Part shown: one piece after another, positions 1 to 64,000 of the stretch
Layout of the letters: every line of letters begins with the position of its first letter
Numbering within the stretch: position 1 is the first letter of the stretch
Assembly (NCBI GenBank): GCA_031276865.1
Contig: JAISMF010000093.1
Span: 1-64,000 of the forward strand
From: Deltaproteobacteria bacterium
GTDB taxonomy: Bacteria > Desulfobacterota > Desulfarculia > Adiutricales > Adiutricaceae
DNA length: 64,000 nucleotides
Reading direction: 5' to 3'
The notes under the pieces: generated by a model
Told to the model about the DNA's origin: nothing
What the model saw: the letters and a program-made list of their open reading frames with translations, nothing else
Databases searched by the model: none
Position numbers and translations under genes: made by a program

Positions 1-230
1 CCATCCTCACGGGTGGCCACGCAAGACTCGGGGCTGACCGACTAGCTAGGTCTTAGTCATGGAAGTTCCTCCCTTCCTACGATACCTGGGTTTATCCAGT
101 CGCATCCAGTCGCATCAAAAATATCATCCCACGCTTTTTTTGGAGGCAAACTTCTTCTGGACGAAAGCCTAAATCTCAAGTATGATGCCAAGTAGCCATA
201 GGCGTCAACTCACCGTTCCGGAAGTCAAAC

Positions 231-1961
231 ATGCGAAAAGAAATACCAAAAATTATCCAAACTTTTTCTGAAATTATCAGCGATAACATGCTTTACGCTG
301 ATAAAACCGAGTATATATATAATCTAATTAAAAAATTTAAAGTGTGTTTTCTTTGCCGTCCTAGGCGTTTCGGTAAATCTCTCCTCCTTAGCACTATCGA
401 GTCGCTGTTTTCCGGAGAAAGGGACCTTTTTAAAGGATTATGGATTGATTCCTCGGATTACACGTTTCAAAAGCATCCCGTCATCCTTCTCAGTATGGAT
501 TTCACCGACACCTCAAAACCAAGCTTACTAAAAAAACAATTATTACATAGTCTTCAGAAAATAGGCAAGTCTGAAGGTATTTCGATTTCGGATTTGACTC
601 TAGACGCCGCGCTTAGCGACCTTGTAGAAGGTCTGTTCGATAAATACAATAATTTTCAGTCAACCGCGCCGAAAGACAGGGATAGACAAGAATCGGTTCA
701 GAAAGTTGTCATTTTGATTGACGAGTATGACGCGCCTATCATTGACAATCTTGACAAATCTTCAGTGGCCAAGGCCAACCAGATAACTCTCCATAATTTT
801 TACCGCGAATTTAAAAAACTTGACAAATTTATACATTTTATCTTAGTAACCGGTATCACGCAAGCTGGTAGAGCGTCTCTAGGTCAGACCACCAACAACA
901 TTGTTGACATATCCCTTAGACCGGAGTATGCCGGAATTTGCGGCTTCACTCTCCAGGAATTGGACTCTCTCTTCGCTGATCGTTATGAAGAAACTCTTAA
1001 CGAACTCATAGCGGCGAAACAGATGCAACCAAGTTCCACGGTCGCCGATCTTAGGAAGAAAATATTACATTGGTACGATGGTTATGTTTTTGATGGGAAA
1101 ACAATGCGGGAAGAAACCGCATCGGACAAACCGATCAGAGTTTTAAACCCTTTTTCCATTGTTCAATTTTTCGAAGAAAAATCATTTGACGACTTCTGGT
1201 TCCAAGCGGGCCCCGCCTCTTTTCTGGCGAATCTCATCGCAAACGACCCTGAATCTTTTAAGTTGAAAATGCCGCCCATAGCTTCAAAACGAAGCTTAAG
1301 ATCATTTATCCCCGTCAGTGACTCGCCTATTCCTATTTTATTTCAAACAGGCTATCTGACCTTAAACAATGTTTTCCTGGAAGGCAACGAGACTACTTTT
1401 TCGCTTAAAATACCTAATATGGAAGTGGAGCGCGGCTATCCATGGTCTTTCTACCAGGCGTATTTCGGCTATGAGGATATTAGTGTATTATTTTTAAACG
1501 GGAAATCATTTAAGACCGCCATCCTCAATTGCGACGCCGCCGCAATTGAGGTAATCCTTGAAACCGCCCTGGCTAAATTATCTTCCGAACAAAATATTCC
1601 AATGGAAAAATACTATCATTCTGTAATTCAAGCTTTTATTAACGGAATGGGTATCGATGCCAGATCTCAAGTTTCATCATCCATGGGTAAATCGGATCTT
1701 GATTTGGTTTTTTCCGACAATGTTTACGTAATTATTGAAGTTAAATTTGAAAATGAACCTGAAAAATCATCTACAATGACAATCGAGGATAAGCGCGAAA
1801 AGGCCCATAGCTTAGCCAAAATGGCCCTAGAACAGATTACTAAAAAAGAGTGCTCAAATCATTATGCTTTGCAAGCGAAAAAAATTATTGAACTCGGTTT
1901 AGGAATTTTCGGCCGCTCAAAAGTCAGAGTACTCATGAGGGTCAGAAAATACGCCCGCTGA
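231..1961 (+). CDS. AAA-ATPase-like / PD-(D/E)XK nuclease-superfamily protein (AAA-ATPase_like + DUF1703 type)
   Basis: N-terminal 'YADKTEYIYNLI..CFLCRPRRFGKSLLLSTIESLF', 'VVILIDEYDAPI', C-terminal nuclease-like 'SDLDLVFSDNVYVIIEVKFE'; clearly lower GC than the rest of the window. Confidence 0.9.
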   Translation: MRKEIPKIIQTFSEIISDNMLYADKTEYIYNLIKKFKVCFLCRPRRFGKSLLLSTIESLFSGERDLFKGLWIDSSDYTFQKHPVILLSMDFTDTSKPSLLKKQLLHSLQKIGKSEGISISDLTLDAALSDLVEGLFDKYNNFQSTAPKDRDRQESVQKVVILIDEYDAPIIDNLDKSSVAKANQITLHNFYREFKKLDKFIHFILVTGITQAGRASLGQTTNNIVDISLRPEYAGICGFTLQELDSLFADRYEETLNELIAAKQMQPSSTVADLRKKILHWYDGYVFDGKTMREETASDKPIRVLNPFSIVQFFEEKSFDDFWFQAGPASFLANLIANDPESFKLKMPPIASKRSLRSFIPVSDSPIPILFQTGYLTLNNVFLEGNETTFSLKIPNMEVERGYPWSFYQAYFGYEDISVLFLNGKSFKTAILNCDAAAIEVILETALAKLSSEQNIPMEKYYHSVIQAFINGMGIDARSQVSSSMGKSDLDLVFSDNVYVIIEVKFENEPEKSSTMTIEDKREKAHSLAKMALEQITKKECSNHYALQAKKIIELGLGIFGRSKVRVLMRVRKYAR

Positions 1962-1981
1962 CCATGGTCGTTTTTTAAATT

Positions 1982-2026
1982 ATTTTTCACCGTGAAACGA
2001 TATCAGCCGAAAATACGGTGAAAAAT
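1982..2026. terminator. Inverted repeat just after the stop codon of the AAA-ATPase-like gene
   Basis: ATTTTTCACCGT (1982-1993) and ACGGTGAAAAAT (2015-2026), perfect 12-bp arms. Confidence 0.55.
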
Positions 2027-2305
2027 TACAATGATTCACACAATTTTTGATGAATCACGTATCATGAACATTTACCCTTAAATGATATAAGTTGACACTT
2101 CAAACTTTCACGATTTCAGAGTTAACGTAAATTGAGCATATTCAATGAATTGATGCGACTCAAAAACCACAACGTATTTTTGATATCTGAAATTATCTAC
2201 TACAAGTTTTAATTATTCAAAGCAATAGTCCATATATTGTATGTTTTCTCTATCTTTCGGTTAACGCCGGACTTTTTGCAATCGTATCGATGAATTATGT
2301 TTATA

Positions 2306-2399
2306 ATATTACCCAGACGGATAAAAGTTAGAAACGTAAAAGGAAGAGATTTCCTTGAATACGTGACTTTTTCCCAATATTTAATCGCCGGGGTAATAT
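2306..2399. repeat. About 94-bp element with imperfect terminal inverted repeats, copy 1
   Basis: ATATTACCCAGACGGATAAAAGTTA...TTCCCAATATTTAATCGCCGGGGTAATAT; ends shared with 2428-2521. Confidence 0.75.
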
Positions 2400-2427
2400 A
2401 CAACATATTTTTTCAATACCACTATAT

Positions 2428-2521
2428 ATATTACCCCGACGGATAAAAGTTATAACAACGTTGGTCAGAAACCCTGTCCTTAAACGGGGCTGTTTCCAAT
2501 ATTTAACCGCCGGAGTAATAA
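2428..2521. repeat. About 94-bp element, copy 2
   Basis: ATATTACCCCGACGGATAAAAGTTA...TTTCCAATATTTAACCGCCGGAGTAATA; interior differs from copy 1. Confidence 0.75.
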
Positions 2522-2830
2522 TATCCATCATGACATGCGCGAAAGTCCGAAGAGACGTTAATCTTAATCGTCCCGGGAAGCGGAAGTCCTGAATAGTTTT
2601 CCAAAGGAGACCCGAACCGGCTAATTTTTCCCCTCCCTGAACGGACGCCCGGAACTAAGTGTCCGGGGAGGCGTCCGCGACCGGACGAGCCGGAACGAAT
2701 CCGCCGGAACGTGGAAAACCTCGCTTTTTTCGCCCCCGGACGAACGCCCCCCCGGGGATCGCCTTATATGATTTTCCCCGGGTGGAAATAAAAAACATCC
2801 GCTGAAAACGGAGGGAAAAAGAGCCGCGGC

Positions 2831-2922
2831 TTATCGCCCCGGCGAATAAAGTCGATAAAACGTCCATCGGCGTCTTCGTCCTCATACTCGACTCTTTCCA
2901 TATTCAACCGCCGGAGGAATAA
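2831..2922. repeat. Diverged third copy of the same element
   Basis: TTATCGCCCCGGCGAATAAAGTCG...TTTCCATATTCAACCGCCGGAGGAATAA, about 92 bp. Confidence 0.5.
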
Positions 2923-2985
2923 AACCTGCCCGGCTAAAAAAAAGGAAACAAAGCGCCATCGTTTCCGCCCTGAACGGATCGAAAA

Positions 2986-3013
2986 AAACCCCGGCGTTGG
3001 AGCGCCGGGGTTT
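2986..3013 (-). terminator. Rho-independent terminator (minus strand)
   Basis: AAACCCCGGCG-TTGGAG-CGCCGGGGTTT, 11-bp perfect stem; T-run on minus strand. Confidence 0.7.
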
Positions 3014-3239
3014 CAGGGAAGAAAACAATGGAGGAATAACAATAACAAATAGGAGGAAAAATACAGATACAATGGGAAAAACAACAATACAACAATGCGA
3101 GACAAAAATAACGCGAGACGAAAACAATAAGGGAAAAAACACGAAAGGAAACAACATCAAAGCCGGACGAAAAAAGGCGGAAATATTAGCACCGGAAAAA
3201 TACGCCGGAAAAAAAACTATATCGAAACTGGCTTGTAAA

Positions 3240-3794
3240 CTAGGCTTTCAATTTCGAAAGCGGATTGTAGCCATACGAGTCTAGAAGATTCAAAAGTTTT
3301 TCGTTGGTCGAAAGGAAGTTGCCCACCTTGCTTAGAAGATCCCGCGCGGCCTCTCCCGTGGAACTCTCGGGAAGGCCATCGGCCGAGTCGTAGACCAGGA
3401 GGGGATCTTTTTTCAGGGCCTCCCGCATCTTCTCCTTTTCCTCGTCGGTCCCGCCGGAGGCTTCAATAATATCGTCCCGGCTGTAGACCCTGGCCTCCCT
3501 CTTTCCGTCGCCGTTATCGATTATGACTAAAACGTAGTCGTCTTGGAATTCGGGATAATCGGCGATGGTTTCCGCCGTGAGTCCGGCCAGATCGCTTATG
3601 AGTTTGGAGGCCACCTTGCCAAGGGAGATGTCCACCGTGTCGGTTCCGTAAGCCGAGGATGCGGGCGAGGCGAGCGAGTCGTCGGCCGAAAGATAGTCGG
3701 CCAGGTTCTCGTAGTTCTTATCCTTGGATCCTATATTTAAAAGGATCGGCTCCCGCGCCGCGGGCTGGGTGAACAGAATGGAATTTATGCTCAT
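3240..3794 (-). CDS. Hypothetical protein (about 184 aa)
   Basis: ORF; likely start at MSINSILFTQ; no family recognised. Confidence 0.65.
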   Translation of the reverse strand: MSINSILFTQPAAREPILLNIGSKDKNYENLADYLSADDSLASPASSAYGTDTVDISLGKVASKLISDLAGLTAETIADYPEFQDDYVLVIIDNGDGKREARVYSRDDIIEASGGTDEEKEKMREALKKDPLLVYDSADGLPESSTGEAARDLLSKVGNFLSTNEKLLNLLDSYGYNPLSKLKA

Positions 3795-4002
3795 CTTCGC
3801 TCTCCGGAACCCTGTTTTTTCGCCCGGGGGAATTTTCCGCCGCGCGCCGGGTCCGCCGCTGAACATTGCATAAGACGTGCCAACAAAACGGGGAGGAAAA
3901 CGGGAAAAAAACGCCCCTCCGAGGAAATTTTTTCGCCGAGGAGAGGCGGAGGATTTTCAGGGGAAGCCGGGCGGCTTTTAAAATAGGTTTTCCGGCGAAT
4001 AT

Positions 4003-4881
4003 TTAGGCGACCGTGACAAGGGAGAGGTACCAGTTTATGATGGCCTCCCCGTAGAAGAGCCAGAAAAGGGCGGCCAAAACCAGGAAGGGCCCGAAGGGGA
4101 CGCGCATGGATCCCATACGCCCCCGGGCGGGGATCCTTCCCGCGGCCAGGGTGAGGATGACCGATAAAAGTCCGATGACGGAGGATAAAAAAAGGATGGG
4201 GAAGATGGAGCGCCAGCCTAGGTAAACCCCGATGAGGCCTAAAAGGGGGGGATCCCCGGCTCCGAGTCCGTCCTTGCGGCGCCAGAGCTTGTAGCAAAGC
4301 GAGGCCGCGAAGAGGCTTAAAAAACCGCAGAAGAAGCCCAAGACGGCCCCGGAAAGGCTTACGAGCCTGGGGTTCCAGCCTTTCAAAAGGAGCTTGTCCC
4401 AAAGGAAACTGCCGGTGAGGATGGGGTTGGGGCAGAGGACCGCGATTACCAGCCCCAAGAGGATGGTGGGGAGGATCAGGAGATCGGGGATGACCATGAG
4501 CTCGGAGTCGATGAAGGCCACGGCCGTCAGCGCGCACGCGAAATACCAGTAGAAAAAAAACTGGAGCGTGAAGCCGTAGACTCCGTAAAGGCTCAAGGCT
4601 AGAACGCCCGAAAGCAGCTCGACTAAGGGGTAGCGGGCGGAGATGGGGGCGCCGCAGTAGCGGCAGCGGCCTTTTAAGAGGATGTAGCTGAGGCAGGGGA
4701 TGTTGTCGCGCCAGACGAGCTGGTTTTGGCAAGCCGGACAAAAGGAGCGCCGGGGCCGCCAGACGGAGAGCCCCTCCCGCGGCAGGCGGTAGACGACCAC
4801 GTTCAGGAAGCTGCCCACGGAGAGCCCGAGGAAAAAGACGAAAGCCCCGAAAATCACGCCGGCGGCCCCGGAAAAGCTCAT
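4003..4881 (-). CDS. pilD: Prepilin peptidase / N-methyltransferase (A24 family)
   Basis: CPACQNQLVWRDNIPCLSYILLKGRCRYCGAPISARYPLVELLSG and GAGDPPLLGLIGVYLGWR motifs. Confidence 0.95.
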   Translation of the reverse strand: MSFSGAAGVIFGAFVFFLGLSVGSFLNVVVYRLPREGLSVWRPRRSFCPACQNQLVWRDNIPCLSYILLKGRCRYCGAPISARYPLVELLSGVLALSLYGVYGFTLQFFFYWYFACALTAVAFIDSELMVIPDLLILPTILLGLVIAVLCPNPILTGSFLWDKLLLKGWNPRLVSLSGAVLGFFCGFLSLFAASLCYKLWRRKDGLGAGDPPLLGLIGVYLGWRSIFPILFLSSVIGLLSVILTLAAGRIPARGRMGSMRVPFGPFLVLAALFWLFYGEAIINWYLSLVTVA

Positions 4882-4923
4882 AAAGAAATTGTTTCCTTAA
4901 GGCGCCGAAGCGCCCCGGGGCGT

Positions 4924-5307
4924 TTACGAGGAGAAGATCTTCTCCATCTTCTCGTTTAGGGTGTCCGCCGTGAAGGGCTTGACGATGTAATTGGAAACCT
5001 TGGCCTTGACGGCCTCGATTATGTTCTCCTGCTGCGCCTCGGCCGTCACCATTAAAAAGGGGATGTCCTTGAGGTGCTCGGTGCCCCGCACGTGCCTTAA
5101 AAGCTCGATGCCCGTCATGTTCGGCATGTTCCAGTCGGATATGATGAGATCGAACTTGTTGTTCTCCAGGATGGCCGACGCCTTCACCCCGTCCTCGGCC
5201 TCGCTTATGTTGTTTATGCCGAGCTGCCTAAGGATGTTTTTAACGATGCGCCGCATGGTCAGAAAGTCGTCCACGACCAGCACTTTCATGTTTTTGTCGT
5301 AAGCCAT
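4924..5307 (-). CDS. cheY: Chemotaxis response regulator CheY
   Basis: MKVLVVDDFLTMRRIVKNILRQLG..DLIISDWNMPNMTGIELL..FLMVTAEAQQENIIEAVKAKVSNYIVKPFT. Confidence 0.95.
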   Translation of the reverse strand: MAYDKNMKVLVVDDFLTMRRIVKNILRQLGINNISEAEDGVKASAILENNKFDLIISDWNMPNMTGIELLRHVRGTEHLKDIPFLMVTAEAQQENIIEAVKAKVSNYIVKPFTADTLNEKMEKIFSS

Positions 5308-5765
5308 AGATGTCTCCAGAAGAATCGCAGGAAAAAGGCCCCGCTGACTAGCGTCGTTTTCCGATCCGGCCCCGGGCGCCAAGAAAGACGCCGGCGGCGC
5401 CGGAAAACCCCTTCGAGGGGAAAGGCTCCGGAACGCCTTTTCGCGGAAACGGTTAAGCCCGTTTGGCGCTTAAGAACGGGAAAAGCGCCGGGGCGTCCCG
5501 CGAAAAAACCTTATCCGCCGAATCGGCGCGGAGAAAATAAATCCCCTTTTAACCGATCCCCTGGAACTTTAGCACAGAGGCGGCTTCCTTTTCAAGAAAA
5601 ATCTATCCCGGCCCCCGCGCGGGCGGGCCTTCCCGAAAGAGCGTCAAGTCAAGGCCGGAAGCGGCGTCACGGAAGACCGGGAAACGCGCGCCCCTCGCCC
5701 CGGCGCTGAAACCCGCGCCCCGGGGGGCGCGGGAAAGACGCCTCCCCCGCCTCCCCGACGGACGG

Positions 5766-5807
5766 GGGCGTCCGCCGGAAAGACGGCCCCGGCGGAGGCG
5801 GACGCCC
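5766..5807 (-). terminator. GC-rich hairpin downstream of the gene at 5826-6314
   Basis: GGGCGTCCGCC...GGCGGACGCCC, 11-bp perfect stem, no clear U-tract. Confidence 0.5.
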
Positions 5808-5825
5808 ACCCTTCCGGCGGAAGCC

Positions 5826-6314
5826 TTATTTGCCCTTGATGAGGGTGTAGTCCTCGCTGAAACGCGCGCCTTTGTAGATGTCCCATTCCTGGGAATCTAT
5901 GTCCCGAAGGAGCCCCTGGCAGTTTTTAGAGGACAGGGCCTCTTTCACCTGCCCCTCGGCGTAGGCGTCCACGGCCGTCTTCTGCGGCACCCCGAAGCCT
6001 CCGCCCAGCTCGAACTTCTTCACCACCCGGGCCAGGGTGTTTCCGTTCCTTTTCTCGTAGCCGGTCCAGGATTTGTTTCCGCCGCAGCGGCTCGTTATCT
6101 GGTAGACGGCCTGGACGCCCCCGAAAATGCGCAGGGCGGCCTTGTACTGGAGGATGTCCGGGGCGTCCCCGTCCAGCGGCTCCAGATTGAAGGTCCCGTT
6201 TTGCGCCCCGTTCGCCTGGCCGTCCTGGGCGGCCGCGACGGAGGCGAAAGGGTTGGCCAGAAGCAAAACGGGGAGGATTCCCCAAAGAGCGAGGCCGAAG
6301 AACACTTTCCGCAT
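5826..6314 (-). CDS. Hypothetical secreted protein
   Basis: ORF with signal-peptide-like N-terminus MRKVFFGLALWGILPVLLLANPFASVAAA. Confidence 0.7.
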   Translation of the reverse strand: MRKVFFGLALWGILPVLLLANPFASVAAAQDGQANGAQNGTFNLEPLDGDAPDILQYKAALRIFGGVQAVYQITSRCGGNKSWTGYEKRNGNTLARVVKKFELGGGFGVPQKTAVDAYAEGQVKEALSSKNCQGLLRDIDSQEWDIYKGARFSEDYTLIKGK

Positions 6315-7036
6315 GGCTAAATCCTTATCCGGGTTGAGCGGCGCGAAAGCCGGAATTCTCCGGCGCGCCGCCGCGTCCATTCGACTTGGGGCGAAAAAGC
6401 CCCTAACCGAACCCTCCCGGGGACGCGCGTTCCCGCGCGGGAGAAAGATAATTATCTACCGGTGGCGGCGGGATTCTAAAAATTTTTATTAATCGCGGGA
6501 ATTTTCACGAAAACCGAAACCTTTCGGAAAAAGACCCGCCCGGGCGCCCGCTTTTTTTCACGCCGTCAAAATCTTTTGACGATCTAAAGCGAACCCTTTT
6601 CGGATCTTATCATTTTGACGCGGATTAGCAACAGGAGCCCGCGGCCGGTCGACCGGCCGGAGGCGCCGCGGGGCGAATTCAATCCCCTGGGAGAGGATTC
6701 CTCCCGCGCGGGGGAAAATTCAATCCCCTCCGCCTTCCCGGGCGGCTGGCCGGCCCGAAACTCTTTTTCCCTTTTTCCAGGACTACGGGGGGGGCGGCCG
6801 GACTTCTTCCGTCTAATTTAAATCTATTTTGTAAAACATAGTCTATATTATAACTGCGATATCATATTTATAACACCGGCGCGCCCGGACGCCAATCAAA
6901 CGCGGCGAAAAATCCCGGCGAAAGCCTTTTTCGGGGAAATCCGGCCGCAAACCCGATTCGGAAAGGAGAAAACGGCGCCGGGGCTTTTTCCAAAACCGGA
7001 GGGGGGAGGGGCCTTGTCCGGCGGCTCCGGCGACAC

Positions 7037-7066
7037 TTGAACAAACATTTCCAAATATGGTAAAGT
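7037..7066 (+). promoter_or_regulatory. Sigma-70 type promoter upstream of the first Skp gene
   Basis: TTGAAC-N18-TAAAGT. Confidence 0.55.
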
Positions 7067-7153
7067 CACCCCCGAAAATAGACTTGGAAAGGCGTCCTTT
7101 GAAAGCCGGAGCTCCGGCTTTTCCGCTTTTCCGCCGCCCACGGAGGCCAGTCG

Positions 7154-7846
7154 ATGAGATTTTACGGAACCAACCCCTCCCGGCCCCTCTGGGTCCTTTT
7201 CGTAATCCTGGCCCTTTTCCTCTCCGCCGCCCCCCTCGAGGCCCAGGAAAAAGGGAAAAGCCCCAATCCGCCCGCGAAGGGGGCCCCGGCTCCGGAAAAA
7301 GAAAAGAGGGACCAGGACATCGCCCTGGTCCCCCCCCTGGAGGGGGAGGCGGCGGCGCCCAAGGCGGACGCGGCCCCCCCCGCGTCCGTGACCATCGCGG
7401 TCATCGACATGACCAAGGCCATAGAGGAATCCGCCACGGGAAAGTCGCTCCAGGCCAAGTTTAAAAGCGATTTCGACAAAACCTCCGAAAAGATGAACCA
7501 GCGGGGGAAGGATCTGGAAAAAAAGGTGGAGGAGTTCAACCGGACCCAGGGCGCCCTGTCCGAATCCGAGCGGGAGAAGGCCAAAACCGCCCTGGAAAAG
7601 GAGATAGGCGACTTCGAAAAGGAGACCAGGAAGGCCAGCGACGATTTTAGATCCCAGGTGGAGAAGGCCATGAGCCCCCTCTACGACCGGGCGGAGAAGA
7701 TCGCGTCCGATCTGGCCAAAACCAACAAATACACGGCCGTGGTGGAAAACGGCTCGGCCAACGCCATCATCTACGCCGAACCCCGCATAGCGGTGGTGGA
7801 CATCACCGGAGACGTGACCAAGGCCCTGAACGCCAAATCCAAGTAG
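7154..7846 (+). CDS. OmpH/Skp family periplasmic chaperone (paralog 1, Pro/Ala-rich insertion)
   Basis: Signal peptide, 'VTIAVIDMTKAIEESATGKSLQAKFKSDFDKTSEKMNQRGKDLEKKVEEF' coiled coil. Confidence 0.85.
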   Translation: MRFYGTNPSRPLWVLFVILALFLSAAPLEAQEKGKSPNPPAKGAPAPEKEKRDQDIALVPPLEGEAAAPKADAAPPASVTIAVIDMTKAIEESATGKSLQAKFKSDFDKTSEKMNQRGKDLEKKVEEFNRTQGALSESEREKAKTALEKEIGDFEKETRKASDDFRSQVEKAMSPLYDRAEKIASDLAKTNKYTAVVENGSANAIIYAEPRIAVVDITGDVTKALNAKSK

Positions 7847-8095
7847 AGGAAACGAAAGTTGAGGAAAAGTAGGGAAAAGTTGAGGAAAAGTTGAGGATAA
7901 GTAGGAAAAAGTTGAGGAAAAGTTGAGGATAAGTAGGAAAAAGTCGCGGCAAAGTAGGGAAAAAGTAGAGGAAACGAAAGGAGAGGAAAAGTAGGTAAAT
8001 AGTAGAGGAACCGAAAGGAGAGGAAAAGTAGGTAAAAAGTAGAGGAACCGAAAGAAGAGGAAAAGCGGGGGAATAGCGGAGGAAACGAAAGCGGA
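7847..8095 (+). repeat. Purine-only degenerate repeat tract (GAGGAAAAGTAGG-type units)
   Basis: About 250 nt with almost no C and few T; repeated agttgaggaaaagttgaggataagtaggaaaa (x2) and gagaggaaaagtaggtaaa-type units (x2-3). Confidence 0.85.
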
Positions 8096-8518
8096 GAAGG
8101 CGAAAGGCGGAAAGCCGCTCCCCGAAACGCGCGCCCCTCCCGCTCCGGAAAATCCGGCGCCCGAAACCTTTCCCTTTTTCCGCGATTTCCGCTAAAATCA
8201 CCCCTTCCCCGGGACCGCCCCCCTTTCCGGCGGGGCTAAAACGTTCCGGCTCCCCCTTTTCGGGCTTTTACAGCCCGGATCTGAAGAAAGCGCCGGGGGG
8301 GAAAGCTCCTTTAAACCCGGGACGCCGGATCCCCCCAGCCCCCGATTTTCCTAACTTTCGCTCCCGCGCTTATGCTATATTAAAGAATTAACGCCTGGGG
8401 GCCCATTCGGGCCCCGGGCGCCCTGAAATCAACGGCTTTTAAAGCCCCGGGCTTTAATTATCGTACGGGCTTTAATTAACAATATTAGTTTTGTCCATCC
8501 GACGGAGGTATCCTTTCC

Positions 8519-9058
8519 ATGATCAAGTCATGCCTTGTCACCCTGGCGATTTTAAGCCTCTTCCTCCTCTCCGGCCCGAGGGACGCCGGCGCCCAGGCGC
8601 CAGCGGCCGGCGGCTACACCGTGGGCGTCGTGAACGTCATGCAGGCCATAGCCGACTCCAAGCAGGGCAAGGCGGCCAACTCCAAACTTCAGACCAAATA
8701 CGACGCCCTGAAAAAGGACCTGGAGAAGAAGTCCTCGGATCTGGAGAAGAAAAACGAGGATCTGCGGCGTCAGGCCAGCACCCTCACCCAGGACGCCTTA
8801 GACAAGAGAAACCAGGATCTTATGAAAGAGGTGGAGGACTTCAAGGTCCAGGCCCAGAAGAGCACCGACGAGATGCAGAAGGCCTATCAGGACGCCATGG
8901 CCCCCATCGGCCAGAAGGCCGAAACCATCATCGCCTCCATCGCCCGGGAGAAGGGCTTCTCCCTGGTCCTCGAGTCCGGCTCCGGCGGAGTGCTCTTCGT
9001 GGAGCCGCAATACGAGATAACCGCCGAAGTCACCAAACGCCTGGACAGCGGAAAGTGA
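8519..9058 (+). CDS. skp: OmpH/Skp family periplasmic chaperone (paralog 2)
   Basis: Signal peptide; YTVGVVNVMQAIADSKQGKAANSKLQTKYDALKKDLEKKSSDLEKK. Confidence 0.88.
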   Translation: MIKSCLVTLAILSLFLLSGPRDAGAQAPAAGGYTVGVVNVMQAIADSKQGKAANSKLQTKYDALKKDLEKKSSDLEKKNEDLRRQASTLTQDALDKRNQDLMKEVEDFKVQAQKSTDEMQKAYQDAMAPIGQKAETIIASIAREKGFSLVLESGSGGVLFVEPQYEITAEVTKRLDSGK

Positions 9059-9092
9059 CGGATCGGGGCCCAACCCCCGCCTAAAAACCCCG

Positions 9093-9120
9093 CCGCCCTC
9101 CGGCCGAAGCCGGAGGGCGG
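9093..9120 (+). terminator. Strong GC hairpin between skp and lpxD
   Basis: CCGCCCTCCGGC-CGAA-GCCGGAGGGCGG, 12-bp perfect stem, no U-tract. Confidence 0.5.
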
Positions 9121-9135
9121 CCTGAAAGGCCTCCC

Positions 9136-10347
9136 TTGTTCCGCCTGGACGCGGCCCCGCCGCTTTCAAAACTCCTGGAAGACGCCTCCCGGGACCTCAA
9201 AAAGTCCCTAACCGCGGCCGGTTTCGCCCGGCTTCCGGAGCGCCTCTGGGAACTCAGCGGCCCGGATTTTCCGGTGCGCTCCTTAAGAGCCGCGGACGAG
9301 GAGGGGGATTCGGGGTCCCTCACCTTCGCGGACGGGGAGAGGCACCTCTCCCGGGCCCTGGAAAACGGCTCCGCCGGAATCATCGCCGGCGAGGGCTTGA
9401 AAGATTCCCTTTCGAAAGGGAGAAACCGGACCCTCGTCTTCACCCGGGAGCCCAGGCTGCTTTTCGCGGCCGTCTTGAACCTGGTGGAAAAAGAGCTGCG
9501 CCCGCCTCCGCCCCAAGGCGAGCCGGTCTTTAAAGATCGGGAGTCGGTGGAGATGGGCCAGGGGGTCTCCATCGGCCCCTTCACCTACATAGGCGCCGGA
9601 GTGAAAATCGGGGCCCGCGCGCTTATCGGTTCCCACGTCTTCATCGAAGACGAAGTCGAGATCGGGGAGGACACCGTGATCCACCCCGGGGTGTCCTTAA
9701 GGTGGCGGGTCCGGATCGGCTCCCGCGTCAGGATCCACGGCGGATCGGTCATTGGCGGGGACGGCTTCGGCTACACCCAGGCGCCGGTTCCGGAAACGGG
9801 CAGGCTCCTCCATTACCGCAACGCCCACCTGGGCGCGGTGGTGGTGGAGGACGACGTGGAGATAGGAACCCTCACGGCCGTCGACCGGGGCCTGGTCAAG
9901 GACACGATAATCGCCTCCGGCAGCCGCCTGGACAACCTGGTGCAGATAGGACACAACGCCCAAATCGGCCGCGACTGCGTCGTGGTTTCCCAAACCGGGG
10001 TGGCGGGCCACTCCAAGGTGGGAAACCGGGTCTTCCTTTTAGGCCAGGCCGGACTCTCCCACGGGGCGGAGGTGGGGGACGACGCCATCGTGACCGGACA
10101 GTCCGGAGTCACGGGAAAGATACCCCCGGGCCGCCGCGCCTGGGCCGGCACGCCGGCCCGGCCCATGGAGGAGCAGCTGCGCTCGCAGGGAAACGTTCGC
10201 CGCGGGCTCCCCCTGTGGAACATGTTCCTGCGGCTTTTTTTCAAAGCCCAAAGCTTCGGCGAGCTGAAAGACGCTTTCGCGAAAGAAAGGGAGAAGGCCG
10301 GAAAAGAGAAGAAGACCGGATCCCTGAAAGGGACGCCAGGCGCCTAA
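9136..10347 (+). CDS. lpxD: UDP-3-O-(3-hydroxyacyl)glucosamine N-acyltransferase
   Basis: Hexapeptide repeats, 'SVIGGDGFGYTQ', 'NLVQIGHNAQIG', 'GQAGLSHGAEVGDDAIVTGQSGV'. Confidence 0.95.
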   Translation: MFRLDAAPPLSKLLEDASRDLKKSLTAAGFARLPERLWELSGPDFPVRSLRAADEEGDSGSLTFADGERHLSRALENGSAGIIAGEGLKDSLSKGRNRTLVFTREPRLLFAAVLNLVEKELRPPPPQGEPVFKDRESVEMGQGVSIGPFTYIGAGVKIGARALIGSHVFIEDEVEIGEDTVIHPGVSLRWRVRIGSRVRIHGGSVIGGDGFGYTQAPVPETGRLLHYRNAHLGAVVVEDDVEIGTLTAVDRGLVKDTIIASGSRLDNLVQIGHNAQIGRDCVVVSQTGVAGHSKVGNRVFLLGQAGLSHGAEVGDDAIVTGQSGVTGKIPPGRRAWAGTPARPMEEQLRSQGNVRRGLPLWNMFLRLFFKAQSFGELKDAFAKEREKAGKEKKTGSLKGTPGA

Positions 10348-10581
10348 AGGCGAGCCCGGGCCTAAGAGGGTCTTTTCCGCTCCTCAGCTTTTTAATTTTC
10401 CGGCTTTTATCTTCCGCTTTTACCTCTCGAGCTTTTCTTTCGTCGAGTTTTCGTTCGCGTTTTTTTTCCGGCCTCCGGTTTTTCCTTTCCGGCCATCCGG
10501 CCGCGGCTTTCGGCCTTTTCGGGTCGGCGCCGGACAGCTCCCCCCGGGTTTTCCAACAAGCCCCCGGGGCGGCGGATTCCC

Positions 10582-11049
10582 ATGACCGTCTACACCGTCA
10601 CCCAGATCCAGGAATACCTGCCCCACCGCCATCCCTTCCTCTTGGTGGACCGGATCTTGGAACTCGATCCCTGGCGGAGCATCAGCTCCTATAAAAACGT
10701 CACCTTCAACGAGCCCTTCTTCGCCGGACACTTCCCCGGCCATCCCGTGATGCCCGGGGTGTTGATCCTGGAGGCCATGGCCCAGAACGCCGCCCTCCTT
10801 TTAAGCGTCTCGTTTCGGGAGCACGCCGACAGCCGCCCCGGGGACTTGAAAGACGTGAACCTCGAGGGCAAGATCCCCTACTTCGCCAGCTGCGACAAAG
10901 TCAAATTCCGGCGCCCGGTGATTCCCGGGGACCGCCTCGATTTGCGCTCCGCCATCCTGCGGCTGGGCACCCGCGCCTGGAAGGTGAGGGCCGAAGCCTC
11001 GGTGGAGGGCCGCGCCGCCTCCGAGGCCGAGATCACGGGCACCTTTTAA
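10582..11049 (+). CDS. fabZ: 3-hydroxyacyl-ACP dehydratase FabZ
   Basis: [44 protein letters not shown]. Confidence 0.97.
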
Positions 11050-11066
11050 GGGGGGGGAAAGGCGAC

Positions 11067-11840
11067 ATGGGCATCCACCCCAGCGCGGTGATAGACGAAT
11101 CCGCCGTGATAGCGAAAACGGCCTCCGTCGGACCCTACGCCGTCATCGGCCCGGGGGTGACGGTGGGGGACGGCACGGTGATCCTGAGTCACGCGGTGAT
11201 CGAAAGGGACACCTCCATCGGCCGGAACTGCAAAATACACCCCTTCAGCTCCCTGGGGGCGGACCCCCAGGATATGAAGTACCAGGGGGAGTCCACCCGC
11301 CTGGAGATCGGCGACCGGGTGATCGTGCGGGAGTCTGCGACCGTGCACCGGGGCACCGCCGGAGGCGGCGGCGTCACCAGGATTGGCGACGGCTGCCTCA
11401 TCATGGCCACCTGCCACGTGGCCCACGACTGCCAGATCGCGGAGGAGGTGATCCTCTCCAGCTTCGCGGTCCTGGCCGGTCACGTGGAATTGGGGAAGGG
11501 GGCGGTGGTGAGCGGCTCCTCGGCCGTGCACCAGTTCGTGAAAGTGGGCCCCTACGCCTTCATCGGCGGCATGTCCGGGGTGGTGAAAGACGTGCCGCCT
11601 TTCATGATCGTGGCCGGAGTGCGGGACAAGATGCTGGTCGCGCCCAATTTGGTGGGTTTGAAGCGCCGGGGATTTCCCCCGGAGGCCTTGGAGGTCATCA
11701 CCGGAGCGCACCGCCTGCTCCGCAACCACCGCCCCCTGGAGGAGGTCTTGCGGGAAATAGAAGAAAGATACCCCGCCTCGAAGGAGGCGGAACGGATCGT
11801 GGAGTTCTACCGCTCCTCGGAAAGGGGGGTGTACAGGTGA
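11067..11840 (+). CDS. lpxA: UDP-N-acetylglucosamine acyltransferase
   Basis: IHPSAVIDESAVI..GADPQDMKYQGESTRLEIGD..ATVHRGT..NLVGLKRRGF. Confidence 0.97.
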   Translation: MGIHPSAVIDESAVIAKTASVGPYAVIGPGVTVGDGTVILSHAVIERDTSIGRNCKIHPFSSLGADPQDMKYQGESTRLEIGDRVIVRESATVHRGTAGGGGVTRIGDGCLIMATCHVAHDCQIAEEVILSSFAVLAGHVELGKGAVVSGSSAVHQFVKVGPYAFIGGMSGVVKDVPPFMIVAGVRDKMLVAPNLVGLKRRGFPPEALEVITGAHRLLRNHRPLEEVLREIEERYPASKEAERIVEFYRSSERGVYR

Positions 11841-12685
11841 CGGACGACCAACCCGTGGGCCTCATCGCCGGAAACCGCCAGCTCCCCCTGATCGCCGCCC
11901 GGGCGGTGAAGAAGAGGGGGGGCTCCCTCGCGGTCTGCGGCATTTCGGGGGAGACCGAAAGCGAGCTGAGAAAGCTCGCGGACCACCACACCGAGCTCCC
12001 CTTGGGGCAGCTGAAGCCCATAGCCGACTTTTTCCTCCAAGCGGGCGTCAAAACCCTGGCCATGGCCGGAGGCGTGAGCCGGGCGAACATCCTGGAGAAC
12101 TACCGCCCGGACGAGGCGGCGGTGAAACTCATGGAGAGCCTCTCGGACTTTCAGACGGACACCATTTTAAGGGCCTTGGCGGGCTACTTGGAATCCCGTG
12201 GCCTCGCCCTCATCTCGGTGAGCGAACTGGCCCCGGAGCTGATGGCCCGTCCGGGTCAGATGGGCGCCCATTCCCCCGCGCCCGAACTCGAGGCGGATCT
12301 GGCCTTGGCCTTCAAAGTGGCGAAAGAGCTGGGCCGGCTCGGCGTGGGTCAGACGGTCGTGGTCTCGGACAAGATCTGCGTGGCCCTGGAGGGCGCCGAC
12401 GGCACGGATCCCACCATTTTGCGGGGGGCGGCCCTGTCCAAAAGGCCCGTGGCCGTGGCCAAGGTCGTGAAGCCCGGCCAAGACACCCGCTTCGATCTGC
12501 CGGTGGTGGGACCCCCCACCCTCGAGCTCTTGACCCGGGTGAAGGCGGGGGGCCTCGTTTTGGACGCCGGAGGCGTTTTGATTCTAGACGAGCCCCGCTG
12601 CGTGGAGATAGCCGACCAGGGCGGGCTCGCCCTGTTAGGCTGGCGGGAAGCCCCCGCCCCGAAGCGGGAAGAAGAGGGTGCCTAA
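11837..12685 (+). CDS. lpxI: UDP-2,3-diacylglucosamine pyrophosphatase LpxI (DUF1009)
   Basis: GLIAGNRQLPLIAARAVKKRGG..MAGGVSRAN..; position between lpxA and lpxB. Confidence 0.93.
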   Translation: MTDDQPVGLIAGNRQLPLIAARAVKKRGGSLAVCGISGETESELRKLADHHTELPLGQLKPIADFFLQAGVKTLAMAGGVSRANILENYRPDEAAVKLMESLSDFQTDTILRALAGYLESRGLALISVSELAPELMARPGQMGAHSPAPELEADLALAFKVAKELGRLGVGQTVVVSDKICVALEGADGTDPTILRGAALSKRPVAVAKVVKPGQDTRFDLPVVGPPTLELLTRVKAGGLVLDAGGVLILDEPRCVEIADQGGLALLGWREAPAPKREEEGA

Positions 12686-13841
12686 AGGCGGGGGCGGCCC
12701 CTTGGTGTTCTGCTCCGCGGGGGAGATCTCGGGAGACATCCACTTGGGAGAGGTCCTGGAGCGCGTTAGGGAACGCTCGCCGGACTGCCGTTTCACGGGC
12801 CTGGGCGGAGACTCGATGCGGGAGCGGGGCTGCGAGCTCCTTTACCACCTCCAGGACACCGCGGTCATGGGCTTCACCGAGCTTTTCGGCTCTTTAGGCC
12901 GCGTCCTCAAAGCGCGGCGGGGCCTGAAAAAGGCCATGAGGGCTCTAAAACCGGATCTGGTCATACTGACGGACTTTCCGGACTTCAACCTCCCGTTGGC
13001 CCGGGCCGCGGCGGAAACGGGAATTCCGGTGATCTACTACGTCTGCCCCCAGATATGGGCCTGGCGGCCCCGTAGAATCGAGCTTTTACGGCGCCACACC
13101 CGGCGCCGGGCCCTCATCTTCCCCTTCGAGAAGCGCTACTACGAGGAGAGGGGTCTCTCCTGCGACTTCGTGGGAAACCCGGTTTTAGACGAGATCGCCC
13201 GCGGGGAAAAAGAACCGCGCCGAAAAAAGCTCGAAACGCCCCCGGGCTCGCTTCCCCTGGCCATCCTTCCCGGAAGCCGCCTTAGGCTCTTTCAAAGGCT
13301 CGCGCCCGTCTTCTTCGCCGCCGCGGAGATGGTGCTAAACGAGATTCCGGAAACCCTCCCCCTTTTGGCCCTCTCGCCCCTGATAAGCCCAAAGGCCTTA
13401 GACGAGGCCCTTCTACCCTTCCCCCGCCTCAAAGAGAAGATGATCGTCCGGGTCTCCCGCTCCCGGGAGATCCTCCAGGCCGGAAAGGCGGCCCTTCTGG
13501 CCTCGGGCACCGCGGCGATCGAGGCCGCGGTCCTGGGCGTCCCCATGGTCGCGGGCTACAAGGCCAGCGCCCTCAGCTGGCTCATCGCCCGGGCCCTGGT
13601 GCGCGTCCCCTTCGCGGCGCCGGCCAACCTCGTGGCGGGAAGGATGATAGTCCCGGAGCTCCTCCAGGAGGACTGCGTTCCGGTAAAGCTCGCCCGGGCG
13701 CTTTTCCCCCTTCTCGGAGACGGCCCGGAGAGGAGGCTCGCCCTCTTCGAGCTGGAAAAGGTCAAAAACTCCCTGGGCGGCCCCGGGGCCGCGGCCCGGG
13801 TCGCGGACATCGTCTTGGAGGAGCTGGAAAAAAAGAAATGA
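12678..13841 (+). CDS. lpxB: Lipid-A-disaccharide synthase
   Basis: CSAGEISGDIHLGEVLERV..YVCPQIWAWRPRRI..ILPGSR. Confidence 0.97.
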   Translation: MPKGGGGPLVFCSAGEISGDIHLGEVLERVRERSPDCRFTGLGGDSMRERGCELLYHLQDTAVMGFTELFGSLGRVLKARRGLKKAMRALKPDLVILTDFPDFNLPLARAAAETGIPVIYYVCPQIWAWRPRRIELLRRHTRRRALIFPFEKRYYEERGLSCDFVGNPVLDEIARGEKEPRRKKLETPPGSLPLAILPGSRLRLFQRLAPVFFAAAEMVLNEIPETLPLLALSPLISPKALDEALLPFPRLKEKMIVRVSRSREILQAGKAALLASGTAAIEAAVLGVPMVAGYKASALSWLIARALVRVPFAAPANLVAGRMIVPELLQEDCVPVKLARALFPLLGDGPERRLALFELEKVKNSLGGPGAAARVADIVLEELEKKK

Positions 13842-15727
13842 GTCTCAAGGGAGGGGCGGGCGACGCTGGGCGCGGGGGAAAGCCCGAAACGAACGGACGG
13901 CCAAAAGGAGCGCCGGATGGCGAAAAGCCGCGAGACGGAAAGCCGGAAGGCCGAAGGTCGAACAAAAGCGGGGACGTTCGCCGGCTCCTAAGCTACCTTA
14001 AGCCGCACTGGCGGACCATGGCCCTCGCGGTTTTGTCCATGATCCTGGCCGCCCTCTCCACCGCCGCCATGGCCTGGCTCATAAAACCCCTTTTGGATCA
14101 CGTCTTTTTTGAAAAGAACCTCTCCCTTTTAAACTCCCTCACTTTTCTGACCATCCTGGTCTACTCGTCCACCGGCGTCTTCTCCTTTTTCCAGTCCTAT
14201 TTCATGAACAAGTGCGGCTACACCGTGGTGAACGACATCAGGGTGGAGCTCTTCGCGCATATCGAGGGCCAATCCCTGGTCTTTTTTCACCGCCACCCCT
14301 CGGGCGAGCTCATAAGCCGCGTGGTGAACGACGTGACCATGGTGCAGAGCTCGGTCACCCAGGTGGTGACCGCGCTCGTCATGGACACCTGCAAGGTCCT
14401 GGGCCTCGCGGCGGTTTTGATCATGCGGGATCCCGTGCTCTCCCTTTTCGGGCTCGTGGCCGCCCCCTTCGCCGTCTTCCCCATCGCCCGCTTCGGCCGG
14501 CGTTTACGGCGCCTCGCGACCGGCTCCCAGGAGATCATGGGGGCGCTGGTCTCGGTTTTAACCGAAGCCTTCCAGGGCGTGCGGGTGGTGCAGTCCAACA
14601 ACCGGGTGGAGCGGGAGATCCGCCGCTTCGCGCGGGTCTGCAAGGAGAACGTGGACAACTTGATGCGCGCGGTGACCGTTAGGAGCCTCTCGTCCTCCTT
14701 GATGGAAATCCTGGGCGGCGTCTGCGTGACCGCGGTCATCTGGTACGGCGGCCGGGAGGTGATAGCCGGACGCTCCACGCCCGGGACTTTTTTTTCCTTC
14801 ATGACGGCCATTTTGTTAATCTACGAGCCCTTGAAGCGCTTAACCAGGCTCCATAACGAGGCCCAGAACGGTCTTTCCGCCGCCCGGCGCGTCTTCGAAA
14901 TTTTGGACCTGGAGCCCGAAATCAAAAACCCGGAAAACCCCGTGACCTTTTCGCCGGTCAAAGGCGAGGTGGAGTTTAAAAACGTCTCCTTTTCCTACGG
15001 TCCGGAAAAGGAGACCCTCGCGGGGATAAATTTTAAAATCGCCCCGGGGGAGACGGTGGCCTTGGCCGGACCATCCGGAGCCGGCAAAACCTCCCTCGCC
15101 AACCTTTTATGCCGCTTCTACGATCCAAGCGCCGGAGAGATCCTTTTCGACGGCGCGGACTTGAAGACCCTGGATCTGAAATTCCTGCGCTCCCAAATAG
15201 CCCTGGTGAGCCAGGATACCATCCTTTTCGACGCGACCGCCAAGGAGAACATCTCGTATCCGCGGCCGGAGGCCTCGGATGACGAGATAAGGGAGGCGGC
15301 CCGGGCCTCCCTTTCCGATCTCTTCATAGAGGAGCTCCCGGGAGCCTACGACGCGAGGATTGGCGAGAACGGCTCCAAGCTCTCCGGCGGACAGCGCCAG
15401 CGCCTGGCCATAGCCCGGGCGATTTTGAAAAACGCGCCGGTTCTGGTTTTAGACGAGGCCACCTCGGCTTTGGACGCCGAGTCCGAAAAACAGGTGCGAA
15501 CCGCCCTGGACAACCTCTCCCGAGGCCGCAGCACCCTGGTCATCGCCCACCGCCTCTCCACCATCCGCGAAGCCGACCGCATCCTGGTCTTAAAGGAGGG
15601 GAGGATCGTGGAGGAGGGCTCCCACCGGGAGCTCCTAAACCGCCGGGGGGAGTATTACCGCCTCTACAGCGCCCAGCACGCCATGGAGGAGGAGGGAGCT
15701 TCGGACCTGGGGGACGAAACGCTTTAA
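13838..15727 (+). CDS. msbA: Lipid A export ABC transporter ATP-binding/permease MsbA
   Basis: TM domain plus 'VALAGPSGAGKTSLANLLCRFYDP', 'LSGGQRQRLAIARAILKNAPVLVLDEATSALD'. Confidence 0.95.
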   Translation: MSLKGGAGDAGRGGKPETNGRPKGAPDGEKPRDGKPEGRRSNKSGDVRRLLSYLKPHWRTMALAVLSMILAALSTAAMAWLIKPLLDHVFFEKNLSLLNSLTFLTILVYSSTGVFSFFQSYFMNKCGYTVVNDIRVELFAHIEGQSLVFFHRHPSGELISRVVNDVTMVQSSVTQVVTALVMDTCKVLGLAAVLIMRDPVLSLFGLVAAPFAVFPIARFGRRLRRLATGSQEIMGALVSVLTEAFQGVRVVQSNNRVEREIRRFARVCKENVDNLMRAVTVRSLSSSLMEILGGVCVTAVIWYGGREVIAGRSTPGTFFSFMTAILLIYEPLKRLTRLHNEAQNGLSAARRVFEILDLEPEIKNPENPVTFSPVKGEVEFKNVSFSYGPEKETLAGINFKIAPGETVALAGPSGAGKTSLANLLCRFYDPSAGEILFDGADLKTLDLKFLRSQIALVSQDTILFDATAKENISYPRPEASDDEIREAARASLSDLFIEELPGAYDARIGENGSKLSGGQRQRLAIARAILKNAPVLVLDEATSALDAESEKQVRTALDNLSRGRSTLVIAHRLSTIREADRILVLKEGRIVEEGSHRELLNRRGEYYRLYSAQHAMEEEGASDLGDETL

Positions 15728-15965
15728 CCGGATTCATCAAGCGTCCCAAATACGGAAACAACTTGTCCGGGCCAGGGCGAAAACCCCGTATAATCGGGCT
15801 TTCAGACATCCCGTCCCCAAAACGCTCCGAAACTCCATTTTTAAAGTCGCACTTGTTTAACCTCGTCATCCACCATCCAGCAATACTGATTAAAGTTATT
15901 ATCCATATGTCGCCTTCGGGTGGACTCCAGATATTTATTTAGGACGCCGGAGAACCGGATTATTC

Positions 15966-18002
15966 ATGCTCGTGGAATACCTGAAAGACGGAAACTTCAT
16001 CCTCTCCTTCGCCCGGAAGGCGGAGGACGGCGAAAACCGCTGCCTCGTGGAGGACGGCGGAACGCTTACGAGGCTGCGCCCGAACCGCGTCCTCGTGGAA
16101 AGCTTGGAAGAGGAGCCGGCGGGAAGGGAGGACAAGCTTAAACTCATCGAAGAGACGGGAAAACGCCGGGACGCCCTCGCTAAGATGGTGGATCTGGAAA
16201 CCCTGTGGGACATCCTGGAAGGGGAGGGCGAAAGCTTCCCCTACCCCTACCTGGCCGAGCTCGCCTTCGGCGCCGGAAGCGGTCCGGACGAGACCTCCGC
16301 CGTCATGCGGGCGGTTTCGCGGGAGGGGACGCGTTTCCGCTTCACGCCGGGGGAGGCGCTCCGGAACTCCCAAGAGGAGATGGAGGCGATGAAATCGCGC
16401 CGGGAGGCGGAGGAGGCGAAACAACGCTCCTTTTCCGAAGGCGAGAAATGGCTGCGGCTCTCTCTGAAGGCCGAAACTCCCGCTGATTTGGCCGCCGTTC
16501 CGGCCCCGTCCAAGGGGGTGGAGGAGCATTTCCTGAAAAACCTCATCGATTTCGCCTTAAGCGAGCAGGAGAAAAAGGAGTTTTTGAAATACCGGGACCT
16601 CTTGGAGTCCATGGGCTTCCCGCCCGATCCCGGGGGGGCCCGGGATCTCTTGAAGAGGACGGGCGTCTTCTCGCCTCACGAGAACATCGAGTTACGGCGC
16701 CTGAGGCTTCCTTTGGAGTTTCCGGCGGAGGTTATGAAAGAGGCCGAGGAGCTTTCCCTAAACCAGGGCTACCTGGAAGAGCGGCGCCTGGATCTAAGCG
16801 GGGTCTTCACCCTCGCGGTGGACTCCCCCGGGGCCATGGAGTACGACGACGCCTTGAGCCTGGAGCCCCGGGAGCACGGCGGCTGGATTTTGGGGATCCA
16901 CATCGCGGATCCGGCGGGCTTCATCCTCCCCGGAAGCGCCCTGGACAGGCACGCCAGGGTTAGGACCTCTTCCATCTATCTTCCCGAGACGTCCCACCCC
17001 ATGCTCCCCAGGGTCTTAACCGAGGGTCTTTTGAGCCTCAAAAAGGACTCCGCCCCCCGCCCCAGCCTCGTCCTCTTAATCGAGCTGGGGGAGGACATGA
17101 GGCTTTTAAACTTCTCCTTCCTGCCGGGTTTGACCCGGGTGGACGCGCACCTCACCTTCCAGGAGGCGGACGAGGCTTTGGCCTCGGCGGGTCACGTCAC
17201 GGAAAAGCTTAAAGGGCTCTTGGAGATATCGCGAAGCTTCTTAAAAAAACGCCTGGGCCAGGGCGGCTACCTCTTCAACCTCCCCCAAAGGCAGATAAGG
17301 GTGGACGAAAAGGGCGACGTGGAGTTTTCCCTTTTAACCTTCGACTCCCTTTCCTACAACATGCTGGGCGAACTCATGATCCTCGCGAACAATCTCGCGG
17401 CCTTGAACCTCAAGCATAAAAACCTCCCCTGCCCCTACCGCTTCCAGAGCCTCTTCAAATCCCAAAGCGTCAACGCCGCCGAAAAGGCCCCGGAGGACCC
17501 CTTCGAGCGCTTCGTCTGGAACCTCTCCTTAAGGAGGCGCCTGGGCCGCTCGGGCGTGAGCCTGGAGCCCTCCCGGCACCGGGGCCTGGGACTTCCGGTC
17601 TACACCTACTTCAGCTCCCCCATGCGCCGCTACTTCGACATGCTGACGCACCGCCAGCTGCGCTCCCTCGCGGCCGGAAAAGATTCCCGCCACCCGGCCT
17701 ACGGCCGCGCCGCCATGGAGGCGGAGATCCTCTACGCCGAAAAGACCTTGAAGGCCGTCCACCGCGCCCAGCAGGCCCGGGAACGCTACTGGCTCACCTG
17801 GCTCCTTCAGGGAAAGAAGGGGGAGAGTTTCAAAGCCGTGGTCTACGAGCGCCGGGGCGACAAAGCGCAGATTTGCCTTCCGGATTACATGCTGGACGTG
17901 GAGCTCCAGGACCCCTCCCTCGCTCCGGGGACTTTAATCAGCCTCGTTTTAAAAGAGGCGGACGCGGGAAAAAACATCCTCCGCTTCGCTTTAGGATCCT
18001 AA
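15966..18002 (+). CDS. RNB-domain exoribonuclease (RNase II/R-like)
   Basis: TLAVDSPGAMEYDDALSLE..GIHIADPAGFILPGSALDRHARVRTSSIYLPE..YTYFSSPMRRYFDMLTHRQL. Confidence 0.92.
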   Translation: MLVEYLKDGNFILSFARKAEDGENRCLVEDGGTLTRLRPNRVLVESLEEEPAGREDKLKLIEETGKRRDALAKMVDLETLWDILEGEGESFPYPYLAELAFGAGSGPDETSAVMRAVSREGTRFRFTPGEALRNSQEEMEAMKSRREAEEAKQRSFSEGEKWLRLSLKAETPADLAAVPAPSKGVEEHFLKNLIDFALSEQEKKEFLKYRDLLESMGFPPDPGGARDLLKRTGVFSPHENIELRRLRLPLEFPAEVMKEAEELSLNQGYLEERRLDLSGVFTLAVDSPGAMEYDDALSLEPREHGGWILGIHIADPAGFILPGSALDRHARVRTSSIYLPETSHPMLPRVLTEGLLSLKKDSAPRPSLVLLIELGEDMRLLNFSFLPGLTRVDAHLTFQEADEALASAGHVTEKLKGLLEISRSFLKKRLGQGGYLFNLPQRQIRVDEKGDVEFSLLTFDSLSYNMLGELMILANNLAALNLKHKNLPCPYRFQSLFKSQSVNAAEKAPEDPFERFVWNLSLRRRLGRSGVSLEPSRHRGLGLPVYTYFSSPMRRYFDMLTHRQLRSLAAGKDSRHPAYGRAAMEAEILYAEKTLKAVHRAQQARERYWLTWLLQGKKGESFKAVVYERRGDKAQICLPDYMLDVELQDPSLAPGTLISLVLKEADAGKNILRFALGS

Positions 18003-18076
18003 AAAAAACCAGGCGCCCCCGCCTAAGATCTTTTGGTCCGGTTTTGAAGATCCGCCTTTCTCCCTCTTCAGCGTTT

Positions 18077-18140
18077 AGCTAAAAGACGCCTTCGTTTTTT
18101 AAAAGCGCCGCGAGCTAAAAGACGCCTTCGTTTTTTAAAA
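18077..18140. repeat. 28-bp perfect direct repeat, 36-bp period
   Basis: AGCTAAAAGACGCCTTCGTTTTTTAAAA at 18077-18104 and 18113-18140. Confidence 0.9.
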
Positions 18141-18530
18141 AACGCTAATCGATCGAATTCGCCTGAAAGCCCAGCGAAAAGCGCCGGAGGCGGCGAAAAA
18201 AAACTTCCGAAAGCGGCGGGCGTTTCCGGCCGCGCCCGCCCCCCCCGAGCGGACGGACGCCTTATAAAACCGGGAAGCACGCGTTTTGTAAACGACGCCT
18301 CCCAAAAAACTCGCCGGAAAAGTTTGAGGGCGTTCACTCCGCCCGCGTGAAAGCCCCGAAGGCTTTTCAGAGAAAAAACAAAGCCCCGCAAAAAGGGGAC
18401 GCCGGAAAAATCCTTACGCCAAGAGGGAAGGCGACACGCCCTCCCCCTCGACTTCGGCCCCGCGGACCTTGAGCCCTGACGGCTTTCTCTCCTCCGACGC
18501 TTCAAGCGTTCGTTGAAATTCAGGCGCCTT

Positions 18531-18607
18531 CGACCAATGTTCGATAAACGTTCGATAAACGTTCGATAATTGTTCGACCAATGTTCGATAATTGTTCGAC
18601 CAATGTT
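18531..18607. repeat. 11-bp tandem array, 7 units
   Basis: CGACCAATGTT CGATAAACGTT CGATAAACGTT CGATAATTGTT CGACCAATGTT CGATAATTGTT CGACCAATGTT. Confidence 0.95.
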
Positions 18608-19369
18608 CGACCGGTTCGGCCTTCCGGATCGGCATCGCTGTTCGGCTTCCCGTACTTACTTTCCGGATCGGCTTCAACGTTCAATTTCCCGCGTCGGCTT
18701 CGGCGTTCAACTTCCCCAGGGCGGCGCGGCGCCGAAAGCGGAAAGCGGAGCGCCGGAGCGCCGGAGCGCCGCGGGAAAAACACTTTTGGCGGAGGCGAAA
18801 CAAAGACGCGGGCCTCGCCGAAGTTTTTTTTAATCTTTTCCCGCTTCCACCCAAAGCCTTTAGAGCTCTTTGACAACCCTCCGTTTCAAGATTTCCCGAA
18901 ATTCCCGCCTTTTTTTCTCAAAAGCCCTTCTTCTCTTTTCGAAGTTTCCACCCCCGCCGGAAAGACCCGCCAAAAAGCTCGAAGGATCCCCAGCGGCTTT
19001 CCCCCCTCCGGTTAGGCTCCGGCGCTTTTAAAGGCTCCGGCGCGCTTTTTTCCGCCGGACGGGATCCGTAAGCTCCCTTAGCCGGGCGCCCCGATTTTCC
19101 GGCCGGAAAAAAATCCGAAAATCCCGTTTTCCACCTCAATCCCCCTCCGGATGTGGTACAATCTCGTCACTTGCCGCTTCCAAAGACGACTTTCCGGCGC
19201 CTCCGGCCAAGACATCCGCGGAAAAAATTTTAAGCCGACTAAAATTAAGCTCTTTAGGTTTAATTTTATCTCTTATTTAATAATACAAGTTATTATATAT
19301 TATTTTTTCACCCAACGCCTATAAAATATTATAAATTAAAAACCCCTCTTTACTCCCCGGAGAAGAGAA

Positions 19370-19930
19370 TTGAGCGTCCTGAAAAAACCACCCCTCATGA
19401 AATTTTTCCTGGCCGCCTACAGCGGCGACCCCGGATTCATGGACGAGGGCGTGCTGGCCCTGGCCAGGGGTTTCGAGGGGGGGATCCTGGGGGAGCCGGA
19501 CATCCAGAGCCGGGACATCCCCATGACGGACACCGACTACTACACCCCCGAAATGGGCCCTGGCCTCATGAAGCGCTATCTCTCCTTTCCCAACCACCTC
19601 CCGCCGGAGGCCTTGGTGGATCTGAAGCTTTGGGCCATGGAGGAGGAGAGGCGGGGGGCGGTGAACGGAAAAAGGCGCCTCAATCTGGATCCGGGCTACG
19701 TCTTCTCCGGCGGGCTGGTGCTCTCCACCGGCAAGTTCTCCGGACACCGCCTCTATCTGGGCCGGGGCGTCTGGGGCGAGCTCACCCTCCTTTACCGCGA
19801 CAAATCCTTCCGCGCCCTTCCCTGGAGCTACAAGGACTACCTGACCCGGGAGGTGACGGAAACGCTGTCGCGGATGCGGGCGATCTACTTCGAGAAGGAA
19901 AAACAGGAAAAGCTAAACAGACATGATTAA
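19370..19930 (+). CDS. DUF4416 family protein
   Basis: PPLMKFFLAAYSGDPGFMDEGVLALARGFEG..DTDYYTPEMGPGLMKRYLSFP..RRLNLDPGY. Confidence 0.88.
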   Translation: MSVLKKPPLMKFFLAAYSGDPGFMDEGVLALARGFEGGILGEPDIQSRDIPMTDTDYYTPEMGPGLMKRYLSFPNHLPPEALVDLKLWAMEEERRGAVNGKRRLNLDPGYVFSGGLVLSTGKFSGHRLYLGRGVWGELTLLYRDKSFRALPWSYKDYLTREVTETLSRMRAIYFEKEKQEKLNRHD

Positions 19931-20816
19931 ATCCATGACCGGCTTCGGCAGCGCCGCCGGCGAGATCAAGGGTTACCGCGCCAGGCTGGAAATCAAGACC
20001 CTGAACAACCGCTACCGGGAGTTCATCGTCCGCGTGCCCCACTTCCTCGGGGCGCAGGAGGAGCCCTTAAAAAAGCTCATCAACCGCAAAATCAGCCGGG
20101 GGCGGGTGGAACTGTGGCTGCATCTGGATCTGGCGAGCGGCCGGGAGGGGCCGGAAATAAATTTCAGCCTGACTCTGGCCAAAAGACTCAAGGAAATCTT
20201 GGAAAACCTCCAAAGCGAGCTGGGCCTCTCCGGCGGGATCACCTTGGAGAACCTCCTTCGGCTTGAGCGGCTCTTCTTCAACTCCGAACCGCCCCACGTC
20301 TTGGAGGATGCCGACCCCAGGAGCCTCTGGGAGGATCTGAAGGTCCTAGCCGAGGAGGCCCTGGAGCAGCTCTGGAACATGCGCGGAAACGAGGGCTCGC
20401 TACTCCAGGACGACATCTTCCTCCACCTGGACAACATGTCCCGCAGCCTCAAGGAGCTGAAGGCCGCCGCCACCGGCCAGCCCGCCGCCGTCACCAAGCG
20501 CTACCAGGCTAGGTTGGAGGAGCTGGCCGAGACCATCGTGGACCCCTCCCGCCTGGCCCAGGAGGCGGCCATCCTCGCGGAAAAGCTGGACATAACCGAG
20601 GAGATCACCCGTTTCGCGAGCCACATGAAAAATTTCCGCGCCCTTTTGGAGCTCTCCGAGCCCGTGGGGCGCCGCATGGAGTTCCTCCTCCAGGAGCTTT
20701 TAAGGGAGGCCAACACCATGGGATCCAAGTCCCAGTCCCTGCAGATAACCGAGCTGGTTCTTTCTTTAAAATCGGAGCTGGAAAAAATCCGCGAACAGGT
20801 GTTAAATGTCGAATAG
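19923..20816 (+). CDS. yicC: YicC/YloC family endoribonuclease
   Basis: MIKSMTGFGSAAGEIKGYRARLEIKTLNNRYREF..; C-terminal ELLREANTMGSKSQSLQITELVLSLKSELEKIREQVLNVE. Confidence 0.96.
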   Translation: MIKSMTGFGSAAGEIKGYRARLEIKTLNNRYREFIVRVPHFLGAQEEPLKKLINRKISRGRVELWLHLDLASGREGPEINFSLTLAKRLKEILENLQSELGLSGGITLENLLRLERLFFNSEPPHVLEDADPRSLWEDLKVLAEEALEQLWNMRGNEGSLLQDDIFLHLDNMSRSLKELKAAATGQPAAVTKRYQARLEELAETIVDPSRLAQEAAILAEKLDITEEITRFASHMKNFRALLELSEPVGRRMEFLLQELLREANTMGSKSQSLQITELVLSLKSELEKIREQVLNVE

Positions 20817-21090
20817 CGGCGCCCGCCGCCTCGTGAACATCGGCTTCAACAACTACGTCGAAGCGGGCCAGGTGGTGGCGGTGGTGAACCCCGGATCCGC
20901 TCCGGTGAAGCGGCTCCGCGACGAGGCCCGCAAATCGGGACGCCTCATCGACGCCTGCCAGGGGCACCGCACGCGCGCGGTCATCGTCACCTCCTCCAAC
21001 CACGTGATAGAGGCGGCCGCGGACATAAAGACCCTAACCGAGAGGTACAACACGGCCTTCAGCCGCGGCGCCCCCGACCCGAGGGAATGA
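20806..21090 (+). CDS. remA: DUF370 / RemA-like regulator
   Basis: LVNIGFNNYVEAGQVVAVVNPGSAPVKRLRDEARKSGRLIDACQGHRTRAVIVTSSNHVI. Confidence 0.9.
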   Translation: MSNSGARRLVNIGFNNYVEAGQVVAVVNPGSAPVKRLRDEARKSGRLIDACQGHRTRAVIVTSSNHVIEAAADIKTLTERYNTAFSRGAPDPRE

Positions 21091-21098
21091 GGCGGCGC

Positions 21099-21131
21099 TC
21101 CGGCGGAGGCGGCCTTCCCGCCTCCGCCGGA
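21099..21131 (+). terminator. Strong GC hairpin between remA and gmk
   Basis: TCCGGCGGAGGCGG-CCTTC-CCGCCTCCGCCGGA, 14-bp perfect stem, no U-tract. Confidence 0.45.
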
Positions 21132-21178
21132 AGGAAAAGCGATCCGGCCGGATTAGCGGCCCCGGGACGAAGTCGCAC

Positions 21179-21790
21179 ATGAAAGAAAAGGGCAGACTAA
21201 TAGTCATCAGCGCACCCTCGGGGTCCGGCAAATCCTCTTTGATCAACGCCGTCAGGAAAGAGCTGGGGGAGGATAAGGTGGCCTACTCGGTCTCCCACAC
21301 CACGCGCCCCCCCCGCCCCGGGGAAATCGAGGGGAAGGACTACCACTTCGTCTCCCAAGAGGAGTTCGACCGGATGGTCGCCGAGGGCGAGTTTCTGGAG
21401 TGGAACAGCGCCTTCGGCTCCTCTTACGGCACCAGCGGAACGCTTATCGCGAAGATGCTCGAAAACGGCCTCCACGTCGTCTGCGACGTGGACGTCCTGG
21501 GGGCCTCCAACATTAAAAAGCGCTTCCCCGAGGCCGTCATGGTCTTCATCGCGCCGCCGGACTTCGCGATTTTAAAAGAGAGGCTCATGGCCCGCAACAC
21601 CGACAGTCCGGAAAGCGTCCGCCGGCGCCTGGAGAGGGCCGAAGAGGAGATCGCCCAAAGCCCCATGTTCCACTTCCTGGTCATAAACGACGACTTTCAC
21701 AAGGCCAAAAAAGAGCTCGTCGAAATCATCACCACCGGAAAAGGCCCCCCCATGAAGGGCGCCGACTTCCGGAGGGAATTCTTCGGCTGA
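21179..21790 (+). CDS. gmk: Guanylate kinase
   Basis: GRLIVISAPSGSGKSSLINAV..SVSHTTRPPRPGEIEGKDYHFVS. Confidence 0.97.
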   Translation: MKEKGRLIVISAPSGSGKSSLINAVRKELGEDKVAYSVSHTTRPPRPGEIEGKDYHFVSQEEFDRMVAEGEFLEWNSAFGSSYGTSGTLIAKMLENGLHVVCDVDVLGASNIKKRFPEAVMVFIAPPDFAILKERLMARNTDSPESVRRRLERAEEEIAQSPMFHFLVINDDFHKAKKELVEIITTGKGPPMKGADFRREFFG

Positions 21791-21794
21791 AGCT

Positions 21795-22703
21795 TTGAAG
21801 GAGAATCGAGGACGCCCGCCGGGGAAAAGGGGGGGGACGGGAAAGACGCGGCCGCCGGAAAAAAGAAGACCCCCCCGCCAAGACGGAGGGGGGGCCCGGG
21901 GAAAGAGGGAGGGGTCCCTTCCGGAGGGCTTCCTCCTTTCGGAAACGGATCCATCCTCCCCCTTTTTCACCGGAGAGGGCGAGGAGCTGGTCTTGGGACC
22001 CGTGGGAGTCCTGGAGGCCTTAAAGGCCAGGGGCGGCCTTCTCGTAAGACTCTTTTTAAAAGAGAGACGCCGGGGCCCCCTGATTCCGGAAATCCTGGAA
22101 CGGACCCGCCGGGCGGGCCGCGAACCCTCGTTTCTTCCGGCCTCCTCCTTTCCGGAGCTCTCCGGTTTGAACCACCAGGGAATCTCCGCCGTCTTCAGAA
22201 AACAAAGGTCCCCGTCCTTAGACGAGCTTCTGGAAAGCCTCCCTGCGGACGGGGACTCCCTCATCCTGGCCCTGGATCACCTCCAGGATCCGGGGAACCT
22301 GGGGGCGCTCCTGCGCTCGGCTCACGCCTTCGGGGCCGACGCCGTCGTAAGCTCCGGCGACCGCAGCGCGTCTTTGAGCCCGGGGGCGGTGAAGGCCTCC
22401 CAGGGGGCGGCGGAGCGCGTGCCCTTCCTGCGGGCGAAGAATTTAAATTCCGCTCTCAAAACCCTCAAATCCCGAGGCTACTGGGTGGCGGGCGCCCGCC
22501 AGGACGGCGCCCTCCCCCTTCCCGCCTTCAAATTTCCGCGGCGAACGATCCTCGTTTTGGGATCGGAGTCCCGCGGACTCTCCAGACTCACGGAGGAGCT
22601 CTGCGACTTTCTGGTTTCCATTCCCATGGCGGCCGGAGACTCCTTAAACGTCGCGGCCGCCGGCGCCATCCTCCTCTACGCCTACCGAAACGCCCCGGCC
22701 TAG
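21795..22703 (+). CDS. rlmB: TrmH/RlmB family 23S rRNA 2'-O-methyltransferase
   Basis: ILALDHLQDPGNLGALLRSAHAFGADAVV..LVLGSESRGLSRLTEELCDFLVSIPM..SLNVAAAGAILLY. Confidence 0.9.
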   Translation: MKENRGRPPGKRGGTGKTRPPEKRRPPRQDGGGARGKREGSLPEGFLLSETDPSSPFFTGEGEELVLGPVGVLEALKARGGLLVRLFLKERRRGPLIPEILERTRRAGREPSFLPASSFPELSGLNHQGISAVFRKQRSPSLDELLESLPADGDSLILALDHLQDPGNLGALLRSAHAFGADAVVSSGDRSASLSPGAVKASQGAAERVPFLRAKNLNSALKTLKSRGYWVAGARQDGALPLPAFKFPRRTILVLGSESRGLSRLTEELCDFLVSIPMAAGDSLNVAAAGAILLYAYRNAPA

Positions 22704-22939
22704 AGCTCAGGCTTCGGGCGGACTTCCGCTTGGCCGCCAGGGTTTCGCCCGCGGCTCCCTCGAGGCGCGGGGAAAAGTCCGGCGGGCTTTCTTTTTTTCC
22801 TCACGCCGGGAAAAGGTTTCCGTCCGGTAAGGGTCGGTCGGCAGGACGAAAAAAGAGGCGGGAAACGACTCGCCTCCCCGCCGGCACGACCGGAAGGGCT
22901 GGGTCGGGAGGGGATTGGCCCCTCCGGCTTTCCTCCCCG

Positions 22940-23335
22940 CTATTTTTCATCCTCCGGATTAACGTTCAAAGCTTCTTCGACGCAGGCGAGGGAGTCTTTG
23001 GAGGCCTGATCAAGTTTGCGGGAATAATACGCCTCGTCCATTCCCGCGGGTTTGACGAACAGCTCCCGCATCTCACGCTCGGAAAACCGGCTCCGCACGA
23101 CGGAGTTGAGGCACTGCTTGACGATGAAGCGGTCCCGATCGGAATATCCGTTTCCCGGATTCGCGCTGAGAAGATACGCCATGGATCTGTCCACGTGAAG
23201 CTCGTAGAGCTCGTCCGCGGTGAGGGAGTCCACGTATTTTTTCCGCTCCTCCGCCGTCGTCCCCGCCGCGGCGGCGTGGAGCGCGCCGGAACAAAACAGC
23301 AGGGAACAAAGCGCCGTAAGGAAAAATTTTTTCAT
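22940..23335 (-). CDS. Hypothetical secreted protein
   Basis: ORF with signal peptide MKKFFLTALCSLLFCSGALHAAAAG. Confidence 0.7.
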   Translation of the reverse strand: MKKFFLTALCSLLFCSGALHAAAAGTTAEERKKYVDSLTADELYELHVDRSMAYLLSANPGNGYSDRDRFIVKQCLNSVVRSRFSEREMRELFVKPAGMDEAYYSRKLDQASKDSLACVEEALNVNPEDEK

Positions 23336-23641
23336 CGCCATTTCCTCCTCAAGCTTAAAAACCGCGGCTTTTCTTCCGCCGCGGTCGTTTTTCACGATCC
23401 CGGGTCGAGTATCGTCCGCCGCGTTCCGGAGTTTTCAGACCTCCGCCCCCCAAAATCCGCGCCAAAAATCTTCGGGGACGGATCTCTTCGCCCGACGGGG
23501 CGTTAAAAACCCGAGACCGAATAAGGCGTTTAAGAAAACTCGGAAGGCGCGGAAAAAAACCGGCGCTTTCCCGGGGAAGACTCGGGCGGGCCCTCGACGG
23601 TGCGTTTCGGGCCGGAAAATAATTGTTCCGGCTGAAAGCGA

Positions 23642-24307
23642 TCATATCTTTTTCTTGAAAAAGCGTTTCAGCCGGGGGTGGAAGAAGTCGCTGTCCACCA
23701 CGTAGCTCACGTGATCGTGACCGGAAACTATTTCGAGCTCGGAGTTGGGGATGGCGTCGGCGATGGTTTGAAAGGTCTCGGGAGAAAAGATGTCGTTTTC
23801 GCCTCCCGCCACCAGGGTGGGAATTTTCACGCGTTTAAGCTCCTCCGCCTCGATATGGGGCTCTTCGAAAACGAGCTTCAAAAGGCGGGTGGGGGTTTTT
23901 TCGTAGAGATCCTCGATTAGCTTCCGCCCCTCCGCGGTCAGATCCGCGGGTTTGAGATTCGGGCCCAGGAGGGCCATCCTTCCTATCAGCTCCGGCCTTT
24001 TCAAGGCCACTTTCAAAGCGAGGATGGCCCCGTCGGAAAAACCCAGAACGTCGGCGCCGGAAAGGCCCAGACGCGTGATGAAGGCCTCCAGATCCTGGGC
24101 CATGATCTCGTAGTCGTAGAGCTCCGTCGTCTCGCTTTGGCCGTGGTTGCGGCTGTCGGGGAGGTAAAGGGAGAAGTCCTTTTCCAGTTTCCGGGCGAGC
24201 TTGTCGAAAATAGAGTGATCCTCGCTGTTTCCGTGGATCAGGATCATGGGAGATCCGGTTCCCCGGGTCTCGTAGTAGATGGAAGCGCCGTTCACAGTGA
24301 CGAACAT
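23642..24307 (-). CDS. Alpha/beta fold hydrolase
   Basis: NGASIYYETRGTGSPMILIHGNSEDHSIFDKLARKL..DVLGFSDGAILALKVAL..VSGHDHVSYV. Confidence 0.92.
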   Translation of the reverse strand: MFVTVNGASIYYETRGTGSPMILIHGNSEDHSIFDKLARKLEKDFSLYLPDSRNHGQSETTELYDYEIMAQDLEAFITRLGLSGADVLGFSDGAILALKVALKRPELIGRMALLGPNLKPADLTAEGRKLIEDLYEKTPTRLLKLVFEEPHIEAEELKRVKIPTLVAGGENDIFSPETFQTIADAIPNSELEIVSGHDHVSYVVDSDFFHPRLKRFFKKKI

Positions 24308-24384
24308 GGACTAAACCCCTTGAAAACGTCCCCCGGCGAAGCCGGAGTCAGGCCTCTCTTACGATTCTACCACGATGGGAGGTT

Positions 24385-24597
24385 CTACTCTTTGCGGAAA
24401 AGCCTTCTTTTCGCGTGGACGGCCAGAGCGGCGCCAAAGAAGACCTGGAGCGCTCCGGCCAGGGCCGCGACCGGGCTCCCCCTGGCGTGGGCGTGGGCCA
24501 GGGCCATGTAGAGGCTCAAAATCCCAGTTTCAATGAAAAAAAGCCCCAGAAGGCCGTAAACCAGGGCGAAAAAGACGTCCTTCTTGGTTGTGGCCAC
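24385..24597 (-). CDS. Small hypothetical membrane protein
   Basis: 70-aa ORF with two hydrophobic segments, ATG start. Confidence 0.55.
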   Translation of the reverse strand: MATTKKDVFFALVYGLLGLFFIETGILSLYMALAHAHARGSPVAALAGALQVFFGAALAVHAKRRLFRKE

Positions 24598-24690
24598 GGG
24601 TTTTCCTCCGCCCCGGGGAAAAAACCAGGAAGGCGGGGGGACCGCCTCCGGGCGCTTTTAAAGCTTTAAAACACCGGGCGCCGATAAAAA

Positions 24691-24737
24691 AACCGCGTTC
24701 TTCGGAGAGCGGCGTCCGCCGTCCGGAGAACGCGGTT
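24691..24737 (-). terminator. Rho-independent terminator of the BI-1 gene
   Basis: AACCGCGTTCTTCGGA/TCCGGAGAACGCGGTT, 15 of 16 paired, T-run on minus strand. Confidence 0.8.
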
Positions 24738-24791
24738 CGGGAAAAAAGGAGAAAACAGCCAGGAATCAACCCGCGGAGAGGAAGGAGGCCC

Positions 24792-25736
24792 CTACTCCCG
24801 GCCGAAGAGCCGGACCAGAAAGAGGAAGAGGTTGATGAAGTCGAGATAGAGGGTCAGGGCGCCGTAGGTTACCAGATTCGCCTGCTGCTCGGTGTAGATC
24901 GTCTCCGAGCCGGCGGGATAGTTGTAGGAATCCTGGAAGTTGCTCGCGAAAAGCACCCGCAGCTTCTGATGGTCGTAGGCGGTGAGCCCGGCGAAGACTA
25001 TCACTCCGACCCAGCAGATGACGTAGTCCATGGCCGGGGAGTGGAGGAACAGGTTGATAACGGAAGCCGCGATGAGTCCTATCAGCCCCATGAAAAGGAA
25101 AGCCCCCCAGGCCTTCAGGCTCTTCTTCGTGACGAGCCCGAAGATCGCCATGGCGGCGTAGACTATGGCCGTGGTGAAGAAGGCCTTGGCTATGGCCCCC
25201 GAGGGGTAGGCCAGGAGCACGATCGAGGTCGTGAACCCCATGGAGATGGCGAAGGCCCCGAAAAGCACCTTGATGACGGCGCTCGAGACCTTGTTCATCA
25301 GGGCGTTAATCGCGATGACCAGGCCGATCTGCACTCCGAGGATCAAAAAGATGGTGATCTTGGAGTAGGTCAGAAAGTGGAACCAGGCGTACGACTTGGA
25401 CAGGAAATAGCCGGTGAGGCCCGTCACCACCAGGGCGCCGCACATCCAGAAATAGATCTTCTGGAAGAAAACCCTCTCCTGCTCCTGGGCCAGGAGCTCG
25501 GTCTGCTCGAAGCTCTGATAGCCCGCCTGCTGGTACTGGCCGGACTGCTGATACTGGTACTGCTGCTGATTGGGCTGCTGGTACTGGTACTGCTGGTTGG
25601 GCTGCTGATACTGCTGCTGGCCGGGCTGCTGATAGGGTTGCTGGTACTGCTGCTGGCCGGGCTGCTGGTACTGCTGCTGGCCGGGCTGCTGTTGGCCCGG
25701 AGCCGGCGGTTTGGGTGGCTTGGTGAGATCCTGCAT
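24792..25736 (-). CDS. Bax inhibitor-1/YccA family membrane protein with Q/Y/P-rich N-terminal repeats
   Basis: N-terminus GQQQYQQPGQQQYQQPYQQ...; C-terminus TM-rich, 'FAGLTAYDHQKLR', 'LYLDFINLFLFLVRLFGRE'. Confidence 0.92.
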   Translation of the reverse strand: MQDLTKPPKPPAPGQQQPGQQQYQQPGQQQYQQPYQQPGQQQYQQPNQQYQYQQPNQQQYQYQQSGQYQQAGYQSFEQTELLAQEQERVFFQKIYFWMCGALVVTGLTGYFLSKSYAWFHFLTYSKITIFLILGVQIGLVIAINALMNKVSSAVIKVLFGAFAISMGFTTSIVLLAYPSGAIAKAFFTTAIVYAAMAIFGLVTKKSLKAWGAFLFMGLIGLIAASVINLFLHSPAMDYVICWVGVIVFAGLTAYDHQKLRVLFASNFQDSYNYPAGSETIYTEQQANLVTYGALTLYLDFINLFLFLVRLFGRE

Positions 25737-26274
25737 TTTTACTCCTGTTGCGGAAAAAGTCGTGAAAAACGATAAAAAATTATGTTGGCGCCTAAGCGTC
25801 CGCTTAGGGACGTTTTACGGGCCTGAACTCGCGAAAAAAATCAACGGAAAGGAGAAGAGCGGGAAAACCCCAGCCTTTTCCGGCCGCCCTAGGGGGGATT
25901 CGCCTGAAAATTTCTGGGGACTCGGAAAAAGGCGGAGATGGATGAAGACCCCGAAAAACCCGCCGCGCGAAGCGTCCGGGGCTTTTCGGAATGAATCGAG
26001 GGAAAAAAACCGCGCCGGGAACCCGGCTTATATAAATATAAGACGCGCCCGGGTAAAAATCAAGACCTTGGCGCGAATATACATGAAAAGGTTTTTTCTT
26101 TCTACGGAGGGCGGCCCCGCGGGGAACTTCGCGCCCGTCCGGGCGGACCATCCCGCCCTGGAGCTCCCCAAGGCGGAAAAAGGGAGCGCCCGTAAAACGC
26201 GTCGACCCGGGCCCTTTCAGGCGCGGCCGGCCGTCCCCGGCCGGTCTTTAACGTCCTTTCGCCCTTTTCCCGTA

Positions 26275-26304
26275 TTGAAAAGGTAGCGAATTAGATGTTA
26301 AGAT
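26275..26304 (+). promoter_or_regulatory. Sigma-70 type promoter of ruvX
   Basis: TTGAAA-N18-TAAGAT. Confidence 0.6.
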
Positions 26305-26330
26305 AAGCGATTATGGCGGAGGCCTACATC

Positions 26331-26747
26331 ATGCCGAGACTCCTCGCCCTGGATCCCGGGACCGTCACCGTGGGCCTGGCCGTGACGGATCCCACCGGCG
26401 CCCTCGCGCGGCCTTTGGCCGCCATCCCCAGGCGGCCCCACGGGGCCTTTTTAGAGAGGCTCGCAAGCTATTTAGAAGAGTACGGGGTGGAGGAGATCAT
26501 CCTGGGTCTCCCTTTGGAGACGGACGGAAAAAAGGGCAAAGCCGCCCAGCGGGCCCTCTCTTTGGCTTTCGAGCTCGAAAAACGCCTGAAACTCCCCGTG
26601 CGCGCGGTGGACGAGAGCTACACCACCCTCGAGGCGGAGGAGCTCTTGCGCGGACCCCTGAAAAAGAGGGCCGGCGACCCCGGCGCCAAAGACAAGATAG
26701 CCGCCGCCCTCATCCTCGAACGCCACCTCGGCCTCCGGCGCTCCTAA
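26331..26747 (+). CDS. ruvX: Putative Holliday junction resolvase / pre-16S rRNA nuclease YqgF
   Basis: RLLALDPGTVTVGLAVTDPTGALARPL..EEIILGLPLETDGKKGKAAQRALSLA..VDESYTTLEAE; RBS GGAGG before ATG 26331 (ORF opens at 26313). Confidence 0.93.
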   Translation: MPRLLALDPGTVTVGLAVTDPTGALARPLAAIPRRPHGAFLERLASYLEEYGVEEIILGLPLETDGKKGKAAQRALSLAFELEKRLKLPVRAVDESYTTLEAEELLRGPLKKRAGDPGAKDKIAAALILERHLGLRRS

Positions 26748-26774
26748 AAGCGCCGCCGTTTTCCGGAAGGCACC

Positions 26775-27848
26775 TTGACCAGACTCGTAGAAAAAAAGAA
26801 GGCCCCGGTTAAGATCAAGACCGGCCCCGGGGCGGCCGGCAGAATCATAGGGTTTCTGGGGATAGCCGCCACCCTGGCCCTCCTTTTCGCCTTCCTCGGC
26901 CTCCTCCAGTACGCCAAGAAGTTCACGGCCCCGGAGACGGAGAGCCGCGAGGTGCTGGTTACCATACCCCAGGGGGCGGGCTATCCGGAGATCGCCCGGA
27001 TCTTGAGGGAAAAGGGCCTCATCCGCGACGAGGGGGCCTTCCTCTGGGCGGTGCGGATTAAAAGCAAGCTCCGGCAGCCCGTGGACGTCAAGGCCGGAGA
27101 GCAGACCCTGGACCCCAGCCTCAACGCCTGGGAGGTGATAAGCTCCCTGGTCAAGGGCAACTTCAAGTTCTACCCCTTCACCATCCCCGAGGGCCGCAAC
27201 CTAAGGGAGATAGCCATGACGGTGGAGAACGCCGGACTCGGCTCGGCCCAGGATTTCCTGAACCTCTGCTACGATAGAGACTTCATCAAATCCCTGGGGA
27301 TAGAGGCCGATTCCCTGGAGGGCTACCTCTTCCCCGAGACCTACAACTTTCCCAAAAACACCCCCCTGAAGACCATCGCCAAGAGCATGACGGACCAGTT
27401 TTTCAAGGTCTGGGACAAATACAAAACCCTGGCCGCGGCGAGGGGCCTCACCCTAAACGAGGCGCTCACCATGGCCTCCATCGTGGAAAAGGAGACCGGG
27501 GCCCCCCAGGAGAGGCCGCTCATCGCGGCCGTCTTCTTCAACCGCCTGGACAAGAAGATGCGCCTCCAGACGGATCCCACCGTCATTTACGGCCTAAGGG
27601 ACTTCAACGGCAACATCACCCGGGCCGATCTGGAGAACCCGCACCCCTACAACACCTATGTGCACCAGGGTCTTCCCCCGGGACCCATAGCCAGCCCCGG
27701 CGAGGACGCCATCAAGGCGGTCCTGAACCCGGCCAAGACCAAGTACCTCTACTTCGTCTCCAAAAACGACGGCACCCACCACTTCTCCACCACCTTGGCG
27801 GAGCACAACAAGATGGTGGCGCGCTACCAGAAGGGCGGAAACGGCTAA
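26775..27848 (+). CDS. mltG: Endolytic transglycosylase MltG
   Basis: LEGYLFPETYNFPKNT..ASIVEKETGAPQERPLIAAVFFNRLDKKMRLQTDPTVIYGL..YNTYVHQGLPPGPIASPG. Confidence 0.97.
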   Translation: MTRLVEKKKAPVKIKTGPGAAGRIIGFLGIAATLALLFAFLGLLQYAKKFTAPETESREVLVTIPQGAGYPEIARILREKGLIRDEGAFLWAVRIKSKLRQPVDVKAGEQTLDPSLNAWEVISSLVKGNFKFYPFTIPEGRNLREIAMTVENAGLGSAQDFLNLCYDRDFIKSLGIEADSLEGYLFPETYNFPKNTPLKTIAKSMTDQFFKVWDKYKTLAAARGLTLNEALTMASIVEKETGAPQERPLIAAVFFNRLDKKMRLQTDPTVIYGLRDFNGNITRADLENPHPYNTYVHQGLPPGPIASPGEDAIKAVLNPAKTKYLYFVSKNDGTHHFSTTLAEHNKMVARYQKGGNG

Positions 27849-28020
27849 ACGCGGCCCGGAGCCGGGAAAAGAACCCTGTGGCCTTTTCAGGCTTTCCCGA
27901 GGCTATTAAAGCGCTTTAAGCGCGTTTTCACGAGCGCCAAGATATTTTAATACGATCTAAAACGGTTTATCGCATACTTATTCAGACCAATATGCACTAA
28001 AATATTTTAATATAAATTTA

Positions 28021-28220
28021 ATTAATCTAATATACTTTTAAAAAGTCTAATATACCTTTAAGATGTCTAATATACTTTTAAGATGTCTAATATACTTTTA
28101 AGAGGTCTAATATACTTTTAAACGGTCTAATATAATTTTAAACGGTCTAATATAATTTTAAGAGGTCTAATATATTTTTAAGAAGTCTAATATATTTTTA
28201 ACTAATCTAATATATTTTAA
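28021..28220. repeat. 20-bp tandem array, about 10 well-conserved units (degenerate flanks to about 28440)
   Basis: Consensus GTCTAATATACTTTTAAGAN with exact 20-bp period. Confidence 0.97.
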
Positions 28221-28508
28221 TAAGTCTGAAATATTTTTAAGTATCCTGATATATATTTAAAAAAAATAATATATTTTTAAAAAAGTATGAAATATTTTTA
28301 ATAACCTAATATACTTTTAAAAATTTTAATATATTATAGTATTATAATATTATTTTAAGTAATTTAATATATAATTAAATATTTTAACATATTTTTAAGT
28401 AGTTTAAATAGTTTTAAATGCTTTTATATATAAAAAATTAATTAATATATAATAAAATAAATAATAAAAAAAACCCATCCCCATAGGTCTCCAAGGAATC
28501 CCGAGCCA

Positions 28509-29690
28509 GTGCGACCGGCCATCATCCACCGCAACATACTCCTGGAGACGGTTCCCTCCTTTCTGGTGAACCTGGCCGTCTTCACCTTCATCCTCCTCAT
28601 GGCGAGGATCATGACCTTCGCCGATTTGGTGATAACCAACGGCGTATCCTCGAGGGAGGTCCTGTGGGTGTTCGCGCTCATCATGCCCAAGATGCTGTCC
28701 ATGTCCATCCCCATGGCCACCCTTTTGAGCACCCTCACCACCTTCCTGCGCATGAGCGCGGACAGCGAGCTCACGGTGCTCAAGGCCTCCGGGGTCTCCC
28801 TTTTGGGGCTCCTCCCCCCGGTCCTGATCTTCGGCGCCGCGGCCGCCATCCTCACCGGATTCCACACCGTCTACCTCACCCCGATCTCGAACGCCAGATT
28901 CCGGGAGGAGACCCTGGCCCTGGCCAAGGCCCGGGCGGATCTGGCCATTAAGGAGCAGGTCTTCGTGCGGGACTTTCCCGGGCTCACCATCTACGTGGGC
29001 CAAATCCCCATAGGCGCCCAGGCCATGTCCAACATCGTCATAAACGACCTGCGCTCGCCGGGCGAGAACACCTTCATCGCCGCGGAGAAGGGGATACTGG
29101 ATCTGGACTTAAGCGAGGGGCTCCTCCTCTTCCGCCTCCAAGACGGGGTCATCGACCGCTTTTACCAGAACAAAAAGAGCGTCGACTCCATCTTTTTCGA
29201 CACCTACGAGCTTAAAATCTCCCCCGGCGCCGAATTCGAGGGCGAAGAGGAGAGCCTAAGCTTCGGCCGCAACGAGCTCCCCACCTCGAGGCTCCCCTCC
29301 CGGGCGGAGGAGCTTAAAAGGGACGGCTCGAAGCTCTGGGTGTACTACGTGATGGAGTACCACCGACGGCTCTCCCTTCCGCTCACGGCCTTCCTCATGC
29401 CCCTGATCGGCATGCCCCTAGGCGCCGGCTTCCGCGCCCGGGGCCGCAACTTCGGGCTTTTGATCGGCCTTCTGGTATTCCTCCTCTACTACTCGGTCTT
29501 CACCCTGGGCTGGACTTTGGGGGGGAACTTCGTGATCCCTCCGTTCGCGGCCGCCTGGACGCCTTTCGTCCTGGTCCTCTTGGCGAGTTTGTTTTTTCTC
29601 AAAAACATCGACCGCGCGGCCTCCATCGACATCGGGGCCTCCCGCCGGAGGTTTTTAAGAAGCCTCAGGGGTCCGACCGGAAAAGCATGA
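28509..29690 (+). CDS. lptF: LPS export permease LptF
   Basis: YjgP/YjgQ family; FADLVITNGVSSREVLWVFALIMPKMLSMSIPMATLLSTLTTFLRMSADSELTVLKASGVSL. Confidence 0.95.
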   Translation: MRPAIIHRNILLETVPSFLVNLAVFTFILLMARIMTFADLVITNGVSSREVLWVFALIMPKMLSMSIPMATLLSTLTTFLRMSADSELTVLKASGVSLLGLLPPVLIFGAAAAILTGFHTVYLTPISNARFREETLALAKARADLAIKEQVFVRDFPGLTIYVGQIPIGAQAMSNIVINDLRSPGENTFIAAEKGILDLDLSEGLLLFRLQDGVIDRFYQNKKSVDSIFFDTYELKISPGAEFEGEEESLSFGRNELPTSRLPSRAEELKRDGSKLWVYYVMEYHRRLSLPLTAFLMPLIGMPLGAGFRARGRNFGLLIGLLVFLLYYSVFTLGWTLGGNFVIPPFAAAWTPFVLVLLASLFFLKNIDRAASIDIGASRRRFLRSLRGPTGKA

Positions 29691-30790
29691 GCGTCATCTC
29701 CCGCTACCTTTTAAGCCTCTTCCTCAAAAACCTAGGGCTCTGCCTTTTGGGCTTCCTGGCTTTGTACTTCGTGGTGGACTTCATCGAGAAGTTCTCGGGC
29801 TTCATGGAGAACGCCACCCCCCTGGGCTCGGTCTTAATCTACTTCCTGGCCCAGATCCCCACGGTCGCGGCCTTAATCCTCCCCGTCGCCACCCTGGCCT
29901 CGGTTTTGATAACTTTGGTGGTCCTGGCCCGCAACTCGGAGATCGTGGCCTTCAAGGGATCGGGGGTGAGCCTCTGGAAGCTCTCGGCGCCCTTCATCGG
30001 CGTGGGCGCCGCCCTTTCGCTTTTGGTCTTCCTCATGGGAAACACCGTCACCCCCAAGGCCGCGGAGACGGCCAACCGGATCTGGGACGTCGAGGTGAAA
30101 AAGCGGGGGACGACGGAAAAGGAGCGGGAGGTCAAAGACGTCTGGAGCCGGGATTTAAGGCTCATCGAGCACTTCGGGACTTACGACGAGTCCCTAGGCG
30201 AGGCCGGGGAGGTCTCGATTCTTTTCTTCGACGAGAATCTGCGCCTTTCCAGCCGCCTGGAGGCCCAAAGGGTCTTCTTCTCTCCGGAGGGGGCGACCTT
30301 CTTCGAGGCGGCCGTGAAAAGCTACCGCGCCCCATCCCCGCAAGGCCCCCGCGGCTTCACCTTCGAGAGGATCCCGAAATATTTCCGCCCCGGCTTCCCC
30401 TCCCCCCCGCCGGGCCTGGGAAGGCGCTCCAACGTGAACCCGGAGGAGCAGAGCGTGGGGGAGCTCGCGGAGAGCGTGAAGCTTTTAGAGGCCGAGGGCT
30501 ACAACCCGGTGCGCCAGGTGGTGGATCTCAACTTCAAGTTCTCCCGGCCCTTCACCACCCTCATCATGATCTTCGTGGGCCTCCCCATAGGCTTCTGGCG
30601 GGAGAAGGGGGGGAGCATCGCCATGGGCCTCGTGCCCGGGCTCCTCCTCTCCTTTTTGTACCTGGTGACCCTGGAGCTCTCCCGCAGCGTGGGCTACGCC
30701 GGCTACCTCCCCCCCTTCATCGCGGCCTGGCTCCCCAACTGCTTTTTCTTCCTTTTGGGGCTCTACCTCTTCTCCTACGTGCGGCAGTGA
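29687..30790 (+). CDS. lptG: LPS export permease LptG
   Basis: ISRYLLSLFLKNLGLCLLGFLALYFVVDFIEKFSGFMENATPLGSVLIYFLAQIPTVAALILPVATL; overlaps lptF by 4 nt. Confidence 0.95.
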   Translation: MSVISRYLLSLFLKNLGLCLLGFLALYFVVDFIEKFSGFMENATPLGSVLIYFLAQIPTVAALILPVATLASVLITLVVLARNSEIVAFKGSGVSLWKLSAPFIGVGAALSLLVFLMGNTVTPKAAETANRIWDVEVKKRGTTEKEREVKDVWSRDLRLIEHFGTYDESLGEAGEVSILFFDENLRLSSRLEAQRVFFSPEGATFFEAAVKSYRAPSPQGPRGFTFERIPKYFRPGFPSPPPGLGRRSNVNPEEQSVGELAESVKLLEAEGYNPVRQVVDLNFKFSRPFTTLIMIFVGLPIGFWREKGGSIAMGLVPGLLLSFLYLVTLELSRSVGYAGYLPPFIAAWLPNCFFFLLGLYLFSYVRQ

Positions 30791-30845
30791 GAGGGGTCCC
30801 TTTCCGGCTTCGCCGGAGGACCTTCGCCTCCCCCTTTTCCCGAAT

Positions 30846-30901
30846 CGCCTTATCGCCTTATCGCCTTATCGCTTTATCGCCCCATCGCTTTATCGCCTTG
30901 A
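30846..30901. repeat. 8-bp tandem repeat, 7 units
   Basis: CGCCTTAT x3, CGCTTTAT, CGCCCCAT, CGCTTTAT, CGCCTTGA. Confidence 0.95.
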
Positions 30902-31062
30902 TCCCTTAGACCCGGGGGCCTATAATGGGCGGACGATTTCCTTAAGGGACTAATCCGCCCCCGCCCCACCCGACGGCCGCGATCCGGCCCCGTCGACCGA
31001 TTCCGAAAAGGCCGGGGCGAACGGCTCCCCGAAATCTCACCGGAGAGCCGCGGATTTAAGAT

Positions 31063-31096
31063 CCCTCGCTCCGCCGGGTTTCCGGCGGAGCGAGGG
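31063..31096. terminator. Strong hairpin upstream of the ABC importer operon
   Basis: CCCTCGCTCCGCCGG-GTTT-CCGGCGGAGCGAGGG, 15-bp perfect stem. Confidence 0.5.
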
Positions 31097-31180
31097 GGTT
31101 CGGCCGCCCAACCCGTTCGTTTTTTTCCCCCCGTCTCGACATCGCCATAAAGGAGGCGCCGGCGCGTAGGCTCCGGCAGT

Positions 31181-32131
31181 ATGAAATTATTAAAAATTCT
31201 CTTCCTTTCCGCCGCGTTCCTCTTCACCCTCCAGGCGGGGAAGCTTCCCGCCTACGAAATCGCCATCCACCTCTACGTGGAGCATCCCGCGCTGGAGCAG
31301 GCCGTTCTAGGCTTCCAGAACTACTTACAGGAAGCCGGACTGAACGCGACCTACAAACTGCGCACCGCCCAGGCCCGGGCCGACGCCGCCAACCAGATCG
31401 TGAGCCAGATAATCGGCGACAAGCCCGATCTGATCTTCGTCTTGGCCACCCCCTCGGCCCAGGCCACGGTGAACGCCGTGAAAGACATTCCCGTGCTCTT
31501 CACCGCGGTGACCGATCCCGTGGGCGCCAAACTGGTATCCTCATGGGAAAAACCGGGGGCGAACGTCACCGGCACCTCGGATATGAATCCGGTCGCGGAT
31601 CAGATAGCGCTCATTAAAGAGATCCAGCCGGATCTTAAAACCCTCGGGATAATCTACAACAGCGGCGAGGCCAACTCGACCGTGCAGGTGAAACTGGCCG
31701 AGGAGAAGGCCGCGGAGCTGGGAATCGAGCTCGTGAAGGCGCTCACGGTGAACACCGCCGGAGTCAACGCCGCGGCCCAGTCCCTGGTGGGAAAGGTTCA
31801 GGCCATCTACCTCCCCACGGACAACACCGTGATTTCCAGTTTGGAGTCGGTCATCGCCGTGTGTCTAGACCAGAAGATCCCCCTCTATCCGGCGGAGGAC
31901 GACTCCATCCGGAAGGGCGGGGTCGCGGTCATCTCCCTCAACTACTACCAGCTGGGAAAACAGACCGGCCGGATGGCCGAGAGGATCCTGAAAGACAAGA
32001 CCCCTCCGGGATCCATTCCGGTGGAGGGCCAGGAGTCTCCCAAACTGATAGTCAACAAGAAATTCGCCGACGCCTTGGGCCTCAGCGTGCCCGAATCCGT
32101 TTTAAGCCGGGCGGACGAGATATTGGAATAG
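31181..32131 (+). CDS. ABC transporter substrate-binding protein (ABC_sub_bind / TrpX-like)
   Basis: IAIHLYVEHPALEQAVLGFQNYLQEAG..LIFVLATPSAQATVNAVKDIPVLFTAVTDPVGAKLV..NVTGTSDM. Confidence 0.92.
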   Translation: MKLLKILFLSAAFLFTLQAGKLPAYEIAIHLYVEHPALEQAVLGFQNYLQEAGLNATYKLRTAQARADAANQIVSQIIGDKPDLIFVLATPSAQATVNAVKDIPVLFTAVTDPVGAKLVSSWEKPGANVTGTSDMNPVADQIALIKEIQPDLKTLGIIYNSGEANSTVQVKLAEEKAAELGIELVKALTVNTAGVNAAAQSLVGKVQAIYLPTDNTVISSLESVIAVCLDQKIPLYPAEDDSIRKGGVAVISLNYYQLGKQTGRMAERILKDKTPPGSIPVEGQESPKLIVNKKFADALGLSVPESVLSRADEILE

Positions 32132-32141
32132 GCCTTATTCC

Positions 32142-33032
32142 GTGTCCCTTTACGCCTTCCAAGGGGCCGTGAGCCTGGGGCTCGGCTACGGGCTCATGGT
32201 TCTCGGCGTCTACATAACCTTTCGGGTCTTGGATTTCCCCGATTTAACCGTCGACGGCAGCCTCCCCTTGGGAGGCGCCGTCTCCTCGGTTTTGATAAGC
32301 CGCGGCCTCGACCCCTTCCTCTCCCTCCTTCCGGCCTTCCTGGCCGGCTTTCTGGCGGGAACGGTGACGGGCTTTTTGTCCGCGAGGCTGAAGATCCTGA
32401 ATCTTTTAGCCTCCATCATCACCATGACGGCGCTCTACAGCGTGAACATCCGCGTCATGGGCGGGCCCAACGTCTCCTTAATAAACGAGCCCACGGTCTT
32501 CCTGCCCCTTAGGGGCCTGGGGCTCAGCCCCATGCTGTCCTCGAATCTGGTCTTCCTGGGCTTCATCCTCGTCATCGCGTCGCTTTTGATCTGGCTGATG
32601 AAGACCGAGTACGGCCAGGCCCTCATCGCCACCGGCGACAACCCGAAGATGATAACCAGCCTGGGCGTCAACACCAGCTTCACCGTCGTCACGGGCGTGG
32701 GCCTCTCCAACGCCCTGGTGGCCCTCTCCGGAGCCTTGATCGCCCAGAATCAGGGCTCCGCCGACGTGGGCTCGGGCATCGGCACCATCGTGGCGGGCTT
32801 GGCCTCCATCGTCATCGGGGAGACCCTCTTTCCCAGCCGCCGGGTGAGCGCCGCCATCGTCGCGGTCGTCTTAGGCTCCTTTCTCTACCGCCTGGTGATA
32901 GCCCTGGCCTTAAACGTCCGCTTCAAAGGCTTCTCTTTAACCGCCTCGGATCTGCAGCTCATAACGGCCGCGTTGGTGGTGGCCGCCCTCATCCTCCCCC
33001 GCCTCAAACGCGGTTTCGGCGAAAAGAAGTGA
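32142..33032 (+). CDS. ABC transporter permease (branched-chain-type)
   Basis: FRVLDFPDLTVDGSLPLGGAVSSVLISRG..; multi-TM; follows the substrate-binding protein gene. Confidence 0.92.
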   Translation: MSLYAFQGAVSLGLGYGLMVLGVYITFRVLDFPDLTVDGSLPLGGAVSSVLISRGLDPFLSLLPAFLAGFLAGTVTGFLSARLKILNLLASIITMTALYSVNIRVMGGPNVSLINEPTVFLPLRGLGLSPMLSSNLVFLGFILVIASLLIWLMKTEYGQALIATGDNPKMITSLGVNTSFTVVTGVGLSNALVALSGALIAQNQGSADVGSGIGTIVAGLASIVIGETLFPSRRVSAAIVAVVLGSFLYRLVIALALNVRFKGFSLTASDLQLITAALVVAALILPRLKRGFGEKK

Positions 33033-33165
33033 GCCTTCCCGCCTCCGCCGGGGGCGGCCACGCTAAAAGCTCTCTCATCCCGCTAAAATTCAGCCCCGAA
33101 TCCGGACGGAAGGATCGCCCGGCCGGAGGCCTCCGTGGCCTCCGGCCGGAGGAAATGGACAAGTC

Positions 33166-33966
33166 TTGCTGAAAATCAGGCGAATCTCCAAATACTTCGG
33201 CAAAGGGACGGTAAACGAGGTCGCCGCCATCAGGAATCTGAGCCTGGAGGTGCGCCCGGGCGAGTTCGTCTGCGTCATCGGCTCCAACGGGGCGGGGAAG
33301 ACCACCCTTTTAAACTGCGTCTCCGGCACCATCATCCCGGACGAGGGGGAGGTGCTTTTAGACGGCCGGGACGTCACCCGCTGGCCGGAACACGAGCGGG
33401 CCGCGCTTATAGGCCGGGTTTTCCAGGATCCGCTCTCGGGCACCTGCGCCTCCATGAGCATAGAGGAGAACCTGGCCTTGGCCAACCGCCGGGGGAAGAG
33501 GCGCACCCTGGCCCGGGGCCTCAAAAGCGCCGAACGCGCCCTCTTCGCCCAGATCCTGGGAAAGCTGGATCTCGGGTTGGAGGTCCGCCTAGGCGACCCG
33601 GCGGGACTCCTCTCCGGAGGGCAGCGGCAGGCCCTGACCCTGGTGATGGCCACCCTCCAGCGCCCCACGCTGCTCCTTTTAGACGAGCACACCGCGGCCC
33701 TGGACCCCAAGACCGCGGGGCTCATCATGGATCTCACCCTCGAGTTGGTGGAAAGGGACAAGCTCACCACCTTCATGATCACCCACAACATGCAGCAGGC
33801 CCTAAACTACGGAGACCGCCTCGTCATGATACACAACGGAGAGATCATCCTGGATCTCGGCCGGACGGAAAAGGAGCGGCTCACGGTGGGCGATCTCCTG
33901 GATCACTTCAACGAGTCCAAAAACGGCCTCGGCGGCGTCTTAAACGACCGCCTGGTTTTGGGCTGA
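33166..33966 (+). CDS. ABC transporter ATP-binding protein
   Basis: CVIGSNGAGKTTLLNCVSGTI..LSGGQRQALTLVMATLQRPTLLLLDEHTAALDP; TTG start. Confidence 0.95.
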   Translation: MLKIRRISKYFGKGTVNEVAAIRNLSLEVRPGEFVCVIGSNGAGKTTLLNCVSGTIIPDEGEVLLDGRDVTRWPEHERAALIGRVFQDPLSGTCASMSIEENLALANRRGKRRTLARGLKSAERALFAQILGKLDLGLEVRLGDPAGLLSGGQRQALTLVMATLQRPTLLLLDEHTAALDPKTAGLIMDLTLELVERDKLTTFMITHNMQQALNYGDRLVMIHNGEIILDLGRTEKERLTVGDLLDHFNESKNGLGGVLNDRLVLG

Positions 33967-33977
33967 ACCGCTTCGGC

Positions 33978-34706
33978 GTGGAAGAAGGCGTCGCCTCCAA
34001 GGAGGCTAGTTTCGTAGCGGGCCTGGCCCGGGGCTCGCCCATACTCATGGGGCTCCTACCCTTCGGGCTGATCTACGGGGCCGCGGCCAGGGACGCCGGA
34101 CTCTCCTTTTCCCAGACCGCCCTCATGAGCGTTTTGGTCTTCGCGGGCTCCGCCCAGCTGGTTTTCGTGAACCTCTGGAACGAGGGCGTGAACTCCCTGG
34201 CCCTGGCCCTCACCGTGGTTCTGGTGAACCTCAGGCTCTTAGTCTACGGCTCGTCCATCGGACCCTTCCTGGAGCGGAACCAGGGGCTTTTTTGGCGTCT
34301 CGCCCGCTCCTACCTCCTAACCGACGAGAGCTACGCGGCGAGCCTCTCGGCCTTCGCGAGCCCCGCCTTCAAATACCGCCCCGCCTTTTTCTACCTGGGG
34401 GCGGGATTCCCCACCTGGCTGGGCTGGCAGGCCTCCGGGGCGGCGGGCTATCTCTCGGGGAGCTTTCTTCCCGAAAGCGTCCCTTTGGAGATGGCCGCGC
34501 CGCTGGTCTTCCTCGCCCTCCTCCTCTCCATGCTCAAATCCGGCCGCACCGCGCTCACCCCCAGGCTCTGCTCCCTTTTCACCGCCGGAATATCCGCGGT
34601 GCTCTTAAACTCCCTCCCCTACAACCTCGGACTCCTTTTAAGCATCCTTCTCGGCGTGCTGGCCGGAGTGGCCTCCTCCAGGGCGAAAAGGAGGCGGGGT
34701 GTCTGA
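33978..34706 (+). CDS. azlC: AzlC family ABC permease / branched-chain amino acid exporter subunit
   Basis: GSPILMGLLPFGLIYGAAARDAGLSFSQTALMSVLVFAGSAQLVFVNLW; GTG start inferred. Confidence 0.88.
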   Translation: MEEGVASKEASFVAGLARGSPILMGLLPFGLIYGAAARDAGLSFSQTALMSVLVFAGSAQLVFVNLWNEGVNSLALALTVVLVNLRLLVYGSSIGPFLERNQGLFWRLARSYLLTDESYAASLSAFASPAFKYRPAFFYLGAGFPTWLGWQASGAAGYLSGSFLPESVPLEMAAPLVFLALLLSMLKSGRTALTPRLCSLFTAGISAVLLNSLPYNLGLLLSILLGVLAGVASSRAKRRRGV

Positions 34707-35007
34707 CTTCCTCCCCGCTTTGGCGCTCAGCTGTCTCGGCACCATGTTTTTACGGCTCTTCTTCCTCGGCCGCGGCGAGCCCGTTCCGGCTCCGGAATTC
34801 CTAAAAGGCGCGATGGAGTTCGTTCCGGTCTCCATTTTGGGCGCCCTGGTCTTTCTGGAGTTCCACCACGGACCCGCCCAGCCGGTTCCCAAAATCCTCG
34901 CCGCCCTCGCGGCCATCCTCCTCTCCTTTTCCCTGGGAAGGGACCTTTTAACCATCCTGGGTGGCCTTTTGGTCTACTGGCTGGCGGTTAATTTCCCCCC
35001 CTTGTGA
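34699..35007 (+). CDS. azlD: AzlD family protein
   Basis: About 100-aa TM protein overlapping the azlC 3' end; GTG start. Confidence 0.82.
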   Translation: MSDFLPALALSCLGTMFLRLFFLGRGEPVPAPEFLKGAMEFVPVSILGALVFLEFHHGPAQPVPKILAALAAILLSFSLGRDLLTILGGLLVYWLAVNFPPL

Positions 35008-35535
35008 TTATTTCCGCCTCACGCGGCCTTAAGCCCCCTCAAAGCGCGGGTCCTCGTCATCCCGCCGAGATTTTTCCGTTTCTTCATTCCCTGTCTTCCC
35101 CCCCCTTCAACCCCTCTTTCATTCAAAATTCGAACCCCTCCCTCCTTAATTCCCGGCGTCCCCGTCCCTTCATCCGCCGTCATCCTTCCCCATGCTTGAA
35201 ACTTCGGACCGCGAACATCCGCCCGCGAGCTTCGGCGCGCGGCCTTCCAGCTTCGGCGTCTAAGCGCCGGCGTTAGGCCTTCGGCGTTCGGCCTCGATTA
35301 AGGAAAAGCGCCGAAGTTTTCCCCGGAGGAAAAGCTCCGGACGCCTCCCCGGCGCTCTTGTCGAGACGATCCGCCCCGGGGTTTTCGGGCTTAGGCGATT
35401 CTCTTAAAGAGGCGAAGCGGCCGGAGAGAAAAAAAGGGGAGAGGGCGGAAAACGATGGAGGCGCATCTCCGGCGGATCTTAAGGAAAAGCTTGAGCCGAA
35501 GCCGCCCGGAAGCCCGCGGAAACTTGGAAAAAAGC

Positions 35536-35551
35536 TGGCACGGTAGTTGCT
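35536..35551 (+). promoter_or_regulatory. Sigma-54 promoter upstream of flgB
   Basis: TGGCACGGTAGTTGCT matches TGGCACG-N4-TTGCW. Confidence 0.9.
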
Positions 35552-35607
35552 TTTCCGCTGTCGGTTCCAGTTCCCGCCGCCGGCGGGAGCGGAAAAGGAG
35601 AATTCCC

Positions 35608-36048
35608 GTGATAAGAGACTTCAACAGCAACCTGTTTTCCGGCCAGTTCGGAATAATGGAGGGGACCCTGGGGCTTAGGCTGGCCCGCCACGACTTCACC
35701 TCCACCAACCTGGCCAACAAGGACGTTCCCGGTTTCAGGGCCCGGCACCTCAACTTCGAAAAGGTCCTGGCCCAGAACCTTCCTGGAAACGCGATGGAGC
35801 TGGACGTGCGCCAGACCAACCTGCGCCACATACCGTCCAGGGACACCTTTTCAGCCTTCCGCCGGGCCGCCCAGGCCGTGAAAAAGTCTCCCTACGGCTA
35901 CGACGAATACGACGACGACAAGCTGGACATCGACAAGGAGATGACCCTCCTCACCAAAAACCAGCTCATTTACAACACCACGGTGCAGATGCTCGCCAAA
36001 GAATTCGACAATCTTAAATACGCCATCGGCGAAGGCGGATCGAGGTAA
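35608..36048 (+). CDS. flgB: Flagellar basal-body rod protein FlgB
   Basis: FGIMEGTLGLRLARHDFTSTNLANKDVPGFRARHLNFEKVL; GTG start after GGAG. Confidence 0.93.
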   Translation: MIRDFNSNLFSGQFGIMEGTLGLRLARHDFTSTNLANKDVPGFRARHLNFEKVLAQNLPGNAMELDVRQTNLRHIPSRDTFSAFRRAAQAVKKSPYGYDEYDDDKLDIDKEMTLLTKNQLIYNTTVQMLAKEFDNLKYAIGEGGSR

Positions 36049-36051
36049 CAG

Positions 36052-36486
36052 ATGGATTTTCTCAACTCAATGGACATAAGCCAGTCCGGACTTACCAGCC
36101 AGCGTCAGCGCATGAACCTGGTGGCCATGAACTTGAGCCACATGAACACGACCAGGACCCCCGACGGCGGACCCTACCGGCGCAAGGTGCCCATCTTCGA
36201 GACCGCCCCCTATTTCAGCGGACCCATGGGACAGCGGCCCCGTCTGGACGGCCAGCTGAAAGACGTGCAGGTGCGGGAGATCATGGAGGATAGGCGGGAC
36301 TTCAAACTCATCTTCGATCCCTCGCATCCCGAGGCCGACGAGTTCGGCTACGCCCTGGCCCCCAATATAAACGTGGTCCAGGAGATGGTGGACATGATAT
36401 CCTCCAAGGGATCCTACGAGGCCAACATCACGGCGGCCACCGCCGCCCAGAACATGGCCCTTAAATCTCTTGATCTTCTGAGATAA
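36052..36486 (+). CDS. flgC: Flagellar basal-body rod protein FlgC
   Basis: MDISQSGLTSQRQRMNLVAMNLSHMNTTRTPDGGPYRRK..NINVVQEMVDMISSKGSYEANITAATAAQNMALKSLDLLR. Confidence 0.96.
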   Translation: MDFLNSMDISQSGLTSQRQRMNLVAMNLSHMNTTRTPDGGPYRRKVPIFETAPYFSGPMGQRPRLDGQLKDVQVREIMEDRRDFKLIFDPSHPEADEFGYALAPNINVVQEMVDMISSKGSYEANITAATAAQNMALKSLDLLR

Positions 36487-36493
36487 GGCTCAA

Positions 36494-36519
36494 GGGCTTT
36501 TCGAGGCTGTCAAAAGCCC
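36494..36519 (+). terminator. Hairpin downstream of flgC
   Basis: GGGCTTTT...AAAAGCCC. Confidence 0.5.
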
Positions 36520-36829
36520 CCTCGTGAAGGCGCCGGAAATCTCCCCGCCCCCCCCTTGGCGCGCCCTCCGGAAACGGGGACCCCCGGATGATTTGAAGCC
36601 CATCCGGAACCGTTTTCCAAAAACGAATCCGGAAACGAGGCGTCCTTCCGTCAAACGCTTGGGCCGTCCGCCTAAACGTTTCCGGAACGCGGACGATCGC
36701 TTTTTACGAAAGTCGAGCGATCGTTAAAAGAGCGTCGGGCGGCGCCCGCCGGAGGCGGCTTCGGGAAAAAAAGGAAAGCCGGAAAAACCCCCGCGGTCTA
36801 AGAAACGGCTTCAGGAAAGGAAAGAAATA

Positions 36830-37123
36830 ATGTTAGGACCCGTCAAAACCTTCGGCGCCCCCCTCACGCTCGCCATGCCCGCCAAGTGCAACGTCGACAC
36901 GCGGCCGGGATTCGCGGAGCACCTGAAGGCGACCTTCGCCAAAACCAACGACATGCAGTTCCAGGCCAAAAGCGCCATGGAGGAGCTATCCACCGGCCGC
37001 AGCGGAAACATCCACGAGACCCTCATCTCCATGAGCAAGGCGGAGACCTCGTTTAAGATGCTCATGCAGGTGAGAAACAAGGTTTTGAACGCCTACCAGG
37101 AGATCCAGCGGATGCAGATGTAA
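36830..37123 (+). CDS. fliE: Flagellar hook-basal body complex protein FliE
   Basis: IHETLISMSKAETSFKMLMQVRNKVLNAYQEIQRMQM. Confidence 0.94.
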   Translation: MLGPVKTFGAPLTLAMPAKCNVDTRPGFAEHLKATFAKTNDMQFQAKSAMEELSTGRSGNIHETLISMSKAETSFKMLMQVRNKVLNAYQEIQRMQM

Positions 37124-37126
37124 AAA

Positions 37127-37190
37127 AAACCCCGAAGCCGCCCCTCCCTCCGGTTGCGGAAAACCGAAGGGAGGGGCGGCTTCGGGGTTT
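37127..37190. terminator. Bidirectional terminator between convergent fliE and dtd
   Basis: 29-bp arms (37127-37155 / 37162-37190) with one mismatch; A/T tracts at the ends. Confidence 0.85.
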
Positions 37191-37230
37191 GAGGTCCCGA
37201 AGGATTCGGGGGACGGGGCGTCTTCGGCGG

Positions 37231-37677
37231 TCAGCCGGGAGGGTCCTCCAGCATCAGGGTCAAGGGACCGTCGTTTACGAGCCGCACCGCCATGGCGGCG
37301 CGGAAGCGCCCCTTTTCCACCCGGGGGATGAACTTTTCCGCGCTTTTCACGAAGCGGAGGTAGAGCGCCTCGGCCGTTTCCGGATCCGCCGCCTCCGTGA
37401 AACTGGGCCTCCTCCCGTGGCGGGCGTCGCAAACGAGCGTGAACTGGCTCACGACCAAAAGGCCTCCGGACACGTCCATAAGGGAGAGGTTGAGTTTCCC
37501 GCCTTGGTCTTCGAAGATCCTCAGACGCGCGATCTTTTCGGCCAGGTAGTCCGCGTTATTTTCCGCGTCCCCCTTTTTGACGCCCAGAAAAACCAGAATC
37601 CCCCGTTCAATGGAGGCCACCTTTTCCCCGTCCGTCACAACCTCCGCCTCCCTCACCCTCTGTATCAAAGCCCTCAT
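37231..37677 (-). CDS. dtd: D-aminoacyl-tRNA deacylase
   Basis: MRALIQRVREAEV..GILVFLGVKKGD..LSLMDVSGGLLVVSQFTL..VRLVNDGPLTLML. Confidence 0.94.
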   Translation of the reverse strand: MRALIQRVREAEVVTDGEKVASIERGILVFLGVKKGDAENNADYLAEKIARLRIFEDQGGKLNLSLMDVSGGLLVVSQFTLVCDARHGRRPSFTEAADPETAEALYLRFVKSAEKFIPRVEKGRFRAAMAVRLVNDGPLTLMLEDPPG

Positions 37678-38321
37678 GAAGACCTCCCCGTTTTAAAAAC
37701 CCCGGACTCTTCGCGGGCGAGCCAGTTTTCGAGGCTCTCGGCCGTCCGGTCCTTTTCGGAGAGGACGGCGCCGCCTAAGACCAGGCGGTCGAACTCGGCT
37801 TTCAAAGGGGATCCTTCCGCGAGCGAGAAGTCTATGTCCGCGGCTAGAGGCGAAATTCCGGACTCCCCCTGGGGATTGTAAGAGGCGGTGCAGAAATACT
37901 CTATGGAGGCTTCGGCCGGATAGAAGTTGCCGTGGGCGAAGCCCGGGGGTATCCAGATCCACTCCCCGAAATCGCCCTCCGGATCGAAGGGCATGTCGTA
38001 GAGGATGGCTTTCCCCAGGGTGGGGGAGCCGGGTCTAACGTCCAGCATGATGTCCACCATGCGTCCGTACACGGTGCGCACGAGTTTTCCCATGACGGGG
38101 TTCCACTGGAAATGCAGACCGCGGATCACCCCTTTTCGGGAGCGGCTCTCGTTGGCCTGAAAAAATCCCGGGAAAGGAAAACCCAGCTCCTCTTGAAAGA
38201 GCCTCTTAAAGTCCTCTTCCCGAAAATGTTCGGCGAAGTAGCCTCTGTGATCCCTGTAGCGCTGGTATCTCACGACTTTGCAGTCGGGTATCGCCAAAGG
38301 CTTTACGGAAATGATCTTCAT
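37674..38321 (-). CDS. rfbC: dTDP-4-dehydrorhamnose 3,5-epimerase family protein
   Basis: YRDHRGYFAEHFREEDF..FFQANESRSRKGVIRGLHFQWNP..KLVRTVYGRMVDIMLDVRPGSPTLGK..WIPPGFAHG. Confidence 0.94.
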   Translation of the reverse strand: MKIISVKPLAIPDCKVVRYQRYRDHRGYFAEHFREEDFKRLFQEELGFPFPGFFQANESRSRKGVIRGLHFQWNPVMGKLVRTVYGRMVDIMLDVRPGSPTLGKAILYDMPFDPEGDFGEWIWIPPGFAHGNFYPAEASIEYFCTASYNPQGESGISPLAADIDFSLAEGSPLKAEFDRLVLGGAVLSEKDRTAESLENWLAREESGVFKTGRSS

Positions 38322-39015
38322 AGGACGGACCCGGAACCGTTAAAAACATCTGCTCGTGAATAATCAAAGGGCTTTTCCGCCGGAAAAGCCCGGAAACGCC
38401 GAATATGCCGAATTGTAGTGGAAAGACCCCAGGTAGGCAAGCGGAAAAACCCAGCGTCCCCTTCCGGAAACGGCTTTCCGTTCATCGCCAAAAGGCCCGC
38501 CCGAAGGCCGTCGGGTTTTCCGGAAGGCCGTCTAAAAAATATTCCATCCCCCGAAACGGAAGCTCCGCCCTATTTCCGGGCCGCCCTCTCTCTTAAAAAA
38601 ACCTAAAACGCGCCAAAAAAACTAAAACGATTCCCCCGCGGAAAGCGTCGGCCTCGACCCCGCTTTCGCCTCCCTTTTTCGCTTCGGCTCCGCCGCCTCC
38701 CGGCCCTTGTCTTCCCCCCGCCTCCCTTCCCTCTCTTTCCCCTTTCTTCCGCTTCTCCGTCTCCGTCTCCATAACCATCGTCTTCCATCGACCCTCCTCG
38801 CTTCCTCCTCGTTTCCGCCTCGCCTCCTTCCCGCCTCCTTACTCTGGCCTCGTTATTTCTTCGCTCTCATTTTTCCTCTTTTTCTCCTTCCGTTTTAACG
38901 AACTTTTCTCCGTCTCCCCAAAAAGGCCCCGGAGCGCCTTTTAGGCGCCTTTCCGCCTCTCTTGTCCCGGAGCCGCCCCGGACGCGGTCTTTCAAAGGTG
39001 ACAAATAACACGTCA

Positions 39016-39035
39016 CGAACCCGGGCTCGGGTTCG
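39016..39035. promoter_or_regulatory. Palindrome, candidate activator site for the 39131 sigma-54 promoter
   Basis: CGAACCCG-GGCT-CGGGTTCG, next to GTGAC-N9-GTCAC (38998-39016). Confidence 0.45.
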
Positions 39036-39130
39036 AACGCGGGAAAAAAAAGGTATCTCTTTTCCCGCGGGATGGACTTTTTTTCCCTACGGACCCGTAT
39101 ATATTGGCTTTTCGATGGTAATTCCGAATT

Positions 39131-39146
39131 TGGCACAAAAGGTGCT
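39131..39146 (+). promoter_or_regulatory. Sigma-54-like promoter upstream of the GGDEF gene
   Basis: TGGCACAAAAGGTGCT: GG and GC at correct 10-bp spacing. Confidence 0.7.
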
Positions 39147-39200
39147 TTCAGGTTCGCTAGGGAAGAACGGTTCACACGCGCCGTATTCATGGAGGAAACA

Positions 39201-40538
39201 ATGAGAACATCGACGATACTGGTCCTGGACGCCTGGCGAGACAACGCGCCCAAGATAGCCCAGGCCGCGAGGCCCTTTTCCGCGAGGATAATGTGGGCGG
39301 AGAACTATAACGAGGCCAAGAGGCTCATAGCCGAGGCCAGGCCCCAGGTCATTCTCGCGGCGGACGATCTCCCCGGCCTCTCCCGGCCCGAGGAGCTGGT
39401 GGATCTGGTCAACACCTACCGCCTTCCGGCGCAGATCGTGGTCCTGACCAGGAACCCCGACTTCGAAAGGGGCATGCGGATGGTCCTTCACGGCGTCTTC
39501 ATGGTCCTCGAGACGCCCTTTCCGATGGAGAAGCTGCGCGTGGTGTTGAAGAAGATTCTGGACAGCTACGACATCTTCCACAGCATCACCGCGAAGAGCC
39601 CCCTGGACATCGAAAAGGAGCTGGCCATTTACAAGTGCCTGGCCTCCCACGAGGACATCCCGTATCTGGTGGAGACCATCCGCCAGGCCGCCTCCCATCT
39701 CTGCGAGGGGGCGAAAATCGAGGTGGAGCTGGCGCCCGGGCTCTCCGGAGCCGGAGAACGGCCGGCGGCCCAGGATGAGCCCATCATCAGTTTCGAGAGC
39801 CTCAAGCGTCCCGATCCCGGGGTGGAGACCCACAAGTTCTCCTGGAAGGGGGAATCCTTGGGCTCCCTCAACATCACCTTTCCCGATGGGCGCTCCGAAA
39901 CGCCCCCCCTGGATCAGGACACCTTGGACGAGCTGGTCTGGGCGGCCTCGCTGCACCTCTACCAGGCGAAAAGGTACCAAGACGCCCTGCGGCTCGCCTC
40001 CCTGGATCATCTGACCGGGCTTTTAAACCGCCGGGCCTTCTCGGAGAACCTGGCCAGGGAGTTCGCCAAGGCCGAGAGGCACAACACCCCCTTGAGCCTC
40101 CTCATGCTGGACATCGACCACTTCAAGAGCATCAACGACACCTTCGGGCACCAGGCCGGAGACGAGATCCTCAAATGGCTCGCCCGGATGATCAACCAGA
40201 ACATCCGGATGGGGGATCTGGCCTTCAGGATAGGCGGCGAGGAGTTCGCCGTGATTTTGCCCTGGGCCGACGAGGAGCAGGCTAAAATACTCGCCGAACG
40301 GCTCAAGAGCGCCCTCATGGAGGACGGAGGCGTGAAGATCCAATCGCTCACGCGCCCCACCGTCTCCCAGGGTATAGCCACCATGAAGCATTTTCTTATA
40401 AAAACGCCGGAGGATTTGATATACTGGTCCGACCAGGCGATGTACCTTTCCAAAAAGGAGGGACGCAACACCATCCGCCTGCTCACCGATCTGCGGGATA
40501 AGACCAAATTCGAGGATACCAGCTATGTCTTCCAATGA
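39201..40538 (+). CDS. Receiver-like + GGDEF diguanylate cyclase
   Basis: 'DHLTGLLNRRAFSENLAREFAKAERHNTPLSLLMLDIDHFKSINDTFGHQAGDEILKWLA..FRIGGEEFAVILP'. Confidence 0.93.
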   Translation: MRTSTILVLDAWRDNAPKIAQAARPFSARIMWAENYNEAKRLIAEARPQVILAADDLPGLSRPEELVDLVNTYRLPAQIVVLTRNPDFERGMRMVLHGVFMVLETPFPMEKLRVVLKKILDSYDIFHSITAKSPLDIEKELAIYKCLASHEDIPYLVETIRQAASHLCEGAKIEVELAPGLSGAGERPAAQDEPIISFESLKRPDPGVETHKFSWKGESLGSLNITFPDGRSETPPLDQDTLDELVWAASLHLYQAKRYQDALRLASLDHLTGLLNRRAFSENLAREFAKAERHNTPLSLLMLDIDHFKSINDTFGHQAGDEILKWLARMINQNIRMGDLAFRIGGEEFAVILPWADEEQAKILAERLKSALMEDGGVKIQSLTRPTVSQGIATMKHFLIKTPEDLIYWSDQAMYLSKKEGRNTIRLLTDLRDKTKFEDTSYVFQ

Positions 40539-41073
40539 AGAGCGCCGCAAGGGGCTGCGGGCCATGATGCCCACCCAGATGCTGTTCAACGTCCTTGACA
40601 GCCCGGCCGACTATATCCGGGGGCAGAACTCCACCGTCAAGAGGCTGGCGGCCCTCGACGCCGAGCCCACCCCCAATCCCAAGACGGAGTCCCATATCCT
40701 CCTCTCCAGGATCGACCGCAAACTATCCTTAATCTTAAGCATCTTAGCCGAAAGCAGCACCCGCAAGACCTACATGAACCAGGCCATGGTGCAGGATATC
40801 TCGGAGTTCGGCCTCTCCTTCGGTCACTACTCGGACTTCGCCATCGGATCCTATTTGGAGATCGGCTTGGTGCTTCCCTACTCCGAGGCCCGCATGATGG
40901 ACATCGCCGGCCGGGTGGTGCGCAACCTGGGCCAGGACGAGAACACCAGCTTCGAGCGCTACATGTACGGCTTCGAATTCACCGACATCCTCGGATCCGA
41001 CCAAAACGAGATAGTCCAGTGGATCTTCACGAAACAGCGCGAAGAGATAAGAAGGCGGAGGGAGAACGTCTAA
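40525..41073 (+). CDS. PilZ-domain-like protein
   Basis: Follows the GGDEF gene; 'VQDISEFGLSFGHYSDFAIGSYLEIGLVLPYSEARMMDIAGRVVRN..YGFEFTDILGSDQNEIVQWIFTKQREEIRRRRE'. Confidence 0.72.
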   Translation: MSSNEERRKGLRAMMPTQMLFNVLDSPADYIRGQNSTVKRLAALDAEPTPNPKTESHILLSRIDRKLSLILSILAESSTRKTYMNQAMVQDISEFGLSFGHYSDFAIGSYLEIGLVLPYSEARMMDIAGRVVRNLGQDENTSFERYMYGFEFTDILGSDQNEIVQWIFTKQREEIRRRRENV

Positions 41074-41353
41074 ACCATCGCCAGGGCATTTCCCAAGGCT
41101 TCTTTTAATTCCCTTGTCTGTTTAGATAATTTAACCATATTTAAATGTTTAAAAGTCATAATATTTCCGTTTGAAAATTTTTCGCTAAAAAGAGAACGAA
41201 ATACGGCCAAATATACGACTCGTATTATAAAAAACTTCCGCCCCCCGGCCTGAAAGATCGGCCCCGGTTTCGCGGGCCGGCCCATCCCCGGGGCAGCTGA
41301 AAAAAACTCTCCGCCGCGGGCGGAAGCCGTTAAAAAAAACCTGAAACTTTTTC

Positions 41354-41381
41354 AAGAGCGGAAGCCCCCGCTCTTTTTTTT
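41354..41381 (+). terminator. Rho-independent terminator
   Basis: AAGAGCGG-AAGCCC-CCGCTCTT followed by T-run. Confidence 0.7.
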
Positions 41382-41992
41382 CAGCCCCGCCCCCCCGAAA
41401 GACGACGGGCGGAGGGACGGAAAAAAAAGGCGCCGGCCGCGGAAATTTTTCCTTTTTTTCACGAAATCCCGTTCTTTTTCATCCGGCGCGTTTTTTTCAC
41501 CACCCCCAAATCCTTCCGGACGATCCCGCGCCGGCCAAGGAAGGCGTCCACGCGCGCGGGCTTCGAAACGGCCCGCCGGGGCGAGGGACGCGTATAGCGG
41601 GGCCTTTCTTGGTCCATGAAAGGCCACGACCGCGTCTTTCCGCCAAATGACGGCCCGCCGCCGCCTTGGGCCGCGCCCGCCGCCTTAAACAATAGTTTCA
41701 CGACGGACGGATAGTCCCCAAAGCCGCGGTCCGGATCAAGACGAAAAGGCCGTTTCGGACGGCGAATCGTTTCCGGTTCCGCCCGGCGCCCCGGGGAAGG
41801 CCCGGACCCGGGACGGGGGCCTCCGGAACAAAAAAGAGTCCCTTAGGGCCCCGCCGCCGTGGACGCGCGCCTTCCCCGGATTTTCACCTTCGCCGCCGAC
41901 CGGACCGGAGGTTTTCCGCTCGTCCGCCCTTCAGCGCGGTTTTCCCCGCGACCCCGCCCGGAGGGACCTTCCCGGGCGGAAGATTTTCCGGA

Positions 41993-42032
41993 GCGGTCCG
42001 GCGCGGTCCGCGACGCTCCGTAACGGTCCGGA
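41993..42032. repeat. 10-bp-phased CGGTCCG boxes (4 units, one degenerate)
   Basis: GCGGTCCGGC GCGGTCCGCG ACGCTCCGTA ACGGTCCGGA. Confidence 0.75.
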
Positions 42033-42035
42033 CCT

Positions 42036-42051
42036 TGGCACGGCAATTGCT
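42036..42051 (+). promoter_or_regulatory. Sigma-54 promoter without an obvious downstream gene
   Basis: TGGCACGGCAATTGCT, perfect TGGCACG-N4-TTGCW. Confidence 0.85.
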
Positions 42052-42061
42052 GTCATATTCG

Positions 42062-42235
42062 TCAAGGTTCCTTCCGCGGGGGCGGATATGTCCGCCCCCT
42101 GGAGGGGGTCTTCCGGGGCTTGGCCCCGGTCCTCCGCGAGCCGGAGTCTTTCAGACGGAAGCCCATGTTCCACGGTCCGGCGCTTTTGGCGGAAGGGCGT
42201 CCCCGGGAGGCGGAAAGTTTCATTTTTTCCGTTTA
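42062..42235 (+). ncRNA. Candidate sigma-54-dependent structured RNA (boundaries approximate)
   Basis: GGGGGCGGA-TATG-TCCGCCCCC (42078-42099) and CCGGGGC-TTG-GCCCCGG (42113-42129) directly downstream of the promoter; no plausible ORF. Confidence 0.35.
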
Positions 42236-42463
42236 GGATATTTTTAGTTCACCAGAACTTCTTAAAAATTTCCTCCCCGGCCCCTCTTCTCCCGGCCCCG
42301 CTTTGGGGCGTCTGAAAGAATCAGCCTTCCAGCCTCTTTCCCCTGGCAGGATTTCCGCTTTGACGGCCGTCCGGTTTTTCCGCTGAAATTACTTCAAAAT
42401 AGGCCAAATATCTTTAATTTACTTAAATTATTGAAACTTTTCGCCTAATAGAGTGGAAAAAAC

Positions 42464-42492
42464 TTGACAAACAGGCCTCCCGACATTATGAT
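42464..42492 (+). promoter_or_regulatory. Sigma-70 promoter of the zinc-ribbon/minor pilin operon
   Basis: TTGACA-N17-TATGAT. Confidence 0.75.
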
Positions 42493-42706
42493 TTAAGCGG
42501 AAGCTTTCCGCCCCCCGTTGGCGGAAAAAAAATTCAGGGCCGCTCCAAGTCCTTGAAAGCCGGAACTCGAAAACCGGCCTATGGGAGAAGATTCCGGAAG
42601 GAATATTCTCCAAATTCCGCCTCCGGCGCCGCGACTCCTCATTTCCGAAACGAGGAACGCCCTTCGCTCCGGAGCGGATGGAGCCCGCCAAGGGAGCCTT
42701 CTGAAT

Positions 42707-43480
42707 ATGTTGCTACACTGTCCCGGCTGCAGAACTAAATTGCGCCTCTCGGACGAGTACCAGAACAAGAAGGAAATTTGGATTAAATGTCCTAAATGCG
42801 GCGAACGCTTCAGGCCCCAGACGGAGGATCTGACCCTGCGACCGAGCGCGAAGCCCGGGGATTCCTGCCCCTTCCCCCAGAGACGGAAGGACGTGGAGGA
42901 CCTCCTGAGCCGCATGGATCTCGGCAAGCTGGATCGGGAGCGCCGGGAGGATGTCGACTTCTCCCTGGACGCGATTCCGGTCATACCGGACTCGCCGCCC
43001 AGGACGCGCGTCTACACGGCCGTGACCGTCTTCTCGGTGGCGCTGGTGCTGGTGGCCCTGGGGCTCATCTTCCACCACTCGGGCGCGGCCGAGGTTCAGC
43101 CGCCTCCGGACGGAACGCCGCCGCCCCTGGATTACGGCCAGGACATGCTTCTTTTCGACATGATGGGTCTCAGGGGGGACATCCTCCGCCTGCGCCACGT
43201 CGACAGGACCATAAACTACCGCGGCCGGGAATCAAGGATCTACAAGTACTTCGTGAGCAACCTGGCCCCGGACCTCTGCCAGGACATAACGAACCTACAC
43301 CTGTGGTCGCCTCGGACCGCGGAGGGCTTCAAAATGGTGGCCACCTGCCTGGACGCCAAAAAAGAGGCGGCGACTTTGGTGGTGAACTGGGACGTCGGGA
43401 CGGCCACCATAAAGGTCGCCGGGCGGCCCTTGGAAGTGGATCTGCCGCTGCCCCGTCCGGGCCGGGCGGGCGGCGGGTGA
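42707..43480 (+). CDS. MJ0042-type zinc-ribbon membrane protein
   Basis: MLLHCPGCRTKLRLSDEYQNKKEIWIKCPKCGERFRPQ, one TM helix. Confidence 0.85.
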   Translation: MLLHCPGCRTKLRLSDEYQNKKEIWIKCPKCGERFRPQTEDLTLRPSAKPGDSCPFPQRRKDVEDLLSRMDLGKLDRERREDVDFSLDAIPVIPDSPPRTRVYTAVTVFSVALVLVALGLIFHHSGAAEVQPPPDGTPPPLDYGQDMLLFDMMGLRGDILRLRHVDRTINYRGRESRIYKYFVSNLAPDLCQDITNLHLWSPRTAEGFKMVATCLDAKKEAATLVVNWDVGTATIKVAGRPLEVDLPLPRPGRAGGG

Positions 43481-43548
43481 GGCTGTTTCCAGCCGCCCGG
43501 GGGATTTCGTCACACCCCTTTCCGCCCCTTCCCGCCCGCCTTTTTTCG

Positions 43549-44739
43549 ATGATTTTACCGGAACTTTTCATCCCTTCGGCTCCGGCGCCTCAGACAGCAA
43601 GGATTAAAACCGTGAAACCAACCGCCTGGGACATTTTTAAATCGCGAACGATTGTTTCCGCCCCGAAGAGGACCCGCGGCTGCGAAAGCGGGCTCACCCT
43701 GGTGGAACTCCTGGTCGTCCTGGTCATCGCCCTCATCGTTTCCGGAGTGGCCTTTTCCGTCTACCGGGTGAACGCCAGCTACTATTACAAAGAGGACGCC
43801 TACCTCCAGCTGTACCAGAACCTCAGAGTCGCGCTCTACACCGTGTCCCGGGACGTGAGGATGGCGGGAAACGGCTTTTCGGTCCTTAACACCGGCAACA
43901 AGCGCATAGACGTCTTCTCCCCCACCCGGGAGACTTTGACGGGGATCTCGCCTCCCACCGCCACCAACGTCACGCCGGCCTTATTCTCCCACGCCGACGC
44001 CGAGCCCGGAAAGACCGGGGCGAGGGGCATCTTCGGCGTCGACGGGGGCGATAACGACCCCGATTCGCTCACCATATTCCGGGCGGAGCTGGAAACGGGA
44101 AGCTATCTGGGACATTTGGACGGAGACCCCTCGGGGAACGTCGTCACCATAGACAAAGACGTGGACCCCAAGGCTCTGCTTCCCGGCGACATCATCGCCC
44201 TGTCCAACGGCGAAAGGGCCATGGTTCTGGAGGTGGACCCCTCCTACACCCCGGGCGAGAGAGACATTCCCATTAAAACCGGCGGACGCTTCACCCCCGT
44301 CACTCTGCCCACCGACTTCCCCTATAACGGAGCCTCCCTCTACAATTTCCGCGACATAGTCTTCGTGACCTACTACGTGGATCAGGGCTCCAACACCCTC
44401 ATGGCCGATTATCACGACAACAGCCGGACGCTCTACGACGACGCGGCCAGGAAGTCCGTGGTCGTCTCCGGAAACATCGAGGATCTGGAGGTCTATTACT
44501 TCTTCTCGAACAACTCCATCGATATGACCACGGTGAGCTCCGATCCGGCCATCAGCTCCGCCCATTTAGACGGCGAGGACGTGAACGCCGTGGCCATCGG
44601 CATGACGGCCATCGCCCCCTACGGGGAAGGCGCCAACAACAAGGTCAGACCCGCCCTCTTCAACCGCCACGCGGGCGTCGTCAAGGACAACCGCCAACGC
44701 AGCACGCTGGTGCAGACCATAAACTTGAGGAACTATTAA
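43549..44739 (+). CDS. PilW-like minor pilin / type IV pilus assembly protein
   Basis: Prepilin motif 'CESGLTLVELLVVLVIALIVSGVAFSVYRV', PilW-like length. Confidence 0.82.
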   Translation: MILPELFIPSAPAPQTARIKTVKPTAWDIFKSRTIVSAPKRTRGCESGLTLVELLVVLVIALIVSGVAFSVYRVNASYYYKEDAYLQLYQNLRVALYTVSRDVRMAGNGFSVLNTGNKRIDVFSPTRETLTGISPPTATNVTPALFSHADAEPGKTGARGIFGVDGGDNDPDSLTIFRAELETGSYLGHLDGDPSGNVVTIDKDVDPKALLPGDIIALSNGERAMVLEVDPSYTPGERDIPIKTGGRFTPVTLPTDFPYNGASLYNFRDIVFVTYYVDQGSNTLMADYHDNSRTLYDDAARKSVVVSGNIEDLEVYYFFSNNSIDMTTVSSDPAISSAHLDGEDVNAVAIGMTAIAPYGEGANNKVRPALFNRHAGVVKDNRQRSTLVQTINLRNY

Positions 44740-45329
44740 TGAGCCGCCCTGACAAACGGACTTCCGGCGCGGCCAAGGGGAATATCCTTAAGGGATTCAC
44801 CCTCTTGGAGCTGATCGTGGTCATATCCATCCTGGGCATTTTGGCCGTGGTGGCCTACCCGGCTATGAGCCGCTTCGTTCCCAACCAGAAGGTCTCAAAC
44901 GAGGCCAAGAGGGTGGAGAGCTTTCTGCAAAAGGCCAGGGTCAACGCCTCCACCAAACAGAGGCCCATAAGGGTGGTGATAAACTGCGTCGCCAGCCCCT
45001 GCTGGATCGAGTCCCAAAAGGCGGTCTACAACGGGGCGAGCGTGGACTCCTGGACGCCCGAGGGCGACAGGCGCTACTTCAACACCATGGTGTCGTTGGT
45101 CAACAGCACCACCACCGGCGGACGCGACGGGGCGCGCGAGGTGCCCGGAGTGCGCTACGCCATCTACATGCCGGACGGCCGCGTCTACTCGGATCCCCGG
45201 CCTTTCGACATCTTCCTCTTCTCCAACCAGGTGGATTCCGCCGTCAACCCCAAGGAGGGCTGGCGGATCTCCGTCACCAAGGATTCCGGAAGGGTCGCCA
45301 CCAAACGGACCGAGCTCACCACCAGCTGA
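44739..45329 (+). CDS. GspH/FimT family pseudopilin
   Basis: KGFTLLELIVVISILGILAVVAYPAMSRFVPNQKVSNEAKRVESFLQKARVNAST. Confidence 0.88.
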   Translation: MSRPDKRTSGAAKGNILKGFTLLELIVVISILGILAVVAYPAMSRFVPNQKVSNEAKRVESFLQKARVNASTKQRPIRVVINCVASPCWIESQKAVYNGASVDSWTPEGDRRYFNTMVSLVNSTTTGGRDGAREVPGVRYAIYMPDGRVYSDPRPFDIFLFSNQVDSAVNPKEGWRISVTKDSGRVATKRTELTTS

Positions 45330-45361
45330 AAATCCCTTAAAGGGATCGCCACGGGGATAAA

Positions 45362-45850
45362 ATGCCTCTTCATTCCGACATAGGGCTTAAACCCCTCCCA
45401 CCCGGTCCGGGCGCCGTCAAACCCGGGTTCACCCTGGTGGAGGTCATCATAACCGTGCTCATCATCTCCATCGGCTGCCTGGCGGCCATGGTCATGCAGA
45501 CCAACGCCTTGAAGGGGAACACCCTGGCCGACAACTTGACCGTCGCCACCTTCCTGGCCGAATCGGAAGCGGAACGATTGGACTCGCTAAGCTTCGAGCA
45601 GCTGACCGCGGAGGTGGACGACGCGGCCGTCACCGACGGCAAGAAGGTGAAATACCTTAACCGCCAGTTCTTGAAGTGCCCCAACGACACCCCCGCGGAC
45701 TGCCCCGATTACCTGTACAAGATGGAGACAAGCTACTTTAAGAACTTCCCCACCAACTGGTCGCATCAGGTGGAGATAAAGGTGGACTGGCAAGACAACG
45801 TGGGCGCCCACGAAGTGGTCTACAGCAGCGTGTTCACGGATCTGCTCTGA
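45362..45850 (+). CDS. PilV-like minor pilin
   Basis: KPGFTLVEVIITVLIISIGCLAAMVMQTNALKGNTLADNLTVATFLAESEAERL. Confidence 0.85.
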   Translation: MPLHSDIGLKPLPPGPGAVKPGFTLVEVIITVLIISIGCLAAMVMQTNALKGNTLADNLTVATFLAESEAERLDSLSFEQLTAEVDDAAVTDGKKVKYLNRQFLKCPNDTPADCPDYLYKMETSYFKNFPTNWSHQVEIKVDWQDNVGAHEVVYSSVFTDLL

Positions 45851-45884
45851 AACGGGCGGCTTTTAAACCCGACCCTCCCAAAAC

Positions 45885-46541
45885 ATGATGAAAACACACA
45901 GCGTGAAATATTTGGAACCCGCCCCGTCTCGGGGGAACAGAAGCGGCATGATCCTGGCCTTCGCTCTGGTCATCCTCCTTTTAATGAGCCTCATGGGGAT
46001 AATAATCCTCTCCAGCACCCAGACCGAACTTAAGATCACCTCGAATTCGCGTCTGGGCCGCGACGCCTTCAACTCGGCGGACTCCTGCGCCAGGATAGCC
46101 ACCTACCTGACCCTGGTCAAGCTCCAGAATAAATCCGCCTCCTGGAGGGACGTCCTCACGACTCTCCCCGATCCGAGCCCGCGGTTTCCTTTGGAAGTGG
46201 AGGCCACGTCCAGGTTTGACGACGATTTGGAAATGGGCATCAACAATTTCGACTACGCCGCCCGCTATCTCCAAACCGGCCTGGGATCGGAACCGGCGGA
46301 TCCCCATCTCATCTTCAAGATCAACGGCAAAACCGTGGCCACGGCCGTGGTGTCTTTGGAGACTAAAAATCTTATACCGCCCGGCGCCTCCATCGATGGG
46401 GGGGAACCCCATGATTCCAGCGGAGGGTCGAGCCTCGAAGTGGGAATCATCGTGTCGGTCACCGGACGCACCCCCACCGTCACCGCGTCGGGGGACGAAC
46501 CGGCCTCGGTCGTGACCCTCATGTACCGCCACAAAATATAA
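45885..46541 (+). CDS. PilX-like type IV pilus assembly protein
   Basis: NRSGMILAFALVILLLMSLMGIIILSSTQTELKITSNSRLGRDAFNSADSCARI. Confidence 0.82.
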   Translation: MMKTHSVKYLEPAPSRGNRSGMILAFALVILLLMSLMGIIILSSTQTELKITSNSRLGRDAFNSADSCARIATYLTLVKLQNKSASWRDVLTTLPDPSPRFPLEVEATSRFDDDLEMGINNFDYAARYLQTGLGSEPADPHLIFKINGKTVATAVVSLETKNLIPPGASIDGGEPHDSSGGSSLEVGIIVSVTGRTPTVTASGDEPASVVTLMYRHKI

Positions 46542-46573
46542 CGGCGTCCGGAACGGGGACTCCGGAATAATTC

Positions 46574-46607
46574 AAAGCTCTTCGGGAATCCGAAGAGCTT
46601 TTTTTTT
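46574..46607 (+). terminator. Rho-independent terminator of the minor pilin operon
   Basis: AAAGCTCTTCGG-GAAT-CCGAAGAGCTTT + T-run. Confidence 0.95.
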
Positions 46608-46717
46608 CACCGGACGCGCCCTCCCCTTCGCCGGCGAAAACCGGGGCGGAGCGTGAAGGCCAAGGCCCGTCGGGCGCCCCGAATCCGCCCGGAAAGACGC
46701 CCTCAACCCTCGAATCC

Positions 46718-46919
46718 GGCCCCTCCGTCAAGACGGAGGAACCCCGTGAATCCGGCGGAGGGTCGAGCCGCGAATTGGAATCATCCTCAGGGTCGCCGGA
46801 CGCGCCTCCGCCGTCGCCACGTCGGGGTACGAACCGGCCGCGGCCCGCGGCCCGCGCGCGCCGCGGCTGTTTATAACGGCCTAGGGAACGCGTCGCCGGG
46901 AAAAATTAAAAGCTTTGAC
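46718..46919 (+). pseudogene. Decayed duplicate of the pilX-like gene 3' end and following sequence
   Basis: GGAGGAACCCCGTGAATCCGGCGGAGGGTCGAGCCGCGAATTGGAATCATC... aligns with 46383-46582 at constant offset of about 335 bp. Confidence 0.85.
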
Positions 46920-47038
46920 GGATTTCCGCAGAGTTTTTTTGGGGAAAGGCGGACGAACCCCGCCCTTATGAAAGCGCCTGGGGCCGGAGGGAAGCGGAAA
47001 GGCCCCGGCCCCTTCGCCGAAAAAGACGCGCGCGGCCT

Positions 47039-49294
47039 TCAGAGCTTGTTTTTTTTGAGAAAAACCTTGAGCTCCCTGGCCTTCTTCTCGTCGTTTTTTT
47101 TAGCGATCAACAGCGACAGGGCGGCGGCCGCCCTCCGGAGGGATTTTTTCAAAAGCTTGGGGTCGCAGACCCGGGGAATGGTCTTTAAGAGATCCAGCGC
47201 CTTTTCGGGCTTTTCCCGCTTGATGAGCCCGCGCATGAGCTTGATTCCGGCCTTCCCGCGGTAGAGATCCACCTCTTTCACCGATTTCAAGGCGGAAAGG
47301 GAGTCGTAGACCTCCCTGGCCTCCCTGAGGTGCCCCTTGGCGGCGAAGTCGGCCACTATCCAGGCGCCGGTTTTAGCCTTGCTGACGGCGGCCCCCCGGG
47401 AATCCCCCGCCGCCGAAATGGCGTGGTAGAGGGCCAAAGTCTCCTTCACCCGGCCGGCCTTGGACAGGCCCTCGGCTAAAAAGAAGCCTAAATGTCCCGC
47501 CTCCCGCGCCTCCTTGGCGCTCTTGGCCGGATCCGGAAGCTTCGCGAAAAGGGAGAGGGCCTTTCCCCAGAGCTTGTGTTCCAGAAAACCCTTGAGCGCC
47601 TCCCGGGCGATCTTGTAGAGCTTCGCCCGGTGCCGGTTTTTTTTCGCGATCTCCCGCCTGAGCTTCTCGTAGACCTTCTCCATGCGGGAAAGCTTGTTCT
47701 CCCGCCGAAGGCTCCGGACGAGTTCGCCGGCGAGTTCGACCCACTCCCCGCTCAGCCTGCCTTTCAGGAAAAACCCGGCCCGGGTGAAAAATATCCGCTC
47801 GGCGGCTTCCAGGGCGCCATCCTCGATTAAGGACTCGAGCACCCGGGTTTCGGCCTCGGCTAAGGGAAGGGGATAGTCATCCTCCGACATGGGAAGCGAG
47901 GCGGTTAAGCCGGCGTAGATTTCCAAAGCGTCCTCGATCTGATCGGATTCGCATTTGGCGCAGAGGAGGGCCAAGGTCATGTCGAGGTAAAGCTCGGCGA
48001 AGCCGGGGCTTTCCCTTTCGGGGTGAAAGGATTCGTAGAAGTTCTCCACCACGTCGTAGAGGCCGTCCTCCAAACAGACGCTCATCTCGGCGAACATGCT
48101 CCGGGCGAAGTCCAGGGCCTCTTTTTCGGAGGCCGCCAGGGCGTACATGATCTTGTAGACTTCCTCGCCTTTTTTGGGCTTCCCCTCCTCGGCGGAGTTC
48201 AAAAGGAAGATCAAGGCGGCGTTGTACAGAGAGGAGTAAGCCGCGCCGCGGACCCCGACCCGGGGAAGCTCCGTGAAGATCTTCCAGGCCTTCTCCGTCA
48301 TTTCGCGCTCCAAGAGTTTGTCCATGATCAAGGCGGCGCTTTTGACGACCACGGGATTGAAGAGCCGGGGGTTTCCAAGCCCGGGTCCGCGGAGGAAATC
48401 GTAGAAGCCCACGGCCTCCACCGCGTCGTCCTCCTTCAGGACCTCCCGCGCGAAGTCGAGGGCGGCTTCGGAGAGGATCCTCGCCTCCGCGGGCGTCTTC
48501 TTTTTTTCGGACAGAATGGAGGTTAGATAAAGGTAGCCGTCATGGCCGCCCTCGCCGGAGAAGGGCCCCAAGAGGCTGAAAGCGGAAAGGTAGCGGTGGC
48601 GGGCGCATTCGGGAGGCCCGAAAACATCCTCCCTTTTCAGGAGCGCCAAAGCCTCGTCCCTTTCGCCGTTATTTTTCAGAACCCGCAAGTACTCGTAGGC
48701 CCCGGCGGCCATATGGCGGTTGACGGAACGCGGCAAAAACAATTGCCTGGCGGCCCGGTTCCGGCTTTTTTCCATCATGGCGAAGACGGCGCCGGAGAGT
48801 TTTCCGCCTCCGGAATCCTTCAGGGAGGATAGAAGCTCCGCGCCGGTTTGGAGGAAGGCCTCCTCCCGCATCACTTTGCCGGTGAATTCCCCGTACTCCC
48901 CGTAGGTGGAAAGAAGCTCCTCGAAACGGCGGCAGTAGGCCAGATCCTTTAAAATCTTGTCCGCGGCCTTGATGAAGACGTCGGGAAAAAGCGAGAAGGG
49001 AAGTTTTTTCAGATCCCGGTATATTTCCAAAGCGAGCTCGATGTCGCCCGCGTCCGAGGCCTGGGAGACGGCGGAGAGGTAGCATTCCCCCATAACCGCG
49101 CGTTTTTCTATTTTCAGCCACTGCCAATCGACCCGGCTTAGATCCGCCGCGAGGCCTTTAAGCCTCTCCAAGCGGGCGTCCTGACCCTCCGCCTTCCTGA
49201 AGGAGGCCCGCGGGCCGTTTAGCTCCTCCAATATCATGTCGATCCTCCTCCAGCCGTCCGGCGGAAAAAAGATCTTCGGGGGTTCCTTTGGCAT
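47039..49294 (-). CDS. Large alpha-helical repeat (TPR/PPR-like) protein, 751 aa
   Basis: Recurrent 'ALEIYRDLKKLP', 'KAWKIFTELPRV', 'ALEIYAGLTASLP', 'ALSLFAKLPD', 'TLALYHAISAAG', 'AREVYDSLSALKS', 'ALDLLKTIPRV'. Confidence 0.75.
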   Translation of the reverse strand: MPKEPPKIFFPPDGWRRIDMILEELNGPRASFRKAEGQDARLERLKGLAADLSRVDWQWLKIEKRAVMGECYLSAVSQASDAGDIELALEIYRDLKKLPFSLFPDVFIKAADKILKDLAYCRRFEELLSTYGEYGEFTGKVMREEAFLQTGAELLSSLKDSGGGKLSGAVFAMMEKSRNRAARQLFLPRSVNRHMAAGAYEYLRVLKNNGERDEALALLKREDVFGPPECARHRYLSAFSLLGPFSGEGGHDGYLYLTSILSEKKKTPAEARILSEAALDFAREVLKEDDAVEAVGFYDFLRGPGLGNPRLFNPVVVKSAALIMDKLLEREMTEKAWKIFTELPRVGVRGAAYSSLYNAALIFLLNSAEEGKPKKGEEVYKIMYALAASEKEALDFARSMFAEMSVCLEDGLYDVVENFYESFHPERESPGFAELYLDMTLALLCAKCESDQIEDALEIYAGLTASLPMSEDDYPLPLAEAETRVLESLIEDGALEAAERIFFTRAGFFLKGRLSGEWVELAGELVRSLRRENKLSRMEKVYEKLRREIAKKNRHRAKLYKIAREALKGFLEHKLWGKALSLFAKLPDPAKSAKEAREAGHLGFFLAEGLSKAGRVKETLALYHAISAAGDSRGAAVSKAKTGAWIVADFAAKGHLREAREVYDSLSALKSVKEVDLYRGKAGIKLMRGLIKREKPEKALDLLKTIPRVCDPKLLKKSLRRAAAALSLLIAKKNDEKKARELKVFLKKNKL

Positions 49295-49565
49295 GCGTTT
49301 TTCGGCTCCTTAAAAAACTCTCATGAACAGGGCGAGGGGGAGCGCCTCTTTAGGTGAAAGCCACGGAGGGCTATTTGAGCGGAAAGACTATTTAGGTCCC
49401 GGCCCTTCCCAGGGAGGCCTTAGCCTAAGGCGGGCCGGAAAAGCGGGCTTTCCGCGTCCGCCCCGGGGCGGGGAACTATCGCCGGGAGGCCCGGGCCCCT
49501 TTTCCAGGGGGCCGGAGCCCCCTGGAAAAAGACCGAAGAGACCGTAAGACCCGGGGGGTCGTCTC

Positions 49566-50135
49566 CTACAGGGAGGCCGCGATCCGGGAAACCTCCCGGT
49601 AGTGCTTCTCCAGCGCTTCTTCCACCAGGGCCGGGTCGTGCGGAATCACGGCCGCGAGGGAGGCGCACTTAAGACCGTGGGAGGAGAAGTAGTTCACGTA
49701 CTTCTCCGTGATCCCGCTCCGGTAGCAGTCCGGATCGGGGTTTCCCTGGGTGAGGATGAAGAGGAGCTTTTTTCCCGCGGGAAGCCTCGAGGGGTTGGGG
49801 TTCGTGATGAAATCCGGCTTGTACCAGGCGTAGCTGCGGTCCACGAAGAGCTTCAGCTGGGCGCTTATCTCTCCGATGTAGACCGGGCTCGCGACAACGA
49901 GGACGTCGGATTCCTGACAGGCGACCAGAACCTGGTTCATCTCGTCTTTGACGACGCAGGTCTCGGTTTTTTTCTTGCAGCTGTCGCAGCCCTGACAACC
50001 CCTGGCGCCGAGCTGGTTTATAACGAACTTCCGCACCTCTTTGTCTCCGCCCGGAAGGGCGGAGACGGCCTTTTCGGCGATTTTCGCCGAATTCGAGGTC
50101 GCCCGGGGCGATCCCAAAATCAAAGCTATTTTCAT
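49566..50135 (-). CDS. NADPH-dependent FMN reductase / flavodoxin family protein
   Basis: MKIALILGSPRATSNSAKIAEKAV..CQGCDSCKKKTETCVVKDEMNQVL..DVLVVASPVYIGEISAQLKLFVDRSY. Confidence 0.92.
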   Translation of the reverse strand: MKIALILGSPRATSNSAKIAEKAVSALPGGDKEVRKFVINQLGARGCQGCDSCKKKTETCVVKDEMNQVLVACQESDVLVVASPVYIGEISAQLKLFVDRSYAWYKPDFITNPNPSRLPAGKKLLFILTQGNPDPDCYRSGITEKYVNYFSSHGLKCASLAAVIPHDPALVEEALEKHYREVSRIAASL

Positions 50136-50228
50136 AACGTCTCCCACTTTGCTTGTTTTTAGATAAACGGGCGGATGACGCCCGGGAAGAAAAAAAGCTA
50201 AAAAAACGCCTCCCCGGCCTAAAGGCGC

Positions 50229-51362
50229 TTAAAAACAACCGATGGTCTCTTTTAGGGCCGCAACCACCTCCTCCTGCGCCTCCCTGGCGATTCCCGGCCA
50301 GACGGGAAGGCAGATCTGCCGCCTGGAGGCCGCCAGGGATCCGGGAAAGCCCTGGCGCGGGCCGTTTAAAAGCTCCCCGTGTTTTTTCCAGAAGGGTTGC
50401 GAGTGGAGGGGGGTGGCGTAAACCTCGCCCGGGAGGGAAAGGGAGTGTTTTCTCCCCAGAAGGACCTTGAACTCGTCTCGGGGAACCTCCGGGGGGAGGA
50501 GGCACGGGTACTTGTAATAGGACGGCCGCGCGCCCGGGGCCGGATGTACGATCTTGAAAGGCGAGCCGGATAAAAGATCGTCGTAGCGCGAGGCGGCCTC
50601 CCGCCTTTGGGAAATCAAACGCTCCGCCCTTCTTAAGACGTTTAAACCCAGGACGGAGTGGATTTCCGAGGGGCGGAAGTTCAAGCCGAAGGATTCGTGG
50701 ACGTTGGAGCCGGGGCGGCTCTGCCCGTGCTGGCGGATCTTCAGCATGAGATCTTTGAGCTCCCCGTCGGAGGTCGCGACCATCCCCCCCTCCCCGGTGG
50801 GCAACACCTTGGTGGCGTAAAAGGAGAAGGCCGCGGCGTCCCCCAGGGAGCCGGCCGGACGGCCGTCGATGACGCTTCCGTGGGCGTGGGCCGCGTCCTC
50901 CAGGAAGCGGGCCCCGTTTTTACGGGCGATCTCCCTGATCTCGGCGTGGCGGGGGCTTATGAAGCCGCCCAGATGGACCAGGATCACCGCCCGCACGTCC
51001 GGGCGCATCTTGTCTTCCAGATCCCCGGGGTCCATCTGCAAAGTCTCCAAATCGACGTCCACCAAGATCACCTTGGCTCCGGCCGCGACGGGGGCGAAGG
51101 CCGTGGCCATGAAGGTCAGATCGGGAATCATCACGGAGGCGCCGGAGAGATCCAGGGAGCGGCAAATAAGCTCCAGGGCCTGGGTGCCGCTTCCCACCGC
51201 GACGGCGTGGCGGGAGCCGACGAAGCGGGCGAACTCCCTTTCAAAGGCCAGGGTCTTCTCCCCCATGGCCAGGCGGCCGCTTACGAGGAGCTCCCTTATT
51301 TCCCCGGCGATGGAAGAGGCTTCGGACTCGTCGAAGGGCAATCTGACTGCGGGCACGTTCAT
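50229..51362 (-). CDS. DegT/DnrJ/EryC1/StrS aminotransferase
   Basis: FARFVGSRHAVAVGSGTQALELI..FLEDAAHAHGSVIDGRPAGSLGDAAAFSFYATKVLPTGEGGMV. Confidence 0.95.
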   Translation of the reverse strand: MNVPAVRLPFDESEASSIAGEIRELLVSGRLAMGEKTLAFEREFARFVGSRHAVAVGSGTQALELICRSLDLSGASVMIPDLTFMATAFAPVAAGAKVILVDVDLETLQMDPGDLEDKMRPDVRAVILVHLGGFISPRHAEIREIARKNGARFLEDAAHAHGSVIDGRPAGSLGDAAAFSFYATKVLPTGEGGMVATSDGELKDLMLKIRQHGQSRPGSNVHESFGLNFRPSEIHSVLGLNVLRRAERLISQRREAASRYDDLLSGSPFKIVHPAPGARPSYYKYPCLLPPEVPRDEFKVLLGRKHSLSLPGEVYATPLHSQPFWKKHGELLNGPRQGFPGSLAASRRQICLPVWPGIAREAQEEVVAALKETIGCF

Positions 51363-51636
51363 ACCCGTATAGTAGCCTAAAAAGCCGCCATCCGCAACAT
51401 ACGGGCGGGGCCCGGCCGCCGGCCGAGAGGGCCCCGCCCTTGGGCGGACGCCCCGGGTTAAAGGGCCTCCCCGGATAAAGCGGCCTCCCGGCGGAAAAAT
51501 CGGAAGAACTAAAATAACGAAAAACAACGAAGAAAAGAGGCTCTTTTCCGCCGGGGCTGGATAAAAGAGCCTTGAGCCTCTATAATCTCCTCACAGCCGA
51601 ACCCCCGGGCTAAAACTCCTTTGAAAGGCCCCACGC

Positions 51637-52311
51637 ATGCGGGTTGTCCACATCGCCCCCTCCATCCTCTCCGCGGACTTCGGATCCCTTTTTCAAGAAA
51701 TGAGCGCCCTCGCCTCCGCCGGAGCGGATTTCATCCATCTGGACGTCATGGACGGAAACTTCGTCCCCAACATCACCTTCGGCCCCTGGATGCTGAAGCT
51801 GGCCAAAAAGGCCGCGCCCCGAACGCCGGTGGACGTGCACCTCATGGTGGAGGATCCCCTTTACTGGGCCCCCGTCTTCGCCGGGGCCGGAGCCGACTAC
51901 GTCTCCTTCCACGTGGAGAGAGCCGTCCACCTCCACAAGATCATCCATTCCGTCAAAGAGAAGGGGGCCAAGGCCGGCCTCGCCCTCAACCCCGGAACCC
52001 CTCCCTGCCTCTTGGACTCGGCCCTTCCCCACCTGGACATGATAGTGGTCATGGGCGTGAACCCGGGCTTCTCCGGACAGCCCTACATCCCCGAAACCGG
52101 AGAGAAGGTCGGAAAGGTCCGGGAGCTTTTAAAGGAGCGGGGTTTGAGCGAAAAGATCCTGGTCGAGGTGGACGGAGGCGTCGGGGGGGAGAACATTGGC
52201 GAACTTTCCCGGGCCGGAGCCCACGTCTTCGTCAGCGGCTCGTATCTGTTCAGCCGCGGCTCCTACGAGGAGACCATCGCCTTTCTGAAACGGAAGGCCC
52301 TGGAACCGTGA
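51637..52311 (+). CDS. rpe: Ribulose-phosphate 3-epimerase
   Basis: IAPSILSADFGSLFQEMSALASAGADFIHLDVMDGNFVPNITFGP..VMGVNPGFSGQPYIPE. Confidence 0.97.
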   Translation: MRVVHIAPSILSADFGSLFQEMSALASAGADFIHLDVMDGNFVPNITFGPWMLKLAKKAAPRTPVDVHLMVEDPLYWAPVFAGAGADYVSFHVERAVHLHKIIHSVKEKGAKAGLALNPGTPPCLLDSALPHLDMIVVMGVNPGFSGQPYIPETGEKVGKVRELLKERGLSEKILVEVDGGVGGENIGELSRAGAHVFVSGSYLFSRGSYEETIAFLKRKALEP

Positions 52312-52546
52312 GGGAACCGGTCTTTCCGGATTCCCCGCCGCGGCCGACAGCCCCTTCATCCGCTCTGAAGCGGCGTTAGATCCCCTGGAAGGGTTTTCCC
52401 TTCCCGGCCCGACGCGTTTTTTTCCTCCGTCGGCTCTTTTCATCCTCCCAAAGGGCGTTCGACCCCCGCGCGGGGACTTTTTCATCGACTCCGGCGAAAT
52501 CCGCTCTTTTCGAATTCCTCCCCGGCGCTTTTTTTAAGAGGCATCC

Positions 52547-53527
52547 ATGAAAACCTGGCCCTGTTACTCCCCCGAGGAGCTCCTGAAACGCTCCCTGGAG
52601 CTTAAACGCGAGTGGCACGAGAATTATTTCGTCATGTACTCCTCCGTGTGGAACGGCTTCTCCACGAATCCGGAACTCTGGGGCGTTCCCGCGGACGACC
52701 ACATGGTCCACCGGGCCGACGGCGTCTTCGAGGCCTTCAAATGCGTCAAGGGCCGCGTCTACTGCCTAAACGAGCATTTGGAAAGGCTCCGGCGCTCGGC
52801 CGCGGCGCTGAGTTTAAAACTCCCCCCCGTCCTGGACGACGTTTTGGACGTCTTGAAGCAGGCCTACGTCCTGGGAGGCAAAAGGGACTTCCAGGGAAGG
52901 ATCTGCGTCTCCCGCGGTCCGGGGAGCTTTTCGGTGAACCCTTACGAATCCAAGGGGCCGGAACTCTACCTGGTCACTTTGCGCCTGAAAAAAATCCCCC
53001 GGGAGACCATTTTACAAGGCGTCACCATGGCCACCTCGCCCTTCCCCGCCAAAACGGAGTTCGCCGGCGTCAAGTCGGTGGACTACCTGCACAACGCCCT
53101 GGCCAGGAAGGCGGCATTGGATCTGGGGGCGGAATACGCCGCGAGCTTCGATCGGGAGGGATGCCTCACCGAAGGCCCCACGGAGAACATCGTGGTGGTC
53201 ACCAAGGACGGGGAGCTCGTGGTTCCGGAGTGGAAGCGCATCCTCAAGGGGATCACTTTAGGGAGGGTCCTGGAGAGGGCCGGGGAGCTAATTGAGAAAG
53301 GCCTCCTTAAAAGCGCCGGAAACCGCGATCTGCGCCGTGAGGAGCTGCCGGGAATCGCCCAAGAGGTCTTCCTCACGGCCACCACCTACGACGTGCTGCC
53401 GGTGAGGAGCTGGGACGGCGCGCCCGTGGGGAGCGGAAAAAGCGGGCCCGTGGCCCTGGAGTTCGCGCGCCTCTTGGAAGAGGAGGCGCTAAGCGACAAC
53501 CCCCACACCGTCTCCCTGGAGTCGTGA
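52547..53527 (+). CDS. Aminotransferase class IV (branched-chain-type)
   Basis: VHRADGVFEAFKCVKGRVYCLNEHLERL..VKSVDYLHNALARKAALDLGAEYAASFDREGCLTEGPTENIVVVT. Confidence 0.92.
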   Translation: MKTWPCYSPEELLKRSLELKREWHENYFVMYSSVWNGFSTNPELWGVPADDHMVHRADGVFEAFKCVKGRVYCLNEHLERLRRSAAALSLKLPPVLDDVLDVLKQAYVLGGKRDFQGRICVSRGPGSFSVNPYESKGPELYLVTLRLKKIPRETILQGVTMATSPFPAKTEFAGVKSVDYLHNALARKAALDLGAEYAASFDREGCLTEGPTENIVVVTKDGELVVPEWKRILKGITLGRVLERAGELIEKGLLKSAGNRDLRREELPGIAQEVFLTATTYDVLPVRSWDGAPVGSGKSGPVALEFARLLEEEALSDNPHTVSLES

Positions 53528-53542
53528 GCCCCGGACGCCTAA

Positions 53543-53565
53543 GGCCGGGCCCGGGGGGCCCGGCC
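53543..53565 (+). terminator. GC-rich hairpin after the aminotransferase gene
   Basis: GGCCGGGCCC-GGG-GGGCCCGGCC, 10-bp perfect stem, no U-tract. Confidence 0.45.
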
Positions 53566-53639
53566 CTCCGGCTACCCCCTTCCCCCAGCCGGAAGCGATT
53601 TATGCGAAAACCCCTTCCCCTCGCCGGGAGACCCTCCTA

Positions 53640-54725
53640 GTGGATACGGAAACGGGCGCCACCCCCCCCTCCGGCGGGGACGCCCCCCGCCGGAGGGGCC
53701 TCTCCCGCCTCAGGATAGCCCTCAGCCTTTGCCTCACCCTCCTCTTCCTCCTCCTCCTCCTCCGCTACGTTTCCAATCATCTAGACGAGTTTAAAGAGCT
53801 CCTCCGCCGCCCCCTTTCCCGCTCCCGCCTTTCCCTTTTGGCCCTCGCGCTGTTTTCAGTCTACCTCGTGAACGCCGAGATCTTCCGGAAGGCCCTCCGG
53901 GCCCACCGGGTCTTCCTCCCCTTCGCCGAAAACCTCTCTTTAAGCTACGCCACCACCGCCCTCAACTATTTTCTGCCCTTCAAGGGGGCGGTGGGATTGC
54001 GGGCCCTCTACCTGAGCCGCCGCCACTCCCTTTCCCTGACGGATTTCCTCTCCCAGCTCTTCGTCATCTCGTTTACAACCCTGACGGTCTCCTCCCTCTT
54101 GGCCCTTCCGGGGCTCGCGCTCCTCTCCGGCGGACGAGATGGCGGCCGGGCGGCCTTCGTCTGCGCCCTCTACTTCGCCCTCGTCCCCGCCTTGTGCCTG
54201 GCCTCCCTCTTCTCCGGCAAGCTCCAGAATCTGGCTCCGGCCAAAATCAAGGTCTTCCTCTCCAGCTGGGATCGCTACCGCCGGAACCCGGCCCTGCTGG
54301 GCGAGCTCGTCTTCTGGAACCTCCTCTACTACCTCGCCTGGTGCCTGGCAAACCACCTGGCCCTGGGCGCCTTCCAGGTGCGGCTGGGTCCTTTGGAGGT
54401 CTTTTTCTACACGAGCCTCCAGATCCACGGGCTCATCATAAACCTCACCCCGGCCGGACTAGGCGTGGTGGAGGCCGCGGGCGTCTTCGCGGGAAGCATC
54501 CTGGACTTCAGCCCCGCCGAGGCCCTCCTGGCCCAGGGCCTGAGCCGCCTCACGGCGGTGGCGGTGCTCGGCCTGGCGGGGATCGTCTCCTGGTTCCACC
54601 TGCTCGCTTTAAAGAAAGCCGGAGGAGGATCCGGGAAAGAAGCCGGAGGAGGAGTAAAGGAAGAGACCGATAAAAGCGGAAAAAAAACGGAGGGGAACGG
54701 AGCTGAAAAAGCCCCCCGCGGCTAA
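53640..54725 (+). CDS. Lysylphosphatidylglycerol synthase TM-region / flippase-like membrane protein (UPF0104)
   Basis: Multi-TM; 'NYFLPFKGAVGLRALYLSRRHSLSL', 'LIINLTPAGLGVVEAAGVFAGSIL'; GTG start. Confidence 0.85.
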   Translation: MDTETGATPPSGGDAPRRRGLSRLRIALSLCLTLLFLLLLLRYVSNHLDEFKELLRRPLSRSRLSLLALALFSVYLVNAEIFRKALRAHRVFLPFAENLSLSYATTALNYFLPFKGAVGLRALYLSRRHSLSLTDFLSQLFVISFTTLTVSSLLALPGLALLSGGRDGGRAAFVCALYFALVPALCLASLFSGKLQNLAPAKIKVFLSSWDRYRRNPALLGELVFWNLLYYLAWCLANHLALGAFQVRLGPLEVFFYTSLQIHGLIINLTPAGLGVVEAAGVFAGSILDFSPAEALLAQGLSRLTAVAVLGLAGIVSWFHLLALKKAGGGSGKEAGGGVKEETDKSGKKTEGNGAEKAPRG

Positions 54726-54851
54726 ACCGCGGCGCCTTCCCCCAACGCGTCGGGGCCCGGGGTCCCCAGGCGTTTAGAAACGATCGCGTTTTCCGCGCCC
54801 GAAACGCCGAAACCCCGGGGGATCCCCGCGAGGCGGAAAGGCGTTTTATCC

Positions 54852-54881
54852 TTGACAAGAAAAATTTTTCCGCTGTAAAAT
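54852..54881 (+). promoter_or_regulatory. Sigma-70 promoter of hisH-hisF
   Basis: TTGACA-N18-TAAAAT. Confidence 0.75.
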
Positions 54882-55042
54882 AGCCTTCACCGCCATCTTT
54901 CAAATTCGGACCGCGCCGCTTTCTTCCGCCGCGCCCCCCCTTTTTCCGGGCGGCGGTCGATTTTTTTTTGTTTCCCCCTTTTTTCAGCCGCGCTCCGGCG
55001 GAAACGGAGTCGACCGCCCCTCCGGGGACGTGCGGAAGCGAA

Positions 55043-55699
55043 ATGAAAAGCGAATTTCTGGCCATCATCGACTACAAGGCGGGCAACCAGACCTCGGTGC
55101 GCCGGGCCCTCCGGCATTTGAAGATCCCGGCGGAGGTCACCGCCGATCCGGAACGCTTGAAAGACGCCTCCGGCATCATCTTCCCCGGGGTGGGCGCGGC
55201 CGGCCAGGCCATGGCCGCTTTAAAGGAGGCGGGCCTGGATTGCGCCATCCGGGAGCTCGTGGGCGCGGGGCGGCCCTTTCTCGGCATCTGCCTTGGCTGC
55301 CAGATCATGCTGGACTACAGCGAGGAGAACGACACCCGCACCCTGGGCCTCTTTCCCGGAAAGAACCTCCGCTTCGATAAAAACAGCCGGGACGAAAGCG
55401 GCCGGACCATCCGCGTCCCCCACATGGGCTGGAACACCATCCGGGTCAAATCCTCGAGCGCCCTCTTCGACGGCGTGGAGGAGGGCCACCAGTTCTACTT
55501 CGTGCACAGCTACTACCCCAACCCCGAACTCAAACACCTCCTGGCCACCACCTACCACGGCGGCGAATTCTGCTCGGTCTTCGGCCGGGAGGGCACCTGG
55601 GCGGTGCAGTTCCATCCCGAAAAAAGCGGGCGTCCGGGGCTTCGCATGCTGCGAAACTTCTACGAATACGCGAGGAGGGGGGGCGGATCCGGATGCTAA
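55043..55699 (+). CDS. hisH: Imidazole glycerol phosphate synthase, glutaminase subunit
   Basis: [56 protein letters not shown]. Confidence 0.95.
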
Positions 55700-56469
55700 G
55701 TAAAAGACTCATACCCTGCCTGGACGTGAGAGACGGCCTCCTCACCAAGGGCGTCAAATTTCAAAACAATCAAGACCTAGGCGATCCGGTGGAGGCCGCC
55801 CGCCTCTACTACGAGGCGGGCGCGGACGAGATAGTCTTCTACGACATCACGGCCTCGGCCGAGGGGCGCTCCCTCTTTCTCAACGTGGTGGAGAGGGTGG
55901 CGGAGGCGATCTTCATCCCCTTCAGCGTGGGGGGGGGCGTCTCCACGGTGAAGCGCATGCGCGACGTCCTTTTATGCGGGGCGGAGAAGGTCTCCCTCAA
56001 CAGCGCCGCGGTGCGAAACCCCGGACTGATCGCGGAGGCGGCCGAGGCCTTCGGGTCCCAGGCCGTGGTCCTGGGCCTGGACGCCAAAAAGGTCCCCCAA
56101 AGCGCCCGCGTGCCCTCGGGCTACGAGGTGGTGACGGACGGGGGCCGCAGCCCCGCCAAGCTGGACGCCCTGGCCTGGGCCTTGAAGGCCGAGAAGCTGG
56201 GGATAGGCGAGATCTGCCTCAACTCCATCGACGCCGACGGCACCCGGGACGGCTACGAGCTCGAGCTCACCCGCCTCATCGCCGAGAACGTGGAGGTGCC
56301 GGTCATAGCCTCCGGCGGGGCCGGAAGCCCCAGGCATCTTTTGGACGCCCTCACCGAGGGCCAAGCCTCGGCCGCCCTCTTCGCCTCCATAGTCCACTAC
56401 AAGCAGTACACCATAACGGATCTTAAACGCTACCTCCACGATCACGGCTGCCCTGTGCGCCTGGTGTGA
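55693..56469 (+). CDS. hisF: Imidazole glycerol phosphate synthase, cyclase subunit
   Basis: [63 protein letters not shown]. Confidence 0.97.
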
Positions 56470-57218
56470 GGATGGCTGGGGAAAAAAAGCTCCTCATCCT
56501 CGCCGCGGGGAGGATTCCCGCCCGCTACGGCCTGAAAGAGGACTTTCCCCGGCAATTCCTCCGCCTGGGCGGCATCGATCCGGCCAAATGCCTGATCGTC
56601 GACGCCCCCCGGCGCCCCCTTCCCGGGGATCTCTCCCCCTTCCTCGGAGCGATCGTGACGGGCTCGCTTTCCATGGTGACCGATCGTCCGCTCTGGAGCC
56701 TCAAGCTGGGGGATTTCCTCCTGCGCCTCCTGGACGCCGGGCTCCCCCTCCTGGGGGTCTGCTACGGCCACCAGCTCCTGGCCTCCGCCCTGGGGGGCCG
56801 GGTGGACTACAATCCCCAAGGGATCGAGTTGGGCACCTTCACCGTCGCCCTGAAGCCCGGGGCCCGGCGGATAAGTCTTTTAAGAGGCCTCCCCCCCTCC
56901 TTTCCGGCCAACCTCTGCCACGCGCAGTCGGTGGTGGAAGCCCCGGCCGGGGCGAAGGTCCTGGGGGAAAGCTCGCTCGACCCTTGCCAGATATTATCCT
57001 ACGGAAACCACGTCCTCACCGTGCAGTTCCACCCCGAGTTCGACTATTGGACCACGAAGGCCTTCGTCGAGCGCGCGGCCTATGGAAAAAAGAGGCGCTT
57101 TCGGGACGTCTATTTGGGGGTTCCCCTCGCGGACACCCCGGAGTCGGCCTCCGTCTTGGAAAACTTCGCCGCGCGCCTAGGCGTCCGGAAAAGGGGGGGG
57201 AACTTTTCCGCCCCGTGA
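56466..57218 (+). CDS. Class I glutamine amidotransferase-like protein (GuaA-type GATase)
   Basis: [61 protein letters not shown]. Confidence 0.92.
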
Positions 57219-57990
57219 GCGGCCCTCCCGCGAAAGCCGAGAAAAAAAGCGGCCCGTCTTTTTTTCTTGCAATCCGCCTTCTTTTAGTGTAAGTAGTTAG
57301 CTATCCGCCTCTAAAGCGCCGGCGCCCCGAGCGGCCCCGACCATGCGGGCCGGACCCCGGAGGGTTCCGCTTTCGGGAAACTCTTTTTTTTAACCACGTT
57401 TTCAACCACGTTTTTCAGCCGCGCTTTCAAACGGACCCTCGCCGCCTCTTTTCACCGCGGACAAAAAAAACCGACCGCTTTTAAATCTTTCCCCCCCCCG
57501 ACGGAAAAAAACCTAGTTTTTCCTTCCGCTTTCATACCCGCGGGCCGCGGTCAAACCGGCGATCATCGAATATTCGGACTTATGGCCTCTTCCGCCTCAA
57601 AGAGCTCCTCAAGGCTTGCCATCGCCGGCTTCAATCCCAGCGGAACCCACAGCGCCTTCGGAATTTCAACCCCTCCGCCGCCCGCTCCTTCGAGCGGGAG
57701 CGGATTTTTTTCGTCCTCTTTCCGGCCGGAAGGGTCCTTCCGCCGGCCGTTTTCACGGTTGCTGAATGTTTTCCCGCCTTCGGTTTGCCGCGAAGGGAAG
57801 GCGTCCGGCTGAACGTTCTCCGGCGCCGGCCTTCTTTTCACCCGGAACGGAAACGTTCCGGAAGGGATCCGGAAAGACCCCGGAGGGGTCTTAACTTTTC
57901 ACCTGGGTTCGCGTTTCCGCTTCGAAGCTGAATCTGAACCTTTTTCCACCCCCGACCGCTCGTCAGGGATTTTTCTCGGGTTAATTCAAT

Positions 57991-58284
57991 ATGAAAACAA
58001 CGATTTATGTCGGCAATCTTCCTTTCACCTCAACTCAGGCCGAAATCAGCGATCTTTTCGGCAAGTACGGAACCGTGAACTCGGTCAACGTCATCAGCGA
58101 CAAGGAAACCGGACGCCCCAGGGGCTTCGCCTTCGTGGAGATGGCGGATCCCGACGCCGCCGTCAAAGCCATCGAATCCTTGAACGGCACCGATCTGGGG
58201 GGCCGCTCCCTCAGGGTGAACGAGGCCAGGAACCGCGAGGACCGCGGAGGCGGCGGCCGCGGAGGCTCCCACTACCGCGACTAG
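57991..58284 (+). CDS. RRM-domain RNA-binding protein, glycine-rich tail
   Basis: TIYVGNLPFTSTQAEISDLFGKYGTVNSVNVISDKETGRPRGFAFVEM..GGGGRGGSHYRD. Confidence 0.96.
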   Translation: MKTTIYVGNLPFTSTQAEISDLFGKYGTVNSVNVISDKETGRPRGFAFVEMADPDAAVKAIESLNGTDLGGRSLRVNEARNREDRGGGGRGGSHYRD

Positions 58285-59429
58285 CGTCATACCGGAAAAA
58301 CGGAACTTCAGCCTTAAGGTTTCGGGAAATCCGGCGGCGCCGGATATCCCGAAGCCTCTTTTTCAACCGTCTCCGGCGGCCGGGCCGCCCTTTTCGCTCC
58401 GGCGGAGGGGCTTTCCTCTTCCGGCTCCCGTTTTTCGGACGCGCCGAAAAAGCCTGGATAAGCCTCCGCCGGTAAACCGCGCCCCCCCTCCTCGCCGGAT
58501 CGGGGCCCTCGCCGCTTCCTTTCAGCCACCAGCCCGCCCGGACTCCCCTCCGTCGCGGGCCTTCTTTTTTCGCGGCCCCTAAACGCTCTTGGCCGGACTC
58601 CATCCCTCCGGCGGCTCCAAGAGGCGCCTTTTCCGGCGCCCCTCTCCCGCAAAAAATCGTCCGGCTGAAAATCCCCCCGCCCGCCCCCCCGAAAACGGGC
58701 CTTCCCCCTCGAAAAGCCGTTCCCTACGGACCATTCCGGATTTTTCCCTCGAAAAGCCCCTCCCGGGATCCCTCCAATGGCCGAAAAACCGCGCCTTCAC
58801 GCCCAGGAAGCGCTCCAAGCGCCGGAAAAGGCGCCAGGCGTTCCCCTGGAGCCGTCCGGACCCGCTTTTTACGGATTTGACGCTCGCCCCGGAACCCTTC
58901 CGCGCTTTCACGTTCGCGAAACAACCGAAATTTTACGATTTTTTGGCGCGCGCGCCGTATTTTTCACATATTTTTTAAGGATTTGTTAAAAAGATTTCAA
59001 TTCCGGACTTTTTTTTCGCCGGGGCGTCAAGGGTTTGAAAAACAAAAACCGCGGGGCTTTGATGAACAACCAGCCGTCAAGCGATCCGGAATCCGTCCTT
59101 TTTTAAAGCGGATTTCTCCTTTCGGTTTCGAAACGGGTTGGAAAATTTTTTCATCCCGGGGCGCGGCCAAAAAAAAATTCCGTCAAAAAATTTCCTTTCG
59201 TGTTTTCCGGCGAAGCGTCTCTCGAGGCCGCGTCGACTTCGCGGCGAATTTCGCTTCGCCGCCCGGGGGCGCCTCGTCTTCCCCGACTTTTCCCGCCGGA
59301 GACGCGTCGGCGGCTTCCGTTTTTTTCTTCGGCCGACCGCGAGACTAAAGCTTCGACGGACGGCGACAGGCCCCCAAGTCGATTATTATTCAGCCGTCTC
59401 ATGCGAAGGAATAAATATAAAAATTTTTT

Positions 59430-59539
59430 CCCGGAAAGTAGTTCGTTTTAAATTCTAAAAAGGCCGGGCTTTTAGGTGAGGAGCTACTTTCCCGGATAAA
59501 TATTTCCGGTCGTCAAACCGGATCCCGGGGGGAAATATT
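59430..59539. other. Two adjacent long stem-loops in intergenic region
   Basis: CCCGGAAAGTAGTTC (59430-59444)/GAGCTACTTTCCCGG (59481-59495); AATATTTCC (59499-59507)/GGAAATATT (59531-59539). Confidence 0.55.
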
Positions 59540-60142
59540 GAACGCCGGGTTAAAAATTTGTAAAATAATTTACTTTCTTGAAAAACTTCCGGGCGTTTTT
59601 TTTCGCCGCCGCCGGATCCGGACGACGCCCGTTCTTTCCGTAAGGGATGAAATAACTTTCGCCGAATACGGAAAGCCCGCCGAAAAATTTTACCGAAGCT
59701 TTGGCGCCCGGCGCGTTCGGATTGTCGCACCGCGTTCGGCGTATCGCCGCGGCGAGGAGAAAATTTCGCCGCGGCCCCCGGCGAAAGCCCTCGAACCCGG
59801 AAAAAACACCCCCCCGTTTCGGACGCCCCGGCGCCGGAAAAACGCTTTGACCCGGGGAACCCGGTCGCTCCCTTCGGGGGACGCGGGAACCGGTGTTTTA
59901 AAAATAACTCTAGTTTTATAATTTATTTGATTTCAAACTAAATTAGATTTAATAAACATTTTTTCTTATCTTTTACCTGATTTTTGTTGAAAAAATTTGC
60001 CTCCCCCTCCAAAGTGGGATACTATATGGCTCACAATTCGGGGACGAGGCCTTTCATCCCGTTTTCAGGCCCCCCGCCGGAACCCGGCCCCGAGCGGCCT
60101 CCGGGCGCGGAATCCCCCTGAAATTAAAACGCGAGGCGGTTA

Positions 60143-60643
60143 ATGTCTGAAGCAACCCAAAAAGCTGAACCGGTAAACACCCCGAACACGGAAAACGACG
60201 GCAAGTACCTCACCTTCCAGCTGGCGGGGGAGGGTTACGGAATAGGCATCCTCAAGGTGAGGGAGATCATCGGCATGCTCCCGGTGACCCCCGTCCCCCA
60301 GACCCCCCACTTTCTCAAAGGGGTGATAAACCTCCGGGGCCAGGTCATCCCGGTGGTGGATCTGCGCTTGAAGTTCAACCTCCCCGAGGAGGAGTACACC
60401 GAGCGCACCAGCATCATCGTGGTGGAGGTCAAGGGCCTGGCCGGAAACATCCCCATAGGCATAGTGGTGGACACCGTCTCCGAGGTGATAAACATCCAGG
60501 CCCACGAGATCGAGCCCGCCCCGGCCTTCGGCTCCACCATAGACATGAACTTCATCCTAGGCATGGCCAAGACCGCGGACGGGGTGAAGATCCTCCTCAA
60601 TATCGATCTGGTCCTCTCCGCCGAGGAGCTGGGCGCCATGTGA
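60143..60643 (+). CDS. cheW: Chemotaxis coupling protein CheW
   Basis: KYLTFQLAGEGYGIGILKVREIIGMLPVTPVPQTPHFLKGVINLRGQVIPVVDLRLKF. Confidence 0.96.
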   Translation: MSEATQKAEPVNTPNTENDGKYLTFQLAGEGYGIGILKVREIIGMLPVTPVPQTPHFLKGVINLRGQVIPVVDLRLKFNLPEEEYTERTSIIVVEVKGLAGNIPIGIVVDTVSEVINIQAHEIEPAPAFGSTIDMNFILGMAKTADGVKILLNIDLVLSAEELGAM

Positions 60644-60878
60644 CGGCGCGGATTTTTTTAAGCTCCCGCTGGTTTTTTAAAATGTTTTGTTAATTTTCCT
60701 AAATCTCCTCTTAATTTAAATAAAATCAATTTAATTTTACAAACATACCGGCGTTTATTCTAAATTCGGCCCGGCCCGCCGGACGCGCTCCGGCCGTCCA
60801 GCGGGAATTTCCCCGCCGGTCTTTCTTTTCCGCCCCGCCAGCCCCGGGCCCGTCCGGGTCCGGCCCGTAGGAGATCCC

Positions 60879-61637
60879 ATGCGGCCCCGCGTCAACCATC
60901 GTTTCCGCCCCCGGCGAAGCTCGGCGGCCACCGCCCTCCTGGCGGCGCTCTTCTTAGTCTTCGCTCCGGCCTGCGCCCCCCAGTACCGCTACAAGCCCAT
61001 ACCCGTGAAGGCCTTGGAGGATTACCCGGGAAAGGCCTCCGCCGACGGGGTGACGGTGGGAGCCGAGGCCTTCTACGATTCCGCCCGCCTGGCCGAGCTC
61101 TTCGGCTTCGATCTGAAAAAGGCCGGAGTGGTGCCGGTGCAGATCAAGATCCGCAACTCCGGAACCAAGACCGTGACGGTGGAGCCGGGCTCCACCCTCA
61201 CCGACGCGAAAGGGCTCACCTGGGAGGTGCTGCCCTCTTCGGTCGTATTCCAGCGCATAGACGAGTACACCTCCGGCGGCCTGTCCATGGGCCAAGGCGC
61301 TAAAAGGACCCTGCTCTGGGGTCTGGCCGGCGCCGTGGTGGGCGCCGCCGTGGGCGTCGCCACGGGCACCAGCGTGGGCGAGGGCGCCGGCAAGGGGGCC
61401 GCGGTGGGTGGCGCCATGGGCGCCTCCACGGCCATCCTCGGCATGGGTCCGGAGGAGGACACCTCCGGAGACGTGGTGCGGGACTTCTCGTCCCGGTCCA
61501 TCGATCACGCCTCCATCGCCCCCGGGGAGGAGGCCAGCGGATTTTTGTACTTTCCGGCGGAAAGCGCGGCCCCCGAAAACCTGCGGCTGAACCTGGCCGG
61601 AGACGGTCCGGCCCGGACGCTGCAGATTGCCTTCTGA
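60879..61637 (+). CDS. Putative lipoprotein with glycine-zipper segment
   Basis: Lipobox-like FAPACAP; 'LLWGLAGAVVGAAVGVATGTSVGEGAGKGAAVGGAMGAS'. Confidence 0.75.
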   Translation: MRPRVNHRFRPRRSSAATALLAALFLVFAPACAPQYRYKPIPVKALEDYPGKASADGVTVGAEAFYDSARLAELFGFDLKKAGVVPVQIKIRNSGTKTVTVEPGSTLTDAKGLTWEVLPSSVVFQRIDEYTSGGLSMGQGAKRTLLWGLAGAVVGAAVGVATGTSVGEGAGKGAAVGGAMGASTAILGMGPEEDTSGDVVRDFSSRSIDHASIAPGEEASGFLYFPAESAAPENLRLNLAGDGPARTLQIAF

Positions 61638-62481
61638 CCTAGGACGGGGCCCGGAGGCCGGCAAACTTAAAAACTCCCCGGTCTTCTCCAACATCTGGGG
61701 AAGAACGGGGCGTTTTTTTATCAAGCTCGTCATCCGCCGCCTGAACCAGACGGCCTGGATCGGGCGGGTTTTAATCCTGGCCTTTCGGGATCTAAGGGGA
61801 AACGCCAACCGCCGGAGGCTCGTCTGGTCGCAGATCCTCCTCCAGATAGCCAGAACCTTTCAAACCGCGATCTACCCGGTGATCCTTCTGGGCTTCCTCA
61901 CCGGCGTGCTCTGGACCGTCATCTGGTACGCCCTTTTACGCAACATCGGCGGGGTGGAGTCCTTCGTTAGCGTCCTTGTGACCGTGCAGTTCCAGGAGGT
62001 TTCCCCCTTCCTCACCTTCATGGTGGCCCTGGCCGCCTACATGGGGCCCATGATCCTGGAGATCATCCTCATGAAGACCAACGGCCAGTTCGACAATTTG
62101 ATCATGATGGGCATCCCCCCCGCCCACGTGGTGGCCTGGCCTAGGGTGATCGGGCCGGTTTTGGCCTTTCCCCTGCTTCTCGTGGTCACCAACGTCTGCG
62201 TTTTAACCGGCGCCCTCATCGGCTCCTGGTTCGCCGTGCGGGCGCCGGTCACGGACTTCGTCTACGAGATTTATTTGAAGATCAAGGTCTTCAAGCTTTT
62301 CAAGCTCTTGCTGCAGGGGGTCCTTATGGCCTTCACCATGGGCTTCTTCTCCCTCTACAGCGCCTGGACCTACGACTCCAGGGATCTCTCTTTGGCGCCG
62401 CGGGCTTTACGACGGGGCATCATAGAGGCCGCGGTCGTCTCCGCCCTGGTGGGCGTCCTGGTGACGGTTTTCTATGCCTGA
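61627..62481 (+). CDS. mlaE: MlaE-type ABC transporter permease
   Basis: FQTAIYPVILLGFLTGVLWTVIWYALL..MGPMILEIILMKTNGQFDNLIMMGIPPAHVVAWPRVIGPVLAFPLL; start codon uncertain. Confidence 0.82.
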   Translation: MPSDLGRGPEAGKLKNSPVFSNIWGRTGRFFIKLVIRRLNQTAWIGRVLILAFRDLRGNANRRRLVWSQILLQIARTFQTAIYPVILLGFLTGVLWTVIWYALLRNIGGVESFVSVLVTVQFQEVSPFLTFMVALAAYMGPMILEIILMKTNGQFDNLIMMGIPPAHVVAWPRVIGPVLAFPLLLVVTNVCVLTGALIGSWFAVRAPVTDFVYEIYLKIKVFKLFKLLLQGVLMAFTMGFFSLYSAWTYDSRDLSLAPRALRRGIIEAAVVSALVGVLVTVFYA

Positions 62482-63190
62482 AACGCCTTCGGAAAAGGAA
62501 AGCCCGCCGGACTTTCCCCGAAACAAGCCCCGGCCGCCCGTGCTCGCGCTGGAAAACATCAAGGTCCCGGACGAGGGAGGCCTGGTCTACGGCCCTTTGA
62601 ACCTCTCATTGGATCCGGGGGAAAAGGTCCTCGTCCGCACGGACAACACCAGCGTGGTCGCGGCCCTCATCCGGGTGATCCTCGCGACCCGCGGCCCCCT
62701 CGAGGGCCGGGTCTTTTTCCAGAATAAAAGGATGGAGACGCGCCTGGACACCCTGGAGCGCGCCGGACTGTACAAAAAAATAGGCCTGGTCTGCGATTTC
62801 CTGGGCCTCATCGCGCGCCTCACCGTCCATGACAACATCCTGGCCTACTATCTCTACCACAGCCCGGAAAACCCCAGGGAGCTGGAGCGGCGGACCCGGG
62901 ATCTTCTCCACGGCTTGGGTTTTTCCCAATCCCTCATGGACGCCTCCTTCGCCTCGCTGCACAAGGTGCAGAAGAACCTGGCCTCGCTCGCGCTGACCCT
63001 CGCGAAGGAGCCGCCCCTCATGCTTTTGGAACGCCCGAAATACCGCCTGGGGCGTTTCTTCCCCCGCTCCTGGGAGAGGATCCTCGAGTGCTCCGCCGCC
63101 AGCGGCGGCGCCATCCTGGCTCTGGCCCTGCAGTCGGAAGACTACCAGGATCTGGGTTTCGACAAGACGATCGATCTTTTAGGCGGCTGA
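62474..63190 (+). CDS. MlaF-like ABC ATPase-fold protein with degenerate catalytic motifs
   Basis: Position between mlaE and mlaD; GEKVLVRTDNTSVVAALIRVILA in place of Walker A; ASLHKVQKNLASLALTLAKEPPLMLLERP in place of signature/Walker B. Confidence 0.8.
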   Translation: MPETPSEKESPPDFPRNKPRPPVLALENIKVPDEGGLVYGPLNLSLDPGEKVLVRTDNTSVVAALIRVILATRGPLEGRVFFQNKRMETRLDTLERAGLYKKIGLVCDFLGLIARLTVHDNILAYYLYHSPENPRELERRTRDLLHGLGFSQSLMDASFASLHKVQKNLASLALTLAKEPPLMLLERPKYRLGRFFPRSWERILECSAASGGAILALALQSEDYQDLGFDKTIDLLGG

Positions 63191-63236
63191 AAAGGAAAAG
63201 CCCCGGCCTTTTTCCAAGGCGGGGCGGGAGGCTCAC

Positions 63237-64000
63237 ATGAAAGGAGACGAGGATATCGGAGCGACCGGAAAAGATCGCCTAGGGGATTTCGGGGAAAACG
63301 AAGCCGCCAAAGGGGGCGGATTTCCGGATGACGATCCTTTCGGAGCGGAGGCGCCGAAAAGACCAGAGACGAAGTCCCGCGCCTCCTCTCCGGAACGGAC
63401 GGAAAGCGCCTCCGGCCCGGGGGCGGGCGCCGAGGGCCGCGGGGGCGAACCCGTCCCGGAGGCCTATTCCGCCCTGGAGCGCTTCACCGGCATCATCCTC
63501 TTCGTGGTCTTCACCATCCTGATTTTAAGCGCCATCATCATCGGGGCGGGCCGCGACTTTTTGCGCAGCTACGACAGCTTCTTCGTGATCTTCCAAGAGG
63601 GCTACGGCCTCCTCCCCGGAGTCAAGGTGCGCTTCAAGGGCATCGACATAGGCTCGGTCACCCGGGTGGATCTCATGGACAACAACAAGATCCGCATGGA
63701 GCTTAGAGTGCTTTCCGAGTACAGCTCCCGGGTGAAGGGCGACTCCCTGGCCACCATCAAAAGCCCCACCATCATCGGTTCCGAATACATAGAGATCCAG
63801 ACGGGCTCCGCGGAGAGCCTCCCCATACCCCCGGGAGGACAGATTCCGGCGACCGATCCCAAAACGGTGGATCAGGTGTTGAACGCCTTGCAGTGGGAGG
63901 ACAAATTGAACCAGTTCAACCAGATCCTGGCCGACTTAAACTCCCTCACCTTCCAGCTGCAGGATAAAAACGGACCCATCATAGGAACCTTCGCCAATCT
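63237..64000 (+). CDS. mlaD: MlaD/MCE-domain protein, truncated by window end
   Basis: Read by eye from ATG 63237: ..FIVFQEGYGLLPGVKVRFKGIDIGSVTRVDL..SPTIIGSEYIEIQTG.. MCE domain; no stop before 64000. Confidence 0.88.
   Translation, partial: MKGDEDIGATGKDRLGDFGENEAAKGGGFPDDDPFGAEAPKRPETKSRASSPERTESASGPGAGAEGRGGEPVPEAYSALERFTGIILFVVFTILILSAIIIGAGRDFLRSYDSFFVIFQEGYGLLPGVKVRFKGIDIGSVTRVDLMDNNKIRMELRVLSEYSSRVKGDSLATIKSPTIIGSEYIEIQTGSAESLPIPPGGQIPATDPKTVDQVLNALQWEDKLNQFNQILADLNSLTFQLQDKNGPIIGTFAN

Follow-up and report, generated by a model that had tools for sequence, protein, structure and literature searches.

A 64,000-nucleotide stretch of DNA from a member of the Adiutricaceae (the window) carries a sigma-54-type promoter element in a 1.6-kb intergenic region, and the question raised by this locus is what such a promoter transcribes. 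A first-pass annotation had described an orphan promoter driving a structured, apparently non-coding RNA. The Adiutricaceae (Desulfobacterota) are a family described from termite guts (PMC9137090), and the host group probably consists of uncultured termite-gut bacteria. The closest named records encoding the zinc-ribbon gene downstream of the element are metagenome-assembled genomes labelled 'Deltaproteobacteria bacterium'.

The sigma-54 element and its gene neighbourhood

The element lies between a pair of genes with GGDEF and PilZ domains and a group of minor pilin genes, all on the same strand:

39072..40538, + strand: GGDEF-domain (diguanylate cyclase) gene, upstream neighbour (PF00990, E=6.7e-47), with synteny in relatives
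40525..41073, + strand: PilZ-domain gene, upstream neighbour (PF07238)
41354..41385, + strand: hairpin and T-run resembling an intrinsic terminator, 280 nt past the PilZ gene
41987..42032, + strand: 10-bp tandem array of CGGTCCG units (Tandem Repeats Finder: period 10, 4.6 copies)
42036..42051, + strand: sigma-54 -24/-12 promoter element TGGCACG-GCAA-TTGCT (TGGCACGGCAATTGCT), predicted start at ~42062
42464..42492, + strand: sigma-70-type promoter, TTGACA-N17-TATGAT
42707..43480, + strand: zinc-ribbon membrane protein gene, first gene of the operon (PF13717), with orthologues in relatives
43480..44739, + strand: PilW-like minor pilin gene with a prepilin N-methylation motif, start codon uncertain
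44739..45329, + strand: FimT/GspH-like minor pilin gene
45362..45850, + strand: PilV-like minor pilin gene (TIGR02523, below its cut-off)
45885..46541, + strand: PilX-like minor pilin gene (PF14341)

The sequence at 42036-42051 matches TGGCACG-N4-TTGCT perfectly, as annotated, with the GG of the -24 box and the GC of the -12 box at the correct spacing in a near-consensus context. Nine perfect sites of this pattern occur in the 4.0-Mb genome against none for a reversed control pattern, and the promoter score at 42036 was matched in 0 of 500 dinucleotide shuffles of the 1.5 kb upstream of the gene. The genome (G000) also encodes what a sigma-54 promoter needs, namely rpoN, which is present in 26 of the 27 genomes searched as well, and activator ATPases, with 12 strong Sigma54_activat matches. 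Such a promoter is further defined by an RpoN-dependent start about 12 nt past the -12 box. The similar element reported for flgB was found at 35536; as to the flagellar co-regulation proposed from it, the likeness of the two sites is just the shared sigma-54 consensus.

Other sigma-54 elements of the same genome have features of their own. At L040 (G000:C101:4567-4582 and the following bases) a perfect element is directly followed by a long CT dinucleotide run (TTGCTCTCTCTC...), possibly a slippage-prone, phase-variable start region before the gene of a predicted exported protein, and L039 carries a short version of this run. The genes of two DnaJ-like paralogues (L036 and L037, G000:C65:14825 and 17574), separated by about 2.7 kb, have almost identical perfect sigma-54 promoters, each ~56 nt upstream of the start codon.

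The order of the genes that follow (zinc-ribbon, then N_methyl, PilV-like and PilX_N) places pilin genes downstream of the promoter, as would be expected of a pilin operon of the PilR/RpoN type. The operon has the TTGACA-N17-TATGAT promoter of its own that had been annotated for gene 42707, and a TTGAC-type -35 box is found 181-256 nt before the gene in eight of the nine relatives' loci that reach it, L066 having a weaker TTGCC. Beyond the operon, a gene at 47039-49294 on the minus strand encodes a protein of 751 aa that matches PPR repeat families weakly, PF13041 being just over its cut-off; PPR repeats are uncommon in bacteria. On the upstream side, a near-symmetric T8...A8 inverted repeat with GC-rich arms lies 3' of the PilZ gene (41373-41429) and is possibly a two-way terminator; together with the sequence at 41354-41380 it may end the PilZ transcript.

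The 10-bp units beside the promoter form a real tandem repeat, with 22 of 30 matches at lag 10, whereas 400 shuffles averaged 15.7 and never exceeded 20. The first-pass annotation had proposed that an unknown factor binds these phased units next to the -24 box, and their statistical reality and their position adjoining the promoter speak for such a factor. However, the array is absent from all relatives that keep the promoter, the exact paired CGGTCCG motif occurs nowhere else in the genome, and a motif sampler run on the upstream regions of eight loci recovered no shared motif clearly above shuffled sequence. The array also abuts the region covered by the polymerase, an unusual place for a sigma-54 enhancer site. 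A factor acting through the units is thus very improbable, and the array is probably a local duplication confined to this genome.

Conservation of the element and of a downstream box

A whole-region DNA similarity search among 40 relatives matched only the genome itself, and conservation was therefore sought through gene synteny. Orthologues of the zinc-ribbon protein were found in nine other family genomes (50-62% identity), and in the four genomes that have the PilZ and zinc-ribbon genes as neighbours on one stretch, 1.6-2.7 kb separates the two. A sigma-54 element is present in all eight orthologous loci with enough upstream DNA, and in a ninth, G008, whose contig ends 260 nt past the box described below, before the pilin gene, and which has a PilZ gene upstream (81% identical). 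Where the contig reaches the zinc-ribbon gene, the element lies 482-715 nt before it. Its score alone is significant in seven loci (shuffle P between 0 and 0.024); in one it is only marginal (0.08), but position and the linked box agree in that locus as well. The nine loci come from draft genomes, five of them from genus g7 and the rest from g1, g4 and g8, so that they amount in effect to about four independent lineages. The position-specific conservation in nine genomes bears out the annotation of a functional sigma-54 promoter, which is well supported by these comparisons. Wherever the sequence extends to the next gene, the same zinc-ribbon/minor-pilin operon follows; the label 'orphan' is accordingly dropped, and a long leader running into 42707, which the first-pass annotation had named as the alternative that would overturn its own proposal, becomes the leading reading.

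The comparison also revealed a second conserved element, which lies downstream of the promoter:

42245..42262, + strand: conserved 18-bp box TAGTTCACCAGAACTTCT (family consensus CGGTNNACCAAAACTTCA), 210 nt past the -24 element

The box is found downstream of the element in every one of the nine loci, and a Gibbs motif sampler run on the downstream regions recovered it blind, at 20-23 bits compared with 13-15 for shuffled sequence. When three congeneric genomes are aligned, identity rises from 0.25 upstream of the element to 0.80 within it, falls to 0.42 on the way to the box, and reaches 0.90 in the box itself and 0.77 over the sigma-70 region, giving three sharp peaks against a poorly conserved background. 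Among 64 genomes of the class, a combined promoter and box pattern occurred in eight family genomes, once in each and always at the pilin locus, with no match for the reversed control and one probable chance match outside the family; the pattern had been written from seven of these eight genomes, G008 being the new one. The closest relative, G001, lacks both element and box in the 443 nt available before the gene and in the 1300 nt after PilZ, two parts separated by an assembly gap. More distant zinc-ribbon/pilin operons in another genus (L013 in G013, L014 in G023) are also preceded by good sigma-54 elements, located at -160 and -680 and at -315, and the box is absent there.

The module of promoter and box travels with the pilin operon. 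A link to PilZ was rejected, since in G004 the PilZ gene is 4.4 kb away from the module and no module was found within up to 1.5 kb behind the readable PilZ genes of g3, g6, g9, g10 and g11. With 74-89% identity in most of the family's genomes, and 54-59% in one genus, conservation of the short PilZ protein itself is unusually high compared with the 50-62% of the zinc-ribbon protein. A role of the box as a general operator was likewise rejected: close matches to it in the genus with most members amount to exactly one, at the pilin locus, in five of six genomes and to zero in the sixth (G014) at the same stringency, and no regulon was found. A search around the genome's remaining sigma-54 promoters gave no convincing box, the two scores of 16 being more than 1 kb away. 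To our knowledge, the box matches no known site.

The distances from the -24 element to the box are 189, 190, 204, 204, 205, 205, 206 and 210 nt, with a single locus at 336. This constant geometry suggests that promoter and box work together, either as polymerase and activator site or as the start and an element of one RNA. The distances fall on integral as well as half-integral helical turns and thus do not suggest strict phasing on DNA. The box is partially symmetric, with a core GGTNNACC and two free central bases; its resemblance to a dimer site tips the balance slightly to a role as DNA rather than RNA, and the box may be a downstream activator site. A core typical of dimer sites would also suit an operator of the sigma-70-type promoter, upstream of which the box always lies, with the sigma-54 promoter as a separate, functionally untied input. 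The distance from box to -35, however, varies from 62 to 218 nt while that from the -24 element is nearly fixed, and promoter and box occur together once per genome in the class-wide search, which makes this arrangement improbable.

Folding and coding potential of the predicted transcript

Two hairpins had been annotated downstream of the promoter, and both were located as described:

42078..42099, + strand: 9-bp hairpin GGGGGCGGA-TATG-TCCGCCCCC near the predicted transcript start, sequence not conserved
42113..42129, + strand: 7-bp hairpin CCGGGGC-TTG-GCCCCGG, outside the minimum-energy fold and not conserved

The two do not simply stand side by side, as the minimum-energy fold reshapes both: the first extends into a longer stem and long-range pairs replace the second. 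Folding energies relative to shuffled sequence give z = -5.4 for positions +1 to +70 and -2.7 for 42060-42250. A scan of the nine loci shows one clear energy dip, in the first ~70 nt past the promoter, which is the sole clear negative peak between -295 and +325 (combined Z -4.4); a second, smaller dip at +345 derives mostly from two loci. Without G000 the combined Z near the start drops to -2.9, which with about 35 windows scanned is suggestive rather than strong. With the dip recurring, a degree of folding near the start seems to be favoured even as the sequence itself changes freely, and the exact hairpin sequences were not found in relatives. The expectation that promoter and hairpins would be conserved together thus held for the promoter and failed for the hairpin sequences. 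A consensus RNA structure was unsupported by alignments of nine and of six sequences, with zero consensus pairs in the nine and an unfavourable covariation term in the six, and Rfam, searched at two thresholds, gave no match at gathering score in the window and only chance-level matches in the intergenic region. Of the structured transcript proposed at first, the excess structure near the predicted start therefore stands, and neither covariation nor a known family accompanies it.

The statement that no credible ORF follows the promoter was upheld, since no frame through the predicted transcribed region stays open in relatives. A 75-codon frame in this genome spans the box (GTT CAC CAG AAC TTC); it is broken or startless in several relatives, and a small protein was rejected on this basis. 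The predicted leader of this genome has only a weak terminator-like site at 42208-42234, before the box, and no conserved terminator was found after the box, the other loci being judged by eye.

These results bear on the main rival to an operon leader, a separate sigma-54-dependent small RNA of ~200 nt, in which a hairpin at the 5' end and a variable middle part would be followed, close to the 3' end, by the box as a region exposed for pairing. Such an RNA would act on other mRNAs, perhaps those of pilus genes, and would lie ahead of the pilin operon by linkage only. The nearly fixed length from start to box, the excess structure directly past the predicted start, the sigma-70-type promoter serving the operon separately and the lack of a conserved ORF all fit such an RNA. 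Yet neither covarying structure nor a conserved terminator, the marks of a separate small RNA, was found, Rfam gave no match, and the same operon always adjoins, so that we consider it unlikely, though tentatively worth retaining. The apparent sigma-54 promoter of Pxr in Myxococcus xanthus, another former deltaproteobacterium, drives a structured non-coding RNA of 108 nt with conserved stem-loops, encoded beside an activator gene (PMC5568312). A Pxr-like small RNA at the pilin locus is possible; in contrast to Pxr, the locus lacks covariation and a conserved terminator and has a pilin operon downstream. It is doubtful, if conceivable, that the family possesses an undescribed sigma-54-transcribed regulatory RNA of ~200 nt, confined to it, with a hairpin near the 5' end that each lineage has rebuilt and, near the 3' end, a single conserved box (GGUNNACCAAAACUUCA); this RNA would control type IV pili in trans or within the leader.

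A proposed distal promoter for the minor-pilin operon

Judged from sequence comparison, the element at 42036-42051 is, somewhat more probably than not, a distal, regulated sigma-54 promoter that gives the zinc-ribbon/minor-pilin operon a long leader. This promoter would provide regulated transcription of the operon from 42707 and the sigma-70-type promoter at 42464 its basal expression. RNA starting at ~42062 would include the box and continue into the operon, whose leader would then measure ~645 nt, and no conserved terminator or ORF was found between promoter and operon. The box would bind a sigma-54 activator or a partner protein, acting from ~+180, and the hairpin near the start would stabilise the long leader. 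Against a distal promoter, a leader of ~645 nt is long, the operon has its own sigma-70-type promoter and can do without a distal one, and G001 is without element or box in the available parts of its locus.

Downstream activator sites have precedents in flagellar sigma-54 promoters of the FleQ/FlrC type, in which activators bind 3' of the start. The locus shares with these a conserved site downstream of the sigma-54 start, and no common upstream site was found in the eight loci compared; unlike in these promoters, the box is farther off (~+180) and its binding protein is only putative. Control of pilin genes by sigma-54 is established in related groups, for example for pilA of Geobacter sulfurreducens, whose promoter is RpoN-dependent and activated by PilR (PMC2725144), and broad links connect sigma-54 with pili and flagella (PMC3162934). 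As in Geobacter, a related member of the former Deltaproteobacteria, a -24/-12 promoter precedes type IV pilin genes, and both pili and flagella would be under RpoN. The locus differs from Geobacter pilA in its minor-pilin operon headed by a zinc-ribbon gene, the longer distance from promoter to gene, the second, sigma-70-type promoter, the conserved downstream box and the lack of an activator gene among the neighbours found by comparison.

The striking features of the locus, its phased repeats and perfect hairpins, are the ones that are not conserved, and the conserved 18-bp box had been missed. The comparison defines this box as an element whose spacing from the sigma-54 promoter upstream of it is nearly constant. 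Should it be an activator site, such a conserved enhancer arrangement, downstream of the start, would be unusual; should it function as RNA, it would represent a new RNA family. For these uncultured, probably termite-gut bacteria, the locus offers a testable link between sigma-54 and pilus genes.
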